A stretch of DNA of 60,757 nucleotides from Chloroflexota bacterium. GTDB taxonomy: Bacteria; Chloroflexota; Dehalococcoidia; Lucifugimonadales; Lucifugimonadaceae. This document shows positions 1 to 60,757 of the stretch, piece by piece (position 1 is the stretch's first letter; every line of letters begins with the position of its first letter). The stretch is taken from contig JABHBJ010000053.1 of NCBI GenBank assembly GCA_018673955.1, positions 1 to 60,757 of the forward strand, in the 5' to 3' direction. The notes under the pieces are model-generated. The model was not told the DNA's origin, searched no databases, and saw only the letters and a program-made list of their open reading frames with translations. The translations under genes and the position numbers were made by a program.

Positions 1-250
1 AGTCGTAACCAGCTGTCAGCAGTTGCACAAGCTTCAACTTTGGGAGTTGTTCTGCTATGTCGAGCGGAATTGATGCGAGCCATGGAACTGCAGCATCGGC
101 ATCCTTGAGCGCCTCGATAAGTTCCCCAGGTGATCCGGTTGGATCGGCGATCACGACATTTACGCCGTCGGGTGCGTGTTCGTTCAGTAAATCCCAACGT
201 CGTTTGTGTTCGGCAGTGGCTAGATTGGCAAGAAAGGCGATAGTGGGCAT
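1..250 (-). CDS. D-2-hydroxyacid dehydrogenase, N-terminal part (cut by window edge)
   Basis: A minus-strand frame opens with ATG at 248-250 (MPTIAFLANL...) and stays open for 83 codons to the window edge. The end of the visible part, KLKLVQLLTAGYD, is the typical conserved stretch in the N-terminal substrate domain of phosphoglycerate/D-2-hydroxyacid dehydrogenases, where the Gly sits near the active site. These enzymes reduce 2-oxoacids or oxidise 2-hydroxyacids with NAD(P)H in the cytosol. The nucleotide-binding domain and catalytic residues lie outside the window, so substrate cannot be guessed. It lies upstream of nothing else visible; the amidohydrolase that follows is on the same strand, 92 bp away. 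A second homologue of this family is at 14998. Confidence 0.75.
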   Translation of the reverse strand, partial: MPTIAFLANLATAEHKRRWDLLNEHAPDGVNVVIADPTGSPGELIEALKDADAAVPWLASIPLDIAEQLPKLKLVQLLTAGYD

Positions 251-342
251 TGAGAGATTGAATCCCGTGAGGTGTAGGTGCTGGAGTTGAAATCGTTCGG
301 CAGTGTACCGGCGATGTTGCGTGGTTGGTTGATCGGCGCTTG

Positions 343-1608
343 CTAAACAGGACGTGCGATTCGCAATCCTGACTTGTACACGTCTTTTACATTCCAGAGT
401 GCGTTGAGATCAGCAGTGGGGTCGCCAGCGACCACGAGCACATCGCCGGGACGACCCGCCGCCAGCGTTCCTGCTTGCTCGCCTACCGCAATCGATTCAG
501 CGGCATGGCTGAGACCGGTTACCAATGCTTCGGTGGTTGAAAGGCCAGCTTTGGTTAGGGCGATCATTTCTTTCACAAATTCACCGGGCGGGTACGCTCC
601 CCACGGCGAGTCGCTGCCAGCGATCATTCGCACTCCCTTGTTCACCAGCTTGTTTACTGAATCGACTCGGGTTTCTAGCGATTGCTTTGAAGCGTCGATG
701 CTGGCCTGTTCTTCTTTGGTCAACCAACCGCGGTCGTATCCGATTCGCTCGGTTAGATCGATGCCGGATTGGACAACGTGAAGCGTTGGGTTCACCCACG
801 CCTTGGCCGCGGCCAACTGTTCGGCGAGGGGCTCGTTGAACTCGTACATTCCGGTTTCATCTTCGAACACGCAGTGAATAATCATATCGACACCGGCGTC
901 GAGTGCATTCTTGATGCCTTGCATCGACGCACAGTGTGCCGCGGTTAGTTTTCCGAAGCGGTGAGCCTCTTCGACTATTACTGCCATCTCTTCGACTGTG
1001 TAGGAGGCTTGGAGTGGGTTTGATGACCACGTAGACCCGCCGGTTGCCATGATCTTGATGAAATCGGCGCCTTCTTTGATTAGCTTTCGAACTTCAGCTC
1101 GGACACCCTCGACTCCGTCGGCTTCGGAACCGCAGTACCAGAAGTGACCGCCAGTGATCGTGATTGGTCGACCTGACACGACCATTTCAGGTCCTTCAGA
1201 CAGGCCACGCTGGATTCCTTCTTTTAGCGAAAAACCAACTTTGTTCTTTGCCCCGTTTTCTCGCGCTGTAGTTACACCGGCGTGAAGAAACGTGCGGGCG
1301 TTTTGAAGTGCTCGCATGAGTAGAACGTCATCTTGTTCATTTCCTGTGATATCGCCGTGTGTCCCGTCGCCGGGGGCCATCATGTGGGTGTGCCCATCGA
1401 CAAGTCCGGGGAGAATCGTTGCGTCGCCGTAGTCTTTGACGGTGAGGTTTGCGCCATCTGGTGCCGATAGCTCACCGACGGCGCCGATTGCTGTGATTCG
1501 ACCGTCGTTGAGAAGGATTGCCTTGCCTGAAACGGTAGGCGACCCGGTGCCGTCGAATATCCGTGCGGCTTTGATCAGGGTGAAATCGTTAGATGGATTT
1601 GCTGCCAA
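343..1608 (-). CDS. Metal-dependent amidohydrolase (imidazolonepropionase/prolidase-like)
   Basis: A 421-residue amidohydrolase-superfamily protein. The N-terminal beta-sandwich leads into the metal motif GLVDGHTHMM (HxH, about residues 72-76). FIKIMATGG holds the candidate carbamylated lysine, TAAHCAS and IIHCVFED give the two further histidines, and IAGSDSPWGAYP gives the catalytic aspartate, so the binuclear-type site looks intact. Families with this architecture hydrolyse cyclic amides or X-Pro/X-Arg dipeptides; the exact substrate is not deducible. No signal peptide is visible, so it is probably cytosolic. It is 90 bp downstream of the HAD gene on the same strand and could be transcribed from that operon or alone. 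Confidence 0.85.
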   Translation of the reverse strand: MAANPSNDFTLIKAARIFDGTGSPTVSGKAILLNDGRITAIGAVGELSAPDGANLTVKDYGDATILPGLVDGHTHMMAPGDGTHGDITGNEQDDVLLMRALQNARTFLHAGVTTARENGAKNKVGFSLKEGIQRGLSEGPEMVVSGRPITITGGHFWYCGSEADGVEGVRAEVRKLIKEGADFIKIMATGGSTWSSNPLQASYTVEEMAVIVEEAHRFGKLTAAHCASMQGIKNALDAGVDMIIHCVFEDETGMYEFNEPLAEQLAAAKAWVNPTLHVVQSGIDLTERIGYDRGWLTKEEQASIDASKQSLETRVDSVNKLVNKGVRMIAGSDSPWGAYPPGEFVKEMIALTKAGLSTTEALVTGLSHAAESIAVGEQAGTLAAGRPGDVLVVAGDPTADLNALWNVKDVYKSGLRIARPV

Positions 1609-1698
1609 GTGCTCTCTCCGTCGGGCAATGCGTGTGTATTACGCAAAGTTGTCTCATATAGACACGTTTAGCGCAATTGGAGAGGGTAGGTCGAATCG

Positions 1699-2313
1699 TT
1701 AGATAACGCCTAGTTCGGCGAGAGCTTTCTCTAGAGTGACCTGTGAAGTGAACTGGTGACCGATCATCCCAGAATCTTGTGCGGCTTGAATGTTCACTGC
1801 GAGGTCGTCGATGAAGAGTATCTCTTCTCTTGGAACGTTTGATTTCGTGAGCAGCGAATCGTAGAAAGCTGGCTCTGGCTTCATCGATCGAACATCGTAG
1901 GAAACGACAACGGGATCAAGATCGGAACTGAAGGGCAGAAACCGTTCGGCAGATTTCCAGTGTGGTTCGCTGGTGTTGGACACGAGAGCTATTCGATGAT
2001 TTTCGGCTATTCGAGCGACAAGCGGAAACATGCTTTCGCTTGGTATTAGAACGCTGTCGTAGATTTGGGTGAATTCGTCGAGAGGCATATCTATGCCTAG
2101 AGCCGCTATGGCTCGCACGGCGTGCTCATCGAATGCGCCAGTTGCCCGTTCGAACTTCTGCTTTTCATCCTGCCCAAAAACGATCTCGTGGACGTCCTCC
2201 CATCGCTTATCACAGAGCTTAGAGAGTTGTTTCGATGCAGTTTCTTCATCGACGTCGCATAAGACATTGCCGAGATCGAATGCGACTAGCGTTATCATTT
2301 GGTTCATTGTCAT
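1699..2313 (-). CDS. HAD-superfamily hydrolase (YihX-like)
   Basis: A 204-residue haloacid-dehalogenase-like phosphatase. Motif I is AFDLGNVLCDVD near residue 13, the DLGNV form seen in YihX-type sugar-phosphate phosphatases; motif II is ALVSNTSEPHW; motif III is the Lys of SMKPEPAFYD; motif IV is ILFIDDLAVNI. All four catalytic motifs are present, so it is probably an active small-molecule phosphatase or dehalogenase. Its start overlaps the end of the upstream gene by 4 bp (ATGA), so it is translationally coupled to the small membrane protein and is the last gene of the operon that begins near 10278. Substrate unknown. Confidence 0.85.
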   Translation of the reverse strand: MTMNQMITLVAFDLGNVLCDVDEETASKQLSKLCDKRWEDVHEIVFGQDEKQKFERATGAFDEHAVRAIAALGIDMPLDEFTQIYDSVLIPSESMFPLVARIAENHRIALVSNTSEPHWKSAERFLPFSSDLDPVVVSYDVRSMKPEPAFYDSLLTKSNVPREEILFIDDLAVNIQAAQDSGMIGHQFTSQVTLEKALAELGVI

Positions 2314-2705
2314 TTTGACGTTGTGTTCAGTTGGGTTGAAGTTTGAGCGAGCATGTCTTGAAGTTGTTTGGTGGTTGCGTCGGTGGGTGGATTGGCTCCC
2401 ATTTTAATTAACAACGCTCGTAAATATTCAGGGTTGTCGGAAGTTTTACCTGTGTTATTGATTTGGCTCGCAGAATCTGGATTCAGGATTACTTCGGCCT
2501 TCTCAGGGAAAATTTCAGCGAGTTCTTCATCAGGAAGGGATTTGAGGACCTCAATGGGTAAATCCCGTTTGGGGTCGGATTGCTCATTGCTCGAAGTAAC
2601 AGTCGACTTTTGGCCACCCGAATCGTCTGGATTCGAAGCGACTATCGCAAAGCCGATTCCGCCCACGAGTCCGATTACAACTGCCAGTGCGATAACGATC
2701 TTCAC
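2310..2705 (-). CDS. Hypothetical membrane-anchored protein
   Basis: A 131-residue protein with one N-terminal hydrophobic segment (about residues 3-24, IVIALAVVIGLVGGIGFAI), then a Ser/Asn/Asp-rich linker and a polar domain with the acidic stretch SLPDEELAEIFPEKAEV. It probably sits outside the membrane, anchored by its N-terminus. I recognise no family. It lies 29 bp downstream of the MacB-type permease and overlaps the HAD gene by 4 bp, which supports it being a real operon member and suggests an accessory role to the efflux system. Confidence 0.6.
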   Translation of the reverse strand: MKIVIALAVVIGLVGGIGFAIVASNPDDSGGQKSTVTSSNEQSDPKRDLPIEVLKSLPDEELAEIFPEKAEVILNPDSASQINNTGKTSDNPEYLRALLIKMGANPPTDATTKQLQDMLAQTSTQLNTTSK

Positions 2706-2734
2706 AAACTTAGATTCCTAGTGCGGGCTGCCGA

Positions 2735-3985
2735 CTATTCGTGTCTGAGCGCTTCGATTGGGTTAAGAGAAGCTGCTCGAACTGCCGGGTAGATTCCAAA
2801 GAACAAGCCAACTGCGACCGATACTGCAAGTGCAATGAATGCAATGTGGGTTTCGATCACTGTTTCTATGATGTCACCATCGACGGACGCCCCGTCACCG
2901 AAGTAAGCGACTGTCCAGCCGATAAGCACACCTAGTATTCCCCCACCGAATGTCATCAGAACGGCTTCAGCTACAAACTGTAATAGGATGTCTCGACGTT
3001 TAGCTCCGACGGCTCGGCGTATACCGATTTCTCGGGTTCGTTCTGTTACAGACACCAACATGATGTTCATGACCCCGATTCCTCCGACCAGAAGCGAGAT
3101 TCCTGCGATCGATCCGAGAAGAATTACGAACGTTCCTTGTGTTCCTTCGAGCGTTTCGATCGTGTCTTGCTGCGTGGTGATAAGAAAATCATCGTCTTCA
3201 TCGACGCCGAGTTCGTGGCGTAGTCGAAGCACGGTAGATATATCGGTTCGGGCGTCATCGACTGTGCTTTCGGACGTTGCGAGGACGCTGATCGATGAAA
3301 CGGAGATTGAATCGACCAATCCTTTGCCGTTGTTCATTCGATAGTGTGCCGTTGTGATTGGAATTAGAACCGAGCCATCAGGATTAAAGATCGTGCCTTC
3401 CTGACTTTCCATCACTCCAACAACCGTGAACTCTCGTACTGAGATTTTGATGGTTGCTCCGATGGGATTTCTCTGGGCGAAGAGCGTTTCGCTTGTTTCT
3501 GATCCAAGAACCACTACGTTCGACGTGTTTTGAACATCGGCATTAGAGATGTTTCGACCTGATGCAATTTTGAGATTGCGGGCTTCCAGATATTCGGCGG
3601 TCACGCCTACACCGCTAACAAAGGTATTTTGTGAACCAAATGCTGCTGCTCCCGAGAACGAGTTTTCAGGGGCTACTAACCGAACGCCGGGAGCGAAGAT
3701 GTCATCTTGTAGGGCAAGAGCATCCGCAAGACTCAGAACATCAGAGTTCCCGCCACCGCCAAAGAAAGCGAATCGAAGGGCCTGTGCTCCTGGACGGACA
3801 GTGATTAGGTCGGTGCCAAGATCGGATATGCGTGATGTGACTGAGACCTGCGCACCTCGCCCAACTGCCATCATGGCAATAACAGACGAGACGCCTATCA
3901 CGATGCCGAGCAGGGTTAATCCGGCTCGGAGTTTGTTGGCTCCAATAGAAGATAGAGCAGTTGAGAGAAGAAGAGCGGCGTTCAT
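2735..3985 (-). CDS. MacB/FtsX-type ABC transporter permease
   Basis: A 416-residue permease. One transmembrane helix lies at about residues 20-42 (LRAGLTLLGIVIGVSSVIAM), then a large extracytoplasmic MacB-PCD domain to about residue 280, then three helices in the FtsX domain (ILLGSIAGISLLVGGIGVMN, a second near 340, a third near 385), with the characteristic TERTREIGIRRAVGAKRRDI between the first two. This is the standard mechanotransmission-type (type VII) fold. Its start overlaps the ATPase stop by 4 bp. With the ATPase and the HlyD-like adaptor it forms a MacAB-like exporter or envelope-stress module under its own two-component system. Confidence 0.92.
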   Translation of the reverse strand: MNAALLLSTALSSIGANKLRAGLTLLGIVIGVSSVIAMMAVGRGAQVSVTSRISDLGTDLITVRPGAQALRFAFFGGGGNSDVLSLADALALQDDIFAPGVRLVAPENSFSGAAAFGSQNTFVSGVGVTAEYLEARNLKIASGRNISNADVQNTSNVVVLGSETSETLFAQRNPIGATIKISVREFTVVGVMESQEGTIFNPDGSVLIPITTAHYRMNNGKGLVDSISVSSISVLATSESTVDDARTDISTVLRLRHELGVDEDDDFLITTQQDTIETLEGTQGTFVILLGSIAGISLLVGGIGVMNIMLVSVTERTREIGIRRAVGAKRRDILLQFVAEAVLMTFGGGILGVLIGWTVAYFGDGASVDGDIIETVIETHIAFIALAVSVAVGLFFGIYPAVRAASLNPIEALRHE

Positions 3986-4746
3986 TCTGACGCCTCTGTT
4001 TCTACATTGAGATTGGTGATGGGGGTGGCGCGATTTGTCACGAGTCGGTCTTCGACGATTCTCCCATCACGAAAAGCTATTACGCGCTTCATGGCTTCCG
4101 CTACTTCGGGATCATGAGTGACGACGACGATTGTTTTGCCGTCGACTTCGTTGAGTGACCGAAGCATTTCGATTACTTCACCACTAGACTTTGTGTCGAG
4201 GTTTCCGGTTGGTTCATCGGCGAGAATCAGTTCGGGATTTTTAACCAACGCACGGGCTATGCCGACTCGCTGCTGTTCTCCACCTGACATCTGCATTGGT
4301 CGATGATCGTATCGTTCGGACAGACCAACTCGATCGAGGGCCGTTCGCGCAGCAGCTCGTCGATCTTTCCCGCTATATTCACCTGAATATTTCAGGGGCA
4401 GTTCAACGTTGCTCAACGCGGTCTCACGTGGGAGTAAGTTATAGCTCTGGAATACGAATCCAAGCTGGCGAGAACGAGTTTCGGCAAGTTGATTGTCGGA
4501 TAATCCAGAAACATCCTGTCCGTTGAGTACGAACGATCCTGAAGATGGCTGATCAAGACAGCCGAGAGTGTTCATCAACGTCGATTTTCCTGATCCGGAC
4601 GGTCCGATGATCGCGACCATTTCTCCTTGCTCGATAGTCAGATTGATGCCATCGAGGGCTCTCACCACATGGGTGCCGATCTGGAATTCACGCGTTACTT
4701 CGGTCAGTTCGATCACCGGGGCTGAATTGACGACGTTCGTGGTCAT
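3982..4746 (-). CDS. MacB/LolD-type ABC transporter ATP-binding protein
   Basis: A 254-residue ATPase subunit with Walker [10 protein letters not shown] (about residues 49-57), Q-loop VFQSYNLLP, signature [15 protein letters not shown], Walker [14 protein letters not shown] and H-loop VVVTHD. All residues needed for ATP hydrolysis are present. The spacing and the GNLD D-loop place it with the MacB/LolD/FtsE group of extracytoplasmic-domain exporters. It overlaps both neighbours by 4 bp, so adaptor, ATPase and permease are made as a coupled unit. Confidence 0.95.
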
Positions 4747-6932
4747 CGACCGCCTCCACCGCCGCCGCCTCGCTGTTGACCAGTGAATGTGGCTCCACCA
4801 GCACCGCCCGGTATGCGAATAGCTCCGCCGCCGAACAATTGCTCGAGTGGGTCGACAGATTCGGCGATTGTCATAAGGACTTCTTGTCCTTCGGTAAGAC
4901 CCGACTCAATAACTACCCAGAAATCGTCGCTGGCACCAAGTGTGACTTCAGTTGTGATGAAGCCGCTTTCGGTGACGACATCTACGGTTGGTTGCGTGAA
5001 GCTGCCGCCGATCGCTTGGAGCGGCACAAGTAGCGCGTTATCGATCTGATTAAGAACGATAGTTGCGGTTGCACTGAGCCCTTCGATGAGTTCGACACTA
5101 TCGGGTGGAGTCAAGGCGATTGTAAGTGGAAACTCAACGATGCCTTGCTGGTTTACTCCGTCACCAATCTCATCGATCACACCTGCCAGAACTTGATCTG
5201 GCAGAGCGTCTAGTGTCACGGCTACTTGATTGCCTAGTCGAAGCGATAGTACGTCGATTTCATCGACTGTCCCGTCGACCGTTATGACGGAAGGATCGAG
5301 GATGTCGATGGTCGGAGTGGACCTGCTGACTTGGTCACCCGGAGCCACCGATATAGAGGAGATGATTCCGGAGAACGGGGCCGATAGATTTGCTGCCGCC
5401 AATTCAGTACGGGCGTTATCGAGATTGGCACTCGCCTGATTTATAGCTGCTGTTGCTAGTTTGATCTGAAGTGCATCGAGCACACCGAGCTCTGCCAAAG
5501 TGGTCTCTGCATCTTTTTCTAATTCAATCTTTTCAGCTAGTCTCGCAGCGAGAGCATCGATGTCGATGTGATTCACACTTATGGTCAAATCTTCAACAGC
5601 GGCCTCAGCATCTTTTTCTAGTTCAATCTTTTCAGCTAGTGACGCAGCAAGAGCATCAATATCGATTTCGTTCACCGTGTCGATTACTTCATCAGCAGCG
5701 CTTTCGACAGCCTCTTGTGCTGTGTCGACGAGAATTTGCTGTGATTTCGCTGCGGTAAATGCATCGTCAACCGTTTCAGCAAGTGCTTCTTCAGCTGCAA
5801 CTTTTACATCCCATGCATCGTCGATTTCCGTGCTTGGGCACCTGGCGGTGAGCGAAGTGGTTTCGCAGTTGGTGAGGATTGGGTAAGGCGTCAAATGAGT
5901 CCAAACCCACACAATAGATTCGTTCCAAGGTGTTTCCAGGTCGTCTGGTGGGCTGTCGACTGTTGCCGTAGATTCGCTAAAAATTTTGTCGACTGTCGTG
6001 CCCCAATTTCCGAACAAAATATCCGGTTCCAGAGCTCGGTCGAGCTCGGTAGTTACGCTTCCGAACCAACCTGAAATCTGTGTTGAGTAATCTTTTACGG
6101 CTTCTTCCAATACTTCTTGGGCTGCAGCTACTAGTTCGTCTTGTGCTTCCGCATTGTCATCTGCGGTTAATAGGGCATCAGTCAAGGCTTGATTAGCGTC
6201 GCTAAGTTTGTCTTTGGCTTTAATTAAAGCCGGGCTATCGGTGTTACTGCCTGTTGTGTATTCAGCAAGAGCCGAACGTGCGTCCATTGAGTTAACTCTG
6301 GCATCCGCTAGATTAGATTCTGCAACGGCTATTTCTAGCGAAGATGCTCCGTTGATTAGATCGGTTAGATCTTCACCGGCGTTGATTGAGTTAACTCTGG
6401 CATCCGCCAGATTAGATTCTGCAACGGCTATTTCAAGTGAAGATGCTCCATTTAGTAGATCGGCGAGGTTTTCACTGGCATCTTGTAGTGCTATTTCGGC
6501 ATTTGCAACCGAAGATTCGAGTGCGGCGATAGTTACGTCGTCAAGAAGAATAAGTAACTGACCTTCAAAGACAGACTCTCCCTCTTCCACTAATAGCTCT
6601 GCAATAGTTCCTGAAATATCGAACCGTAGACTTTCAAGTTCAGGAAATGTTACTGAACCAGATGCAGTGACATCGTCGAGAAGTGTGCCGCGTTTTACAG
6701 CGACGGGACGACGATTGTCATCGACGGTGTCATCGTCGAGCAAGAATACTTGTGCACCAAAATACGCCCCGATTGCGATAACGGTTGTAATCGCCAGGAA
6801 AACACCGAGCTTCAAAATAGAAGTTCCGACGAATCCCTGTTGGGAACGAAAATCTATGTTTGTTCGTGGCATAGTTTGTGGTTCAGATGGAGAAAGTTCC
6901 ACCGGATTTTCCTTAGGAGTCGTCATCGGCAT
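4743..6932 (-). CDS. HlyD/MacA-type membrane fusion (adaptor) protein with long coiled coil
   Basis: A 729-residue adaptor, about twice the usual MacA/HlyD length. Residues 1-36 are cytosolic and residues 37-60 form the single membrane anchor. A first half-lipoyl segment (GTIAELLVEEGESVFEGQLL) is followed by a long alpha-helical hairpin (about 135-500), the second half-lipoyl segment (LSAPFSGIISSISVAPGDQV), beta-barrel domains and a Gly-rich tail ending in eight Gly plus Arg. The hairpin was enlarged by two 33-residue tandem duplications. A Cys pair in the insert (NCETTSLTARC) could form a disulfide outside the cell. Translation is coupled to the ATPase by a 4-bp overlap. It is an adaptor to a MacB-type pump; cargo unknown. 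Confidence 0.88.
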   Translation of the reverse strand: MPMTTPKENPVELSPSEPQTMPRTNIDFRSQQGFVGTSILKLGVFLAITTVIAIGAYFGAQVFLLDDDTVDDNRRPVAVKRGTLLDDVTASGSVTFPELESLRFDISGTIAELLVEEGESVFEGQLLILLDDVTIAALESSVANAEIALQDASENLADLLNGASSLEIAVAESNLADARVNSINAGEDLTDLINGASSLEIAVAESNLADARVNSMDARSALAEYTTGSNTDSPALIKAKDKLSDANQALTDALLTADDNAEAQDELVAAAQEVLEEAVKDYSTQISGWFGSVTTELDRALEPDILFGNWGTTVDKIFSESTATVDSPPDDLETPWNESIVWVWTHLTPYPILTNCETTSLTARCPSTEIDDAWDVKVAAEEALAETVDDAFTAAKSQQILVDTAQEAVESAADEVIDTVNEIDIDALAASLAEKIELEKDAEAAVEDLTISVNHIDIDALAARLAEKIELEKDAETTLAELGVLDALQIKLATAAINQASANLDNARTELAAANLSAPFSGIISSISVAPGDQVSRSTPTIDILDPSVITVDGTVDEIDVLSLRLGNQVAVTLDALPDQVLAGVIDEIGDGVNQQGIVEFPLTIALTPPDSVELIEGLSATATIVLNQIDNALLVPLQAIGGSFTQPTVDVVTESGFITTEVTLGASDDFWVVIESGLTEGQEVLMTIAESVDPLEQLFGGGAIRIPGGAGGATFTGQQRGGGGGGGR
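5511..5674 (-). repeat. Tandem repeat with 99-bp period inside the adaptor gene (pair 1)
   Basis: The stretch starting at 5512 recurs at 5611 with few differences (for example tctttttctaattcaatct versus tctttttctagttcaatct), so the unit is 99 bp or 33 codons. The encoded unit includes IDIDALAASLAEKIELEKDA. It lengthens the coiled-coil hairpin by whole helical turns. Confidence 0.85.
6285..6455 (-). repeat. Tandem repeat with 99-bp period inside the adaptor gene (pair 2)
   Basis: The run gttaactctggcatccgc starts at 6291 and again at 6390, and about 60 bp of each copy match almost perfectly. The period is again exactly 99 bp (33 codons), encoding SSLEIAVAESNLADARVNS. The same period in two separate duplications suggests a structural unit of the hairpin. 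Confidence 0.85.
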
Positions 6933-6962
6933 TGGTTTGTATTGATCGATAGGTAAGAGAGG

Positions 6963-8483
6963 CTAGGTTCGACTTGCCGGTAGTACGACACGGAAAGTTG
7001 TTCCCGATTCGGCGTTACTTGTTACAGAAATTTCGCCGCCGTGAGCTTCAACAAGTCGCTTGACGATCGTTAGGCCCAAGCCAGCGCCACCTGTTGTACG
7101 GGTTCGACTTTGATCGGCACGATAAAACTGGTCGAATATTCGCGGAAGATCGGCTTCGGAAATACCGATTCCTGAGTCGGTAATAAGTATTTTAATATCG
7201 TCCTGTCCACCAAATATATCGACGTTGACAGACCCCCCATTTGGCGTGTGTGTTAGAGAGTTTTCAACTAGGTTGGATATGATTTGTCGTATTCGAGTTT
7301 CGTCGAAATCTACGACAGTGCCAGCGCCGGTCGCTGAAATACTGAGATCTATTTCTCGCTCTCGCGCTCGTTGACTGAAGTGCGCGACCGACTCTTGAAT
7401 CACTGGTATTGGTGAGCCATGTGATTTGTTAAGAGCGAGAGCACCTGCATCAGCGATTGCAAGAATACGGAGATCCTCGATCAGGTTCGAGAGATGGATT
7501 GTCTGACTATGGAGGGTGTCGATAGTTTCTTCGTCGGCTTCGACCACTCCGTCTTTGATCGCTTCAAGATAACCTTGGATGTTTGTTAGAGGGGTGCGAA
7601 GTTCGTGCGCTACATCGGCGGTTAACTGGCGGTGATGGTCGACTGCTAGTTCAAGATCACCGGCCATAGTGTTAAAGGTGTTGGCGAGCTTGCCGATTTC
7701 GTCAGTTCCGCTTTCCGCCACTCGCTGACTAAGATCACCAGCTCCCAACCTGCTTGCCGCCGCCGTCAAATTTCGTACCGGCGCTAATGCTTGACGGGTG
7801 AGTAACATTACGACCAGCAACCCGGCGAATCCGGCAGCAATTCCTGCGATGAGAAGTGATCGCTGAAATGATGTTTGCAGATTGCTGAGTGGTGGATCTA
7901 CAAATTCGAGCACTTCAGCCACGAGGTCACCAGTCGCTTGAGACGGTACTTGTGTGGGTGGTAGGACGTGTCGAGGTGCTTGTTCGTTAAGAAGGCGAGC
8001 AAGAGGAGACGTATAGAACTCCTGCATCGAAAGAGGCCGTTCTTTTCGACTGGGATGCTCGTCGACCAACATGTAGCCGATCAGCTCGCCATTTACTAGT
8101 ACGGGGCGCTTTGTGAAACGGGCAGGTCTCGAAAAACGCTGTGTAACCGTTTCCAATAGACCTTGAGCGTTTCGTACGAGCTCGTGAGAGTCAGCAACGA
8201 TCATTCCTGAGTCAGATTCGAAAGCAACTCGCCAGCCGAACAAGTTGCCGACCTGTTGAACGGCGTATTGAACTTCGTCCCAATCTTGGTTTGCTTCGAA
8301 CGTGTCTTTCACTAGTTGTTCGGCGCGTTCTGTACGTGCAAGTTCGATCTCTGCTGCAAAACGGTCAGTTTCGAGCTGTGTAGCGTAAGCCGAGTAAGCA
8401 CTGACTGCCGTAATCGATAGTGCAAGCACGAGCGCGAAGCCTATGGTGAGTCTTCCTTGAAGACCGAATATCCAACTAAACAT
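6963..8483 (-). CDS. Sensor histidine kinase (HAMP-HisKA-HATPase)
   Basis: A membrane sensor of 506 residues from the ATG at 8481-8483. A TTG five codons upstream is possible, but the ATG gives an 8-bp overlap with the regulator. Helix 1 lies at about residues 10-35 and an extracytoplasmic sensor domain extends to about 210. Helix 2 (SLLIAGIAAGFAGLLVVMLL) is followed by a HAMP linker, the phospho-acceptor box DVAHELRTPLTN, the N box NLVENSLTHTP, DSGIGIS and the G2 box GAGLGLTIV. All kinase motifs are intact. It pairs with the overlapping response regulator and lies 30 bp upstream of the efflux genes, so it probably controls them in response to an envelope signal. Confidence 0.93.
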   Translation of the reverse strand: MFSWIFGLQGRLTIGFALVLALSITAVSAYSAYATQLETDRFAAEIELARTERAEQLVKDTFEANQDWDEVQYAVQQVGNLFGWRVAFESDSGMIVADSHELVRNAQGLLETVTQRFSRPARFTKRPVLVNGELIGYMLVDEHPSRKERPLSMQEFYTSPLARLLNEQAPRHVLPPTQVPSQATGDLVAEVLEFVDPPLSNLQTSFQRSLLIAGIAAGFAGLLVVMLLTRQALAPVRNLTAAASRLGAGDLSQRVAESGTDEIGKLANTFNTMAGDLELAVDHHRQLTADVAHELRTPLTNIQGYLEAIKDGVVEADEETIDTLHSQTIHLSNLIEDLRILAIADAGALALNKSHGSPIPVIQESVAHFSQRAREREIDLSISATGAGTVVDFDETRIRQIISNLVENSLTHTPNGGSVNVDIFGGQDDIKILITDSGIGISEADLPRIFDQFYRADQSRTRTTGGAGLGLTIVKRLVEAHGGEISVTSNAESGTTFRVVLPASRT

Positions 8484-9189
8484 CGAACCTGTACCCAACT
8501 CCGTACATCGTTTTCAGATGCTGTTTGTTCGGATTGGCTACTTCGAGTTTCTTTCTGAGATTGGAAACATGTGTATCTACAGTTCGATCGTAGCCAGAAA
8601 AATCGTATCCGAAGACTTGTTTGATTATTTGAGCACGCGAGACCGTGCGACCACAACCTTCGATGAAGTACGCCAACAGCCGAAATTCAGTTGGAGTGAG
8701 TTCGATCTCATCGCCAAGTACAGTTGCAGATCGACGGTCTAGATCAATAATTACGTCTCCTGCAGTTACTGAACTGCCAGTCTCTTGTCGCTTAACGGTA
8801 GCTTTAGATGCACGTCTCAACACTGCGTTCACACGGGCGATCAGTTCGCGCGGGCTAAAGGGCTTTGAAACGTAATCATCAGCACCTAGGTCGAGTCCAG
8901 AGAGTCGATCATCTTCTTCGACTCTCGCAGTCACCATGATGATGGGGACTTCAGACTCTTTCCGAACATTTTTACAAACTTCAATGCCGTCCATACCGGG
9001 CAGATTGAGATCGAGAATCACGATGTCAGGTGCTTCTTCGAGAGCCATCTGGAGACCTGACAGACCATCTTCAGCCGCTAGCACTCTGTACCCGGCTTGC
9101 GCTAGGTACAGCCTGATGAGCTGAGAGACGGACTTGTCATCTTCAACGACAAGTGCTGTTAGTTCGGTTTGTTGTTGAGTAGTGACCAT
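8476..9189 (-). CDS. OmpR/PhoB-family response regulator
   Basis: A 237-residue regulator from the ATG at 9187-9189; a TTG three codons upstream is possible. The receiver domain has the acidic pair ED (residues 16-17), phospho-acceptor Asp60 in VILDLNLPGMDG, the Thr of MVTAR and Lys of VSKPFSPREL. The C-terminal winged helix (ELTPTEFRLLAYF ... TVDTHVSNLRKKLE ... TMYGVGYRF) is of the OmpR type. It is the cognate partner of the overlapping histidine kinase and is 39 bp downstream of the secreted repeat protein gene. Confidence 0.95.
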   Translation of the reverse strand: MVTTQQQTELTALVVEDDKSVSQLIRLYLAQAGYRVLAAEDGLSGLQMALEEAPDIVILDLNLPGMDGIEVCKNVRKESEVPIIMVTARVEEDDRLSGLDLGADDYVSKPFSPRELIARVNAVLRRASKATVKRQETGSSVTAGDVIIDLDRRSATVLGDEIELTPTEFRLLAYFIEGCGRTVSRAQIIKQVFGYDFSGYDRTVDTHVSNLRKKLEVANPNKQHLKTMYGVGYRFDV

Positions 9190-9228
9190 GAGGGACAATG
9201 ATATTCGCTGCGGGTAATTGCCCAGTGA

Positions 9229-10278
9229 CTAGGCTGATGTTGTCGAAGTATCGGGTTCAATAGTCGGGGGGAGAATCTCTTCGAAGGTTCTGTTGAAGAA
9301 CTCGTGGCCTTCAAATTGTTCGAACAAACCTTCTAGCCCACCGAACTCTTCGATTCCTTCTAGACCTTCGAACATTTCAAAATCGAATTTTTCGAGTAGT
9401 TCATCTAGATCTTCATGATCGAACGGGAGATCGTGTTCACCAGGGCCGAATTGGAAGTGACCTTCGGGTCCTTTGAATTCGAATCTGAATTCTCCATCAC
9501 CGTCGCCAAAATGTTCACGCCCGAACGGCATACGTTCCAGCAGTCCACGTCGGTTACGGTCTTTCCCGAACGGTAAACCTTCGAAGAGTCCACGCCCGTG
9601 CTGGTCTCGAGAGAATACTTCAATAGTTGAGAGAAATCGGGAAGAAATATCGAGATCGAGAAGCCACTGCGGCATGGTGTCGACCCAATCGCCGAGTTTT
9701 GTAGCCTCATCGTTAGTGATCGTCTCATCGGCAAGCATGGCATCGATCAGAGCGTAGATTTTCGCTAATCGGTCGAGTGCCTCGATCTGTTTTTCACCCG
9801 CGCTGAGAGCATCGGTCAATTCACCCGAATCTAATCCTAGAATCTCGGCGATACGGTCGGTGAGGCTGCTATCGGTTCCGAAGTCGTGCCTGTGTAGTTC
9901 AAATTGTTGCGTCAAGTGTCTTGAGCCAGTAGACGAGAAGATAGACGACGTGAGCTTCGAAATGATCTCTTCATTTGCGACATCCGGGCGCTTGGCCATC
10001 CATTCAGTGAAGCTGCCTGCTTCTAACTGGTCGATAACTTCGGCTTCTACGAGATCAGCTACAGCGTTTGCTAGGCGTTGATCCTGCGTTTCCCGTTTGG
10101 CCTGGTTATATGCATCTTGTAGATCTGAGGCTTCGATTTCCAGAATAGCGGCTGCACGGTCAAATATGTCGGTCTTACGTGAGTCGTTGGCACCTCCGAC
10201 GGCGAGCACGGCTCCACCGGCGATTGCCAGTACCATTGCGACAGCGATAAAACTTGCGGGCACCCAGCGTTTGAGCAT
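9229..10278 (-). CDS. Secreted or membrane-anchored protein with duplicated helical domain
   Basis: A 349-residue protein starting at ATG 10276-10278 with an AAGGAA ribosome site 8-9 bp upstream. A signal or anchor helix lies at residues 9-28. Two related helical units follow, about 39-100 (AAILEIEASDLQDAYNQA ... FTEWMAKRP) and 140-206 (AEILGLDSGELTDALSA ... LGDWVDTMPQWL). The C-terminal third is rich in Phe, Gly, Glu and Asp with repeats such as GLFEGLPFGKD and GLLERMPFGRE. I do not recognise a named family. It is the first gene of the operon with the two-component system and efflux pump, so it may be an extracytoplasmic partner of the sensor or a stress-response product. Confidence 0.75.
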   Translation of the reverse strand: MLKRWVPASFIAVAMVLAIAGGAVLAVGGANDSRKTDIFDRAAAILEIEASDLQDAYNQAKRETQDQRLANAVADLVEAEVIDQLEAGSFTEWMAKRPDVANEEIISKLTSSIFSSTGSRHLTQQFELHRHDFGTDSSLTDRIAEILGLDSGELTDALSAGEKQIEALDRLAKIYALIDAMLADETITNDEATKLGDWVDTMPQWLLDLDISSRFLSTIEVFSRDQHGRGLFEGLPFGKDRNRRGLLERMPFGREHFGDGDGEFRFEFKGPEGHFQFGPGEHDLPFDHEDLDELLEKFDFEMFEGLEGIEEFGGLEGLFEQFEGHEFFNRTFEEILPPTIEPDTSTTSA

Positions 10279-10564
10279 CAGTAAATTTCCTTGTGATCCG
10301 TACCGGTCAGATTGATTTACGAGATATATAAATCTACCTATCTAAGTTGTACTTCAGAGATGTCAAGACTTTGTGAAGGTGTGTTGAAAGTAATCAGATC
10401 AATAAAAAGGTTTGTTTTCGGTAGGTAAGCGCTGTCATAGCGGTTGAGGAAATCCCGTATCAACGATTGCGGGATCACGTGTTGTGAGTGTGATGGAGGT
10501 TGGACTAGCGTGGAGATATAGCAATTATTAGAAGTAAGTCAGTGTTCGGAAGGACAGTGCCGGC

Positions 10565-11279
10565 ATGGCCGGTGAAAGAATCCTTGTTGTAGACGATGCC
10601 CCAGATATTTTGGAGGCGCTAGTTACGACTCTCGACGATTCAGGTTTTCAGACTTCCTCTGCACCAGACGGGTGAACAGCCCTTCGGACTTTCTACGAGT
10701 TTCAACTACAGTTACTGATCTTCGATCTCGTGATGCCGATGATGAGCGGTGTTGAAGTTTGTCGCCATGTACGTTCTATGTCGGACGTCCCGATCGTTTT
10801 TCTAAGCGGTTTTGAAGACATAGATCAGAAAATAGAATCGTTGCTAGCTGGCGGTGACGATTTCGTGGTGAAGGGCGGTAGTCTTACCGAACTGATGACG
10901 AGAATAGAGTCGAACTTGCGACGTGTACGCTGCTGTTCCCACTCCAATAAACGATCGATTTCAGGACGGTTTCTTCGATGTCAATTTCGTGACTAGCGAA
11001 GCGATGGTCAATGGAATTCATATTGACCTCACTACGATCGAATATCGATTGGTCTCTGAACATGTGAACCACGCGGGTTCGCCTGTGCCTCCCTATGATT
11101 TGTTAGAACGTGTTTGGGGACCTGATTACCAGACAGAAAATCTTGTGAAGTGGTACATCTCTCGTCTTCGCAAGAAGATCGGTAATACTGATCCTAAGAA
11201 CAAGTTGATTACGACCGGCCGCGGATTCGGATACGTTTACAACAGCCCATCTGCCGATGTGGAGCTCAACGCTGCGTAA
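10565..11279 (+). pseudogene. Decayed OmpR-type response regulator (nonsense plus frameshift)
   Basis: From ATG 10565 the frame reads as a receiver domain (AGERILVVDDAPDILEAL), is stopped by TGA at 10673-10675 in the sequence APDG-stop-TAL, then continues in the same frame through LLIFDLVMPMMSGVEVC (phospho-acceptor Asp) to LTELMTRIESNLRRV. Around 10915-10945 the homology moves to the +1 frame, which carries a complete winged helix (TTIEYRLVSEH ... KWYISRLRKKIG ... GRGFGYVYN) to TAA at 11277-11279. Two lesions in one gene make it a pseudogene. The TGA fits a CGA to TGA change. It is not a selenocysteine site, because family members usually have Arg, Glu or Lys here. Confidence 0.8.
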
Positions 11280-11295
11280 TCGCAGTTCTAATTAC

Positions 11296-11925
11296 ATGTT
11301 AGATCCACGATTTCAAGAAGTTCTCGCATTTATCGAAGAACGTGACGAGGACGGTGCCCCTAGCGTTCAGGCGAAGATCTCACTAAAAATTCAGGCGTAT
11401 GCTCAAGATGTAGACAATCTTCGTACTGAACTCGGTGTTGTCGAAGAAGAAGTTGGTGAACTGCAGTCTGTGGATGAGTCACTGTAAATAGCCTTAGAAG
11501 AGCAGGCAAATCGCAATACAGATTTGGTCACAGAAGCCCAATATGATGCTGTGACCGCTGCGATGTCGGGCAGTGGCGCTCGATCGGCTTGACTGGCGAA
11601 GAAAGCCCAGTCAAGGCATGATCTTATCGCTGAGTTTGCGAAAGATTACGGCGAAGAAGCGAATCGATTGGCGTAAGACAAGGTTTTTCTTGCTGCCAAA
11701 TCTCAGGCTGTGAAAGATCGGTGCTGCATCATTGTGCGTCGATTGAACACTATGAGTTCTTTGGTAGATCGTTCTGGTGTTCAATTTGGTACCAAGCTTC
11801 TCGAACAGCATGCAGAGGCACAGGCTCAACAGCATGTAAATCGGTCGCAACGACGTCCTCAGCCAGCAGCTCGTATGGTCCGACGACCACGTCGAGACAT
11901 AGTTCGCCGCCGTCGCGCATCGTAA
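11296..11925 (+). pseudogene. Decayed coiled-coil protein gene with three in-frame stops
   Basis: A single frame of 210 codons from ATG 11296 to TAA 11923-11925 reads as a charged, Gln/Ala-rich helical protein (EVLAFIEERDEDGAP, DVDNLRTELGVVEEEVGEL, EFAKDYGEEANRLA, then a very Arg-rich tail RRPRRDIVRRRRAS). It is interrupted by TAA at 11485-11487, TGA at 11590-11592 and TAA at 11674-11676, but no frameshift is needed. All three are one C-to-T step from CAA or CGA. No family recognised. It starts 16 bp after the broken response regulator and probably formed an operon with it. Confidence 0.65.
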
Positions 11926-11947
11926 GTACAACTAACGATCTAATAAG

Positions 11948-11976
11948 AAAAACGCCCTCACGATGAGGGCGTTTTT
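11948..11976. terminator. Bidirectional rho-independent terminator
   Basis: The arms acgccctca (11952-11960) and tgagggcgt (11964-11972) form a 9-bp stem with a 3-nt loop, flanked by an A-run on the left and TTTTTT on the right. It sits between the plus-strand pseudogene pair and the minus-strand tRNA-Arg, so it can serve both directions. Confidence 0.85.
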
Positions 11977-12012
11977 TGTTTTGCCTAAACAGTCGGTTGG
12001 GCAATAAACATT

Positions 12013-12089
12013 TGGTACCCCCGGCGGGACTCGAACCCACAACCTACAGGGTAGAAACCTGTTGCTCTATCCAGTTGAGCTACAGGGGC
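12013..12089 (-). tRNA. tRNA-Arg (anticodon UCU)
   Basis: Read on the minus strand the gene starts GCCCCTG at 12089 and folds as a full cloverleaf. The acceptor pairs with CGGGGGT, the D arm is GCTC/GAGC, the anticodon stem ACAGG/CCTGT encloses loop TTTCTAC (anticodon TCT), and the T arm contains GGTTCGAGTCC. Discriminator A is at 12016 and CCA is encoded at 12013-12015. It reads AGA codons. Confidence 0.95.
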
Positions 12090-12147
12090 ACTTGAACCAT
12101 TCTAAGGGCAACGAGGGTTGAGAGAGCAATTCGGTTTATTGCAAAAA

Positions 12148-13365
12148 TTAGCCAACTACGCCGCTATCTCGGAGTCGCTGAACTTCTTTCGGATTTAGCA
12201 AGAGCAATTCGTCCAGTAGCTCATCGGTGTGTTCACCGAGTGAGGGTCCCGGTGAAACCGCTTGATTAGAGCCTTCCGTGGATATTGGCGAACTCACTTG
12301 TTTGATCGTTCCGTAAGACGGATGTTCAACGTCGACTATCAGACCACGTGCTTTGATTTGTTCGTCTTGGAACGCTTCTTCGATCGTATTCACTGACCCT
12401 GACGGAACGATTCCCCTCAAACGATCTAGCCATTCTGCGTTGGTCTTTTCTAATAGGCGTTCGGAAAGTATCGGAATCAGAATTTCGCGATTGTCGTAGC
12501 GTGAAGCGAAACTAGCGAATCGTTCATCAGTGATTAGTTCCGGTAGGTCGGTGAGTTCAGCGAACTTGCGCCAAAAATGTTCTTTTGCGCAAAAAATACT
12601 GATCCAGCCGTCACTTGTTTGAAAGTTCTGAGCAGGCACCAGAGTTTGGTGCGATGAATTGGGCGTTCTTGCCGGTTTCCAGTCGGAATTCAGTTGCCAT
12701 GAAGCGAAATAAGTGAGCATCGACACAGCTGTATCGAGTAAGCTCACATCGACATCTCTCCCAACACCCGTTGTTTTTGCTTCGAGCAGAGCTGCAACTA
12801 ACCCAAGAGCAGCTGCGTAGCCACCTGCGAAGTCGATTATCGATACCCCAGCTTTCCCCGGTGGCCCTTCTGGCTCACCCGTAACCGACATGTAACCGGC
12901 CATCGCCTGCATTATGGGGTCATAGCCAGGTTCTGATGCTCTGGGGCCTGTACGGCCAAATCCGGAAAGTGATCCGGTGACAATCGAAGGATTAATGGAA
13001 CGCAGCGTTTCGTAGGTTAGGCCGAGCTTTTCTGGGAGATCACCGCGCAAATTGTTGAAGACTGCATCTGATTTTTCGACCAGCCGATGAAATATCTTCA
13101 CGCCGTCTGACTTACGTAGATCAAGGGCTATCGATTTCTTCCCGCGATTGAACGATTGGAAGTAGAGAGAATCAGCGTCGTTGGTTGCAGGTGGCACGTA
13201 GCGCGCTACATCTCCACCCGCCGCGGGATCTTCGATCTTGATTATTTCGGCTCCAAGATCGGCGAGGTTGAGAGTAGCGAAAGGTCCAGCACCGAACTGC
13301 GATATGGCGAGGATGCGGATGCCGTGTAGCGGGCCTTTTCGCTGCGACTGGTCGGTCAAGTTCAA
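12148..13365 (-). CDS. CaiB/BaiF-type (family III) CoA transferase
   Basis: A 405-residue family III CoA transferase. The N-terminal Rossmann-like part has the conserved ADLGAEIIKIEDPAAGG, followed by YFQSFNRGKKSIALDL, GLTYETLRSINP and SGFGRTGP. The Asp of SIIDFAGGYAAALG (about residue 178) aligns with the catalytic Asp that forms the mixed anhydride in formyl-CoA and mesaconyl-CoA transferases. Such enzymes move CoA between two carboxylic acids. The start overlaps the MaoC stop by 4 bp. With MaoC hydratase and CitE-type lyase it resembles the final steps of mesaconate, itaconate or citramalate breakdown (CoA transfer, hydration, cleavage). Donor and acceptor are not known. Confidence 0.9.
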   Translation of the reverse strand: MNLTDQSQRKGPLHGIRILAISQFGAGPFATLNLADLGAEIIKIEDPAAGGDVARYVPPATNDADSLYFQSFNRGKKSIALDLRKSDGVKIFHRLVEKSDAVFNNLRGDLPEKLGLTYETLRSINPSIVTGSLSGFGRTGPRASEPGYDPIMQAMAGYMSVTGEPEGPPGKAGVSIIDFAGGYAAALGLVAALLEAKTTGVGRDVDVSLLDTAVSMLTYFASWQLNSDWKPARTPNSSHQTLVPAQNFQTSDGWISIFCAKEHFWRKFAELTDLPELITDERFASFASRYDNREILIPILSERLLEKTNAEWLDRLRGIVPSGSVNTIEEAFQDEQIKARGLIVDVEHPSYGTIKQVSSPISTEGSNQAVSPGPSLGEHTDELLDELLLLNPKEVQRLRDSGVVG

Positions 13366-13853
13366 GATTCCGAATCGTGGGTGATCTTGCCTTCGCCGAG
13401 AGTTGCGTGATTCTTTTTAGGAATAAGCACGTGTCGTCGAACCACCATTACGCGTTCTTCGCGTTGGTTCATTACTTCGGTTTCGAGGTAAACGACTCCT
13501 CGATCGCCTTTCGACGTTACTCGGAGTTCGAGGATGGTCGAAATTGTGTAGATGGTATCGCCGTGAAAGGTCGGTCCTTCGTGTTTTACCGTTTCGTAAT
13601 CGAGATTTGCTATTCCACGTAGTGAGATGTCGTTGACCGTTTGTCCGATTGCTACTGCGAGGACTAAGAGTCCGTTTACAAGGTTTTGACCGTGCTGGGT
13701 GCTCTTGGCGTAGTGGGCATCGATGTGAACCGGGTGTTGGTTTTGAGTTAGCAGCGAAAACCATGAATTGTCGGTCTCGGAGATCGTTCTGCCGGGCCAG
13801 TGTTTAATCACCTGACCGACTTCAAAGTCTTCGAAATAGCGTCCGTTGCTCAT
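13362..13853 (-). CDS. MaoC-like hot-dog-fold enoyl-CoA hydratase
   Basis: A 163-residue single hot-dog protein. RYFEDFEVGQVIKHWPGRTI is the usual MaoC opening, and QNQHPVHIDAHYAKST holds the catalytic hydratase motif with its His. VNGLLVLAVAIGQTV and GDTIYTISTILELR follow as in mesaconyl-CoA or (R)-specific enoyl-CoA hydratases. It would hydrate a C=C bond in a CoA thioester. It is preceded by the CitE-type gene (59 bp gap) and overlaps the CoA transferase by 4 bp, which supports a role in a C5 dicarboxylate pathway instead of fatty-acid metabolism. Confidence 0.9.
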   Translation of the reverse strand: MSNGRYFEDFEVGQVIKHWPGRTISETDNSWFSLLTQNQHPVHIDAHYAKSTQHGQNLVNGLLVLAVAIGQTVNDISLRGIANLDYETVKHEGPTFHGDTIYTISTILELRVTSKGDRGVVYLETEVMNQREERVMVVRRHVLIPKKNHATLGEGKITHDSES

Positions 13854-13912
13854 TATTATTTGCCTTTTGTTTCTGGTATCTCGGTCTAGATCGGGATTGT
13901 TGATTTGATTTG

Positions 13913-14818
13913 TTACGAAATTCCAGCATCTCGGAGGATGTTTTGGGCACGCAGGATAACTGGCATATCGATCATCTCTCCATCGAGCGAAATCGATCCT
14001 CGGCCATCGACTTCAGCTTCGGCGGCGATTGCCAGGACTTTGCGAGCACGGTCGATTTCAGCGTTGGTAGGCTTAAATACCGATTCAATCACTTCTACCT
14101 GAGCCGGGTGAATGGCGAGCTTACCTTTGTAGCCTATCGCTTTGGCGAGCAGGGCATCTTCTCGTAGTCCTTCTGGATCACGAAATTTTGTATATGGCGT
14201 GTCTAGCGCATGAACCCCGGCTGCCCTGGCTGCAATGGCTACGGCGGATCGGGGGTACGCGAGTCCTGGTTCGAAAGCAGTTTGAGTGTTGGTTTCGGTT
14301 TTATCGACGGTGCGACTGATTCCCATGTCGGCTGAAAAATCTTCAGCACCGAATGCTGCCCATCGAATACGATCGCTCGATTTGCAGATCGCATAGGCGT
14401 TGATTACTGCTTCTGCGGTTTCTAGCCACGGAAGGATGGTTGTGCTGCCCACTGTCACTCCCGCGCTACGTTCCGCGTTTGCGAGGATTTCTTCAAGTTC
14501 GGATACTTCGTCTGCGTTGCCAATTTTCCCAATGGATATTCCGATGATGTCGTTCGAGATAAGGGCATTTATGTCGTCTTCGGCAAGACCTGATGCCATC
14601 GAGTTAACTCGAGGTGCAAGCAGTTTTCCCGCTTTTGCTAGGAGCGGAATGTGCGCTGCGACGATTCGTCTGGCTGCCTGCTTTTCGCCGGATGGGACCG
14701 AATCTTCTAGGTCGGGGATCAGCCATTTCGCATCGAATCCAACAGCTTTCTCAAGCATCTTGGGTTGGTTGCCGGGTACGAACAGGAGAGTTCGAGGGTT
14801 TGAGAGTGGGTCGTTCAC
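13913..14818 (-). CDS. HpcH/HpaI-CitE family acyl-CoA lyase (malyl/citramalyl-CoA lyase-like)
   Basis: A 301-residue TIM-barrel protein with a GTG start at 14816-14818. RTLLFVPGNQPKMLEKA and the acidic DLEDSVP match CitE-type lyases. The substrate-binding Arg is in APRVNS, the metal-binding Glu in ILPWLETAEAV and Asp in AFGAEDFSADMG, followed by GKLAIHPAQVEVI. All conserved ligands are present. Members cleave citryl-, malyl-, methylmalyl- or citramalyl-CoA into acetyl-CoA or propionyl-CoA and a 2-oxoacid. It is the first gene of the CitE-MaoC-CaiB cluster. Confidence 0.88.
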   Translation of the reverse strand: MNDPLSNPRTLLFVPGNQPKMLEKAVGFDAKWLIPDLEDSVPSGEKQAARRIVAAHIPLLAKAGKLLAPRVNSMASGLAEDDINALISNDIIGISIGKIGNADEVSELEEILANAERSAGVTVGSTTILPWLETAEAVINAYAICKSSDRIRWAAFGAEDFSADMGISRTVDKTETNTQTAFEPGLAYPRSAVAIAARAAGVHALDTPYTKFRDPEGLREDALLAKAIGYKGKLAIHPAQVEVIESVFKPTNAEIDRARKVLAIAAEAEVDGRGSISLDGEMIDMPVILRAQNILRDAGIS

Positions 14819-14997
14819 GGGTGTGATTCTTTTACTGTCGTTTAGCGAATAGTGCGTAAATTATGCTGAATCATATAAGCGTTGAAGCGATGTTCGTGTG
14901 GTCGTAATCCCAGTTGCTGGTCTTATAGGATTGAATTACCACGATTTTCGAAGCCTAATTTGGCGCTAACCTAACGCCGGAATGACACTGTGAATCA
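14819..14997. promoter_or_regulatory. Divergent intergenic region (probable promoters for both flanks)
   Basis: This 179-bp gap separates the minus-strand CitE gene from the plus-strand dehydrogenase homologue, so promoters must face both ways. It is A+T-richer than its flanks (for example gtaaattatgctgaatcata). I could not assign -35/-10 boxes with confidence. Confidence 0.4.
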
Positions 14998-15948
14998 ATG
15001 AATATGTTGCTGTTAGCTGGTGATGTCGACCCTGTCGCAAAGGCTGTCGAATCGCTTCTGTCCGACGTTTCTGGCTTTCAACGATTGACGGCTCAAGAGT
15101 TCGTTGGTATCGAATTTGGCTCTGATGATGTTCTTCTCCTCGGAGAAAATTGGGTATCGAGCGAATTGGTTGCTGAAGCTGGTTTGCCTTTGGTAGGGAT
15201 GATCCAACACCTCGGTTGCACGCCTTCGCCTGTACTTCTTTCCATTGCGTCACGATCAGATTCGCAGGTTATTGTTGCTGGAATCGCACCAAGCATTGCT
15301 CCAAGGGTCGCAAACCGGGTGATCGGTTTTACTGGTCCGCTGACTGTTCGTCCGATGCCCTCTTGGGGTGTCATCGGTGTTGGTGAAGTCGGAACCGAGG
15401 TAGCCAAAAAAGCACTTGCCACTCGTTCATCAGTTGGAATTGCCGAGATCCGAACACCTAGATCAGGATTGTTGACCGAACTTGGTGTGCGGCGCCATTC
15501 ATTGGATCTTCTGGTGGCAGGTTCGGACGTAATTACAATTCACGTTCACGCTGGACCTACGGCCTCGCCGTTGATTTCTGACCGTGAGTTGAGGCTTATG
15601 AAATCTGATGCGGTTCTGATCAACACTTCAGACTCGTCAGTTGTAGATGGGGAAGCCGTTATTGAAGCACTGGAACGCGGCGAAATCGCCGGTTACGCCA
15701 CTGACTGCCCGAGTGATGTTGTTTCCGCCGCTGATGAATCCTTGGCAGATTCAGGAAAGTTGATCATCACTACGAACCCGCTGACGAATCAAATTGGCGC
15801 CCCTCAGCAGATCGCAAAATACGTAATTGCAAATGTCGAAGCGTTCAAAAGCAAATCGACCGTGCGCGGAGTGTACGAGCCCGTCGATTTCCCTACGATT
15901 GGGGATCCGAGCTTTTGGTCGTCTCGAATGAGTCCACGTCAGGACTGA
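14998..15948 (+). CDS. D-2-hydroxyacid dehydrogenase homologue lacking catalytic residues
   Basis: A 316-residue protein with the family fold. The dinucleotide motif WGVIGVGEVGTEVAKKAL (GxGxxG, residues 127-132) is intact, and the order of segments up to ADSGKLIITTN matches phosphoglycerate dehydrogenase. However the catalytic Arg of the usual NTARG motif is replaced (NTSDSS, Asp at about 212). The DVFEEEP Glu region reads DCPSDVVSAAD, and the TPH His is missing (TTNPLTNQ). It therefore probably binds NAD(P) but cannot do the normal hydride chemistry. It could be a sensor, a regulator, or an enzyme with a different mechanism. It ends 2 bp from the convergent formate dehydrogenase. Confidence 0.75.
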   Translation: MNMLLLAGDVDPVAKAVESLLSDVSGFQRLTAQEFVGIEFGSDDVLLLGENWVSSELVAEAGLPLVGMIQHLGCTPSPVLLSIASRSDSQVIVAGIAPSIAPRVANRVIGFTGPLTVRPMPSWGVIGVGEVGTEVAKKALATRSSVGIAEIRTPRSGLLTELGVRRHSLDLLVAGSDVITIHVHAGPTASPLISDRELRLMKSDAVLINTSDSSVVDGEAVIEALERGEIAGYATDCPSDVVSAADESLADSGKLIITTNPLTNQIGAPQQIAKYVIANVEAFKSKSTVRGVYEPVDFPTIGDPSFWSSRMSPRQD

Positions 15949-15950
15949 GC

Positions 15951-18698
15951 CTAGTCGGTTGGTGGTGGTGCTGCTTCGATCGTGTCTATTCGAATGGCGC
16001 ACGCCTTAAATTCCGGCGTTTCGGTGATGAAATCGTATGCATCCGAAGTAAGCCTGTTTGTTTGAGTTAGTTCTGGGAATGCGAAGCTCATGAAAACCGT
16101 GCCGTGTGGCGATCGATCTGTAATCTTGATTGGCACCTCGACTGATCCTCTTCTTGAGCTAACGGTTACTTTCTGACCGTCGGCGAGTTCCATTTGCTCC
16201 GCATCGAACGGATTGATCTCCGCAAGCTCCGATGGAACTAGTAGTTCAAACCCTGTAGCGCGGCCAGTTTGGGTGCCTGTGTGGTAGGTCGAACGGCGCC
16301 TGCCGGTTGTGAGGATTAACGGATATTCGGAGTCGGTTGGCTCCGCGGGTGGAATGTGATCGACAGGGGCGAAGTAGCCGGGCATGCCAGAATCCATTTC
16401 GTGCTCGTGCAGGAACTGGGTGCCGGGATGGTCTTCAGTCGGGCAGGGCCATTGAATTCCGCCTTCCGAATCGAGACGGTCGTAGGTGATGCCGGTGAAT
16501 ATCGGTGCCAGCTGCCTCATTTCGTCCCAAACGTCCGAGGATGAGTTCAGGTTTTGGACCACTCCAAATCTCTTCATAAGGTCGAACAAGATGTCGACAT
16601 CTGTACGCGATTCTCCAACCGGTTTTATTGCCGGCCTAACGCGCTGAACGCGCCGTTCACTGTTGGCAAAAGTTCCATCAGATTCAGCGAATGATGCGGC
16701 CGGTAAAACGACGTCGGCAAGCTTTGCTGTGTCGGTCATGAAGATGTCTTGAACCACGATGAAGTCGGTTGCTTCGAGTGCTGCTTGGGCGTGGTTTGTG
16801 TTGGGGTCGGAAATGACCGTATTTTCACCCATGATGTAGACGCCTTTGACCTTGCCTCGGAGCATCTGGTCCATCGCTGTAATTTTCGTAATTCCGCGAC
16901 GTTTTGGAAGGTCCGCACCCCATGCTTTTTCGAACTTTTCACGCACTCCAGGTCGTTCGACTTTTTGGTAGCCGGGAAGGTCGGTAGGCAATGCTCCTGA
17001 ATCGGATGCACCTTGCACGTTATTTTGACCTCGAAGTGGGTTCACACCGGCGTTTGGTTTCCCGAAGTTCCCGCCGAGCATCCCTAAATTCGCTACCGAC
17101 TGAACGTTATGTGATCCGCAAGAATGTTCGGTGATTCCGAGCGTGTAGCAAATAGCTGCTTTTCCAGATGCAGCCGCATATTCTCGAGCCGTGGCAATAA
17201 TGTCTTCCGCTGGGACACCGCAAATTTCAGCGGCGTATTCCGGTGTGTAGAACTCGACGTGCTTGGCGAGTTCATCGAAGCCTTCAGTTCGGTGTTCGAC
17301 GTACTCTCGATCGTAAAGACCCTCTTTGATCATCACGTGTGCGAAGGCGTTGAACAACGGTATGTCGGTGCCGATGTTGATCTGTAAATGTCGAGTCGCC
17401 CATTTGGTCAGTTCAATTTTACGGGGGTCGATAACAATGAGTTTTGCGCCGTTTTTGACAGAGCGCTTCATTCGCAGCGAAATTACGGGGTGGGCCTCGG
17501 TCGTGTTTGACCCTACGACCAACAGTAGATCGGTTCCTGCTAACTCTTCAATAGAGTTAGTCATGGCACCTTTGCCAACCATGACCGCCATACCGGCGAC
17601 CGTAGGAGCGTGTCAGGTGCGGGAACAGTTATCGATATTGTTAGTACCGATACCTATTCGGGCGAACTTCTGCATGAGATAGTTCGCTTCTGTGACTGTG
17701 CGAGCCGAGGACCAGCAAACTAGGGAATCGGGACCTGAATCATCTCGAATTGAGGTGAAGCGTTCTGTAACGAGATTGAGTGCTTCGTCCCAAGATGCAC
17801 GTCTGAAAGAACCGTTCTCCTTGATGAGAGGATATTTGAGTCGCTCACCGCTTTTAACGAACTCCCACGAAGCGAACTGACCTTTTACACAGAGTGATCC
17901 ACGGCTTGGAGAATCGAAATCTGGTTCAGTTCCCTTTAATTGGCCATCTTCGGTCAGCAGATGAATGCCGCAGCCGACTCCACAGTACGGACAGATCGAC
18001 TTCGTGCGTTCGAGGTTTTCGGCCTTCGTAGTGCCGACGATCTTTTTGTCCGTGAGCGCTCCGGTGGGGCATGTATTGATGCACTGGCCACAGAACGTGC
18101 AAGGCGATTCAATAAGTTTATTGTTGAAGAACGTGGCTATCGAGTTTTCTTGTCCGCGCCCCTCGACCGTGATCGCTCCGGCTTGCTCCCAATCGTTGCA
18201 GATGTTTGTGCAGCGGAAGCACGAGATGCAGTAGTCGTAGTCTCTCTGGATGAACGGGTTGTCGTCCTTAGCTTTCTCTCGTACGACTAAGGAAGGGAAC
18301 GCATCCCATTTCGCATCGTATTCTTCGGCGGCTGTGTGCAGTTCACACTTCTTAAACGAGACGCATTTGGGGCAGTTGGTAGGGGAGGACGTTTCAGAGA
18401 GCAACATCTCAAGAATAGTCTTGCGATAGTCGGTGATCGAATCGGAGTGTGTTTCAACCCGCATTTCATCTGAAGCAAAAGCGGTGCAAGCGGCAACCTG
18501 TTGTATTTGGCCATTTACCTCGACGTCCACGAGGCACATACGGCAGGTGCCCTGAGGGCCAACTCGCTCGTCGTAACACAACGTTGGAACGTCGAATCCT
18601 GCAGATCTTATTGCGTCAAGAACACGAGCGTCGGTACCGCAATCGATTGCGATTCCGTTCACTTCTACGTTCAGTCTATTTTTGACCTGTGTTGTCAT
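15951..18698 (-). CDS. fdhA: Formate dehydrogenase catalytic subunit, selenocysteine-containing (UGA at 17613-17615)
   Basis: One 915-residue protein results when the in-frame TGA at 17615-17613 is read as selenocysteine (residue 362). Domains: an N-terminal [2Fe-2S] NuoG-like domain (Cys41, 52, 55, 70); a Cys-rich segment NCPKCVSFKKCELH; two [4Fe-4S] clusters (CISCFRCTNIC, CTFCGQCINTC); the molybdopterin-domain cluster CPYCGVGC; and the Mo/W-bisMGD domain to the C-terminus. The site reads GTNNIDNCSRT-U-HAPTVAG, and the E. coli FdhF equivalent is NVDCCARV-U-HGPSVAG. It oxidises formate to CO2 or runs in reverse. The N-terminal cluster domain suggests an NAD- or ferredoxin-linked cytosolic complex, but no NuoE/NuoF-like partner is adjacent. 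Selenocysteine machinery must be elsewhere in the genome. Confidence 0.9.
17584..17615 (-). promoter_or_regulatory. Candidate bacterial SECIS element after the UGA codon
   Basis: On the minus strand the TGA (17615-17613) is followed by a possible hairpin with arms GTCGCC (17600-17595) and GGCGGT (17589-17584), six pairs of which two are G-T, enclosing loop GGTAT. The loop's GGT is the seventh codon after UGA, the same position as the apical GGU in the E. coli fdhF SECIS. Confidence 0.65.
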
Positions 18699-18792
18699 TG
18701 GATGAACTGTTGTTCTTCGTTGCCTATCACGATGTAACTGTGGTTGCAGTCAAATATAACTTAGAGACTATGCGCAAATGATATGGAATGAG

Positions 18793-19467
18793 TTACGACT
18801 CATCGGAAGATGGACTTGAAGCCGAAGATTCTGCTCGGACTTCTTTAATTCGTCGCCACAAGAACCAAGAGACTATAACCGTGCCTGTAGCGATGATAGG
18901 AATATCGAAGGGCTTCGACACGTTGCGAATGGAATCGTAATTCTCACCAAGTAGGAATCCGCCCCAAGCCATACCGAGTGTCCACGGTAGGGCACCGATG
19001 AACGTGAAAATGGCGAATCTCGGCACATTCATTCTGGCGATTCCGGCTGGAATCGAGATAAACCCTCTAACTCCAGGAATCATCCTCGCAACGAACACTG
19101 TGAGCTCACCTCGAGTCCGGAACCACCGCTCAGCTCGTTCAAGGTCTTTCTGAGTGATAAGGACGTACTTACCGTACTTCTCGATGAAAGGACGTCCGCC
19201 CGCCCGCGCTACGTAATATTCAGCCAGTGAGCCGATTAAGCTTCCGACCGCCCCCCAGAATCCAGCGAGGAACACGTAAGCGACTCCGTGACCGCGGTCT
19301 AACACGAGTCGCCAACCCGCCAGTGGCATGATGACTTCACTTGGCAGAGGAATGGCCGTGCTTTCGATCGACATCAAGACGACCACGCCAAACCATCCCA
19401 TGAAGTCGTACACGTCCGTAGAGAACGTCAGAACGAAAGTTTCGAGCGCGTGGATGAGATCGGTCAT
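18793..19467 (-). CDS. DedA-family membrane protein
   Basis: A 224-residue protein from the ATG at 19465-19467. An upstream ATG at 19539 would add 24 residues with no DedA character. It has the DedA landmarks: ESTAIPLPSEVIMPLAG, GSLIGSLAEYYVARAGGRPF, the conserved FVARMIPGVRGFISIPAG and several hydrophobic segments, including two re-entrant-like ones. DedA proteins are polytopic membrane proteins that act as lipid scramblases or proton-dependent transporters (undecaprenyl-phosphate or phosphatidylethanolamine flipping). It is 94 bp downstream of fdhA's start, on the same strand but reading toward lower coordinates before it, so it is the more distal upstream gene and may be a separate unit. 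Confidence 0.88.
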   Translation of the reverse strand: MTDLIHALETFVLTFSTDVYDFMGWFGVVVLMSIESTAIPLPSEVIMPLAGWRLVLDRGHGVAYVFLAGFWGAVGSLIGSLAEYYVARAGGRPFIEKYGKYVLITQKDLERAERWFRTRGELTVFVARMIPGVRGFISIPAGIARMNVPRFAIFTFIGALPWTLGMAWGGFLLGENYDSIRNVSKPFDIPIIATGTVIVSWFLWRRIKEVRAESSASSPSSDES

Positions 19468-20212
19468 CGGCTCTATGGGGATTTCTCCAGATGATGCTGT
19501 TGTGCAGAAGGGCAGAAGTGGATGGCCGCCCGAACACATATGAATTGATTCGACATTGTGCGATCGAAATGACCTCTCGAATTCTAACAGTGCCCGCTTT
19601 TATTAACGGTAGATATTGGTGCTAACAACGAGCACTGGCTGCAGGGCTATTTGAACTGGAAGGCCGACGGAGAGGGCGTTCGATTGTAAAACGTGGGGGA
19701 ATTCACCTTTGAACTATTTGCATGACGGTCGGCGATCGGCTGATGTCTATAGGGAAGCGGGACGAGCGTTTTGTGCCGGCACGATTCCGTGTAGACAGCC
19801 AGGCGACTGCACCAGGCGGCGTGCGCTCAATGCGGTTTCTATGGGCAGGTTCCGTGATGCGACTGCACCAAATCACCACAATTAGCGTCAAGTTAATGTA
19901 AGTTATGCGCACTCGATGTGCCAATTCGGTACAAGAACAAAACATACTAGATATTATGTACAAAGTATAAGATAGTTCTAAACTAGTTTTTAATTTGTAT
20001 AAAATAAAAACTAAACATAAAAGAAACATGTTCTTGACTTGTTCGGGTGGTTTTTTGTAGTCTTTACCGGTGTCGTCTGGCGTGACTGGGTTCTGGGTTG
20101 TTGGCATTGGTACTGCCGAGAATGCTTAAAATCAGTCGCTAATTCATACGGCGATTGGATCCTTAAGTGACTACATTCAAATCAGTTACTTGATCGAACG
20201 ACAGGGGGACGA
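19468..20212. other. Gene-poor region with A+T-rich island and inverted repeat
   Basis: No convincing gene is present; a 134-codon minus-strand frame (19703-20107) has no recognisable domain and crosses the A+T-rich island. Between about 19935 and 20035 the sequence is strongly A+T-rich. It contains TAGTTTTTA (19984-19992) and its exact complement TAAAAACTA (20005-20013), a 9-bp perfect inverted repeat with a 12-nt spacer. A short direct repeat GCGACTGCACCA occurs at about 19802 and 19858. Function unknown. Confidence 0.5.
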
Positions 20213-20443
20213 ATGCAAGGCTCTAAAACTAAGAAGATGGTTCTCGCTGAACGCAAGTTGAGGCGCCCACTCGAGCGTGCATTGCCTGAGATGGTTAACG
20301 AGGTCGGCCTAACCGGTGCTGCAAAGCGTATTGGGGTTAGTAAAGCCACGTTGAGCTATTGGTTACTGAAGTTGGGTATCGAGATCCGTAGAGTTGCGCT
20401 TGCCCCGGGCGAAGAAATCGAGATCAGGCGAATTTCGGGGTAA
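20213..20443 (+). CDS. Small helix-turn-helix protein
   Basis: A 76-residue basic protein beginning at ATG 20213 after a clear AGGGGGA ribosome site. The centre, GLTGAAKRIGVSKATLSYWLLKLGIEI, is a helix-turn-helix, with AAKRIGV as first helix and KATLSYWLLKL as recognition helix. There is no ligand or oligomerisation domain. It is a candidate small DNA-binding regulator. It precedes the cytochrome lipoprotein gene by 157 bp on the same strand. Family unassigned. Confidence 0.7.
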   Translation: MQGSKTKKMVLAERKLRRPLERALPEMVNEVGLTGAAKRIGVSKATLSYWLLKLGIEIRRVALAPGEEIEIRRISG

Positions 20444-20600
20444 CGACTCGAATTCGGTAGCCGTTCTGATCAAATTCAGTCCGCAATTCTCTCGAGTTGT
20501 CGATTGACCCTGTTTGGCACTGTTGCTAACGTGGATTGATGAACGATTTTTCCGACTGACTTTCATTCTCGATAAGTCAGATCATTAAAAGGACGAAACA

Positions 20601-21065
20601 GTGCCGGGCAAACGCATATATCTACTACTGGTGGCTTCGATCGTGACACTTTTTGTGATCGCAGCATGCACTGAACAGGTGATACCTACTCAAGAGCCAG
20701 TTGAATTCCACCCTACAGCTGCTGCAGAGGTCGACCGCCCCGATAGTTCAGGTGATGAAGTAAAACCCGCGACAGGGGACTCAAATTCGAGCGATGGCGA
20801 CGCAGATGCAGGTAAAAACCTGTTCGTTAGTTGCAGTGCGTGCCACAACACTGACGACAGTACGGCTGTCGGGCCTGGTCTTGGCGGAATTTACGCAAGG
20901 GCAGGGGATCGAACTGCTCTCGACGCAGACGCGTACTTAGAGCAGTCAATCCGAGAGCCCGGCGCTTTCGTTGTTGATGGCTTCTCGCCACTCATGCCAT
21001 CGTTCAATTACCTCAGTGAACCTGATGTATCGAACTTGATTGCGTACTTGAAGACTCTCGACTAA
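20601..21065 (+). CDS. c-type cytochrome lipoprotein
   Basis: A 154-residue protein with a GTG start at 20601 and an AAAAGGA ribosome site. The signal peptide (residues 5-22) ends in a lipobox, FVIAAC, so Cys22-23 is probably lipidated. A Ser/Asp/Gly-rich linker leads to a single-haem class I cytochrome domain with haem motif CSACH, GPGLGGIYARAG and the Met ligand region PLMPSFNYLSEPDVSNLIAYL. It would carry electrons at the outer face of the membrane, resembling the soluble cytochrome domain of cytochrome c oxidase subunit II. No oxidase gene is adjacent. Confidence 0.9.
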   Translation: MPGKRIYLLLVASIVTLFVIAACTEQVIPTQEPVEFHPTAAAEVDRPDSSGDEVKPATGDSNSSDGDADAGKNLFVSCSACHNTDDSTAVGPGLGGIYARAGDRTALDADAYLEQSIREPGAFVVDGFSPLMPSFNYLSEPDVSNLIAYLKTLD

Positions 21066-21184
21066 CTGGTCAGTGCTTATCTCGCTCACACAAAAACGCC
21101 ATCAGTAAGCTCCGGAGCGTTTGTGTATGATCGGTTCTACCGTCTTCATCAACTGCATGGATATTGGCTTTGGATACCTCGTCG

Positions 21185-21943
21185 TCACGACCAGGTGGCT
21201 CCTACGATTGATGCGGCCTGATACCCGGCACCGAAGCCGTTATCGATATTTACGACCGATACGCCGGGCGCACATGAGTTCATCATTGCTAGGAGTGCTG
21301 CAACTCCACCGAGGCTCACGCCGTAGCCAACGGAGGTTGGTAGGGCGATAACAGGCGCTTTAACGAGCCCTCCGACTACGCTGGGTAGTGCGCCTTCCAT
21401 TCCAGCCACTACGATCACCACTCGGGCATTGTTCAGTTCGTCTATGCGTCCTGAAATTCTGTGAAGGCCAGCAATACCGACGTCTGTGATCAGATTTACA
21501 TCGCAGCCCATGAGCGAAGCCGTCAAAACAGCTTCGCGCGCTATCGGTAAATCGGATGTTCCTGCAGCTACAACGACAACACCTTTGACTAGATCTTTTT
21601 CATTTCGTCGATCTGCCCAAATCGCCCGAGGTCCGTCTTCCCAAACAGCCTCGGGTACAGATTTTTGGAACAAAGCGAACGCTTCTTCCGACGATTTAGT
21701 AACTAAAACGACATTGGAAATCGAGTAGATTCTCTCAGCTATTTCTGCAGTCTCTATTGGTGTTTTGCTTAGCCCATACACAACTTCAGGAAAGCCGATT
21801 CTTGCACCGCGGTCGTGGTCTATATTTGCGAAGCCTAGGTCGGAGGTGGGGGCAGTTAGGCTTAGTTCGGAGGTAGCTTGCTCTGCCGACATTTTGCCGT
21901 CGGCTACGAGCTTTAATATTTCGCTGATTTGAGATTTATTCAT
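21185..21943 (-). CDS. larB: LarB, pyridinium-3,5-bisthiocarboxylate (nickel-pincer) cofactor synthesis carboxylase
   Basis: A 252-residue member of the AIR-carboxylase-like LarB family, which carboxylates nicotinic acid adenine dinucleotide in synthesis of the nickel-pincer nucleotide. Diagnostic stretches are RIGFPEVVYGLSKT, VVVAAGTSDLPIAREA, DVGIAGLHRISG, VVAGMEGALPSVVGGLV, ALPTSVGYGVSLGG, MNSCAPGVSVVNIDNGFGA. The N-terminal helical segment (ISEILKLVADGKMSAEQA) is also typical. LarC, LarE and a LarA-type racemase are not in the window, so the client enzyme is unknown. It is convergent with the cytochrome gene. Confidence 0.92.
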   Translation of the reverse strand: MNKSQISEILKLVADGKMSAEQATSELSLTAPTSDLGFANIDHDRGARIGFPEVVYGLSKTPIETAEIAERIYSISNVVLVTKSSEEAFALFQKSVPEAVWEDGPRAIWADRRNEKDLVKGVVVVAAGTSDLPIAREAVLTASLMGCDVNLITDVGIAGLHRISGRIDELNNARVVIVVAGMEGALPSVVGGLVKAPVIALPTSVGYGVSLGGVAALLAMMNSCAPGVSVVNIDNGFGAGYQAASIVGATWS

Positions 21944-22064
21944 TGACGATCGAGCGGACGTGGAGAGCTGATTGGTTATTCTAAGAAGTATTAGGAATTT
22001 ACGTTACACATCTTATCTGGGGGTGGGGTTACATGAAATGGCTCACAAACTACGCCACTGTAAA

Positions 22065-22094
22065 TTGACCAACCCTTGTGGTCGTACCTATACT
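22065..22094 (+). promoter_or_regulatory. Candidate sigma70-type promoter for dnaN
   Basis: TTGACC (22065-22070) and TATACT (22089-22094) are separated by 18 bp, close to consensus. Transcription would begin near 22101, giving a leader of about 55 nt before the dnaN start. Confidence 0.45.
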
Positions 22095-22155
22095 GCGACC
22101 CCCTATATTGTGGAATTGCGCGTGCGCTAAATATGAGAGTGACAAGAGGATTAGC

Positions 22156-23289
22156 ATGCAGGTAACTTGCCTCCGAGAAAATCTAAGCCGTGGATTAGCA
22201 AATGTCAGCCGGGCGGTAGCGTCTAGAGCTACGTTGCCTGTAACTCAGAACGTGCTTCTTGAAGGTGATAACGGTCAGCTCAAACTGACCGCTACGAATA
22301 CCGAGATATCCATTAGTACGTGGATCGGTGCGCAAATAGAAGGCGAGGGAAGCATCACTATTCCCGCCAGAATGCTGACCGATTTTGTGAACTCACTCCC
22401 CGGGCAGACAGTAAAAATAGATTTCCAGAATGACCCTATCGGTGTAATTGTTACTTGCGACAAGTTTAACGGCACGATCAATGGTATCGCAGCTGAAGAG
22501 TTCCCTCCGATTCCTACAGTGGATGGCGGGGCGTCGGTAACAATTCCTGCTGACACGTTCCGTGGTGCGCTCGAACGAGTGGTATTTGCTGCTGCGACCG
22601 ATGATTCTCGGCCCGTTCTCACTGGTGTGAAGGTCGAACTCGCTGATGATTCGTTCACGCTAGCGGCTGCCGACGGATTCCGTCTTGCGGTCGAAACTGG
22701 AAAACTCGGAACTTCAGTTGAAACGGAAGTTGGTGTAATCGTTCCTGCAAAAACTCTAACTGAGGTAGAACGACTGTTGGGCGACGGGTCTTCTAGTGTG
22801 GAGTTGTCGATCGATGCCAATGGCCGATCTGCAAAGTTCCGTCTTGATACCTCGGAAATAGTTACTGCACTTGTGCAGGGCACTTTCCCAGATTATGAGA
22901 AGCTAATTCCAACAAGCTACGGAACCAAAGCGACAGTTGATCTTTACAGCATGGTTCAGGCGACACGTGCCGCCTCGATTTTCGCCAGAGATGGAAGCGG
23001 TATCATCAGGGTCATCGTAAGTCCGGGTGAAGATGACGGCGGAGGAGCTGTGAAGGTCATCTCCCGTGCGGAAGAAGTTGGTTCAAACGAGAACGAACTC
23101 GACGCAAAGGTAGAGGGCGAAGAGACCAAGGTTGCGTTCAACAGCAAGTTCTTGATGGACGTTTTGAACGTGATGAACGGTGATGACGTCGATTTGGAGA
23201 CTACGACTCCATCGAGTCCCGGAGTATTCAGATCTAAGAAGCACGAAGGCTACACACACGTGGTGATGCCAATGTTTGTTCAGTGGTAA
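22156..23289 (+). CDS. dnaN: DNA polymerase III beta sliding clamp
   Basis: A 377-residue clamp from ATG 22156, chosen because AGAGGA lies 5 bp upstream; the frame extends further up but without homology. The three clamp domains are visible by their conserved segments: the N-terminal NVSRAVASRATLPVTQNVLL, then GVIVTCDKFNGTINGIAAEEFP, PVLTGVKVELADDSFTLAAADGFRL in domain 2, and GTFPDYEKLIP leading to domain 3, ending TTPSSPGVFRSKKHEGYTHVVMPMFVQW. It forms the ring that tethers polymerase to DNA. It is not next to dnaA or recF here, so this need not be the origin region. It ends at a strong terminator. Confidence 0.95.
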   Translation: MQVTCLRENLSRGLANVSRAVASRATLPVTQNVLLEGDNGQLKLTATNTEISISTWIGAQIEGEGSITIPARMLTDFVNSLPGQTVKIDFQNDPIGVIVTCDKFNGTINGIAAEEFPPIPTVDGGASVTIPADTFRGALERVVFAAATDDSRPVLTGVKVELADDSFTLAAADGFRLAVETGKLGTSVETEVGVIVPAKTLTEVERLLGDGSSSVELSIDANGRSAKFRLDTSEIVTALVQGTFPDYEKLIPTSYGTKATVDLYSMVQATRAASIFARDGSGIIRVIVSPGEDDGGGAVKVISRAEEVGSNENELDAKVEGEETKVAFNSKFLMDVLNVMNGDDVDLETTTPSSPGVFRSKKHEGYTHVVMPMFVQW

Positions 23290-23310
23290 GCTGCTGAACC
23301 ATTTACTGAA

Positions 23311-23340
23311 AAGAGGCGGGTGAGTCCGCCTCTTTTTCTT
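23311..23340 (+). terminator. Rho-independent terminator after dnaN
   Basis: The arms AAGAGGCGG (23311-23319) and CCGCCTCTT (23326-23334) form a 9-bp perfect stem with a 6-nt loop, followed by a T-rich run. Confidence 0.9.
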
Positions 23341-23500
23341 TAACATGCTGCATTCTCGGAGTTCTGACAGCTGTGGGATTTTTCGTATTAGTCACCAATT
23401 TATTGTCATCCGAGTCTATTCGACCTTCGTACCGACTTCGTTCTTGGGGTTGACGGTAACGCATATTGCTAGTCTTCACGCGGGGAATGAGAGCGATTTG

Positions 23501-25150
23501 TTAGCCAATTCGAATACGCTCGCTGGCGTATCGAATTGAGTCTTGCCGTTCACGACCTGCCATGAACAGTGCAATTGTGAGCGGGCCAAATCTGCCAGCA
23601 AACATCGTGATAGAAAGAACGATCTGCGCACCTTCGTTAAGATGTTTCGTAGCGCCCGCTGACCAGCCGACGGTACCAAATGCCGAAATGATCTCGAAAA
23701 CGCCTGAGCGGAAGTCTAGGCCCGGTTGAACGATGAACAGAGCAATCACCAGCACAAGCACTGCCGCGGCGGCGGTTGCTCCAACAGCCATTGCCCGGTG
23801 AACGTTTACGCGTGGAATCTCCCGTCCGAACACCGTTATTCGTTCTTTACCGCTGAAAATTGCGAATGAGGCGATAACAATTACCATCAACGTGCTCACT
23901 TTGATTCCACCTGCTGTTGATGCTGATGCACCACCAACGAACATGAGCCCTTCGATAACAGTGAGGTTCGCAGAATGAACTTTACTGTAGTCGATCGTGG
24001 CAAATCCAGCGGTTCGATTGACTGTGTGAAAGAAGCTTTGCGTGATTTTGCTTCCGGCGGATTCATTCCCGATCGTATCGGCATTGTTCCATTCAAGCGA
24101 CATGAACGATACGAACCCGATAAGCAGCATTACCCCGATTCCGATCAATACGAGCTTCGTATCTAGAGTCAGATGTCGCCATCTTCGAATTCTGATCAAA
24201 TAGGCGAAGGCAGCGTAAGAGGCCGGCAAAATGGCCATGACAAGCCCGAATATACGGAGCGACTGTAAATCTTGGTTCAAGCCAATAATCGTGATGAATA
24301 CGCCGAGTCCAGTCAGAGCGATCACACCGGTTCCAAATAGAACACTCTTTGAAGTTAAGGCTCTACGGTGCCAGCCACGAATCTCCACTACGTTTCCCAG
24401 CGTTGCGTAGCTGGTCGATCCGATAATAATCATCGCCCCAATGATCAAGAGCGTAGGGATGTCTGTACTAAGCCCGAAGAGACTGCCTCCACCGACAAGA
24501 TCATCGGGAAGGATCTCAAACCCAGCATTGTTAAACGCCGATATTGAGGTGAATATGCTTTGCCATACACCTTCTCCCAATCCCATTCCTTCCCAAATTG
24601 GCGCGACCAAGTACCAGCGGATAAATATGAATATCGCCCCAATAATCTGGACGATAATCGCCATCAGAATAATGTTTCGCGCGAGAGTAGCGATTGTTCC
24701 CAGTCGATTGTCGTCGAGACCGGCCCCTACTACTAATCGACCTTCAAGGCTTGAACGACGACCGGTGATCAGAAGTAAAAAAGCCGCACCGGTCATGAAT
24801 CCCAAACCGCCAATAAATATCAGGGCTGCGATTACAGATTGGCCGAAACCAGTCCAATGTTCTCGGGTGTCGACAAGTATTAGTCCGGTTCCTGTCATTG
24901 AAGATACTGATGTGAAAAAAGTCGCGATTGGTGACATATATTCACCAGATCTGTTTGAGATCGGCAGTGAGAGCAGAAGTGCACCGATGGCTGCTACAGC
25001 AAAAAAACTGTAAACAAGCATCATTGGTGACATCGGACCTCGAACTGGAACTTCGCGTCGTTCGACGTGCGCGTATACAGGCGACATTTCCGATTGCCGC
25101 GGTCTACGTACGACATTGTCGCCTGGTTTTGGTGCGAAGGGGTTCTGCAA
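23501..25150 (-). CDS. TrkH/KtrB-type K+ (Na+-coupled) transporter
   Basis: A 549-residue polytopic protein with four repeated M-P-M pore units. The selectivity-filter segments are visible as SSMTGTGL, ISAFNNAGFEILP, FHTVNRTAGFATID and ISAFGTVGWSAGAT, so all four filter glycines are there (TGTGL, NNAGF, RTAGF, GTVGW). The length and the conserved FVGGASASTAGGIKVST place it with TrkH/KtrB. It mediates potassium uptake and would normally need a TrkA/KtrA RCK subunit, not present here. The start is uncertain: TTG at 25150 is the longest frame, and an ATG lies 21 codons in. The N-terminal 45 residues are polar. Confidence 0.9.
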   Translation of the reverse strand: MQNPFAPKPGDNVVRRPRQSEMSPVYAHVERREVPVRGPMSPMMLVYSFFAVAAIGALLLSLPISNRSGEYMSPIATFFTSVSSMTGTGLILVDTREHWTGFGQSVIAALIFIGGLGFMTGAAFLLLITGRRSSLEGRLVVGAGLDDNRLGTIATLARNIILMAIIVQIIGAIFIFIRWYLVAPIWEGMGLGEGVWQSIFTSISAFNNAGFEILPDDLVGGGSLFGLSTDIPTLLIIGAMIIIGSTSYATLGNVVEIRGWHRRALTSKSVLFGTGVIALTGLGVFITIIGLNQDLQSLRIFGLVMAILPASYAAFAYLIRIRRWRHLTLDTKLVLIGIGVMLLIGFVSFMSLEWNNADTIGNESAGSKITQSFFHTVNRTAGFATIDYSKVHSANLTVIEGLMFVGGASASTAGGIKVSTLMVIVIASFAIFSGKERITVFGREIPRVNVHRAMAVGATAAAAVLVLVIALFIVQPGLDFRSGVFEIISAFGTVGWSAGATKHLNEGAQIVLSITMFAGRFGPLTIALFMAGRERQDSIRYASERIRIG

Positions 25151-25188
25151 GTTAGAGGATGTGCTACTCGGCGCTAAAAAAGACTATT

Positions 25189-25740
25189 TCACGTTTTTAG
25201 GTATAGATACCTTCTACTATTAGAGGGTTTCCCGAGTAATTCGTCGTTGACGATATCATCCGGCGAGCCAGAATTTCTCCATTTGCGATGGATATTCGGG
25301 ATGCTACCTATAAAAAAAGTCCAGCTCAAAATAACGTGACCTCTTAGAATTGACTTTACTACGCGGCAGGCGTTCTGCTGCAGCGATCGAATGTAGGAAA
25401 CGAGTCCGTCATTCTTTTGGTCTTTCAAAGCAAGGTTGCGTCCTTTAGAGGGCATGTCGATTCCGGTTGTGTTCGCCGGGGCGCTTGAAGGTCGCCCGGC
25501 CTTGATTAGGGTTGCGATATCGGAATCAGGTATGTCCGTGATGAAATCAATTCCGCCAAAAAATCCCGCTGGTTCAATACTCTTGCTCACCAGTGTGAAA
25601 TAAATCATGTAACCCGTGATCGAATCAGGAAGATCGAGTGGTTTGACCCAATTTCGGTGTGAAAATCCAAAATTGCGTCGCAATGAGAGTGGGTTTCTGG
25701 AAGAATTCGAGCCATAGGTACCAGAAGCCTGAATCCTCAC
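25189..25740 (-). pseudogene. Degenerate c-type cytochrome remnant
   Basis: The frame (183 codons from a GTG) contains a cytochrome c C-terminal signature, IDFITDIPDSDIATLIKAG followed by TTGIDMPSKGRNLALKD and GLVSYIRSLQ, including the usual axial-Met position in DMPSKG. Upstream, where CxxCH should be, the same frame reads CVRIQASGTYG, so the second Cys and the haem-ligand His are gone. The frame then runs on past the domain into a hydrophobic stretch (HVILSWTFFIGSIP). There is no good ribosome site. It most likely is a decayed cytochrome gene, or less likely a repurposed non-haem protein. Confidence 0.45.
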
Positions 25741-25831
25741 ACATGCCTCTAAGTTACGATCACCGAGACTCGGCGAGTCAATCCGAAGTGTTAAACCGAG
25801 TTGCAGTCAGGTTTATTGCTACGATCAATCT

Positions 25832-26155
25832 ATGAACAAGACAAGAACCGCTGTTCCGGTGCTATTCGTCGTCACTGCACTGATATCAATCACACTCGCT
25901 GTAATTTCCATAACGGGCGGTGAGACCGGTGTCCGCGGCCAAGTCGTGAGCGTCGAGTCAGCTTCAGTAACCACGATATCCAGCCTCACGATTCGCGATG
26001 ACTCCGACAAGGAATGGACATTCGAAGGGTCTGGGACGTTCTCAGGTTTTACGCCATCACATCTGAATGAGCACAAAGCACTACAAGATGCTATAACCGT
26101 TGTCTACGAGGTATCGGAGTCTGGGGTACTGACGATAGTGAGTATTAGCGACTAG
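25832..26155 (+). CDS. Small secreted or membrane-anchored beta-rich protein
   Basis: A 107-residue protein with a single N-terminal hydrophobic segment (residues 8-27, VPVLFVVTALISITLAVISI) and a small beta-rich domain (RGQVVSVESASVTTISSLTI, DKEWTFEGSGTFSGFTPSHLNEH, DAITVVYEVSESGVLTIVSI) that reads like an OB-like barrel. The GFTPSHLNEH segment looks conserved, but I cannot name the family. It is tail to tail (2 bp) with the thioredoxin-like lipoprotein gene. Confidence 0.65.
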   Translation: MNKTRTAVPVLFVVTALISITLAVISITGGETGVRGQVVSVESASVTTISSLTIRDDSDKEWTFEGSGTFSGFTPSHLNEHKALQDAITVVYEVSESGVLTIVSISD

Positions 26156-26157
26156 GC

Positions 26158-27042
26158 CTATCGCAATATCGTCGCTAGGTACTCTTCAATCTCGTTCTGA
26201 GTGGCGAATGATTCGAACCTCCCAACGACGATGCCGTCGCCATCGACTACGAACGTCCACGGCTCGGTGTGGAATTCCCATTCGTGGATGATCGGAGATT
26301 CGATGCCAAGGGACGGATCGCCAGCGGCAAGCATTTCTTCTGGGTTGTCGAATATTTCGACGTGTATGAAGCTGGCTTGTCCGTTATACGTGTCATCTAA
26401 TGCCGAAAGAACTTCAGTTTGAGGACCGCATGTTGCTGATTGGCAATAAGCAGGAGTCGAGAATGTGATGACCGTGGGATTTCCTGAAGCGACCGCTTCA
26501 TCGAAACTGATCGAATAAAGGTCAGGGTCCGGATCAGGCGCACTGGTTATCGAACGCAGGTTTCCGTCGGCTGGTTCGATTTTGGTAGCCGTAAGTGGGG
26601 CCGGGTCTCCTATGTTGGGGGCGTCTGTGGCCGATTTGACCAGTATTCCGCTTCCTCCCGGAATCGAACCTTCATCTGCCTTGACTCGAACTTTGATGCT
26701 CCACAAGCCGACTTCATCGAATGTCATTGTGCTTGTGTAGGTGCCGCTTCGGACAGGCCATGCTCGCCAGGTGAGGTCGTCGACCACATGTGTTTCGTTT
26801 GAGGTGGGCGATGTGTAGGTGACTTCAAGCTCTTCTACCCGGTCGTCGAATCTCGCCCCGCCGATCACTTGAATATTGAGTGGTATTCGGGCAGTACCCA
26901 GAGCTACGTCAGATGCAGCAGCAAAAACTACGAGCTGCACTGACTCAGATTTTTCGATGCAACCAGTTAGTGCAACGGACAAAAGTGACCCAAGGATTAG
27001 CAAAATAAGCGCGATCTTTTTCAATTTCGATTCAATCCTCAC
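26158..27042 (-). CDS. Thioredoxin-fold lipoprotein with N-terminal beta-sandwich
   Basis: A 294-residue protein. Its signal peptide ends in lipobox VALTGC (Cys about residue 28), so it is probably a membrane-anchored lipoprotein. Residues 30-135 form a beta-rich domain (IPLNIQVIGGARFDDRV ... SGTYTSTMTFDEVGLWSIKV). The C-terminal part has a thioredoxin fold: NPTVITFSTPAYCQSATCGPQ, FIHVEIFDNPEE, EPWTFVVDGDGIVVGRFES. Cys-x4-Cys instead of CxxC makes classical disulfide exchange unlikely; peroxiredoxin-like or copper/redox roles are possible. The start is ATG at 27042. Confidence 0.75.
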   Translation of the reverse strand: MRIESKLKKIALILLILGSLLSVALTGCIEKSESVQLVVFAAASDVALGTARIPLNIQVIGGARFDDRVEELEVTYTSPTSNETHVVDDLTWRAWPVRSGTYTSTMTFDEVGLWSIKVRVKADEGSIPGGSGILVKSATDAPNIGDPAPLTATKIEPADGNLRSITSAPDPDPDLYSISFDEAVASGNPTVITFSTPAYCQSATCGPQTEVLSALDDTYNGQASFIHVEIFDNPEEMLAAGDPSLGIESPIIHEWEFHTEPWTFVVDGDGIVVGRFESFATQNEIEEYLATILR

Positions 27043-27251
27043 GAATGCAGAGTAGAAGTGGAGATACGTGGCGCCCCGACGGTAGAAGTACGATCAGTCG
27101 ATAACGATAGACGTTCAGGAGTCATATTGGGGTTTGCTGCGGGTGAATCATTCATGAAGTTTTTTTCGCGCGTGCGGAAACATCCGTTTGACTTTGAGCG
27201 GTAGACTTTTTGCGTTCGATAACAAATTACATAATTCATGCAGGATTTCAA

Positions 27252-28172
27252 ATGGCAATTCCGTCTTCCGACCCAATAATCGTTGCTCCAACAAATATGC
27301 CGTTCCGCACAGATGAATCTCTTGATCTCGATGCGCTTGCCAGAAACGTAGATAAGTTCTCGAACACTGCTTTGTCTGGTTTTGTCGTGGGCAGCTATGG
27401 TGGTGAAGAGTTTCACATGGGGGAGCCAGAGAAAGTTTCAGCCATTAAGACCGTTGTGGAAGCCCATGCTGGACGTAGGTTTGTAATTGCAGGAATTGAT
27501 GCCCTGTCACCAACTGAGGCCGTGCGGTTATCGAACTTGTATGCCGAAGCTGGAGCCGACATGATTCGGGTTCGGGTTCCGGCTGCGAACAGAGGCGTAA
27601 ACACAGCACCTATCCAAGATTATTTTGCGCAGGTGACAAAAGAGAGCCCCATTCCTGTCGTCATCATCCACCAGCCTAAAACTGCGATGGGAACCGATAT
27701 AACTAAGGAAGAATTGAGAGATCTGACGGCGTTTGACAACGTGTTCGCTTACATCATGTCTCTCAACTATCGCTACGAGTGCCGAATGGCACAGTTTGTA
27801 GATGAGAAGGTAAAGCTGTGGACCTGCAATGGGACACTTCTAATGCCTGGTGGAATGATCGGTGCTGTCGGTGCTTGTTTGCTATTTGGTAATTGGGGTC
27901 CACACATTGCTCGCGACATAATTCAGGCTTGCCTGGACGGTCGTTACGCTGAAGCTCGTGAGATGCAAGAACGCATCAATAACATCGATTCTATTGGCAT
28001 GTCGTGGGGTGTAGGGGTTCAGAAAACTGGTCTCAACTTAATGGGCTATGAAGGCACAGTGCCTCGTAAACCAAATCTGCCACTGTCTGAATCTCAAGTT
28101 TTCGATATGAAAGAGGCATTGATTGAAGCTCGAATTATGAACGAGGATGGAACACCCGCACCTCAGATCTAG
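27252..28172 (+). CDS. DapA-family TIM-barrel homologue lacking the Schiff-base lysine
   Basis: A 306-residue protein from ATG 27252, which has AGGA 6 bp upstream; the longer frame from 27210 is less likely. It follows DHDPS/N-acetylneuraminate lyase order: IIVAPTNMPFRTDESLD, GFVVGSYGGEEFHMGEPEK (the GTTGE region), FVIAGIDALSPTEAV, AEAGADMIRVRVP, DGRYAEAREMQERIN. At the catalytic positions the Tyr of YNVP is replaced (VVIIHQP, Ile139) and the Schiff-base Lys of GIKEA is replaced (NVFAYIMSLN, Ile168). It should not work as a normal aldolase; a lysine-independent lyase or hydrolase, or a non-enzymatic role, is possible. It heads an operon with an RraA-like and an enolase-superfamily gene. Confidence 0.8.
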   Translation: MAIPSSDPIIVAPTNMPFRTDESLDLDALARNVDKFSNTALSGFVVGSYGGEEFHMGEPEKVSAIKTVVEAHAGRRFVIAGIDALSPTEAVRLSNLYAEAGADMIRVRVPAANRGVNTAPIQDYFAQVTKESPIPVVIIHQPKTAMGTDITKEELRDLTAFDNVFAYIMSLNYRYECRMAQFVDEKVKLWTCNGTLLMPGGMIGAVGACLLFGNWGPHIARDIIQACLDGRYAEAREMQERINNIDSIGMSWGVGVQKTGLNLMGYEGTVPRKPNLPLSESQVFDMKEALIEARIMNEDGTPAPQI

Positions 28173-28209
28173 GTGTAAAGTTTTCAATGGATATTTCGCT
28201 AAGGAATTT

Positions 28210-29019
28210 ATGAAATTAACTAATCCCGAAATGATTCGCGCCGTAACCAGCAAATGGGACGGTGATCGAGATGCAAACGGTCGACCGTTGGTGCCGTCAG
28301 ACATCCTTGAACGGATGAAACTGGTCACATCTGAAGAGGCGTGGGGCACTTGCAAGCGTAACAATTACCACTTTCAGTTCGCCGGAAACTGGATGAACCT
28401 TCATCCAGATCGTGTAATTGTCGGGCGGGCAGTGACTTGCAGATGGGTTCCACGTCGACCAGATATCCACGATTCAATCGACAAGCAGGGTGAGGAAGAC
28501 GACCGTGTTGGATTCCAGAACTCATGGGTTATCGATGAACTGGAACAGAATGATCTGATCGTTGTTGATCTGTTTGGCAAGGTGTTGAACGGGACATTTG
28601 CTGGCGATAATCTCGCCACAGCGATTAAGTCACGGTCGGGCACCGGGATGGTGATCGACGGTGGAATTCGTGATACTCAACGAATTCTGGAAATGGACGA
28701 TTTCAACGCGCTTGTTCGCGGTGTTGACCCAAGTGCGATTCTTGATGTGAGCATGCCGGAGATAAACGGTATCACTCGTATAGGTGAAGCAACTTGTGTT
28801 CCGGGCGACGTTGTTCTCGGAACCAGGACGGGAGTGGTATTTATTCCACCTCATCTTGCTTTGGAAGTTGTCGAGCGATCCGAATCGATTCGACTAAAGG
28901 ACGAATTCGGTCAACAGCGCATCAGAGAAGGTGTTTACACGCCTGGTGAAGTAGACCGAGAGTTCTCTGAAGATATGGATAAAGATTTTGGAGAATGGAA
29001 AGCCAACCGCTTGAAGTAG
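28210..29019 (+). CDS. RraA/HMG-aldolase-like family protein
   Basis: A 269-residue protein from ATG 28210, with AAGGA 4 bp upstream. The RraA fold is shown by IVGRAVTCRWVP, VIDELEQNDLIVVDLFG, TFAGDNLATAIKSRSGTGMV and IDGGIRDTQRI, then GDVVLGTRTGVVFIPPHLA. The GG(I/V)RD motif supplies the Arg and Asp that bind pyruvate/oxaloacetate and the divalent metal in 4-hydroxy-4-methyl-2-oxoglutarate aldolases. It may cleave a 2-oxo acid made by the neighbouring enzymes. It differs from plain RraA by a C-terminal extension of about 40 charged residues. Spacing to both neighbours is short (37 and 45 bp), supporting one operon. Confidence 0.85.
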   Translation: MKLTNPEMIRAVTSKWDGDRDANGRPLVPSDILERMKLVTSEEAWGTCKRNNYHFQFAGNWMNLHPDRVIVGRAVTCRWVPRRPDIHDSIDKQGEEDDRVGFQNSWVIDELEQNDLIVVDLFGKVLNGTFAGDNLATAIKSRSGTGMVIDGGIRDTQRILEMDDFNALVRGVDPSAILDVSMPEINGITRIGEATCVPGDVVLGTRTGVVFIPPHLALEVVERSESIRLKDEFGQQRIREGVYTPGEVDREFSEDMDKDFGEWKANRLK

Positions 29020-29064
29020 TCGGTTTTTCACGTAGTTCAGTTTAGAAATAGGAAATTTAGTAAT

Positions 29065-30372
29065 TTGGCAGATCAAAACACAAGCGCAGTAGATCAGGTA
29101 AAGACTTCCTCTAGTCCGTCTGACCTCCGAATCACCGACATGCGAATCGCAGTCGTCGGTGGCGGCGGATGGCGATGGCCGATCATCAAGCTCGAAACAA
29201 ACCAAGGCCTAGTCGGTATCGGTGAAGTTCGAGACGGTGCCTCGGCTCGATACGCTCTTATGCTCAAGAGCCGGCTGCTCGGCGAAAACCCGTGCGACAT
29301 CGACCGATTATTCCAGAAGATCAAGCCGTTCGGTGGTCATGGTCGTCTCGGTGGTGGTGTTTGCGGAGTCGAAATGGCCCTATGCGACCTCGCAGGAAAG
29401 GCATTCGGCGTGCCCGCATACATGTTTGCTGGTGGCAAATACGGTGATGACAAGATCAAGGTATACGCCGACACGCCGCTCAAGAAAGACCCTGAAGAGA
29501 TGGGCAAGATGCTCCAGGGTCGGATGGATCGAGGATTCGAGTTCCTCAAGATGGACATCGGAACTTGGATCGCTGAAGAGTTCGAGGGTGGAGTAATCAA
29601 TAAAAAGGTTTCCAAAGAATCCAACACGTTGAAGCACCCGTTCACCGGCATTCAAGTTACCGACTACGGCATTTCCAAGATGCAGGAGTACGTCGGGGCT
29701 GTTCGTGACGTTATCGGCTACGAAATCCCTCTCGCCTCTGATCATTTCGGTCACATGGGTGTTGAGAACGCCATTCGGATCGGTAAGGCTCTCGACCAGT
29801 TCACATTGGCTTGGTATGAGGACATGATTCCTTGGGAATTCGTCGACCAGTGGCAGGCACTCAAAGCCGGTGTTGATACTCCTGTTTGCACAGGTGAAGA
29901 CATTTACTGCCTAGACGGATTCAAGCCTCTGGTAGATGCCCGGGCAATCTCGGTTGCTCATCCTGACCTCGCTACATCAGGTGGAATTATCGAAACCAAG
30001 CGGATTGCTGACTACTGCCGAGATGCAGGTATAGGTGTTGCACTTCATCAGGCTGGTTCACCAGTTGTTGCGATGGCAAACGCACACTCTGCAATGGCGA
30101 TGGAGAACTTCATCGCGCTGGAGATGCACTCGGTCGACAACCCTTGGTGGAACGACCTTGTAGATCTTGTTGGTCAAGAGGGCGATGTGATCAAGGACGG
30201 ATATGTCACTGTCACTGACGCTCCTGGACTGGGGCTCGAATTGAACGAAGAGGCAGTCGCCGAGAACCTTGCCAAGGCAAGCGAAACTCGGGCCGGGGTT
30301 TACCCCGCTGGCGTCTTCGAGGACACGTCAGAGTGGGACGAGCTCGATGCACATGACCGTGTCTGGAGCTAA
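29065..30372 (+). CDS. Enolase-superfamily enzyme (mandelate racemase/muconate lactonizing), KxD type
   Basis: A 435-residue enzyme from a TTG start at 29065 (GGAAA about 10 bp upstream); the usual N-terminus MRIAVV begins at the ATG 29140, so a 25-residue extension or a later start is possible. The N-terminal capping domain (GLVGIGEVRDGASARY) is followed by the barrel. Lys162 in FLKMDIG is the KxD general base. Asp226 (LASDHFGH), Glu252 (WYEDM) and Glu278 (CTGEDIY) are the Mg ligands, and His328 (GVALHQAGSP) is the second acid/base. All needed residues are there. It probably dehydrates or epimerises a sugar acid or other carboxylate. It is the third gene of the operon, closed by a strong terminator. 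Confidence 0.9.
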   Translation: MADQNTSAVDQVKTSSSPSDLRITDMRIAVVGGGGWRWPIIKLETNQGLVGIGEVRDGASARYALMLKSRLLGENPCDIDRLFQKIKPFGGHGRLGGGVCGVEMALCDLAGKAFGVPAYMFAGGKYGDDKIKVYADTPLKKDPEEMGKMLQGRMDRGFEFLKMDIGTWIAEEFEGGVINKKVSKESNTLKHPFTGIQVTDYGISKMQEYVGAVRDVIGYEIPLASDHFGHMGVENAIRIGKALDQFTLAWYEDMIPWEFVDQWQALKAGVDTPVCTGEDIYCLDGFKPLVDARAISVAHPDLATSGGIIETKRIADYCRDAGIGVALHQAGSPVVAMANAHSAMAMENFIALEMHSVDNPWWNDLVDLVGQEGDVIKDGYVTVTDAPGLGLELNEEAVAENLAKASETRAGVYPAGVFEDTSEWDELDAHDRVWS

Positions 30373-30397
30373 TCACTGGCTCTGAACAGAACTTTTG

Positions 30398-30436
30398 ACA
30401 GACCGCCGGAGATTTTCTTCGGCGGTCTGTTTTTGT
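30398..30436 (+). terminator. Rho-independent terminator after the DapA-like/RraA-like/enolase operon
   Basis: The arms ACAGACCGCCG (30398-30408) and CGGCGGTCTGT (30420-30430) form an 11-bp perfect stem with an 11-nt loop, followed by TTTTTG. Confidence 0.92.
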
Positions 30437-30527
30437 CTTGAATTTCAACTTCTGCCAAATCTGGTAGTGACAGGCCTAGGCGATGACTGGCGGTTAGGTC
30501 GGAAACTTACCGGATAAGAGGTATTAA

Positions 30528-30817
30528 ATGTTCAGTTCAAAACTAACTAAAAGAAATTCAGTCGGCTTTCCTAGATCATTCCTGCCGTCTTCTTCGGAAA
30601 TAGGAACAAAACAGCACTCCGAATGATCAAGCGCCTGGACGTAACTTGCGCAACATCGGTGGCCCGGCAGATTATCGGCGAAGGTGTGGTCGGTCGGAAG
30701 AACTCCGCAGTCATGAGGGCTGATGGCACGCCGATCATCCTTTACGAGAATCTGGACAGTGAAGAGCTGAATGTTCTAAGTTGTGCCAATGCTTTATGCC
30801 TGCCTTACGGAGGCTGA
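30528..30817 (+). pseudogene. Remnant of a short-repeat protein (two overlapping small frames)
   Basis: A 32-codon frame from ATG 30528 (AAGAGG upstream) overlaps by ATGA a 64-codon frame from 30623 to 30817. The second ends in AVMRADGTPIILYENLDSEE and LNVLSCANALC, which looks like one unit of the extracellular repeat proteins that have D-G-(L/T)-P-x-I-S-Y ... L-x-V-x-x-C-x-N-x-x-C units. One unit with no signal peptide suggests a fragment of a once larger gene. It is equally possible that these are chance frames, so this is a weak call. Confidence 0.3.
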
Positions 30818-30828
30818 GATAGAAATAA

Positions 30829-30865
30829 CTAAAAATCCTGGTCGTTATTCGGCCAGGGTTTTTAG
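30829..30865. terminator. Bidirectional terminator at the end of the methyltransferase-MTHFR gene
   Basis: The arms CTAAAAATCCTGG (30829-30841) and CCAGGGTTTTTAG (30853-30865) pair over 13 positions with one G-T pair. The right arm lies within the last codons of the minus-strand gene, and the A/T tails allow termination in both directions. Confidence 0.8.
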
Positions 30866-32842
30866 TACCTGTTTTGCGGCACCTAGCGACGCCGGAGACA
30901 TGAGATACACCCCCGCCCAGCCTTGGGAACGGTATTCGTGAGCCTGACGCACGGCAAAATCGATCCCAGCCTTCAGCTGATCATTGCCACTGGGGTACTT
31001 CGCTAGGGAGTCAATCACGCTTTGTGATAGGTTGACTCCAGGGACTTGAGCAATTCGTTGGGCATGAGATTTGGATTTGAGAACCATCACCCCTGGCAGA
31101 ACTGAAACGAGATTTCTGAAGGGCGCAATAGTTTTCATCGAGGCGTCATCGAAAACCGGCTGAGTCATCACGTAATCCGCTCCAGCATCAATTTTTGCTC
31201 GAAGACGTTCTATTTCAGCATCGATGTTTAGTGCCTCAGGTTCGAAACCGGTACCGATCGTGAATTTAGTGCCGCTATCGAGATTCCCACCGAGCGGGTT
31301 GCCGCCGAAATCCCTCCCGACATTGAGTTGATCGGCAGTGGCACGAATCAACTGAATTGAGTTCATATCGAATACCGCTGATGAACGAGGGTATGTCGGT
31401 GACATTTTTGGCGGATCGCCAGTGATAAATAGCACATTTCGTATGCCACGTAGGTGGTAACCCATCAATCTTGATTGAACAGCAAGCGTGTTCAGATCCC
31501 GTCCCGCAAAGTGGGCGACGAACTCCAACTTATCGTGGTCTCGCCAATCTAGCTTCGCTCTGATCAGTTCTACCAGATCTCCAGGCGGGATCAAAGGGAG
31601 GCCTCTTGAGCCATCGGTGATGTCTACGGCATCAGCCAATCCCTCACCGACGATCTCTTGAACCATTCGGGCTCTGAGATCTAAAGCTTTGGGATCGGAA
31701 CCGGTTGGTGCAACCATTTCCACGCTGATTGCGAATTTTCCGTCAAAAATCTTTCGCGAGAAACTGCCGTTGGTCTTGCGAGAATCTTCGGCAGGATGTT
31801 CACGCCGTTGCCGAGCCTCCGGCGACATTGCTAGATCGGCGCCAACTGAAGACGTTCGAGATTTTAGATAGGCCGACATTTCGCGGACGTGTTCAGGATG
31901 AACTTCGCAACATCCACCTACAAGGGCGGCTCCTGAATCGCCAAGTTGCCTTGCAAGTGTCCCCATATATTCAGGATTCGAACGGGTAAGGAAGCGATGG
32001 CCGATGCGCTCGAATCCGCCAGCATTGGGCATGGCAGAGAGCAGTAGATCACCATTTTTGACCTCTGGTGCAGTATGAGCCTTTTGAATGAACTCAGCCG
32101 CCACCCATGGCGCGACGCAGTTGATTCCTGCTACTGAAGCTCCTGCGCTGGCAGCCATCGAAGCAAATTGTGCCGGTTCGATCGGCCATACCTGAGTTTC
32201 GCCAACTCCTGGATCGAGCGCTGCATGAGCGAGCACCGGAGGGGCGTTGTCTCGGTACGAGATATCTCGCGTAAGTGCCAATAAACGGTCGGTGTTGGTG
32301 AACGTTTCGAGAAGAATCGCATCGGCGCCGTTCTCGATTAGACTATCAATTTGAGTTGAATAAGATTCAACTGTTGTTCCGCCAGGTCCAATCGATCCGA
32401 TTACGAAAACAACACTGCTATCGTCCGGATATTCGGCCAGATGTTCTTCGATCGCTTCTCGTGCGATTGTGATTGCTGCTTTGTTTATTTGGTCCACCTG
32501 ATCTCCGGCTCCGGCGACCGTTAGCTCGGATTCGTTAGCCGAAAACGTATTAGTGGTGAGGACCGTCGCACCTGCTGCCAAGCTCGACGCATAGATCCCT
32601 TTGATTAAGTTGGGATTTCGAAGGTTGATGGCTTCGTATAAGAAGTCGGGCGATGCGAGCCGCCCAGTCAGTTGGAATATGAGCGAACCGATACCGCCAT
32701 CGGCGAGCGTGGTTCCTGTTCGTAACGACTCTAGAAATTTCGATTCGACTTGGTGCATGTGCAACTTTGGTTGAGGATTTAGGTGACGATTGAGCCCAAT
32801 TATCACCTGTCCCAGAGCGGAATGGAGTAACTGGCGATTCAT
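30845..32842 (-). CDS. Homocysteine S-methyltransferase / methylenetetrahydrofolate reductase fusion
   Basis: A 665-residue two-domain enzyme of the Bacillus YitJ kind. Residues about 38-325 form a Zn-dependent betaine-homocysteine methyltransferase barrel (TLADGGIGSLIFQ, TTNTFSANE); Cys ligands are in AGINCVAPW and LVGGCCEVHPEHV. Residues about 355-660 form the FAD-dependent MTHFR barrel (FAISVEMVAPTGSDP, DITDGSRGLPL, VLFITGDPPK, GADYVMTQPVFDD). It would supply methyl groups for methionine synthesis without cobalamin domains. The ATG at 32842 has a GGCGGAC ribosome site and lies 9 bp after the phzF stop; a second ATG at 32758 is possible. It ends the operon MFS-enolase-phzF-this gene. Confidence 0.93.
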   Translation of the reverse strand: MNRQLLHSALGQVIIGLNRHLNPQPKLHMHQVESKFLESLRTGTTLADGGIGSLIFQLTGRLASPDFLYEAINLRNPNLIKGIYASSLAAGATVLTTNTFSANESELTVAGAGDQVDQINKAAITIAREAIEEHLAEYPDDSSVVFVIGSIGPGGTTVESYSTQIDSLIENGADAILLETFTNTDRLLALTRDISYRDNAPPVLAHAALDPGVGETQVWPIEPAQFASMAASAGASVAGINCVAPWVAAEFIQKAHTAPEVKNGDLLLSAMPNAGGFERIGHRFLTRSNPEYMGTLARQLGDSGAALVGGCCEVHPEHVREMSAYLKSRTSSVGADLAMSPEARQRREHPAEDSRKTNGSFSRKIFDGKFAISVEMVAPTGSDPKALDLRARMVQEIVGEGLADAVDITDGSRGLPLIPPGDLVELIRAKLDWRDHDKLEFVAHFAGRDLNTLAVQSRLMGYHLRGIRNVLFITGDPPKMSPTYPRSSAVFDMNSIQLIRATADQLNVGRDFGGNPLGGNLDSGTKFTIGTGFEPEALNIDAEIERLRAKIDAGADYVMTQPVFDDASMKTIAPFRNLVSVLPGVMVLKSKSHAQRIAQVPGVNLSQSVIDSLAKYPSGNDQLKAGIDFAVRQAHEYRSQGWAGVYLMSPASLGAAKQVLKTLAE

Positions 32843-32851
32843 TCGTCCGCC

Positions 32852-33658
32852 CTAATCGATAGTTAGCTCGCCGGTCATTACTTCAACGACGTGACCTGCG
32901 ATCTTCACTCGATCATCTACTAATTTGCAGTACATCGTTCCTCCGCGGTTTGATATCTGCCGACCGACCAGCTCGGTCTTTCCGAATTTCCCCGCCCAAT
33001 AGGGCATTAGGACGGTATGTGACGATCCGGTAGCGGGATCTTCATTGATTCCCGCGGTAGGCACAAAAAAACGGCTTACAAAGTCAAATTCACCGGCATC
33101 TGCAGGTGCCGTCACTGCAACCCAAGGCTCTTTGAGTTTTGCCACTGCTGCGAAATTTGGTTTGAGTTCGGCTACTTGAGATTCTGTTTCAAATACGGCA
33201 ACGGTCGTGTTCGCATGCAGAATCTCGACTGGTGACGCTCCGAGTGCAGATTGAACAGCAGCGACTTCATTCGCATCTTTTAGCGGTCGGGGTGGATTTA
33301 CGGGAAAGTCTAGTTCGAGCATGTCGTTCCGATGTTCAACTGTTAATCGACCTCTTCGGGAACTAAATGCCACTTGAGTGAGGTCGGGTTGCAGTTTGGA
33401 CAGGACAACATGCCCCGATGCTAGCGTGGCGTGACCACACAGATCGACTTAGATCTTCGGGGTGAACCAACGAATGTCGTAGTCGATATCGTGCTTTTCG
33501 CTCGGCACGAAGAATGCTGTCTCAGACAGGTTCATCTCGGGGGCAATCGATTGCATATCTGCTTCAGGCAGCCATTCATCCAGTGGGCAGACGGCAGCTG
33601 GGTTGCCTGAAAACGGCTGATCTGTGAACGCATCGATCTGAAAAATAGAGATTTTCAA
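32852..33658 (-). pseudogene. PhzF-family protein interrupted by a single in-frame stop
   Basis: The complete frame from ATG 33658 to 32852 (269 codons, normal for PhzF/YddE) is intact except for TAA at 33449-33451. The N-terminal part has FQIDAFTDQPFSGNPAAV and the catalytic Glu46 in LSETAFF. The stop falls inside the conserved motif FTPKI-stop-VDLCGHATLAS, where the family normally has Glu (GAA), so one G-to-T change explains it. Downstream the frame is good: AGEFDFVSRFFVPTAGI and EDPATGSSHTVLMPYW. Either a very young pseudogene or a consensus error. It is 25 bp downstream of an enolase-superfamily gene and 9 bp upstream of the methyltransferase gene. Confidence 0.85.
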
Positions 33659-33683
33659 GTTATTCCGTCCGAATATCGGCCGA

Positions 33684-34859
33684 CTACAGGTTATTGCCGC
33701 CGGTCCACCGGTGCTTTTCTAGCTCTGATTCGATCAAATCAGATCCGAGGCCTGGTCGATTGTGCACTTGGAGTTTCCCGTTTTCAATCTCGAACGGATG
33801 GGTCATCAAGTCGTCACGCCAAGGAGCGTCGTCGTTGATAAATTCCAACGTCATGAAGTTTGGGATAACCGCGCATATGTTGGCAGAAACGAGTGTATTC
33901 ATCGGAGAATGGCAGTTGTGTGGCGCAATAGCGGTGTCGTACAGATGCGCCAAATCGCAAATTTTCTTGCCCATTGTGATGCCGTTCCAGGCGAAGTCAG
34001 GCATGATCACATCCTGAGCATGCGACTCGAAGAACGGTCGGTATTCTTCGGGTCCCATCAGGCTTTCACCATGGCAAATTGTAGTCGTGGTCGATTCTCG
34101 AACAGTGCGCAGTGAACCCGGGTCCCACGTTTCAGTCTCAAGCCACATCATGTCGAACGGTTCGAGTGCTCTTGCAAGCTTGATGGCGCCACCCAGCCGA
34201 AAACTAAGAGCCGTATCGATCGCAATTCCGATTTCTGGGCCAAGTGCTTCTCGGAATGTTCCGATCACACTCACTGCATTCTCAAGTTGCTGGTATGTGA
34301 TCTGACCACTGTTTCCGACGCCATTTTTCTTGCGAGGGATATCGTGTATATCTTCCAGAGCAAGAATGTTGGTTTTTATACCCGTGAATCCTTGATCGAG
34401 TACTTCTTGGCTGAGTTCACGTACATCGTCTAGTGTCGAGAGCTTCGGTACATTGAGCTGTTCAGCGTACCGTCCTCGATCAGACCCGCAGTGTGACCAG
34501 TAGAGTTCGAGCTCATCGCGCATCTTGCCACCAAGTAATTGCCAAACTGGCGCATCGAGTGCTTTCCCTCGAATGTCCCACAAGGCTGAGTCGATGCCCG
34601 ACATCGCTTTGTAAGCGATTCCCCCTCGTTGGCGAACCATGAACGAAGCGTTGTCCCACCAAGCTGCCTCTGACGCCATCGGGTCTTTGCCGATCATGTT
34701 TTCGCCAAGCTGGTTCACCGTTGCTGCCACCGAGTACGCAGCTTGCCATTCGGTGCAATCACCCCAGCCGACTATTCCAGCGTCAGTTTCGATTTTCACG
34801 AACGTCCAAGGTCTGAATACGCCATCGACGATAAATGTTTTGACCTTGGTGATTTTCAC
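33684..34859 (-). CDS. Enolase-superfamily enzyme, KxN type
   Basis: A 391-residue mandelate racemase/muconate lactonizing-type protein. The N-terminal domain (MKITKVKTFIVDG ... GIVGWGDCTEW) is followed by the barrel. Catalytic residues visible: Lys162 (GIKTNI, KxN), Asp215 (IAIDTALSF), Glu241 (WLETETWD), Glu265 (CHGESLMG), Asp288 (VIMPDFAWNG), His314 (IAPHNCHSP). It has an insert at about 165-190 (ILALEDIHDIPRKKNGVGNS). Substrate unknown; acid-sugar dehydration is the common reaction. It overlaps the MFS gene by 4 bp, so the transporter probably imports its substrate or exports its product. Confidence 0.9.
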   Translation of the reverse strand: MKITKVKTFIVDGVFRPWTFVKIETDAGIVGWGDCTEWQAAYSVAATVNQLGENMIGKDPMASEAAWWDNASFMVRQRGGIAYKAMSGIDSALWDIRGKALDAPVWQLLGGKMRDELELYWSHCGSDRGRYAEQLNVPKLSTLDDVRELSQEVLDQGFTGIKTNILALEDIHDIPRKKNGVGNSGQITYQQLENAVSVIGTFREALGPEIGIAIDTALSFRLGGAIKLARALEPFDMMWLETETWDPGSLRTVRESTTTTICHGESLMGPEEYRPFFESHAQDVIMPDFAWNGITMGKKICDLAHLYDTAIAPHNCHSPMNTLVSANICAVIPNFMTLEFINDDAPWRDDLMTHPFEIENGKLQVHNRPGLGSDLIESELEKHRWTGGNNL

Positions 34860-36208
34860 TTGATCTTCCTTAGATCTTGGTTCGCATCATTGTTCTCTGG
34901 CTCGTCTACAGCGCCACCTGATGGAGCATCAGTGTATTCGTAGCGACGTACACCGGGCACTACCACCCAGATAACCGCCACAACTGCTATCCCAACGAAA
35001 CCGCCCAAAACCATCGTCGCGCCTGCTCCGATTGCCGCTGATACGAACGCTACCTCCATCTGCCCAATATTGTTCGCACTCATTGCCGCAAACGAATGGG
35101 CGCTAGATGCTCTTCCTATTAGCCGGTCGGGCGTAGTTAGCTGCACGATTGCCTGTCGCATGGTCATGCCGACAGAGTCGGTAGCCCCGAGTAGGGCAAC
35201 AATCACAAGCCCAACCCAGAAGATTGGTGTCAGCCCAAAAGCGATGAGTCCGACTGCATAAACCATGGTTGCGCCGAGAACGATTCGACCTTTATGGCGA
35301 ATTTTCTCAGTGAAGAACACCAGCATTGAGCCACCCACTCCCCCAAAGGCGTTGGCTGAACCTAGTAGGGCTGTGCCCTCTGCACCCATCCCATAAAGCC
35401 CACTGGCGAATAACGGGAACAGCATTCTGTAGAAGCTGACTACCGTTACCCCGATATCGAGCAGGTAGAGACCCGGTAGGATCGGGTGTCTCTTCACGAA
35501 CGAAGCACCCTCAACGATTGCTGCAACTTTGCTTTGCGAAACTGTGTCGGGATCGGGAGCGCCACTGGCTTTGATCATGGCTGGCGCGATCATGCTAATG
35601 CCAGCAAAAATTGTTCCGACGAAGAAGGTTGTGCCTACCCCGAACTGAGTAAACAAGATCCCAAACAGAAGTGGTGCTGCGATTTGTCCTACTTGGAACG
35701 ACGCTGTTTGAAAAGTTACGCCATTGGTCGTGTGTGATCTAGGGATCACTCTTGGAAGCATGGCTGGTCGAGCGGAATTCCCGAGCATATTTACGATGCC
35801 TGTTACGCCAGTGACTGCGAAAATCATCCATGGAGCGAGGACATCGTTCCATGCAGCGAGTGTTAGCAGAAGCATCGATATGAACGAAACACTCTGAGTG
35901 AAAAACATCAACTTCTTGCGATTGATGGTATCGGCCAACAATCCGCCATAGACAACTACTGGCATCTGAAGGAACTGGACAGCGCCAAGCAGGCCTAGCT
36001 GAAGTTCTGATCCTGTTTCGTCGTATAACCACTGTGTGCTGGTGAACAGCCGCAACTGCATTGCAACTAGCATTCCCATGCCGGAAAGCCAAAGCAGCGT
36101 GTAGTCACGAAATGCTAGTGATGACCACGGCCGTAGTTGCTTTCGGTGTGGTCTTGTCTCTGGGGGTGAAGGATCAGCAGACGGAGATTCAGGTTCGTTC
36201 GATTTCAA
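34856..36208 (-). CDS. MFS transporter (12-helix)
   Basis: A 450-residue major-facilitator protein with about twelve hydrophobic segments. The first loop carries YGGLLADTINRKKLMFFTQ, the motif-A-like sequence of the EntS/DHA3-type group. The N-terminus is a polar Pro-rich tail of about 30 residues (PSADPSPPETRPHRKQLRPW) and the C-terminus is acidic. The start is TTG at 36206-36208. It heads the operon MFS-enolase-phzF-methyltransferase/MTHFR, coupled by a 4-bp overlap with the enolase-superfamily gene. Direction of transport is unknown. Confidence 0.9.
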   Translation of the reverse strand: MKSNEPESPSADPSPPETRPHRKQLRPWSSLAFRDYTLLWLSGMGMLVAMQLRLFTSTQWLYDETGSELQLGLLGAVQFLQMPVVVYGGLLADTINRKKLMFFTQSVSFISMLLLTLAAWNDVLAPWMIFAVTGVTGIVNMLGNSARPAMLPRVIPRSHTTNGVTFQTASFQVGQIAAPLLFGILFTQFGVGTTFFVGTIFAGISMIAPAMIKASGAPDPDTVSQSKVAAIVEGASFVKRHPILPGLYLLDIGVTVVSFYRMLFPLFASGLYGMGAEGTALLGSANAFGGVGGSMLVFFTEKIRHKGRIVLGATMVYAVGLIAFGLTPIFWVGLVIVALLGATDSVGMTMRQAIVQLTTPDRLIGRASSAHSFAAMSANNIGQMEVAFVSAAIGAGATMVLGGFVGIAVVAVIWVVVPGVRRYEYTDAPSGGAVDEPENNDANQDLRKIK

Positions 36209-36289
36209 GTTAGGTTTCTATTAGCCGGGTAGTGAATTGCGGCATCTTACACCGCCCCAGCAACCAAACGAGAGCAGGTTTCTGATCGA

Positions 36290-36838
36290 CTAAGTGGCGT
36301 TCGCCGCAATTAACTCACGAACTTTTTGTGAAAGGCGTGAACCAGAGATCGCTCCGATGACAATGTCGTGGACTCGCCCGTCCTTTCCGATCAAGAACGT
36401 GGAAGGCATGTTTTGCACTCTCCAATCGGTGATTATGGTCCTGTTAGGTGTGTTGCCCGTCACGTAAGTAATGCCTACTTCATCGACTAGTGCTTGACCA
36501 GTTTTGTAAGTTCCTAGCCCAACATATGGCCCAATATCGACTCCAATGAACAAGACTTTATCCCCATATTCCCGCCATGTTTCTTCGAGCGCTGGCATTT
36601 CGGCTCTGCAGGGTGGACAGTTTCCTGCCCAAAAATTGAGAAGTATTGGGCGATCTTCGTTTGCGACGAGTTCGTTGAAGGATATGGAATTCGCCCCAAC
36701 CTCATTAGCTCCCGTATACAAGTTGAGAACGAAATCACCATCGCCAGGAGCTTCACTAGTTGAGCAGGACGCGATAATGATCGATAGGGAAGCCAATGTC
36801 AGAAGTAGAACTAGGCGATTGATTCTTGGGAGTTGCAT
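36290..36838 (-). CDS. TlpA/ResA-like thioredoxin lipoprotein
   Basis: A 182-residue protein. Its signal peptide (residues 7-24) ends in lipobox IIASC, so it is probably lipidated at Cys25. The thioredoxin domain has NFWAGNCPPCRAEMPALEE with an intact CPPC pair, then VLFIGVDIGP and the cis-Pro loop NMPSTFLIGKDG. Such proteins reduce disulfides outside the cell, often apocytochrome c. An insert at about 108-130 (VGLGTYKTGQALVDEVGI) is usual. It is not in an obvious operon. It may serve the cytochrome c lipoprotein at 20601. Confidence 0.9.
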   Translation of the reverse strand: MQLPRINRLVLLLTLASLSIIIASCSTSEAPGDGDFVLNLYTGANEVGANSISFNELVANEDRPILLNFWAGNCPPCRAEMPALEETWREYGDKVLFIGVDIGPYVGLGTYKTGQALVDEVGITYVTGNTPNRTIITDWRVQNMPSTFLIGKDGRVHDIVIGAISGSRLSQKVRELIAANAT

Positions 36839-37031
36839 ATAGTTCCTGATGAGTAACTAAATAGATTCGATTCCGATATTTAGGCGCACTCACATTTGCC
36901 AATTCTGTGCGCTCTTGCGACATTCGGGGCGGTTCGACCATTGATTGTGATGATAAATTTGCTCGGCAGTGGCCATGTGGGTTTCAATGTGGCAATGATT
37001 TTGTGTTCTAAATAGTTCGTGGAGATTTTAA

Positions 37032-37847
37032 ATGGGTGAATTCGACGGAAAATCCGTAATCGTCACAGGTGGTGCGCTGGGCATTGGTGGGGCGGCTTCT
37101 GAAGCATTCGCCAAAGAAGGCGCTAGTGTAACGATCCTCGATTGGAATACCGAGGCTGGTGACGAAATCGTTAGTCGAATCACCGCCCGAGGAGGCACGG
37201 CACAGTTTGTTCATGGTGATGCGGGTACTTCGGAAGGCTGCCGATCGACTGTCGATGCAGCGGTCGAAGAATATGGTGGGGTGAACGTTGTATTCAACAA
37301 TGTCGGTATTCAACCGCCTGATTCGTATGTTGATGCCGTAGAGCTTCCTGAAGAAACTTGGGACAAGATCATCGCGGTCAACTTGAAAAGCCGCTTCCTG
37401 ATGGCGAAGTACGCGATTCCTCACATGCGTAAAGCAGGTGGGGGAGTGATTATTTCTTCAGCCAGTGTTCAAGGACTTCAGTCAATGGGCGGGGTGTCTG
37501 CCTATGCTGCTTCTAAGGGTGGTGACCTATCACTTATGCGGCAGATGGCGTTGGATTTCGCTCCCGACAATATTCGAGTTGTATGCGTGAACCCGGGTGC
37601 CATCGATACTCCCATGGTTCGGAATGCGATTGCTGGTACTGGTGGTGATCTCGAAGATGAGCTGATTTCAACTGGTCAGGCGCATCCGATTGGCAGGATC
37701 GGTCAAGCAGACGACGTCGCAAACATGGTGTTGTTTCTTGCAAGCGACAAGGCATCATTCGTCACTGGATCGTACTTCAACGTCGATGGTGGACTTATGG
37801 CGATGGGTGCGTGGGCATCAACTGTTGGCGCCGCAGGTTCAGAGTAA
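37032..37847 (+). CDS. Short-chain dehydrogenase/reductase
   Basis: A 271-residue classical SDR: NAD(P) motif TGGALGIGGAASEAF (TGxxxGxG, about 14-21), acidic LDWNTEAGDE at the end of strand 2 suggesting NAD preference, NNVG, catalytic Ser in IISSASVQG, YxxxK in AYAASKGGDLS, and VNPGAIDTPM. The start at 37032 has GGAG 7 bp upstream. It oxidises or reduces an alcohol/ketone; substrate not determined. It is divergent from the TlpA-like gene and near the enolase paralogues, so it may act on their products. Confidence 0.93.
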   Translation: MGEFDGKSVIVTGGALGIGGAASEAFAKEGASVTILDWNTEAGDEIVSRITARGGTAQFVHGDAGTSEGCRSTVDAAVEEYGGVNVVFNNVGIQPPDSYVDAVELPEETWDKIIAVNLKSRFLMAKYAIPHMRKAGGGVIISSASVQGLQSMGGVSAYAASKGGDLSLMRQMALDFAPDNIRVVCVNPGAIDTPMVRNAIAGTGGDLEDELISTGQAHPIGRIGQADDVANMVLFLASDKASFVTGSYFNVDGGLMAMGAWASTVGAAGSE

Positions 37848-37855
37848 GTAGGGGG

Positions 37856-38002
37856 TTATTTGCCACGGTCGTTTTGCTGCTTAGGACATTTGGGCTTTTT
37901 AGGCGGCAGCGACCCTGCAAACTCGCTGGCTTCACCAAGCCAGTTGAGAAGATCTTCATCTTCCCCAATGCGATCGCTGGTTAATAGCACGTATTCTTTC
38001 AT
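37856..38002 (-). CDS. Possible small protein (48 residues)
   Basis: A 48-codon minus-strand frame from ATG 38000-38002 to TAA 37856-37858, encoding an acidic half (EYVLLTSDRIGEDEDLLNWL) and a basic Pro/Lys-rich tail (SLPPKKPKCPKQQ). No family recognised and no clear ribosome site. It sits just upstream (in transcription sense downstream) of a 15-bp inverted repeat, and is 8 bp from the SDR stop. It could be a genuine small protein, a remnant, or chance. Confidence 0.3.
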   Translation of the reverse strand: MKEYVLLTSDRIGEDEDLLNWLGEASEFAGSLPPKKPKCPKQQNDRGK

Positions 38003-38014
38003 TGCTTTGTGATT

Positions 38015-38062
38015 GCCAATTGGATCGAACGGTTCGGCATAACCAGATTCGATCCAATTGGC
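38015..38062. repeat. 15-bp perfect inverted repeat containing CCAATTGG
   Basis: GCCAATTGGATCGAA (38015-38029) and TTCGATCCAATTGGC (38048-38062) are exact complements with an 18-nt spacer. Each arm contains the 8-bp palindrome CCAATTGG. It lies in the 488-bp gap between the SDR and an enolase-superfamily gene, just ahead of the 48-codon frame on the minus strand. Operator, hairpin or mobile-element end are all possible. Confidence 0.75.
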
Positions 38063-38212
38063 GGTTCGTTAGGCGCCTACTCGGATCATGACCCCATCGC
38101 CCCTTGCACCAGCGAACATCAGATCGTTAGTTTCCAAGAACCAAGTAGTAGGGCCGAACATTCTCTTGCTTCGAACAGGAGCCATCGAGAGAAGCCCCGA
38201 TACGCGTTCGAT

Positions 38213-38231
38213 TAGGACTTCGTCCTTTTTT
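38213..38231 (+). terminator. Short hairpin with T-run (candidate terminator)
   Basis: AGGAC (38214-38218) and GTCCT (38222-38226) form a 5-bp stem with TTC loop, directly followed by TTTTT. The only plus-strand gene upstream is the SDR, 366 bp away, so either its transcript is long or an unrecognised RNA lies in between. Confidence 0.45.
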
Positions 38232-38335
38232 ACCCTTTGTTGAACTGTGACTTATCGTCTTTTCAAAGCAGAGCATGGGCAAATCTAGCCCAGTTCGCGA
38301 TCGAAACGAAGCAACGAAGTCACACCGAATGAACG

Positions 38336-39478
38336 CTAAATGTACGAGATCGAGTTGTCAGGGTTGACCCGGTCACCGCGGTGCCATGATTTTGAATACG
38401 GTCGGTTTGTAAATTCTGACTCAACGACGTCGATACCGAGTCCGGGACCTTCCGGAATCGGGTAGTAACCGTCAACAGGTTCGACAATGTTGGTTACTGA
38501 TGCGATTTCGAACGGCTTTAACGTCCTCGACTCTTGAACAAGGAAGTTCGAAGTGGCCGTATCGAAGTGGAGATTAGCGACGCTGGCCAATGGTCCCATT
38601 GGGTTGTGGGGCGCTACAACCAAGTCATGAGCCTCTGCCATGAAGGCGATTTTTCGCATTTCGGTTAAGCCACCAACGATGCAGACCTCGGGCTGAATGA
38701 TATCGACCCCACCTTCTCGGATTAGATCCCACATCTCGAACTTCGTGTAAAGACATTCTCCCGTTGCTACAGCACACGGCATTTTTTCGCGCAATTTACC
38801 CATTTCGTAGCGATTTTCCATCCTAATCGGCTCTTCCATGAACCACGGATTGAATTCCATTAGGGCATCTGTGAGTTCGAGAACCCTAATTGGCTCGAAA
38901 ATTGCCGCGTGTGCGTCGAATCCAACGTCGATGTCATCACCGACTGCTTGACGTACCGCCTTGAACCTCGCGTTCGAGTCGATCATCACGTCGTTCCACC
39001 GCAGATCTCGCCAATTTGGAGATAGTGGGCTTGCTTTGAGCGCTGTGTAGCCCTTGTCGACGAACTTGCGTGCGTCTTCGGCTAGTTCTTCAGGCGTGCT
39101 GCCGTGAATATCCCAATAGGCTCGTATTTTGTCTCGGACTTTGCCGCCCATCAGTTCATAAACGGGTTTATTGAGCACCTTACCAGTGATGTCCCAAAGC
39201 GAGACATCGATCGCCGAAAGTGCTGCTAATCCGGAAGATCCGATAGGAAACCGAGCTCCTTGATAACAAAGTGCCCAGTTTCGTTCGATCTCAGTTGGGT
39301 CTTGTCCGACAAGCTGCTCGGCGAAGTACTCAACCCACACGGTCGATGCCATGTCGGGACCAACGTGGTACACCTCGCCTACGCCATAGATGCCGGCATC
39401 GGTGTGTGTTCTGACATAGATAAGATTTCCGGCTGCTGGGTCGGATCCGATTAGTGTTTCTATTTTTGTGATTTTCAT
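38336..39478 (-). CDS. Enolase-superfamily enzyme, DxH type (galactonate-dehydratase-like)
   Basis: A 380-residue enzyme. After the cap domain (GIYGVGEVYHVGPDM), the barrel has Lys148 in TALKASPLSPNW, Asp188-x-His190 in GFDAHA, Glu215 in FMEEPIRMEN, Glu241 in ATGECLY and His291 in VAPHNPMGP. The D-x-H pair after strand 3 and the PHNPxGP loop are those of D-galactonate/D-mannonate dehydratase-like members, which make 2-keto-3-deoxy acids. It is a close paralogue of the next gene (39528-40667), with matching SPLPSNWR/SPLSPNWR inserts, so the pair arose by tandem duplication. Gap to the paralogue is 49 bp; same operon. Confidence 0.9.
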   Translation of the reverse strand: MKITKIETLIGSDPAAGNLIYVRTHTDAGIYGVGEVYHVGPDMASTVWVEYFAEQLVGQDPTEIERNWALCYQGARFPIGSSGLAALSAIDVSLWDITGKVLNKPVYELMGGKVRDKIRAYWDIHGSTPEELAEDARKFVDKGYTALKASPLSPNWRDLRWNDVMIDSNARFKAVRQAVGDDIDVGFDAHAAIFEPIRVLELTDALMEFNPWFMEEPIRMENRYEMGKLREKMPCAVATGECLYTKFEMWDLIREGGVDIIQPEVCIVGGLTEMRKIAFMAEAHDLVVAPHNPMGPLASVANLHFDTATSNFLVQESRTLKPFEIASVTNIVEPVDGYYPIPEGPGLGIDVVESEFTNRPYSKSWHRGDRVNPDNSISYI

Positions 39479-39527
39479 ATCGGTCGTCTTTTAAAAATTA
39501 CGAGTTGAAGTTGGAATTGAAGGCGGG

Positions 39528-40667
39528 TTAGAGGAAGCCGGGTGACCCGTCGCTGTACGTTGCGAATCCTCTATCCCATTGGGCAGGAGGATTCGCAGAG
39601 ATGGCATCGTGATTCAGCGTCATTCCAAGTCCCGGCTGTGTTGGGAGTTCGAAATATCCATTAACCGGACCCCACGATTCGTTTATGAACTCGGATTTCT
39701 TCTTTTTGTGATCGCCGTGCCATTCAAGAATCGCAAAGTTGTTGATGGAAGCAGCGTGGTGAACACCTGCCGCAGTTGAGATCAATCCCAATGGGTTGTG
39801 CGGAGCGACGGTGACATAGTGTGCTTCAGCCACGGCGGCTATCTTCTTAGCTTCGAGGAGGCCTCCGCAGCAAAGCAAATCAGGCTGGATGATATCGACA
39901 GCATCAGCGTTCAGTAGTTCGGTGTATCGGTGAAGACCGTACAGATTCTCGCCAGTTGCGAGGGCGACTCTAAACTCACGCCGCAGTTCAGCGCTTGATT
40001 CGATGAATTCAGCTCGTGCCGGTTCTTCGATGAACATAAGTCGGTATGGCGTGATGACCCTTGCAAGCTCTAGTGACAGAGCAGTTTCACGAATGGCAAC
40101 GTGTACATCGACTGCTAGATCAGGACTATCGCCAATCGCATCTCGAATAGCCGACATTCGCTGATCGGCTTCGCGTAACGCCTGCCGCCACGGAATTTCA
40201 CGCCAATTCGAAGGAAGTGGGCTGGTTTTGAACGCTGAGTAGCCTTCGTCCATTAGCCGTACTGCATGTTCGCCGACTTCCTCTGGCGAATCTCCGTAAA
40301 TGCCGTGGTAAACCCGGACGCGTTCTCGAGTCTTACCGCCTAGCAAGCTGTAAACGGGAAGCCCGGCAGCTTTACCTGCAATATCCCAAAGTGCGAGATC
40401 GATACCGGAAATGGCAGACCACGCTACCTGACCAAGAGGGAAGCGCAGCGTGTTCTTCGCACGACGAATTAGCCACTCGATTCGTCCTGGGTCTTGTCCT
40501 ATGAACCACGATTTCATCTCTTCGATCATCGCTATTACGCTTCGGTCAGGACCAATTGAGTATGCCTCACCGACTCCTGCGATCCCTGCATTAGTCTCGA
40601 TTTCGAGAAAGATGTTATTTCGTTGACCGTCGTTCGCATGGAACGTCTTGATATCGGTAATTTTCAT
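39528..40667 (-). CDS. Enolase-superfamily enzyme, DxH type (paralogue of the downstream gene)
   Basis: A 379-residue enzyme with Lys147 (FKTSPLPSNWR), Asp187-x-His189 (AVDVHV), Glu214 (FIEEPARAE), Glu240 (ATGENLY) and His290 (VAPHNPLGL). All metal ligands and both acid/base residues are present, so it should be catalytic. It shares the cap-domain segment GVGEAYSIGPDRS and the insert of its neighbour. Acid-sugar dehydration is the expected reaction. The pair may act on epimeric substrates. It is the first gene of the two-gene operon and is divergent from nfeD. Confidence 0.9.
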   Translation of the reverse strand: MKITDIKTFHANDGQRNNIFLEIETNAGIAGVGEAYSIGPDRSVIAMIEEMKSWFIGQDPGRIEWLIRRAKNTLRFPLGQVAWSAISGIDLALWDIAGKAAGLPVYSLLGGKTRERVRVYHGIYGDSPEEVGEHAVRLMDEGYSAFKTSPLPSNWREIPWRQALREADQRMSAIRDAIGDSPDLAVDVHVAIRETALSLELARVITPYRLMFIEEPARAEFIESSAELRREFRVALATGENLYGLHRYTELLNADAVDIIQPDLLCCGGLLEAKKIAAVAEAHYVTVAPHNPLGLISTAAGVHHAASINNFAILEWHGDHKKKKSEFINESWGPVNGYFELPTQPGLGMTLNHDAISANPPAQWDRGFATYSDGSPGFL

Positions 40668-40812
40668 CTTGAACCTGTAGCTATTGATCGAGTTTCATCA
40701 CAATGCGCAGAGCAATGACGCACTGTTATCGCTGCAGTATTCTGACAGGTTGACGATATTGGTCAACTTTTATCCAAATTCATTCGATAAAATGCCCGAA
40801 CGGAGTTCAGCT

Positions 40813-42248
40813 ATGCCAAATCGTTCTTTCAGGGGAGTGGTACGGGGTATTCGAGTACTAATCGCAGTGCTGATAACTCTGGCTGGCCTTATTGGGATAT
40901 TGCTGCCCTCGCTCGAAGAATCTGCTCAGGCACAGTCGACCGAGTCGGGGAATCAACAATCAAACGTCCTTCTTATTCGACTTGATAGCGCGATAGATGG
41001 TGTTTCTTCACGATTTATCGAACGGGGCCTCGACAGAGCTGAAGAAGAAGATTTACAGCTTGTTGTGTTGATGTTGAACACCCCTGGCGGTCTCCTAGAC
41101 GCCACCAGAGACATTATTGGATCGATTCTAATGTCTGAGGTGCCCATAGCTGTCTACGTAGCTCCTAGCGGCGCACAGGCGGCAAGTGCTGGAACGTTTG
41201 TTGGCGCGGCGGCACACATATTGGCGATGGCGCCGACCACAAACATAGGCGCTGCATCGGTCGTTGGAGTAGATGGCGATGATTTGCCAGACACGTTGAG
41301 TCGAAAGGCGTCCCAAGACGCAGCCGCGTTTATTCGAAGCATCGCTGAAAGGCGAGGTCGAAACGTGTCGGCACTTGAAGCGACCGTATTGTCGGCTAAG
41401 GCGTATTCAGCTTCAGAAGCAGTCGAGTTGGGGATTGCTGACTTGATCGCAGTTGACTACGAATCTCTTTTAGAACAGTTGGATGGTTATCCCGTCGATA
41501 TCAATGGGGAAAGTGTGGAATTGGATATCAGTGGCGCTATTACATCGCAGATCGATTTGAGTTTGCTAGAGCGTGTGCTGGCGTTCATCTCAGATCCTAA
41601 TATTGCTTTCCTTCTTGTATCACTTGGTGGGCTTGGCGTGATCGTGGAACTTTGGAATCCGGGACTTTGGGTTCCAGGTACGTTAGGCGTTTTGTTCTTG
41701 GTTCTTGGGTGGGCTGGCGTTGGACAGTTGCCGTTCTCTTGGGCAGGAGTGGCGTTGATCCTGTTATCGATGTTGTTGTTTTATCTCGAAACGACCGCTC
41801 CGGGGATTGGGTACTTCGGAGTTGCTGGCACTGTGAGTTTGATTCTGGGTGGAGTATTTATGGTTGGTTTCTTCGGTAATCCGACTTTTACTGGGGCTGA
41901 CCCAACCGTGAATCGATGGTTGCTGGCGATCGTTGGAGTTTCAATTGGTTCATTAGTGTTGTGGTTTGCTTGGGAGCTTCGTAAAAGTAAAGATATTTTG
42001 TTGTACGAAAGTCCAACGTTAGTAGCGAGTATGGTCGGGGGGGCAGGTGTTGTGTCGGCAGAATTATCTGACCTTCAGGTCAGGTTCTGGTAAATGGTGA
42101 GATCTGGTCTGGCGAGTATGAAGGAAACAGCGAAAAAAGCATCTCTGTGGGCACAGAAGTCGAAGTGGTTTCGGTCGATGGTATTCATCTGAAAGTGAGA
42201 CTATTGCGAACCGAAACAGGTACAGATGACGTATCGAGTAAAGATTGA
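40813..42248 (+). CDS. NfeD-type membrane serine protease (frameshifted near the C-terminus)
   Basis: The start is ATG 40813 with GGAG 7 bp upstream. A signal/TM segment (residues 10-30) precedes a ClpP-class domain with catalytic Ser in SGAQAASAGTF and Lys in SRKASQDAAAF. Four or so membrane helices (FLLVSLGGLGVIVELWN to SIGSLVLWFAWEL) follow, then an OB-fold domain. After VSAELSDL the frame runs into TAA at 42091. The -1 frame continues the OB domain as GQVLVNGEIWSGEYEGN to TGA at 42246-42248. One missing T around 42074-42076 (CTTCAGG for CTTTCAGG) restores GVVSAELSDLSGQVLVNGE. With the slipin it forms an NfeD/stomatin membrane-protein quality pair. Confidence 0.75.
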
Positions 42249-42293
42249 AACAAATTAGGTTCGGGGATCCCCGTTCCGTATTGGGAGGTACTA

Positions 42294-43136
42294 ATGGCAT
42301 TTATTAACTTCGTTCGAGATTACGAGCGTGTTGCCCGTTTCCGACTGGGTACGTTCGAAGGGATGATGGGGCCGGGAATCGTAATATCGCTCCCGATCAT
42401 CCACCAGATCCAGAAGATCGACACACGTACGACTGTTCTTGATATCCCGCGTCAAACGAACATCACCAAGGACAATGCGCCGATAGAAATCGATTTTTTG
42501 GTGTATCTCCGGGTCGATATCAATGAAGCACAGAAGGCTGTTCTTGAGGTTGAAGATTACACAACTGCTGTAGTTGGACTTGCCACGACGACCCTCCGGG
42601 CGGTCATCGGTGAAATGAACCTTGACGATGTGTTCTCTCAGCGAGACAAGATCAATGAGGTCCTTCGAACACGATTGGATTCCGAAACCGAGCGTTGGGG
42701 CATCAAAGTCACCAACGTAGAAATTCGTGAGATCGATCCTCCAAGAGACATTCAAGAGGCGATGAACCGCCAAATGACTGCTGAACGCATTCGCCGTGCG
42801 GTTGTTCTCGAGGCAGACGGTACCAAACAAGCAGCTATTACGGTTGCTGAAGGTGAGAAGCAATCGTCGATCCTAAAGGCAGAAGGTGACAGGCAGGCTG
42901 AGATTCTTGCGGCTGAAGGTGATCAGCAAGCGACCGTTCTTAGAGCCAGCGGTTATGCCGAGGCGCTTGCGGCGATTCACAAGGTAGCTTCGGGCGTAGA
43001 TGCGAACACAATGACGCTCCAATACGTTGATGCACTGAAGGAACTAGCTGCAGGCGAATCAACCAAATTCGTATTACCACTTGAGCTAACGAAAATGCTA
43101 GGTGGACTTGGTAGTTTCACGTCGCAAGACGACTAA
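42294..43136 (+). CDS. Slipin/stomatin-like SPFH (band 7) protein
   Basis: A 280-residue SPFH protein with GGGAGG ribosome site 6 bp upstream. The band-7 domain runs from VARFRLGTFEGMMGPGIV to EIREIDPPRDIQEAM, with the conserved LDIPRQTNITKDNAPIEIDF. A long coiled coil follows (AERIRRAVVLEADGTKQAAI, repeated AEGEKQ / AEGDRQ / AEGDQQ), then a C-terminal hydrophobic patch. The usual N-terminal hydrophobic hairpin is absent, so membrane attachment would depend on the first 15 residues or partners. It pairs with the NfeD protease, 45 bp upstream, as in many bacteria. Large ring assemblies are expected. Confidence 0.92.
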   Translation: MAFINFVRDYERVARFRLGTFEGMMGPGIVISLPIIHQIQKIDTRTTVLDIPRQTNITKDNAPIEIDFLVYLRVDINEAQKAVLEVEDYTTAVVGLATTTLRAVIGEMNLDDVFSQRDKINEVLRTRLDSETERWGIKVTNVEIREIDPPRDIQEAMNRQMTAERIRRAVVLEADGTKQAAITVAEGEKQSSILKAEGDRQAEILAAEGDQQATVLRASGYAEALAAIHKVASGVDANTMTLQYVDALKELAAGESTKFVLPLELTKMLGGLGSFTSQDD

Positions 43137-43200
43137 AATAAACGAATCAAAACGTGACCGAAATTCGGGTCGGAAAATAGATAAATAATCGACCTGGGAT

Positions 43201-43254
43201 TTGGTCCAAATAGCCGGGCTCAGAATTTTCTGCGCCCGGCTATTTTTTGACCAA
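43201..43254 (+). terminator. Rho-independent terminator after the slipin gene
   Basis: AATAGCCGGGC (43209-43219) and GCCCGGCTATT (43234-43244) form an 11-bp perfect stem followed by TTTTTT. TTGGTC (43201-43206) and GACCAA (43249-43254) can extend it outside the T-run. Confidence 0.9.
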
Positions 43255-44123
43255 AATCAGCTGAAATCGACAACCTGTGCGGAAATTTAGTAAAAATATC
43301 GGTCGGCACTTGGTTGAGTTCAAAAACCCATTTCTTACATCCGGATTACATGCTAAACAAAACGGTAAATAATCCGTTATGTTGTGCGATACTGCGCCGC
43401 ACATTGACCGGCGCAAGTTGTCGTCAATCAGCACAAAAAACGACCCAAACTGCGAACGTGAAGACGGCGCATATTTGGGCACTGAAAACTTTGCGCTGCT
43501 TGACGTCGAAATACGGTAGTTCGGTGAGTAATTAGTCGAAGCACTGGTTGACCGCTCGCGTAGTGCTATCAAGTGGCCTTGGAGTAAATCGTACTGTCCG
43601 TAGTTGGACAGGAATGTTTCACATCGTGTGCAAATACTTGTGTTGAGTGATAGGCAGCGAATCAACTCGGACAAACGAAGATCCGGTGCCGATGATTATT
43701 TACGCCGCTAGTTAACTCACGTACCTCCGTTGTAACCCCTCACGGATCCATAAAAACAGTGCTGTAGCCGCAGATGGATCACCGGACACGCCGTACAGAA
43801 CCTCGAATGCTCATACGTGACTGTTTACGGCAATTGAACCAGATCGACAGACAATCTCAACACAACACTAGAACAGGTAACAAGAACAACTAATGTGCGA
43901 TGCGCTCCAAAACTGCTTGCGGTGCGGCTGTGTAGCGGCGTAACGTACAGCGTAATGAACGTCATGGCGGCGTGTTTGTCGGAATAACGCTTCTGTTGAT
44001 AAAAATTAGGTTGGTCGTAAGCAGTGTTTGTGGGCTCTGTGGTGACTCGAAGTCATCTATCTCGGCTCAAACGCCTCTGTGGTCAACCCCGGCGTGTCCA
44101 ATTTTGTAGTGAGGCTTATTTGT
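43255..44123. other. Long intergenic region without recognisable genes
   Basis: About 870 bp. Frames up to 144 codons exist (for example 43240-43674 minus) but none shows a domain, plausible ribosome site or codon pattern like the flanking genes. No tRNA, CRISPR, repeats or insertion-sequence ends were seen. It may hold a non-coding RNA, a decayed gene or the promoter region of the next gene. The last 50 bp contain the GAGG site for the gene at 44124. Confidence 0.4.
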
Positions 44124-44933
44124 ATGGCAAAACTAGGTGATTACGAGTTCCCAGAAATAGGGCTCGTCGAAAGCATCGAGCTTGGTCAAAAGATCGCTCG
44201 TGAATTTGCAGGCGAAGTATCTCGGCAAGGACTAGCTCGTTCGCTGGGTATGTCAGAACGTGGCGGCGCTTTCTCGGCTCGTCTGGGTGCTCTTCGCATG
44301 TGGGGTGTAGCAGGTGGTCGGAGCCGAGTTCGAGTAACTAGGGATGGTTTACGTGCTGTAACGCCGCTCTCGGTCAAAGAGAGTGAAGATGCGCGAATTC
44401 AACTCGCACGCAACGTCCCCCTATTTACTGAAATGTCGACACGTCTTGGAGACCAGCCGTATGCCGCTGATCGATTCGCCGTTTTACTGGAAGAGCTTTC
44501 TGGTGCTAATAGAACCGAGGTCGCTCGACGATTGGCACTAATCGATCGGATATTTAGCGAAGCACGCCCGTACCTGCCGAAAGATCAGTCAGTACCGGTC
44601 GCTGAATCTGAGAATCCACTTGGTTCTGCATCACGATATGCGGCTCCGACTCAACGGGAATTGGGCAGTAATGAACCTGTGTTCGCTGCAAATGCTCCGA
44701 GTAGCGCACCGAGTGCCGGCGAAGTATCTCGGGATATTCCGGTCGGCGACCGAATAGAACTTGGTTTACCTGATGGCAAACTATCGCTTCCTGAAACTCT
44801 TTCGAACTTAGATGCAGCATTAACCGTTCTGTGGGCGAGAAGGCAGTTGGTAGCTGCTATTGATGCGGCTGAAGGGCGAGCCACGCCTACGCCGCCTAGA
44901 GATTTCTCTGGTTCGGCACAACGGCGTAAATAG
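44124..44933 (+). CDS. Putative winged-helix DNA-binding protein, function unknown
   Basis: A 269-residue protein from ATG 44124 (GAGG upstream; 15 extra residues in the longer frame look non-coding). Residues about 20-80 resemble a winged helix: SIELGQKIAREFAGEVSRQG, LARSLGMSERGGAFSARLGAL, RMWGVAGGRSRVRVTRDGLRAV. The middle is helical and charged; residues 170-225 are low-complexity (Ser/Pro/Asn); the end has NLDAALTVLWARRQLVAAID. I do not recognise a named family. It is likely a stand-alone regulator. It is convergent with the MDR gene, 30 bp away. Confidence 0.7.
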   Translation: MAKLGDYEFPEIGLVESIELGQKIAREFAGEVSRQGLARSLGMSERGGAFSARLGALRMWGVAGGRSRVRVTRDGLRAVTPLSVKESEDARIQLARNVPLFTEMSTRLGDQPYAADRFAVLLEELSGANRTEVARRLALIDRIFSEARPYLPKDQSVPVAESENPLGSASRYAAPTQRELGSNEPVFAANAPSSAPSAGEVSRDIPVGDRIELGLPDGKLSLPETLSNLDAALTVLWARRQLVAAIDAAEGRATPTPPRDFSGSAQRRK

Positions 44934-44963
44934 GAACCTACGGAATCGCATACATCAGATGTT

Positions 44964-45929
44964 CTACGGTTTCAGCAGCACTTTTTGAACACCCTGACCC
45001 GGTCCGGCGGCAGCTTCATAGGCTTCTTGGGCTTCATCGAGCGGAATTACGTGCGAAACGATTGGCGTGAGATCTAATCGCTTGATCTGCATCGCTGTGA
45101 CGATCTTCTTCGCATCTTCATTTGTTGGCCAAGTGGCGGCCGATATGGTGAGGCCTTCCGGCAGCACCACGCCAGTCTCGGTCGAACGGACCGGGCCGTA
45201 GGGTTCAGAGAAAATTATGTAGCCGCCCGGTCGAACCAAACTCACAGCCGTTTCGTATTCCGGGGCTTCTCGAACGGATCCGATTATCACAACGTCCATT
45301 TGCTTGATCGGTAATGCATCGTTGCTTCTCAGTGCCTGATTGGCGAATCCTGAAGCCAGCGTTAGTCGCGCCGTGTGATCTTCGATGGCGATTATCTGTT
45401 TCGAATTGCCAGAGTTTTTTAGTGCGATCAACGCAGTCAATCCAATTGGATCGCATCCAACGACTGCGTATGAACCTTCGGGTGATTTGCTCATAGCGGC
45501 TGTAGCAACGTTCACGCCAAGACCAGCAGTCCCACCCGTCAGCACGGCACGTTCTTCGCCTGATGCGGCAATTTTTGTGAGAGTAGCGTCGGCGTTGGGG
45601 ACTCGAACATATTCAGCGTGTCCCCCCGGAAGAGACGCCGAGCCAAACAACTGACTAGTGCCGTTCGAACTGAGATGGCGAACTGTATTCGATACTAGAT
45701 CATCTAGGTCAATCCTTGAAACATCTGAACCTGTCTCGACTACTATTCCAGCGAATTCGCCGCCAGGCACTACAGCTTCTTCACCAGCACTGAAAAAGTG
45801 TTCGATATCCCAAGGGCCTATTGCCGCAGTTGTTACTAATACGATCGCATCAGTGGTCTCGCGTAGAGCTGGTCGAGGGATTTCGATAATTTCGACACGA
45901 CCGTAGCCGGGGAATGAAAGGGCTTGCAT
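44964..45929 (-). CDS. MDR-superfamily oxidoreductase homologue without zinc ligands
   Basis: A 321-residue protein with medium-chain dehydrogenase architecture: a GroES-like domain (PGYGRVEIIEIPRP, PGGEFAGIVVETGSDVSRI, GGHAEYVRVPNADATL) and a Rossmann domain (GGTAGLGVNVATAAM, YAVVGCDPIGLTALIAL, VSLVRPGGYIIFSEP, VIPLDEAQEAYEAA). The catalytic-zinc Cys is replaced (AAIGPWDIEH, Gly38) and the GHE His is replaced (GGEF, Gly57). The four structural-zinc Cys are also missing and the glycine-rich loop is GCDPIG. It might be a zinc-independent reductase or a non-enzymatic relative. It follows uvrC by 6 bp in the same operon. Confidence 0.8.
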   Translation of the reverse strand: MQALSFPGYGRVEIIEIPRPALRETTDAIVLVTTAAIGPWDIEHFFSAGEEAVVPGGEFAGIVVETGSDVSRIDLDDLVSNTVRHLSSNGTSQLFGSASLPGGHAEYVRVPNADATLTKIAASGEERAVLTGGTAGLGVNVATAAMSKSPEGSYAVVGCDPIGLTALIALKNSGNSKQIIAIEDHTARLTLASGFANQALRSNDALPIKQMDVVIIGSVREAPEYETAVSLVRPGGYIIFSEPYGPVRSTETGVVLPEGLTISAATWPTNEDAKKIVTAMQIKRLDLTPIVSHVIPLDEAQEAYEAAAGPGQGVQKVLLKP

Positions 45930-45935
45930 TGAGGC

Positions 45936-47777
45936 CTACAGGTGTTCTTTGAGCTGACGGGCCGTTTTCTCAGTCATTCCGGGCGAGGCTGCAATCTGAT
46001 CTTCAGATGCTTCTCGAATTCCCTTTACTGATCCGAAGGTGCGGATCAGCATTTTACGTCGTTTGGGGCCGATGCCCGGGACGTTGTCTAGAGCGGATTT
46101 TACTGACGACTTGCCTCGAAGGTTGCGATGGAATGTAATTGCGAACCTGTGGGCTTCGTCTCGAGCTCTTTGCAGCAAAAATAGGCCTTGAGAATTTCGG
46201 GGCATGATTACGGGTTCAGCAGCATCGGGCAGGAAAATTTCTTCTTCACGTTTTGCGATTGAAGCAAGTTGAATATCTTGCAGTCCGAGATACAACATCG
46301 CTTCTACAGCGTAAGAAAGTTGTCCTTTTCCGCCGTCGATTAAGACGAGATCGGGTGAGGCTGCAAAACTGGCGTTTTCTTCTCCACCTTCTCTTGCATT
46401 CTTGAGTCGTTTGAATCGACGAGTTAGGACTTCTTTCATCGACGCAAAATCATCGTTGCGATCGTGCGATTTGATCTTGAAACGGCGATAGTCGGACGAA
46501 AGCGGTTTTCCTTCTTGGAACACACTCATGCTGGCAACCGTGTTGGTTCCCTGAATGTGCGATATGTCGTAGCACTCGATTCTCTTGGGTAACGTGGGCA
46601 AGTTAAGTTGCTCTTGAAGTTCGGACATCGCCGATTCCATGCGTGTGGAGTCTGAAATCCACTTCAACTTCAGCTGTTCAAGGCCTTGCTCTGCGTTCTC
46701 ACTCACCATCTTGAGCAACCGACGTTTAGGACCTCGCTGCGGAATCGTTATTTCTACGGGACCATCTCTGCGTGATTCCAGCCACTGGTTAATAGTTGCA
46801 ACTCGATTTATTGATTCTGGGACGAGGATTCGCCTTGGCACGTGTGACGCCGACGTATAGAACTGCTCGATGAACCTTGCGAGGATTTCGTTGCCAGTTT
46901 CATCCCGAGTTCCGCTCATCGTGAAGTGATCACGACCGATCAGATTCCCTTGGCGTACGAAGAAGATCTCAACCCATGCTTCTTCTCCGCCATAGGCTGC
47001 GCCGATCACATCGAGATTTTCTCGGCCGAGTCCGACAACTTTTTGCCCTTCGTACACGCGTTCGATTGCTTTGAGACGATCCCGAAGTGCTCCAGCTCGT
47101 TCAAATTCAAGTTGATTCGAAGCTTCGAGCATCGCTGTTTCTAGTTCGGTCACGACTTCTTTCGTGTTCCCTTCCAGAAACATCAGAACTTGATCTATCA
47201 CCTTCGAGTAGTCGAGTTTTGAAGCATATCCAGTGCAGGGAGCGACGCAGCGCTTGATGTGGAATTCAAGGCATGGTCGATCGTCGGTGCCCGTAATCGC
47301 CTTCGTGCAAGAGCGGTAGGGGAAGAGTCTCTTGAGAAGGTCGAGGGTTTTTCGCACGCTTCCAGCCGATGCAAAAGGGCCGAAATATCGAGCACCATCG
47401 TTTGCAGTGCGCCGTGTTACGTAGACTCGCGGAAATTCTTCTGCGAGATCGACCTTGATGTACGGGTAGGTCTTATCGTCTTTGAGTCGGACGTTAAAGC
47501 GAGGTTTGTGCTTCTTGATTAGCGAGTTTTCGAGCAGAAGTGCTTCTTGCTCAGACTCGGTAACTATGAACTCGAAATCGGCGATTCTAGATACAAGCTC
47601 AGTGGTCTTCGCATCTAGATTATTTTTTGATCCGAAATAAGAGCGGAGCCGGTTTCGTAGTGATGCCGACTTGCCGACGTAGAGAACTTTTCCTTCAGAG
47701 TCGCGGTGAATGTACACACCTGGTTTCAGGGGAACCGCTGCGAGTCGAGTCGAAAATGTTCGTGGTTCTGCTGGCAA
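45936..47777 (-). CDS. uvrC: Excinuclease ABC subunit C
   Basis: A 613-residue UvrC. The N-terminal GIY-YIG nuclease domain has PGVYIHRDSEGKVLYVGKSASLRNRLRSYF; then DRPCLEFHIKRCVAPCTGYA, the UVR motif around LEASNQLEFERAGALRDRLKAI, the C-terminal RNase-H-like domain (RIECYDISHIQGTNTVASMSVF, DLVLIDGGKGQL) and a helix-hairpin-helix (VPGIGPKRRKMLIRTFGSV). All domains are complete. It makes the two incisions in nucleotide excision repair. The start is TTG at 47777 with no good ribosome site; no ATG is near. It is in an operon after the cytidylate-kinase-like gene. Confidence 0.95.
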   Translation of the reverse strand: MPAEPRTFSTRLAAVPLKPGVYIHRDSEGKVLYVGKSASLRNRLRSYFGSKNNLDAKTTELVSRIADFEFIVTESEQEALLLENSLIKKHKPRFNVRLKDDKTYPYIKVDLAEEFPRVYVTRRTANDGARYFGPFASAGSVRKTLDLLKRLFPYRSCTKAITGTDDRPCLEFHIKRCVAPCTGYASKLDYSKVIDQVLMFLEGNTKEVVTELETAMLEASNQLEFERAGALRDRLKAIERVYEGQKVVGLGRENLDVIGAAYGGEEAWVEIFFVRQGNLIGRDHFTMSGTRDETGNEILARFIEQFYTSASHVPRRILVPESINRVATINQWLESRRDGPVEITIPQRGPKRRLLKMVSENAEQGLEQLKLKWISDSTRMESAMSELQEQLNLPTLPKRIECYDISHIQGTNTVASMSVFQEGKPLSSDYRRFKIKSHDRNDDFASMKEVLTRRFKRLKNAREGGEENASFAASPDLVLIDGGKGQLSYAVEAMLYLGLQDIQLASIAKREEEIFLPDAAEPVIMPRNSQGLFLLQRARDEAHRFAITFHRNLRGKSSVKSALDNVPGIGPKRRKMLIRTFGSVKGIREASEDQIAASPGMTEKTARQLKEHL

Positions 47778-47904
47778 TTTAAAAACACGCTGTCCCGTCC
47801 TCGGCCCGTTTGGTCAAGGGCGGCTGTTTCGAGTAACTCATTATTTAGTTCAGAAAGTCGGGTTCGTTCTTCTTGAATAAGAACAATAACCCGGCGAATC
47901 TGAA

Positions 47905-48183
47905 CTAGAGGGTGAAGGTGAGAACTACGAGTACGAGTACTATTGCACTTGAAAGCGCACCCATTTTCTTGAGTTCAGCTGAGAGCGACCGTGTGTATAT
48001 CTCGGATCGCACACTGGCGCGCTGTGATGTCTGTTGGACTCGTGCTCGAACTCGCGTGGGACTCGCCAGCGGTGATGACTCGGCAACGGCTGTCTCGGCG
48101 TCACTAGTGGCTTCAGGTTGTTCCGACTGTACAAATACGTTCGGCTTCGTGGTTCGGCGGTTTTTTCGGGTATTTTTTGGCAT
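47905..48183 (-). CDS. Small tail-anchored membrane protein
   Basis: A 92-residue protein from ATG 48181-48183. A basic N-terminus (PKNTRKNRRTTK) is followed by an acidic Ser/Ala-rich linker, a second basic stretch (SPTRVRARVQQTSQRASVRS) and a C-terminal hydrophobic helix (MGALSSAIVLVLVVLTFTL) at the very end. Tail-anchored topology is clear; no family recognised. It lies between the cytidylate-kinase-like gene (27 bp) and uvrC (127 bp) on the same strand. Confidence 0.6.
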   Translation of the reverse strand: MPKNTRKNRRTTKPNVFVQSEQPEATSDAETAVAESSPLASPTRVRARVQQTSQRASVRSEIYTRSLSAELKKMGALSSAIVLVLVVLTFTL

Positions 48184-48210
48184 TTAACTCGTACAGATAA
48201 CTTAGATAGT

Positions 48211-48969
48211 TTATTCAGATGTGAGGACAGATTGAGCGAAAGTTGATTCCGCCCATTTCAAACCATTTTTGGACATCACTTTTGCGGCATCGACAGTGAC
48301 TTGAGTGGCGTACTCGAGGGAGACGTCGGAAGTGTTCCACATGAAATGATACAAGAATGGATCGATAGGGCTTGAATCAAATGCACGCTCGAAGTAGCGA
48401 TGTTGGGCTAAATCTGCGTGTTCTATCAGTGATTCCGCCTGTTCTGGCGACTCGAATCGCATCTGTTGCTGAACGCGGCTAATCCTATCTTCCATTTTAG
48501 CGACTACTCCAACTCGAAGTACGGCTGGGTTGTGATGAAGGATCGCAGCGCCTCCCCTGCCGAGTAGAACTACATTTCCTATTTCGGCAAGATCGTTGAT
48601 TACTTCGCTTGCTGTGTCGATGAAATGTTGCTCGTCGACCTCTTCGGCACTCGTGTGGGGCGCCTCTTCCATTTCAGAATAAGGGCGAGCCAACAATTGT
48701 TCAATTCCGGGTCCGAAATAAGGATCGCCACCCATTCCCGCAACTGCCGACCGATGTAGCATGCGCTGTATCGACTGCGCGAAACGATTGGTGAGCGACG
48801 GCACACGGCTTTCTTGATCGGCTAGTGCAGTGACGGTAGCTCCGATTTTTTTCGCAATATCAGCCAACATAAGGCGATCTACGAAATCGAGACCCATGTC
48901 TTTGGCAACCATGCGACCTAGGTCAGGGCCGCCTGCGCCAAGTCGTCCTTCAATCGTTATTACAGTCAA
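48211..48969 (-). CDS. Cytidylate-kinase-like family protein
   Basis: A 252-residue protein. I prefer the TTG start at 48967-48969 because GGAG lies 6 bp upstream and the protein then begins TVITIEGRLGAGG; a longer frame overlaps xerC. The P-loop is GRLGAGGPDLGR, an atypical GxxGxGG form found in the cytidylate kinase-like group. LDFVDRLMLADIAKKI and VVLLGRGGAAILHHNP follow, as in that family. It would phosphorylate a nucleotide or related compound, but the substrate is unproven for the group. It is 19 bp downstream of the tyrosine recombinase. Confidence 0.8.
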   Translation of the reverse strand: MTVITIEGRLGAGGPDLGRMVAKDMGLDFVDRLMLADIAKKIGATVTALADQESRVPSLTNRFAQSIQRMLHRSAVAGMGGDPYFGPGIEQLLARPYSEMEEAPHTSAEEVDEQHFIDTASEVINDLAEIGNVVLLGRGGAAILHHNPAVLRVGVVAKMEDRISRVQQQMRFESPEQAESLIEHADLAQHRYFERAFDSSPIDPFLYHFMWNTSDVSLEYATQVTVDAAKVMSKNGLKWAESTFAQSVLTSE

Positions 48970-48988
48970 TACGATCTCCAATAAACAA

Positions 48989-49891
48989 TTACGCTCGGGG
49001 GTGAGCCTTCGCATACTCGCTCCGAACGTGTTCGCTCGTAAGGTGAGTATATATTTGAGTTGTCGCTATGCTCGAATGACCAAGCAACTCCTGCACGTGC
49101 CGTAGACTCGCACCGCCGTGTAATAGGTGAGTGGCGAAACTGTGCCGCAGCATGTGTGGTGTGATGTTAGACGATATTCCTGCCTTAGTGGCGAGCTTTT
49201 TTAGTCGTAGCCAGTAAGCCTGACGCGTTAATCGACTGCCGCGACGATTTAAAAATAAGGCTTCTTGCGTATCAGTACCGAGTCGAACTTGTTTATGTCG
49301 TGAGTGAGCGATGTATGCCGAAACAGATTCGACGGCACTCTCGTAAATAGGAACAATCCGTTCTTTCGATCCTTTTCCAATCGTGCGAACCGTTGCGGTA
49401 TCCAGGTCAACGTCTCGTAGGTTAAGTCCCACCAGTTCAGATACACGCAGTCCCGCTGCATACATGAGTTCGACCATCGCCGAATCACGGACTTCTTCGG
49501 CATTTGTTGTGGTCGAGCTCATTTCGAGCAGTCGATCAACTTCTTCAATGCTCAGAGCTTTTGGCAACGACTGTCCGGATCGTGGCTGTCGAACGTCTAC
49601 GAGTGGATTGTTCTTGATGATTTGTTCTTCTTTTAGAAATTTGAAGAACGATTTTGCCGAAGCAATTTTGCGTGATTTAGTAGATGGGGCGTAATCGCGC
49701 TCTTCGAGATTGTCGAGAAATTTCCTGATATCGGATTCACCGACATCGTTCCAAGTTGAGGGTGGATTGGGGCTTTTGCTGAGGAAATCTAAGAGCGATC
49801 CGAGGTCGTTTCTATAGGCCGACAGGGTATGGACCGAATGACCTCGATCAACCGAAAGGTAATTTACGAACGTTTCGAGTTCTCCGAGCAA
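48989..49891 (-). CDS. Site-specific tyrosine recombinase XerC/XerD
   Basis: A 300-residue recombinase of usual Xer size. The N-terminal SAM-like domain has FVNYLSVDRGHSVHTLSAYR. Catalytic residues: Arg in YAAGLRVSELVGL, Lys in TIGKGSKERIVP, His-x-x-Arg in HMLRHSFATHLLHGG, His in LLGHSSIATTQIYTHL and the Tyr nucleophile in the same segment. All six are intact. It resolves chromosome dimers at dif, with FtsK and a partner Xer or alone. The start is TTG at 49889-49891. It heads the operon with the kinase-like gene and uvrC. No attachment site or phage gene is adjacent. Confidence 0.93.
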   Translation of the reverse strand: MLGELETFVNYLSVDRGHSVHTLSAYRNDLGSLLDFLSKSPNPPSTWNDVGESDIRKFLDNLEERDYAPSTKSRKIASAKSFFKFLKEEQIIKNNPLVDVRQPRSGQSLPKALSIEEVDRLLEMSSTTTNAEEVRDSAMVELMYAAGLRVSELVGLNLRDVDLDTATVRTIGKGSKERIVPIYESAVESVSAYIAHSRHKQVRLGTDTQEALFLNRRGSRLTRQAYWLRLKKLATKAGISSNITPHMLRHSFATHLLHGGASLRHVQELLGHSSIATTQIYTHLTSEHVRSEYAKAHPRA

Positions 49892-50186
49892 TTCGACTGC
49901 TTTCGGCCTAATGACGCATCACGACAGTCAATCAACTTTACTCGAATCGCAATTCAAGCCGCTATTTCGATATTGTTCTGAAATTCTGATATTTAAAGCG
50001 TGACCATCTTCTTTATTCATTATTTCCCTCAATATTGTCGATTGCATGGTCTATCGGTGGAACTTAGAATCGTCGGAGTGCGTACACTCATTAGTCGGTG
50101 ATGAATCTTATTTGAAGAATGATCATCTCAGTACGTGCATGATTTTCGTCGCCACTCTCCAGTACTAAAGGCTTAGGCACCGTTAA

Positions 50187-51077
50187 ATGCCGATCTTAGC
50201 TATCGAAATCCCGTTCAATCCCAATATCGTCGCTGGCGGCAGTTTTTCGCTTAGTTGGCATGGGTTCCTCAGCTTCGTAGGTGTGGCTGCTGCAATCTAT
50301 ATGGTTGGGAAGGCTGCCCTGAAAGGCAATCTCAATCAGGACCTGGTCTACAACACTGCCATTTTTGGAATTCTTGGCGGTATCGTCGGCGCACGATTGG
50401 TTCATGTATTCGATAACTGGGCAATTTATGGTGACGACCCTGGACGAATTCTGGCTATTTGGTCTGGTGGAATCGGACTTTGGGGCGGAATTCTGGGTGG
50501 TTGGATCGCTGGTTCGATCTATGCCTACTTCGCCAAAGCTCCGGTCGGTAAATACATGGACATCGCAGCTCCTGCGATGTTGGTGGGGCAAACGATTGGT
50601 CGAATTGGCGACATCATCAACGGTGAGCACTGGTCGCGTGCACTGGATGCTGGTTGGGGTTGGTATTTCACGCACCCGAATAGTCCGGCTCGTTTAGGTG
50701 CTGAACGGTTCTTCGGCGACCCTGAACGTGCGGTGCACCCTACAGTTGTGTACGAGATCATCTGGAACATGATTGGTCTGTTCATTATCACCAAGCTAAA
50801 AGGCAAATTACGGCCCTCTGGTGCGATATGGATGGTGTACATCACCTGGTACTCGGTAGGACGGTTCGCTATTCAGTATTTGCGACTGGACGACGTGAAA
50901 TTCTGGGGTTTGCAGGAAGCTCACCTAATTGCAATAGCTGTTCTGGCATTCACGATCCCATTCATGATTATGAAAGTTCGCTGGGCTGATTCTGGTTTGG
51001 ACATCAATCCCGATACGGACAATCGCGGTGCTGGGCGTCGAAAGCGTGATCGACAACGAGAACAGGCGAAGGGTTAG
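50187..51077 (+). CDS. lgt: Prolipoprotein diacylglyceryl transferase
   Basis: A 296-residue polytopic enzyme with the Lgt signature GQTIGRIGDIINGEHWSR, where the usual GRIGNFINGE appears with Asp for Asn. The essential His of SLSWHGFL and Arg/His positions in IVGARLVHVFDNW, WSGGIGLWGGILGGW and HPTVVYEIIWN are present, with about seven membrane helices. It adds diacylglycerol to the lipobox Cys, so it serves lipoproteins such as those at 20601, 26158 and 36290. A C-terminal basic tail (RRKRDRQREQ) faces the cytosol. Confidence 0.95.
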   Translation: MPILAIEIPFNPNIVAGGSFSLSWHGFLSFVGVAAAIYMVGKAALKGNLNQDLVYNTAIFGILGGIVGARLVHVFDNWAIYGDDPGRILAIWSGGIGLWGGILGGWIAGSIYAYFAKAPVGKYMDIAAPAMLVGQTIGRIGDIINGEHWSRALDAGWGWYFTHPNSPARLGAERFFGDPERAVHPTVVYEIIWNMIGLFIITKLKGKLRPSGAIWMVYITWYSVGRFAIQYLRLDDVKFWGLQEAHLIAIAVLAFTIPFMIMKVRWADSGLDINPDTDNRGAGRRKRDRQREQAKG

Positions 51078-51117
51078 TGGCTGCTAGCCTTTTGGTGAGC
51101 GTCGCTAGGGCTGTTAC

Positions 51118-52827
51118 CTATTTATTGGCGGCGGGTCGGATATCTCGAAGACCAAGTTGGTGGCGGGTCTTCCCGCGCCAAACTTCGGTGCGAAGCTGGT
51201 AAACGATATCGACGGCTCCGGTGCCCAAAGGTCGGTCACCAAGACCAAAACCGATGGATTCGACGCGGCGACCATCAGCATCAAAGCTAATCTTCAAGTG
51301 CTTGCCATCTATGCCGACCGTACGGACGTCTAGCGGTATTGCACCGTACGTTACCAATACTGGCTCGCGGTTGGCCTCTCCGAACGGCTCCATCGCTGAA
51401 ACGAAGTTCCAAGTGGAAACAGTGAGATCTTCCAATCTCACTTCAGCGTCGGCGTGGAGTGTTGGCACGGCTGGTGCTCCTAAAGCGCCCCATGCTGCAT
51501 GTTTCCTAAGATCATCAAGTAGATCTTGCAATAATTCGTGTTTGATCGAGAATCCAGCTGCTCGGGCATGACCGCCAAATCGTTCGAATTTATCGGCGTG
51601 TGTTGAAAGTGCGGCGTGAAGGTCGAGCACCGTGTTCGATCTGCATGAAGCGCGGGCGAGGCCGTTTACTAACTGGTAAGCAATAGCTGGTTTACCGGTG
51701 AGTTCGTTGAGGCGTCCCGCCAGCGGGCCTAATAGCCCCATTGGGAAGCCATCGCAGTTGACTGCGACGATCGAATCATCCGAGTTTATGTCGAACTGCG
51801 TAGATGCATGTTCCCAAGCATCTTGACTAAGTGAACGGCGCTTATTGTTGTCCGCATCAAGACGGTCAGCGAGGGCACGAGCTTCCGATACATCATCAGT
51901 TGAAAGAATCTGAAGACTTGGCTCTGCGTCTCCCATTCGACCGGGTGCGTTTAGTCGAGGGGCAACGTAGAACGAAATCAACTCAGACGTGGGTCTACCT
52001 GAGGCACCGGGAGCTCGGGAAATGTCCAAGAGAGCACGGAGGCCTGGCAAATCGGTTTGCCCGAGTATTCGAAGACCCTCTCTTACAAGGGTTCGGTTTT
52101 CTGATTCAAGTGGAACGATGTCTGCAATCGTGCCGAGTGCTGCTAGCGGGAGAAGTTCGGCTGGAAACGGTCGCCCTGCGGCATCAGATAACGCTTGTGC
52201 CAGTTTGAACGCTACTCCGGCACCGGAATAGTCGACCGACTTCTCCGATCCTTCCGATTCGAGATGAGGATTTACGATCGCAATCGCTTTTGGTCTCTCG
52301 GTTTCGATGAGGTGGTGGTCAGTGACCACCGTGTCGATTCCGAGGGAGTTGGCGTAGGCAATTTCATCAACAGCTGTAGAACCAGTGTCGACTGTCGTTA
52401 TCAGGGCTACCCCTGCCTTTGCGAATGAATCGATGGCTTGTCTTGATAACCCGTGACCGTCAGTCTCTCGGTTAGGAATATAAGGAATCGCGTTGCCGCC
52501 GAACGATCTCACGATCCTGAGAATGATGGCAGTGCCAGTTAGCCCGTCAACGTCAAAATCGCCAAATATTCCAATAGTCTCACCGTTCTTGATCGCAATA
52601 TGAATACGCTTAACGGCTATTCCCATGTCAGGAAGACTTAGCGGGTCGAGAAAGTCTTCCATGCCTGACGAAAAGTACTCGTCTACGTCGGCATTTGTTC
52701 GTATGCCGCGATTCCACAACAGGAGAGCCGGAAGCGGACCTCGGACGCCAGAACCTAGAAATCCAAGGTCTAAACGGAATCCGGGAGGAGGCGGTTCAGC
52801 TATTTGCCATTTTCGATCGAGCGTCAA
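51118..52827 (-). CDS. recJ: Single-stranded-DNA-specific exonuclease RecJ
   Basis: A 569-residue RecJ. The DHH phosphoesterase domain has IGIFGDFDVDGLTGTAII, VDTGSTAV and VVTDHHLIET; then GAGVAFKLAQAL, LAALGTIADIVPL and the C-terminal DHHA1 segment ERFGGHARAAGFSI; an OB-type domain closes the protein (AYQLVNGLARAS precedes it). All metal ligands are visible. It is a 5'-3' exonuclease for recombination and mismatch repair. TTG start at 52825-52827 with GAGG about 8 bp upstream. It is 28 bp downstream of fabF. Confidence 0.95.
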   Translation of the reverse strand: MTLDRKWQIAEPPPPGFRLDLGFLGSGVRGPLPALLLWNRGIRTNADVDEYFSSGMEDFLDPLSLPDMGIAVKRIHIAIKNGETIGIFGDFDVDGLTGTAIILRIVRSFGGNAIPYIPNRETDGHGLSRQAIDSFAKAGVALITTVDTGSTAVDEIAYANSLGIDTVVTDHHLIETERPKAIAIVNPHLESEGSEKSVDYSGAGVAFKLAQALSDAAGRPFPAELLPLAALGTIADIVPLESENRTLVREGLRILGQTDLPGLRALLDISRAPGASGRPTSELISFYVAPRLNAPGRMGDAEPSLQILSTDDVSEARALADRLDADNNKRRSLSQDAWEHASTQFDINSDDSIVAVNCDGFPMGLLGPLAGRLNELTGKPAIAYQLVNGLARASCRSNTVLDLHAALSTHADKFERFGGHARAAGFSIKHELLQDLLDDLRKHAAWGALGAPAVPTLHADAEVRLEDLTVSTWNFVSAMEPFGEANREPVLVTYGAIPLDVRTVGIDGKHLKISFDADGRRVESIGFGLGDRPLGTGAVDIVYQLRTEVWRGKTRHQLGLRDIRPAANK

Positions 52828-52855
52828 TTGGAATACCTCGATCTACTAATTGGAA

Positions 52856-54097
52856 TTATTGCTGAAAGCTCTTGAAAACGAGGCTCGCGTTATGGCCGCC
52901 AAAGCCCAATGAGTTCGACATCGCAACGTCGACCTTTTGTTTAACTGCCTTATTTGGTACGTAGTCCAAGTCGCAATCTGGATCAACATCATCAAGATTA
53001 ATAGTCGGTGGAATTATGCCTTCTTTGATGGCGAGTACTGAGAAAGCAGCTTCGATTCCACCAGCAGCCCCGAGCAGATGACCCGTCATAGACTTTGTCG
53101 AGCTGATTTTCAGTTTGTAGGCGTGGTCGCCGTACATTCGCTTGATAGCAATAGTCTCGAACTTGTCGTTCAGGGGTGTCGAAGTACCGTGTGCATTGAT
53201 GTAGTCCACGTTTTCAGGAACGAGCTTGGCATCTTGAATCGCCCATTTCATTGCTCTTGCTGCGCCTTCGCCTTCAGGATGCGGCTGAGTGACATGATGT
53301 GCGTCGCTCGATGCGCCATACCCGGCAAGTTCAGCAAGTACGTTCGCTCCACGCTTCTCTGCGTGTTCCAGCGACTCTAATACTACCAGTCCGGCACCTT
53401 CGCCAAGAACAAATCCATCTCGACCAGTATCGAACGGGCGTGATGCTGCTTGTGGGTCATCATTTCGAGTTGAGAGTGCCATGCACGAATTGAATCCCGC
53501 TACTCCAATCTCGCAGACAGCAGCTTCAGTTCCGCCTGCGATTACTACGTCAGCCCGACCTCTGCGGATCATTTCGAGTGCTTCACCAATCGAGTCTGTT
53601 CCAGTTGCACAAGCAGATACGGTCGAGAAGTTCGGGCCTTTGGCACCGATCATCATCGAAACCTGACCAGAAGCCATATCACCCAACATCATCGGTACGA
53701 GGAATGGACTTACTCGCTTAGGTCCCTTGTCGAGAAGAATTTTGTGCTGTTCGGAAATCGTTATGATTCCGCCGACTCCACTTCCGATCAGCACGCCGAC
53801 GCGATCGGGATCTTCAGTTGCCATATCCATTCCAGCGTCTTCAAGCGCTTCGAGGGCTGCGACGCAAGCGAACTGGGCGAATCGATCGAGTCGTCGAGCA
53901 TCTTTCCGTCCCAGAATCGGAGCGGCGTCGAAGTCGTTGACTTCAGCGGCAATCCGGCTCTCGAAGCCTTCAGCATCGAACAGTGAAATATAGTCGATTC
54001 CAGATTTGCCTTCGAGAAGGCTGTCCCATGTGGTTTTACGATCAGAACCTACTGGGGTGACAAGTCCGATTCCTGTGACAACGACACGATCTGTCAT
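52856..54097 (-). CDS. fabF: 3-oxoacyl-[acyl-carrier-protein] synthase II
   Basis: A 413-residue FabF. Cys in VSACATGTDSIGEA is the acyl nucleophile. The two His of the Cys-His-His triad are in NAHGTSTPLND and KSMTGHLLGAAGGIEA, and the Lys of that second motif is conserved. RPFDTGRDGFVLGEGAG and NSLGFGGHNASLVF complete the fold. It condenses malonyl-ACP with acyl-ACP in fatty-acid elongation. The start has AGAGG 8-12 bp upstream. It precedes recJ in the same operon; acpP is not adjacent in the window. Confidence 0.96.
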   Translation of the reverse strand: MTDRVVVTGIGLVTPVGSDRKTTWDSLLEGKSGIDYISLFDAEGFESRIAAEVNDFDAAPILGRKDARRLDRFAQFACVAALEALEDAGMDMATEDPDRVGVLIGSGVGGIITISEQHKILLDKGPKRVSPFLVPMMLGDMASGQVSMMIGAKGPNFSTVSACATGTDSIGEALEMIRRGRADVVIAGGTEAAVCEIGVAGFNSCMALSTRNDDPQAASRPFDTGRDGFVLGEGAGLVVLESLEHAEKRGANVLAELAGYGASSDAHHVTQPHPEGEGAARAMKWAIQDAKLVPENVDYINAHGTSTPLNDKFETIAIKRMYGDHAYKLKISSTKSMTGHLLGAAGGIEAAFSVLAIKEGIIPPTINLDDVDPDCDLDYVPNKAVKQKVDVAMSNSLGFGGHNASLVFKSFQQ

Positions 54098-54300
54098 TTA
54101 GTGACCTCTAAGCATCCACTCAGAACGATTGTCTTCGTGGTTCATTGATTCAGCAGTTCAAGTTCACGAACCGCCAATTTCTTAAATACGACCAAGCGAG
54201 TATAGCAACGCAGCCGGTCAGCTTACTGCCCAAATGGGGGTACTGGGCATCGTATTGGATTTTCATTGGGAAGTGCATCTATTTCCATTCCGGTTAAGCG

Positions 54301-54334
54301 AAAGAGCCGTCCCTGGGCGACGGGACGGCTCTTT
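54301..54334. terminator. Strong hairpin terminator downstream of the MBL-fold gene
   Basis: AAAGAGCCGTCCC (54301-54313) and GGGACGGCTCTTT (54322-54334) form a perfect 13-bp stem with an 8-nt loop. The stem's own A and T ends give a short T tract in either direction; it probably ends the minus-strand MBL-fold transcript. Confidence 0.85.
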
Positions 54335-54366
54335 ACCGAAAGACGTTCTAACTGCGGGAAGGCAGG

Positions 54367-55215
54367 TTAGAAGTCGACTGGACGTAGTTCAATGTTTCCG
54401 TGTCGGCGTTCAAGGTAGCCAGCAGTTTCGTGGTAACCATGTGCGAAGACCATGAGCCAGCCTTCCTTCTCGCATCGATTGAGAAGTTCTTTCTTCATCG
54501 CAAGCGATTGATCTGGATATCGATCAAACGCCGTGATGTAAGGGAGAGGAAGGTGGTTTGGAGTTGGAATCAGGTTGGCAAGATAGATGATTCGTTCACT
54601 ACCCGTGTTTACCAGTACAACTTGGTGACCTGCTGAGTATCCGTCAGTAACGATTGTGTGTACACCGGGTACTACTTCAGTGTCTCCATCGAGAAGTACG
54701 ATCATTCCCTTGGCATCAAGGGTCTTCAGGTGCTCAACGCCAGTTCCATAAACAGGAACTGATCGTTCGTTAGGTGCGAAAGCTTCTTCCCATGCGTTGC
54801 GTTGTACAAGGTACTTCGCTTTAGGGAATGTAGGGATGATTGTGCCTTCACGGTCCAAGCGAGTGGCGCCACCACTGTGTGAAAACGCTAAGTGGGTCAG
54901 GATCACAAAGTCAATTTCTCGTGCGCTTACGCCTTGGTGGCGTAGATTTCGGAGCAGTTTAGATGATGAGTGGCCGTAGATTTCTCGAGTGATTTCAGGC
55001 TCTTTGTTGCCAATTCCGGCATCGACGAGAATGTTAGCGTCGGGAGTTTTTATTAAGAGAGAGTTTAGGCCGAGGCGTACTCGGTTTTTGCGATCGGGCT
55101 TTGCTTCCTGTTCCCATAGGATCTTCGGAACGGACCCAAACATAGGACCGCCGTCCAATAGGAACGTGCCATCGCTCACAAGCTTTACTGCAACACTGTT
55201 GTTGTTGGTAGTCAT
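54367..55215 (-). CDS. Metallo-beta-lactamase-fold protein with degenerate metal site
   Basis: A 282-residue MBL-fold protein, start ATG 55213-55215 with GGAGG 8 bp upstream. The fold markers are LGLNSLLIKTPDANILVDAGIGNK, REIDFVILTHLAFSHSGGA, IPTFPKAKYLVQRNAW, GVHTIVTDGYSAGHQVVLV and YLANLIPTPNHLPLPY. The zinc motif HxHxDH reads HLAFSH: His108 and His113 are kept, but the second His is Ala110 and the Asp is Ser112. The later metal Asp is Asn214 in the LANLIPT segment; His197 and His221 remain. It therefore should not hold a normal binuclear zinc site; a mononuclear or non-catalytic function is possible. Otherwise it is a typical quorum-quenching-lactonase-like protein. Confidence 0.85.
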   Translation of the reverse strand: MTTNNNSVAVKLVSDGTFLLDGGPMFGSVPKILWEQEAKPDRKNRVRLGLNSLLIKTPDANILVDAGIGNKEPEITREIYGHSSSKLLRNLRHQGVSAREIDFVILTHLAFSHSGGATRLDREGTIIPTFPKAKYLVQRNAWEEAFAPNERSVPVYGTGVEHLKTLDAKGMIVLLDGDTEVVPGVHTIVTDGYSAGHQVVLVNTGSERIIYLANLIPTPNHLPLPYITAFDRYPDQSLAMKKELLNRCEKEGWLMVFAHGYHETAGYLERRHGNIELRPVDF

Positions 55216-55740
55216 TCTGACGCCTCCAAGACCACACCTGGTCTTATTTCAAATCTATGCAAGAGCGGACACTCGTTGCGTTTTGGCGCCGTTGGCCCGA
55301 GCCTAACGGCTATGTAACTGGAATTCATGGAATCCCTGCAGCTTCGATAGCGGTGTAGGCCATCAAGCTGTTCGACACACGGAACCGTATTAGTTTTTTG
55401 GTATTTCACACAAGGTACGTCGGTACTCTTTTATTAGTGTATGCCTTATTATTGTTCCGAACAAGTTCAAAACTTGCTATAAAATTTGAGTTCAAATGAG
55501 TGTGAGCACTTACGCGTAGTTACGCGCTGAACGGATGTAGTGGCGCCGCTGCTGACATGGGGCAAATACCATTTCCGTGCAGTCACACCACATGGCGTGT
55601 CATCGTCGTTGTCAAACCGAATTCGTTGTTTACGATAGGTCTCTGATATTCGAGAATGTGAGCAGTCGCCTGCAGGACAGTTAGATCAATCGAATCGCTG
55701 GTGCAGACGCGACAGGCGCTGTAAAAAGAAAAATTTGGAG
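55216..55740. other. Intergenic region with operator-like inverted repeat
   Basis: The 525-bp divergent region between the MBL-fold gene and pepA. It contains CAAGTT-CAA-AACTTG (55462-55476), a 6-bp inverted repeat with 3-nt spacer beside ATAAAATTTGAG, and a direct repeat TTACGCG near 55512 and 55522. Several A+T-rich stretches could be promoters. No gene seen. Confidence 0.4.
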
Positions 55741-57267
55741 ATGGATCAGTTGAAAATCACAGTCGTACAAAGCGATGTAACCGAGATAGAAGCCGATGTT
55801 CTGGTTGTGAACCTATTTGAGGGCGTCACCTCTCCAAGAGGAGCCACTGGGGCAGTTGATTCGGCTCTTGGAGGGCTGATATCTGAATTGATATCCGATG
55901 GTGAAATCTCCGGGTCGGCAAGTGAGTTGACCCTAATTCATACGCCAAATTCTGCTTACCCGAACTTCAAGCCTTCTCGAGTATTGATCGCCGGATTAGG
56001 TTCGAATAAAGGATTCAACACTGATAGCGCTCGTAAAGTATCAGCAGCAGTAATACGGAAGCTCAGGGTGGTGGGTGTTCAAAATGCAGCGATGATCGTT
56101 CATGGAGCAGGAATTGGTAATCTTGACGCATCGTCGAGCGCTCAGGCTGTTGTCGAAGGTGTATTACTAGGCGCTTACAGATTCCTCAAGTACCGCACAA
56201 CCGACAAAAAACGAAAATCCGATTTGGCTCATCTCATCGTTGTTGAATCTGACTCAGCGAAAATTTCATCGATAGAGGTCGGTGTAGATAGGGGAATTGC
56301 GTACTCTGAAGCTGAAGTTCTTGCGCGTGATCTAGTGAACGAGCCTGCCAACAAGCTATCTCCGTCGGATCTAGCGGACACTGCTATTCGCGTCGCTACA
56401 GAAAATGGCCTTGAGTGCACCGTTCTCGAAGAAGCCGACGTGACGGCACTCGGAATGGGAGCCTTTCTGGGCGTATCTCAAGGCGGGCCGCGCCCTCTCA
56501 AGTTCATCCACCTCACCTATGAAGGTGATAAGCCGAACGCAGAGAATAATCTGTGGCTGATCGGCAAAGGAATCACCTTCGATAGTGGCGGAATTTCGCT
56601 GAAGCCTGGTGCTGGAATGGGCAAGATGAAAGGCGATATGGGTGGCGGAGCATCAGTCATAGCCGCCATACAGGCTATCTCTCGCCTGAAGCCTCAGTTG
56701 AATGTGCACGTGGTTTGTGCTGCTACCGACAATATGCCCGGCGGTTCGGCACAGCGACCTGGCGATGTCGTTACCGCAATGAACGGCATGACCATCGAGA
56801 TTGACAATACGGACGCTGAAGGTCGCCTGACCCTAGCGGATGCTATCGGATACGCGAAATCTAAGGACGCTGTTCGGATTGTCGATGTTGCTACCTTAAC
56901 TGGCGCCGCTAGGGTTGCTCTAGGAGACGGCGTAAGCCCAGTGTTCGGTAACGACGATGAACTCTTGAACGCAGTTCTGGAAACGAGCGAGACTGTTGGC
57001 GAGCCGATGTGGCGACTACCTCTCGATTCAGTAACGAAACGCCAGAACGCCTCGAACATAGCTGACTTGAAGAACACGGGAGGGCGTGGTGGTGGATCGA
57101 CCACGGCTGCTCATTTCATAGCCGATTTCGCTGGTGATACTCCATGGGTACATATAGACGTTGCCGCAACGTCCATGCTGGACAGCACAAGAGGTTGGAT
57201 GACCGCTGGGGCCACGGGCGTTCCGACTCGTTCATTGATCGAATTAGCTATGAAGCTTGGCAAATAA
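55741..57267 (+). CDS. pepA: Cytosol (leucyl) aminopeptidase, M17 family
   Basis: A 508-residue M17 aminopeptidase. The N-terminal macro-like domain (LKITVVQSDVTEIEADVLVVN) is followed by the catalytic domain: ARDLVNEPANKLSPSDLA, LIGKGITFDSGGISLKPG (Lys and Asp metal ligands), MKGDMGGGASVIAAIQA and the signature NTDAEGRLTLADAI. GGSTTAAHFI and PWVHIDVAATS close it. It needs two divalent metals and removes N-terminal amino acids as a hexamer. The start is uncertain: ATG 55741, TTG 55735 or TTG 55750, the last giving the best spacing from GGAG. Confidence 0.95.
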   Translation: MDQLKITVVQSDVTEIEADVLVVNLFEGVTSPRGATGAVDSALGGLISELISDGEISGSASELTLIHTPNSAYPNFKPSRVLIAGLGSNKGFNTDSARKVSAAVIRKLRVVGVQNAAMIVHGAGIGNLDASSSAQAVVEGVLLGAYRFLKYRTTDKKRKSDLAHLIVVESDSAKISSIEVGVDRGIAYSEAEVLARDLVNEPANKLSPSDLADTAIRVATENGLECTVLEEADVTALGMGAFLGVSQGGPRPLKFIHLTYEGDKPNAENNLWLIGKGITFDSGGISLKPGAGMGKMKGDMGGGASVIAAIQAISRLKPQLNVHVVCAATDNMPGGSAQRPGDVVTAMNGMTIEIDNTDAEGRLTLADAIGYAKSKDAVRIVDVATLTGAARVALGDGVSPVFGNDDELLNAVLETSETVGEPMWRLPLDSVTKRQNASNIADLKNTGGRGGGSTTAAHFIADFAGDTPWVHIDVAATSMLDSTRGWMTAGATGVPTRSLIELAMKLGK

Positions 57268-57428
57268 ATTACTTGTAATTCATGAGCGTGTATATCAAAT
57301 TACAACGCTAAAAATAGAATGACGCTAAATGCAGTATCGCTCGTCTCGCTAGTTAAGCAATCGCGGTTGAAATTCAGACGGATTCAAATTGACCACCTGT
57401 TGCACCGATGCTAGCGTTTAAGGTCTGT

Positions 57429-57504
57429 GGTGGGCGTAGTGAAGAGGTTATCACGCTAGGTTGTGGCCCTGGAGACGAGGGTTCAATTCCCTCCGCTCAC
57501 CCCA
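57429..57504 (+). tRNA. tRNA-His (anticodon GUG)
   Basis: A full cloverleaf: acceptor GTGGGCG pairing CGCTCAC, an extra 5' G at 57429 opposite C73 as required for tRNA-His, anticodon stem CTAGG/CCTGG with loop TTGTGGC (anticodon GTG), T arm GGGTTCAATTCCC, and encoded CCA at 57502-57504. Confidence 0.95.
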
Positions 57505-57638
57505 TATTTTCAGTTCAATCGACCGTATTATCGAAGCAATATCGGTCAGTATTTTTCTTGAGAATTAGGCGTACAAACAGCGCCGAAATTCGATAGAATT
57601 GAACTTAGTGCGGGAACGACAGATCGAACCCGTCTAGT

Positions 57639-57714
57639 GCGCCCGTAGCTCAGTGGATAGAGCATCTGGCTTCGAACCAGAGGGCCGGGGGTTCAAATCC
57701 CTCCGGGCGTACCA
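57639..57714 (+). tRNA. tRNA-Arg (anticodon UCG)
   Basis: Acceptor GCGCCCG pairs CGGGCGT; D arm GCTC/GAGC; anticodon stem TCTGG/CCAGA with loop CTTCGAA (anticodon TCG); T arm GGGGGTTCAAATCCCTC; discriminator A and encoded CCA at 57712-57714. It reads CGA and other CGN codons. Confidence 0.95.
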
Positions 57715-57776
57715 TTTTGAGAACAGAAAAAAAGACCTCTCCAGCGCTGGAGAGGTCTTTTTTTCTGTTCTCAAAA
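57715..57776. terminator. 62-nt perfect palindrome, bidirectional terminator after tRNA-Arg
   Basis: The sequence from 57715 to 57776 is a perfect palindrome of 31 bp per arm with no spacer; the centre is CCAGC|GCTGG at 57745/57746. It contains an A7 run in the left arm and a T7 run in the right arm, so the inner 11-bp stem GACCTCTCCAG/CTGGAGAGGTC with T-run is a terminator for either strand. It begins at the base after the tRNA CCA. Confidence 0.93.
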
Positions 57777-57933
57777 GCTGGAACTTGTTTGTCGAACTTG
57801 GATCAATTGCCGTTAGTCGACGGTTCGTAACGAGCGTATTATTCACCGATCGTTAGGGGCTAGCGCCGCGAGATGAAACCCTGCTTGAGAAGCGATCATT
57901 TGGTCTAAATACCGATCAATGGAGTAGTAAATT

Positions 57934-58608
57934 ATGCGAGTTTTATTGGTTGGGTGTGAGTACGTCGGCACAACAACCTTGGCTCACGCTATCGATGATT
58001 GGATGAACGCCAATATGGGCGTTCGGTTCTCTCTAATTCACGATCACTGGAAGATTCCTCATACTTCCGGTCACCCAGATGACTCCACTCCTGAAGAACA
58101 GGCTTGGTTACTGGCGGCGACTGCCAAATATAAAGAAATGCATCAACGCCACAGCTTGTACTACCACGTGCAATCCAACACGTTCAATGGTCACGACGAT
58201 GGCATGGTCATTGGCGGAGCGATTGAGGACGGTGTGTACGGGCCGATGTACTTCGGGTACGGAGGGAAAGGCCACAGGCTGGACCGAGAAACAGTTCAGC
58301 ACGAGTGGGAACGGACAATTCTGCATTTCACCGATGAAACGGTGCTTGTCCACGTAACAGCCGACTCCAAAGTGATAGCGCAACGATTGAACGATGACCC
58401 TCACGACAACATGGTGATTTCAGAACCCGATATCGACAAAGTGAAATCAAGATTCTCTGAGTTGGTCGATTGGTCGGTTCTCACGAAGAAAATAGAAATC
58501 GATAATAGCGGGATGATAGAAGACACAATTGTAGAATTCGTAAAAAAAATCGAACCGTATCTAACGTCGGTTGATCGATCCCGTATGAAAGCGCACAACG
58601 CGAGTTAG
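57934..58608 (+). CDS. P-loop NTPase/nucleotide-kinase-like protein
   Basis: A 224-residue protein. The N-terminal Walker A MRVLLVGCEYVGTTTLAHAI (GxxxxGTT) resembles thymidylate or nucleoside-kinase P-loops. The middle is His/Trp-rich (IHDHWKIPHTSGHPDDS, KEMHQRHSLYYHVQ); later VLVHVTADSKVIAQRL is like the adenylate-binding strand of kinases. The lid Arg could be in GKGHRLDRETV. I cannot name the substrate. It is 3 bp upstream of the RimK-like gene and is therefore probably co-translated with it. GGAG lies 10 bp before the ATG. Confidence 0.75.
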   Translation: MRVLLVGCEYVGTTTLAHAIDDWMNANMGVRFSLIHDHWKIPHTSGHPDDSTPEEQAWLLAATAKYKEMHQRHSLYYHVQSNTFNGHDDGMVIGGAIEDGVYGPMYFGYGGKGHRLDRETVQHEWERTILHFTDETVLVHVTADSKVIAQRLNDDPHDNMVISEPDIDKVKSRFSELVDWSVLTKKIEIDNSGMIEDTIVEFVKKIEPYLTSVDRSRMKAHNAS

Positions 58609-58611
58609 ACA

Positions 58612-59514
58612 ATGAAATTAGGAATTCTCTCTCGCGGTCCCGGTCTTTACTCGACTCGACGTCTGATTGAGGCAGCTCAACAGCGTGGGCACGATGTGCG
58701 AGTAATCGATTATCTGCGTTGCTACATGGATATCACTTCCCGACATCCGCAAGTGCTGTATCGAGGCGAATCACTAGATTTCGATGCTGTAGTTCCAAGA
58801 ATCGCATCACGCAGAACGTTCTACGGGACCTCAGTAGTACGACAATTCGAAATGATAGGCGTCTATACAGCCAACGAATCTCAGGCGATAAGCCGTTCCA
58901 GAGATAAATTGCGATCGTTACAGATTCTTTCTCGGACTGATGTGCAAATGCCACGTACAGGCTTCGCAGAAGAAACACAGGACATTGACGGTGTTATTGA
59001 AGCAGTCGGGGGGCCACCGCTCGTTGTAAAGCTCCTGCAAGGTACTCAGGGGGTTGGCGTAGTGCTGGTTGAGTCGAAATCTGCTGCTAGGTCGGTTATC
59101 GACGCCTTCAGGCAGCTTGAAGCTCACATCTTGATTCAGGAATACATCAAAGAAGCCAACGGCCGGGATATTCGTTGCTTAGTTGTCGGGGGGGAAGTTG
59201 TAGCGGCGATGGAAAGAGTTTCGGATGGCACAGAATTCCGAGCTAATTTGCATCTGGGTGGTACGGTCCACGAAGTCGAGTTAACTCCAACTGAGATCGA
59301 CTACGCAGTGAAGGCAACTGAAGCCCACGGACTCGAGTCTGCGGGAGTAGACATTTTGCGATCAAACAGAGGGCCGCTTGTTCTCGAAGTGAATTCGTCG
59401 CCAGGATTTGAAGGTATCGAGACGGCAACCCGCGTCGATGTCGCAGGGTTGATGGTCGATCATATTGTGAATCAGCTAGAAATAATAAAATCGAATCGTA
59501 GGACATCGATCTAA
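58612..59514 (+). CDS. rimK: RimK-like ATP-grasp ligase
   Basis: A 300-residue ATP-grasp protein. [21 protein letters not shown] and [20 protein letters not shown] are the RimK N-terminal domain; the ATP-grasp part has [62 protein letters not shown] and the metal-binding [17 protein letters not shown]. RimK adds glutamate residues to the C-terminus of ribosomal protein S6 or related acceptors. The length is normal. It is 3 bp after the P-loop gene and its TAA overlaps the likely start of the protease gene, so the three form one operon. Confidence 0.93.
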
Positions 59515-59969
59515 TCGCTTCTAACACCAGAAAATCTCGAGCGAGTTCGCCAAGATCAATTGGTTGGCGTGAACGCGTGTCGTTTCCAGACTTTGATATA
59601 ACCGGTGTTAAAGCGAAGGTTGATTCGGGGGCACAAACATCTTCGATTCACGCATTTCGTCCAAGGTTCAGCCAAAAAGACGATGAAGAGTGGGTGTCGT
59701 TCGAGATTCACCCTCGACGCCGGAGTCGTAAAGACGCGGTCCGTGTACGGGCAAAAGTAAAAACTCGTCGACGTATCCGCAGTTCGAACGGGAAAAGTGA
59801 AATTAGACCGGTAATCGAAACGACGATGATTTTGGGTGGTGAGGCTTTTGTTGCCGAACTGACGCTGGCGAATCGTCATCTGATGGCGTATCGCATGATT
59901 TTGGGGAGGTCGGCGGTGCGAGGGCGATTTACGATCGACCCCGCCAAATCATACTTGTTCGGTGAGTAG
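59514..59969 (+). CDS. Retropepsin-like ATP-dependent zinc protease family (RimB-like), atypical start
   Basis: The aspartic-protease-like domain has KAKVDSGAQTSSIHA, the family form of AKIDTGARTSALHA, then an Arg-rich middle (IHPRRRSRKDAVRVRAKVKTR) and GRSAVRGRFTIDPAKSYL. No ATG, GTG or TTG opens the complete domain: the GTG at 59577 cuts off the conserved IGWRERV segment at 59559. The frame is open back to 59502 and reads [15 protein letters not shown] from an ATC at 59514, overlapping the rimK stop as TAATC. An ancestral TAATG (ATG to ATC) is the simplest reading. AGGAC lies 10 bp upstream. Partner of RimK in some bacteria. Confidence 0.75.
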   Translation: MASNTRKSRASSPRSIGWRERVSFPDFDITGVKAKVDSGAQTSSIHAFRPRFSQKDDEEWVSFEIHPRRRSRKDAVRVRAKVKTRRRIRSSNGKSEIRPVIETTMILGGEAFVAELTLANRHLMAYRMILGRSAVRGRFTIDPAKSYLFGE

Positions 59970-60068
59970 ATTCCGGTTCGATGCTGCTACAAAGCGTCGC
60001 GTGTCATTGCGATGAACGTTATGATTCGTCACCGAAGTTAATTTGCATTCTAATTACGGAGTAAATAC

Positions 60069-60757
60069 ATGCCGCAAGATGTCGTTCGATATGGATTATT
60101 GTCAACCGCTCAGATCGGAATCAACGCCCATCTGAAAGCTTCTTACGATTCTAAGAACTCAGAAATCGTGTCCATCTCGTCCCGCACGGCAGCAAAAGCT
60201 GAAGCTGCCGCGAAAGAACATGGCATAGGTCGCTGGTACGGATCTTACGAAGAGCAGCTTGCTGATCCAGATATGGATGCTGTGATTAACTCACTTCCAA
60301 ACGGTATGCACTGCGAATGGACGATCAAAGCTGCCGAAGCAGGCAAGCATATTCTGTGTGAAAAACCGTTGGCCGTTTCGGCAGAAGAATGCCAGCGAAT
60401 GATCGATGCAGCGAACGCAAACAATGTCGTTCTAGTCGAAGCATTCACGCACCGTTGGAACCCCCACATGCGAATGGCACGAAAGCTGATCGCTGAAGGT
60501 GCAATTGGACATGTTCAAACCGTCGATTCGGTGTTGTGTTTCTCTATCGCTGAACCTGAAGGCAACGTGCGGTTCTCCGAGGAACTTGCTGGTGGTGCGC
60601 TTTGGGACGCTGGTTGCTACGCCGTTTACGCCACTCGATTTGTAATGTCTGCAGAACCAGTGCAGGTCGTTGGAATGTCTAACGATTCAGGAAACTGGGG
60701 CATCGACACTACGTTCTCAGGCACGATGAAATTTGCGAACGGCGCGATTGGCAATAT
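60069..60757 (+). CDS. Gfo/Idh/MocA-family oxidoreductase, N-terminal part (cut by window edge)
   Basis: ATG 60069 with GGAG 7-8 bp upstream opens a frame of 229 codons to the window end. The Rossmann part reads YGLLSTAQIGINAHLKAS, DPDMDAVINSLPNGMHCEW and HILCEKPLAVSAEECQRM (the EKP motif whose Lys acts in catalysis). The second domain opens with VEAFTHRWNPHMRMARKLI and GGALWDAGCYAVYATRF, typical of sugar/xylose dehydrogenase-like members. Substrate cannot be deduced from the part shown. Confidence 0.9.
   Translation, partial: MPQDVVRYGLLSTAQIGINAHLKASYDSKNSEIVSISSRTAAKAEAAAKEHGIGRWYGSYEEQLADPDMDAVINSLPNGMHCEWTIKAAEAGKHILCEKPLAVSAEECQRMIDAANANNVVLVEAFTHRWNPHMRMARKLIAEGAIGHVQTVDSVLCFSIAEPEGNVRFSEELAGGALWDAGCYAVYATRFVMSAEPVQVVGMSNDSGNWGIDTTFSGTMKFANGAIGN

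Follow-up and report, generated by a model that had tools for sequence, protein, structure and literature searches.

In formate dehydrogenases (FDHs), a histidine and an arginine have catalytic roles and the chaperone FdhD sulfurates the cofactor; FdsA proteins of the Rhodobacter capsulatus type work together with a diaphorase. In the systems studied, FdhD is regarded as essential for FDH activity (PMC10609526, PMC6239281), and the R. capsulatus enzyme is described as being matured by an FdhD-like protein, FdsC (PMC6239281), although the presence of FDH without fdhD in other organisms is treated as a caveat in a review (PMC10609526). Ocean metagenomes are reported to include FdhA among their selenoprotein families (PMC2398784), and SelA and SelB are reported from sponge symbiont bins of several phyla (PMC5649159). 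For SAR202, described as an abundant ocean group (PMC11245477), FDH has been placed among the C1-oxidation genes (PMC5395668, PMC5864207). Within the consulted portions of the open-access literature searched, we found neither a SAR202 FDH with selenocysteine (Sec) nor a loss of FdhD in SAR202, and in the main text of the cultivation paper (PMC10444878) "formate" and "selen-" give no match.

The window analysed here is a stretch of 60,757 nucleotides (contig C65) from the assembly of a deep-ocean SAR202 (Chloroflexota) bacterium, which has 2.2 Mb and is 87.1% complete. On its minus strand, a single frame runs from 18698 to 15951 and encodes 915 residues with one in-frame stop, a TGA at 17613-17615 (residue 362), so that a mechanical ORF list divides the locus into two ORFs of 361 and 546 residues, and the molybdopterin oxidoreductase domain is distributed over both. 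The initial annotation had read these two minus-strand frames, split by the single TGA, as a Sec-containing FDH, a reading that our analysis supports: translation confirmed the split, and the peptide it had given across the TGA, NIDNCSRT-U-HAPTVAG, is exactly that of the read-through product. It put six further codons behind the TGA; the correct number is seven, counted up to the ATG that opens the second ORF. Judging from the sequence, we consider it highly likely that the locus is one gene and encodes a cytoplasmic, Sec-containing Mo/W FDH of a SAR202 (Dehalococcoidia, Candidatus Lucifugimonas-like) bacterium. The closest FdhA among titled records is 99% identical and comes from a Chloroflexi MAG (JAQCHZ010000003.1), and that of the cultured SAR202 strain Candidatus Lucifugimonas marina JH1073 (CP046147.1) is 88% identical to the FdhA of the window.

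The read-through product of this predicted fdhA gene (Sec FDH alpha subunit, 15951..18698, minus strand) scores 785.4 bits against the NCBIfam model TIGR01591 (Fdh-alpha; cut-off 666.25), and its Pfam domains are a NuoG-like N-terminal Fe-S extension, Molybdop_Fe4S4, molybdopterin oxidoreductase and a dinucleotide-binding domain. The catalytic part (15984..18011, minus strand; PF04879, PF00384, PF01568) carries the FS0 [4Fe-4S] site, Sec362-His363, Arg556 and the molybdopterin dinucleotide binding region. Residue 362 is presumably the Mo/W ligand, as in the rest of the family. Matches to solved structures include 7qv7, which is FdhF of the hydrogen-dependent CO2 reductase and the best of them, 6tg9 and 1aa6; in 7qv7 and 6tg9 (chain 6tg9_A), the TGA column is aligned with a Cys that is followed by a His. 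Residues 362, 363, 556 and 272 are invariant over a hand-picked set of 35 Chloroflexota and 23 other rows, being Sec362, His363, Arg556 and Lys272 in 35/35 Chloroflexota rows, and the Sec/Cys-His pair, the catalytic Arg and the FS0 cysteines are retained in the rows compared. At three loci (L056, 5992-8700; L061, 3814-6650; and L134, on contig C12 of genome G048), the NuoG-like N-terminal and catalytic parts lie in separate frames, a layout that looks as if fdhA had split at the domain boundary.

We examined 110 homologous loci, 80 from titled records and 30 from relatives' genomes, with some overlap between the genomes; 108 of them cover residue 362, which L053 and L131 do not reach. The codon is TGA in 103 of the 108 and a Cys codon in five (L076, L084, L097, L105 and L135), and by origin TGA is found at 32/32 titled Chloroflexota loci, 43/47 other titled loci and 28/29 loci of the relatives' set. 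The 32/32 serve here in place of the check on reads that the initial annotation had set as a refuting condition, and they leave its reading unrefuted. Sec is not universal in the window's order, because L135 (genome G058, 41% identity) has TGC at this site and five further matches of 40-42% identity, which cover nearly the full query, have no stop (genomes G041, G046, G047, G051 and G053). In a rapid maximum-likelihood analysis of 85 rows, the 32 Chloroflexota-titled FdhA rows fall on one side of a branch with a support of 99; immediately outside it come L132, which belongs to the window's order, and a Planctomycetota-like group (L057-L060), and L135, also from the window's order, is found elsewhere on a long branch.

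Downstream of the TGA, the hairpin with a GGTAT loop claimed in the initial annotation was recovered as a candidate bacterial SECIS element of 7 bp (17583..17601, minus strand, read from 17601 to 17583) with the apical loop GGUAU at 17590-17594 (read 17594-17590), which an outer stem may lengthen to 17579-17605. Its offset from the UGA is the same as in what we take to be the SECIS element of E. coli fdhF. The folding energy of the hairpin by itself is not significant (z of -0.71 over 61 nt and -1.18 over 27 nt), and we therefore dropped it as proof of a SECIS element and turned to comparative tests instead; it is the retention of the TGA, the fourfold-degenerate sites and the covariation that make the hairpin more than a chance fold. 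Across 12 genus rows, the 11-codon window 366-376 comes out as the most conserved of 734 at fourfold-degenerate sites, with a mean homozygosity of 0.95 vs 0.40 elsewhere; across 20 family rows it is third of 383 and across 47 other rows third of 158, where the windows that outrank it start at codons 359-363 and overlap it. Among 38 sequences hand-picked for diversity from the 103 TGA loci, standard pairs occupy 97.0% of the hairpin pair cells, covariation scores 0.445, compared with 0.215 on average after shuffling (0/500 shuffles as high; at most 0.166 when the partner is slid by 1-3 columns), and 23 cells have changes on both sides against a shuffled mean of 4.2. Counted as pairs, those changed on both sides number three, showing no excess over the shuffles, 205/500 of which reach this value.

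Over the 103 TGA loci, the apical loop reads GGUCU in 68, GGUAU in 28, including the window's genus, and GGGAU in seven (L041, L042, L046, L047 and three others), whose SelB may recognise the altered loop. Scanned with Rfam at gathering thresholds, the window yielded three tRNAs and no SECIS family. The expectation that Cys homologues have no hairpin held only in part: of the four Cys loci folded, with L135 left out, L076 and L105 fold weakly at the hairpin site and L084 and L097 still fold. All five Cys loci match a 48-column model, at lower scores (19.4-43.2 bits vs 69.3), as is to be expected since these columns also encode conserved protein.

The selA, selB, selC and selD genes that the initial annotation had inferred are all present in the source genome, each above its cut-off, so that its reading is not refuted by a lack of selC or selB. 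selC (contig C11:8564-8657) scores 66.4 bits (gathering score 47) and has the anticodon TCA according to ARAGORN; selB reaches 326.9 bits, or 345.8 together with a C-terminal piece that shares its frame (cut-off 242.25); selA scores 515.9 bits (cut-off 267.9) and selD 363.2 bits (cut-off 125). A further tRNA-Sec match above the gathering score, on contig C53, was dropped as a tRNA-Ser(GCT) by ARAGORN. selC adjoins a NuoE-NuoF-NuoG-like cluster that is probably complex I (8564-14242 of L137, on the same contig). selD itself contains one in-frame TGA near its N-terminus, in the context CAG-U-AGK (L021, 1501-2430; contig C96:55507-56436 of the source genome), and because of this CAG-TGA-AGK motif it is probably a second selenoprotein of the genome. 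Among the 37 genomes of family f1, with selB scored above its curated cut-off, the Sec-FDH occurs in 27/32 genomes with selB and 0/5 without (Fisher p = 0.0006), a tally in which G003, whose fragment stops before residue 362, counts as lacking it and G015, with a 377-residue piece and one TGA at an unconfirmed place, as having it. In the rest of the order, 21 of 23 genomes have selB above the cut-off and two (G042 and G048) carry a TGA-bearing close FdhA; the Sec-FDH tracks selB within the family and does not across the order.

A UGA at a Sec/Cys site, a constrained hairpin downstream of it and selA, selB, selC and selD, as expected of a Sec protein, are thus all found, and the UGA is very probably read as Sec inside an FDH. 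That the TGA is a true stop splitting a dead gene, or a sequencing error, accords with the two ORFs of the mechanical list, but the identical TGA recurs in the assemblies of many species, with identities as low as about 44% and with the frame conserved on both sides, and synonymous constraint is strongest at the SECIS element; we give this explanation a negligible probability. It is just as hard to credit an altered genetic code, in which TGA would stand for Trp or another residue, as nothing except the TGA itself speaks for it, it is the sole TGA in the gene and lies at a known Sec site, and selA, selB, selC and selD are all present.

The N-terminal extension (18024..18698, minus strand; Fer2_4, Fer4_Nqo3, NADH-G_4Fe-4S_3) carries a predicted [2Fe-2S] site, two ferredoxin-type [4Fe-4S] sites and an eroded His/Cys3 site, and its NADH-G_4Fe-4S_3 match (26.4 bits) falls below the cut-off of 27. 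In the ligand table, the His/Cys3 site (18345..18386, minus strand), which we take to be of the NuoG [4Fe-4S] type, has its three Cys and a Ser at the His position. All 47 titled non-Chloroflexota rows have the three Cys and 32 have the His; five of the 33 titled Chloroflexota rows do not cover the site, and in the others the His is never present and the Cys triplet is intact in 15 and entirely missing in 13, the His column being less certain than the Cys columns owing to gaps nearby. The His of this site is missing, too, from the Planctomycetota-like L057-L060, which have a NuoF-like gene. The remaining Fe-S cluster sites are retained in those rows shown that cover them.

When the NuoE- and NuoF-like proteins of the source genome were compared by tblastn with the flanks of the 110 loci, some of which end at contig ends and which span about 1.5 kb in the loci from relatives' genomes, a NuoF-like gene was found near fdhA in 30, 29 of them from outside Chloroflexota plus L132; the other Chloroflexota loci gave none. 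No NuoE/F match was found in the examined flanks of the window gene (L106), of its relatives L026-L056 and L061, or of the JH1073 locus (L089). The source genome, at 87% completeness, has one PF01512 gene, in the NuoE-NuoF-NuoG-like cluster near selC, where the family model was applied to NuoF alone. Since the flanks examined contain no diaphorase gene, the electron acceptor would probably be ferredoxin or another soluble carrier, or else NuoE/NuoF borrowed from complex I.

The FdhD model TIGR00129 finds no match in the source genome, nor in any of the 60 genomes of the genus, family and order (the source genome and 59 relatives), 33 of which have a completeness of 90% or more and a contamination of 5% or less; as a control, it matches 8 of 14 well-known genomes. 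There is likewise no FdhD match in the genomes with the Cys codon of L135 (G058) or the five stop-free matches (G041, G046, G047, G051 and G053). In a search with PF02634, applied to the genomes behind 46 of the 80 loci from titled records, FdhD is found in 0/19 Chloroflexota-titled genomes vs 24/27 other genomes with a related FdhA (Fisher p = 4e-10); the three others without it are G090, G097 and G102, and one of the 27, that of L105, carries a Cys enzyme. The 19 FdhD-less genomes include the complete JH1073 chromosome (G096) and a chromosome-titled assembly (G075, from L055). In a class-wide sample, FdhD is present in 102/294 genomes, all 102 marked as belonging to the same class and none to the same order or nearer, while for the 192 without FdhD order membership is given for the 20 that are listed. 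Other Dehalococcoidia carry FdhD, and in the window's order none was found.

The absence of FdhD does not exclude membership in the FDH family, because other organisms with FDH are reported to be without fdhD (PMC10609526). Positions that differ throughout 35 Chloroflexota rows while being fixed in 23 FdhD-bearing rows, a conceivable trace of FdhD loss, came to a single site (612) in residues 225-915. For MobA, taken as a marker of bis-MGD synthesis, no match above the curated cut-off was found in the 60 genomes, a cut-off that one of the 14 control genomes passes; weaker matches (E <= 6.4e-16) occur in 14 of 18 genus mates, and matches are only weak in G009, G011, G012, G014 and the source genome, whose own best match has an E-value of 2.9e-6. 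As far as gene absence can tell, the lineage appears to mature its Sec FDH without FdhD.

In the window, fdhA is preceded upstream by a VTT-domain (DedA-like) gene and converges with a gene for a 2-hydroxyacid dehydrogenase, followed by those for an HpcH/HpaI lyase, a MaoC-like/mesaconyl-CoA hydratase and a CoA-transferase III, an order repeated in most genus loci with long enough contigs. The CoA-transferase III, hydratase and lyase genes stand in a row (12148-14818, minus strand) and may belong to a mesaconyl/citramalyl-CoA-type pathway. At 4 of the 39 loci compared (L037, L039, L040 and L043), a formate-tetrahydrofolate ligase gene lies immediately upstream of fdhA, the only copy scored being that of L040 (PF01268, 709.6 bits); no ligase gene adjoins fdhA in the window itself. 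This adjacency ties the enzyme to formate, and, together with membership in the family, makes formate oxidation plausible.

Under the mechanism we propose, SelB bound to the hairpin just downstream would deliver Sec-tRNA(Sec) to the UGA, and Sec362, His363 and Arg556 would form the site that, by analogy with the family, turns formate into CO2. Formate would be oxidised at Mo or W, and the electrons may leave via FS0 and two [4Fe-4S] clusters, as their ligands suggest. The likely role would be in the last one-carbon oxidation step, from formyl-tetrahydrofolate through formate to CO2. The direction of the reaction is not readable from sequence, and FDH activity is not certain, because FdhD was not found and the partner subunit that usually accompanies NuoG-type FdhA proteins is absent from the examined flanks.

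An enzyme working mainly as a CO2 reductase, and thus supplying formate for formyl-tetrahydrofolate in anabolic one-carbon metabolism, would fit both the ligase gene directly upstream of fdhA at 4/39 loci and the best structural match, FdhF of the hydrogen-dependent CO2 reductase (7qv7); we nonetheless regard it as unlikely, since the cultivation paper reports the use of carbohydrates (PMC10444878) and published readings of SAR202, as far as consulted, lean to C1 oxidation (PMC5395668, PMC5864207). The absence of FdhD from all 60 genomes of the order, the lack of a NuoE/F match in the examined flanks and the loss of His/Cys3 ligands in part of the clade could also mean that this is a Sec molybdoenzyme of the FDH family whose substrate changed, or whose formate activity was lost, after FdhD and the diaphorase were lost. 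Such a change is very unlikely in view of the invariance of Sec362, His363, Arg556 and Lys272 in all 35 Chloroflexota rows and of the fact that, among residues 225-915, site 612 alone sharply separates these from the 23 FdhD-bearing relatives. Returning to a Sec FDH, we tentatively propose, as a possibility with somewhat less than even chances, that the SAR202 enzyme stands alone, matured without FdhD and handing its electrons on to an acceptor that is not a dedicated diaphorase. Three changes would then mark a distinct enzyme lineage, namely the chaperone lost, the diaphorase gene lost and the His/Cys3 site eroded; in this lineage, the sulfido ligand would be placed on the cofactor by another protein or would not be needed.

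Taken as a selenoprotein, the gene is nothing unusual and its enzyme type is already known; it brings SAR202 into the group of bacteria apparently investing selenium in formate metabolism. What makes the case useful is that FdhD is missing: the clade keeps a conserved Sec enzyme under selection, no FdhD was found in it, and with a cultured SAR202 strain whose genome is closed the FdhD question becomes testable. It is the state of the SAR202 enzyme with neither FdhD nor a diaphorase that merits experimental work.

Of the closest known systems, E. coli FdhF (FDH-H, matched at family level by chain 1aa6_A) has the Sec-His active site in common with the SAR202 protein and, presumably, a hairpin just after the UGA, as in the SAR202 gene. 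It lacks the NuoG-like extension present in SAR202, as indicated by its match starting at query residue 231, and is reported to require FdhD (PMC6239281), which was not found in SAR202. The NuoG-like FdhA proteins of Clostridia and other anaerobes (e.g., Syntrophomonas, Thermohalobacter) share the full-length architecture, the Sec codon and the position of the SECIS element, but many of them have flanking genes of the NuoE/NuoF type and an FdhD in the genome, neither of which was found for the window gene. FdsA, represented by 6tg9, which we assume to come from a R. capsulatus-type organism, aligns with residues 11-905, the N-terminal Fe-S part included, and has Cys where the SAR202 protein has the predicted Sec. 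In other Chloroflexota, known from single cells of sediments, Sec is likewise reported at the FDH active site (PMC4959059, PMC5736913); they differ in coming from the subsurface and in being described together with Wood-Ljungdahl genes, whereas the enzyme of the window belongs to SAR202.
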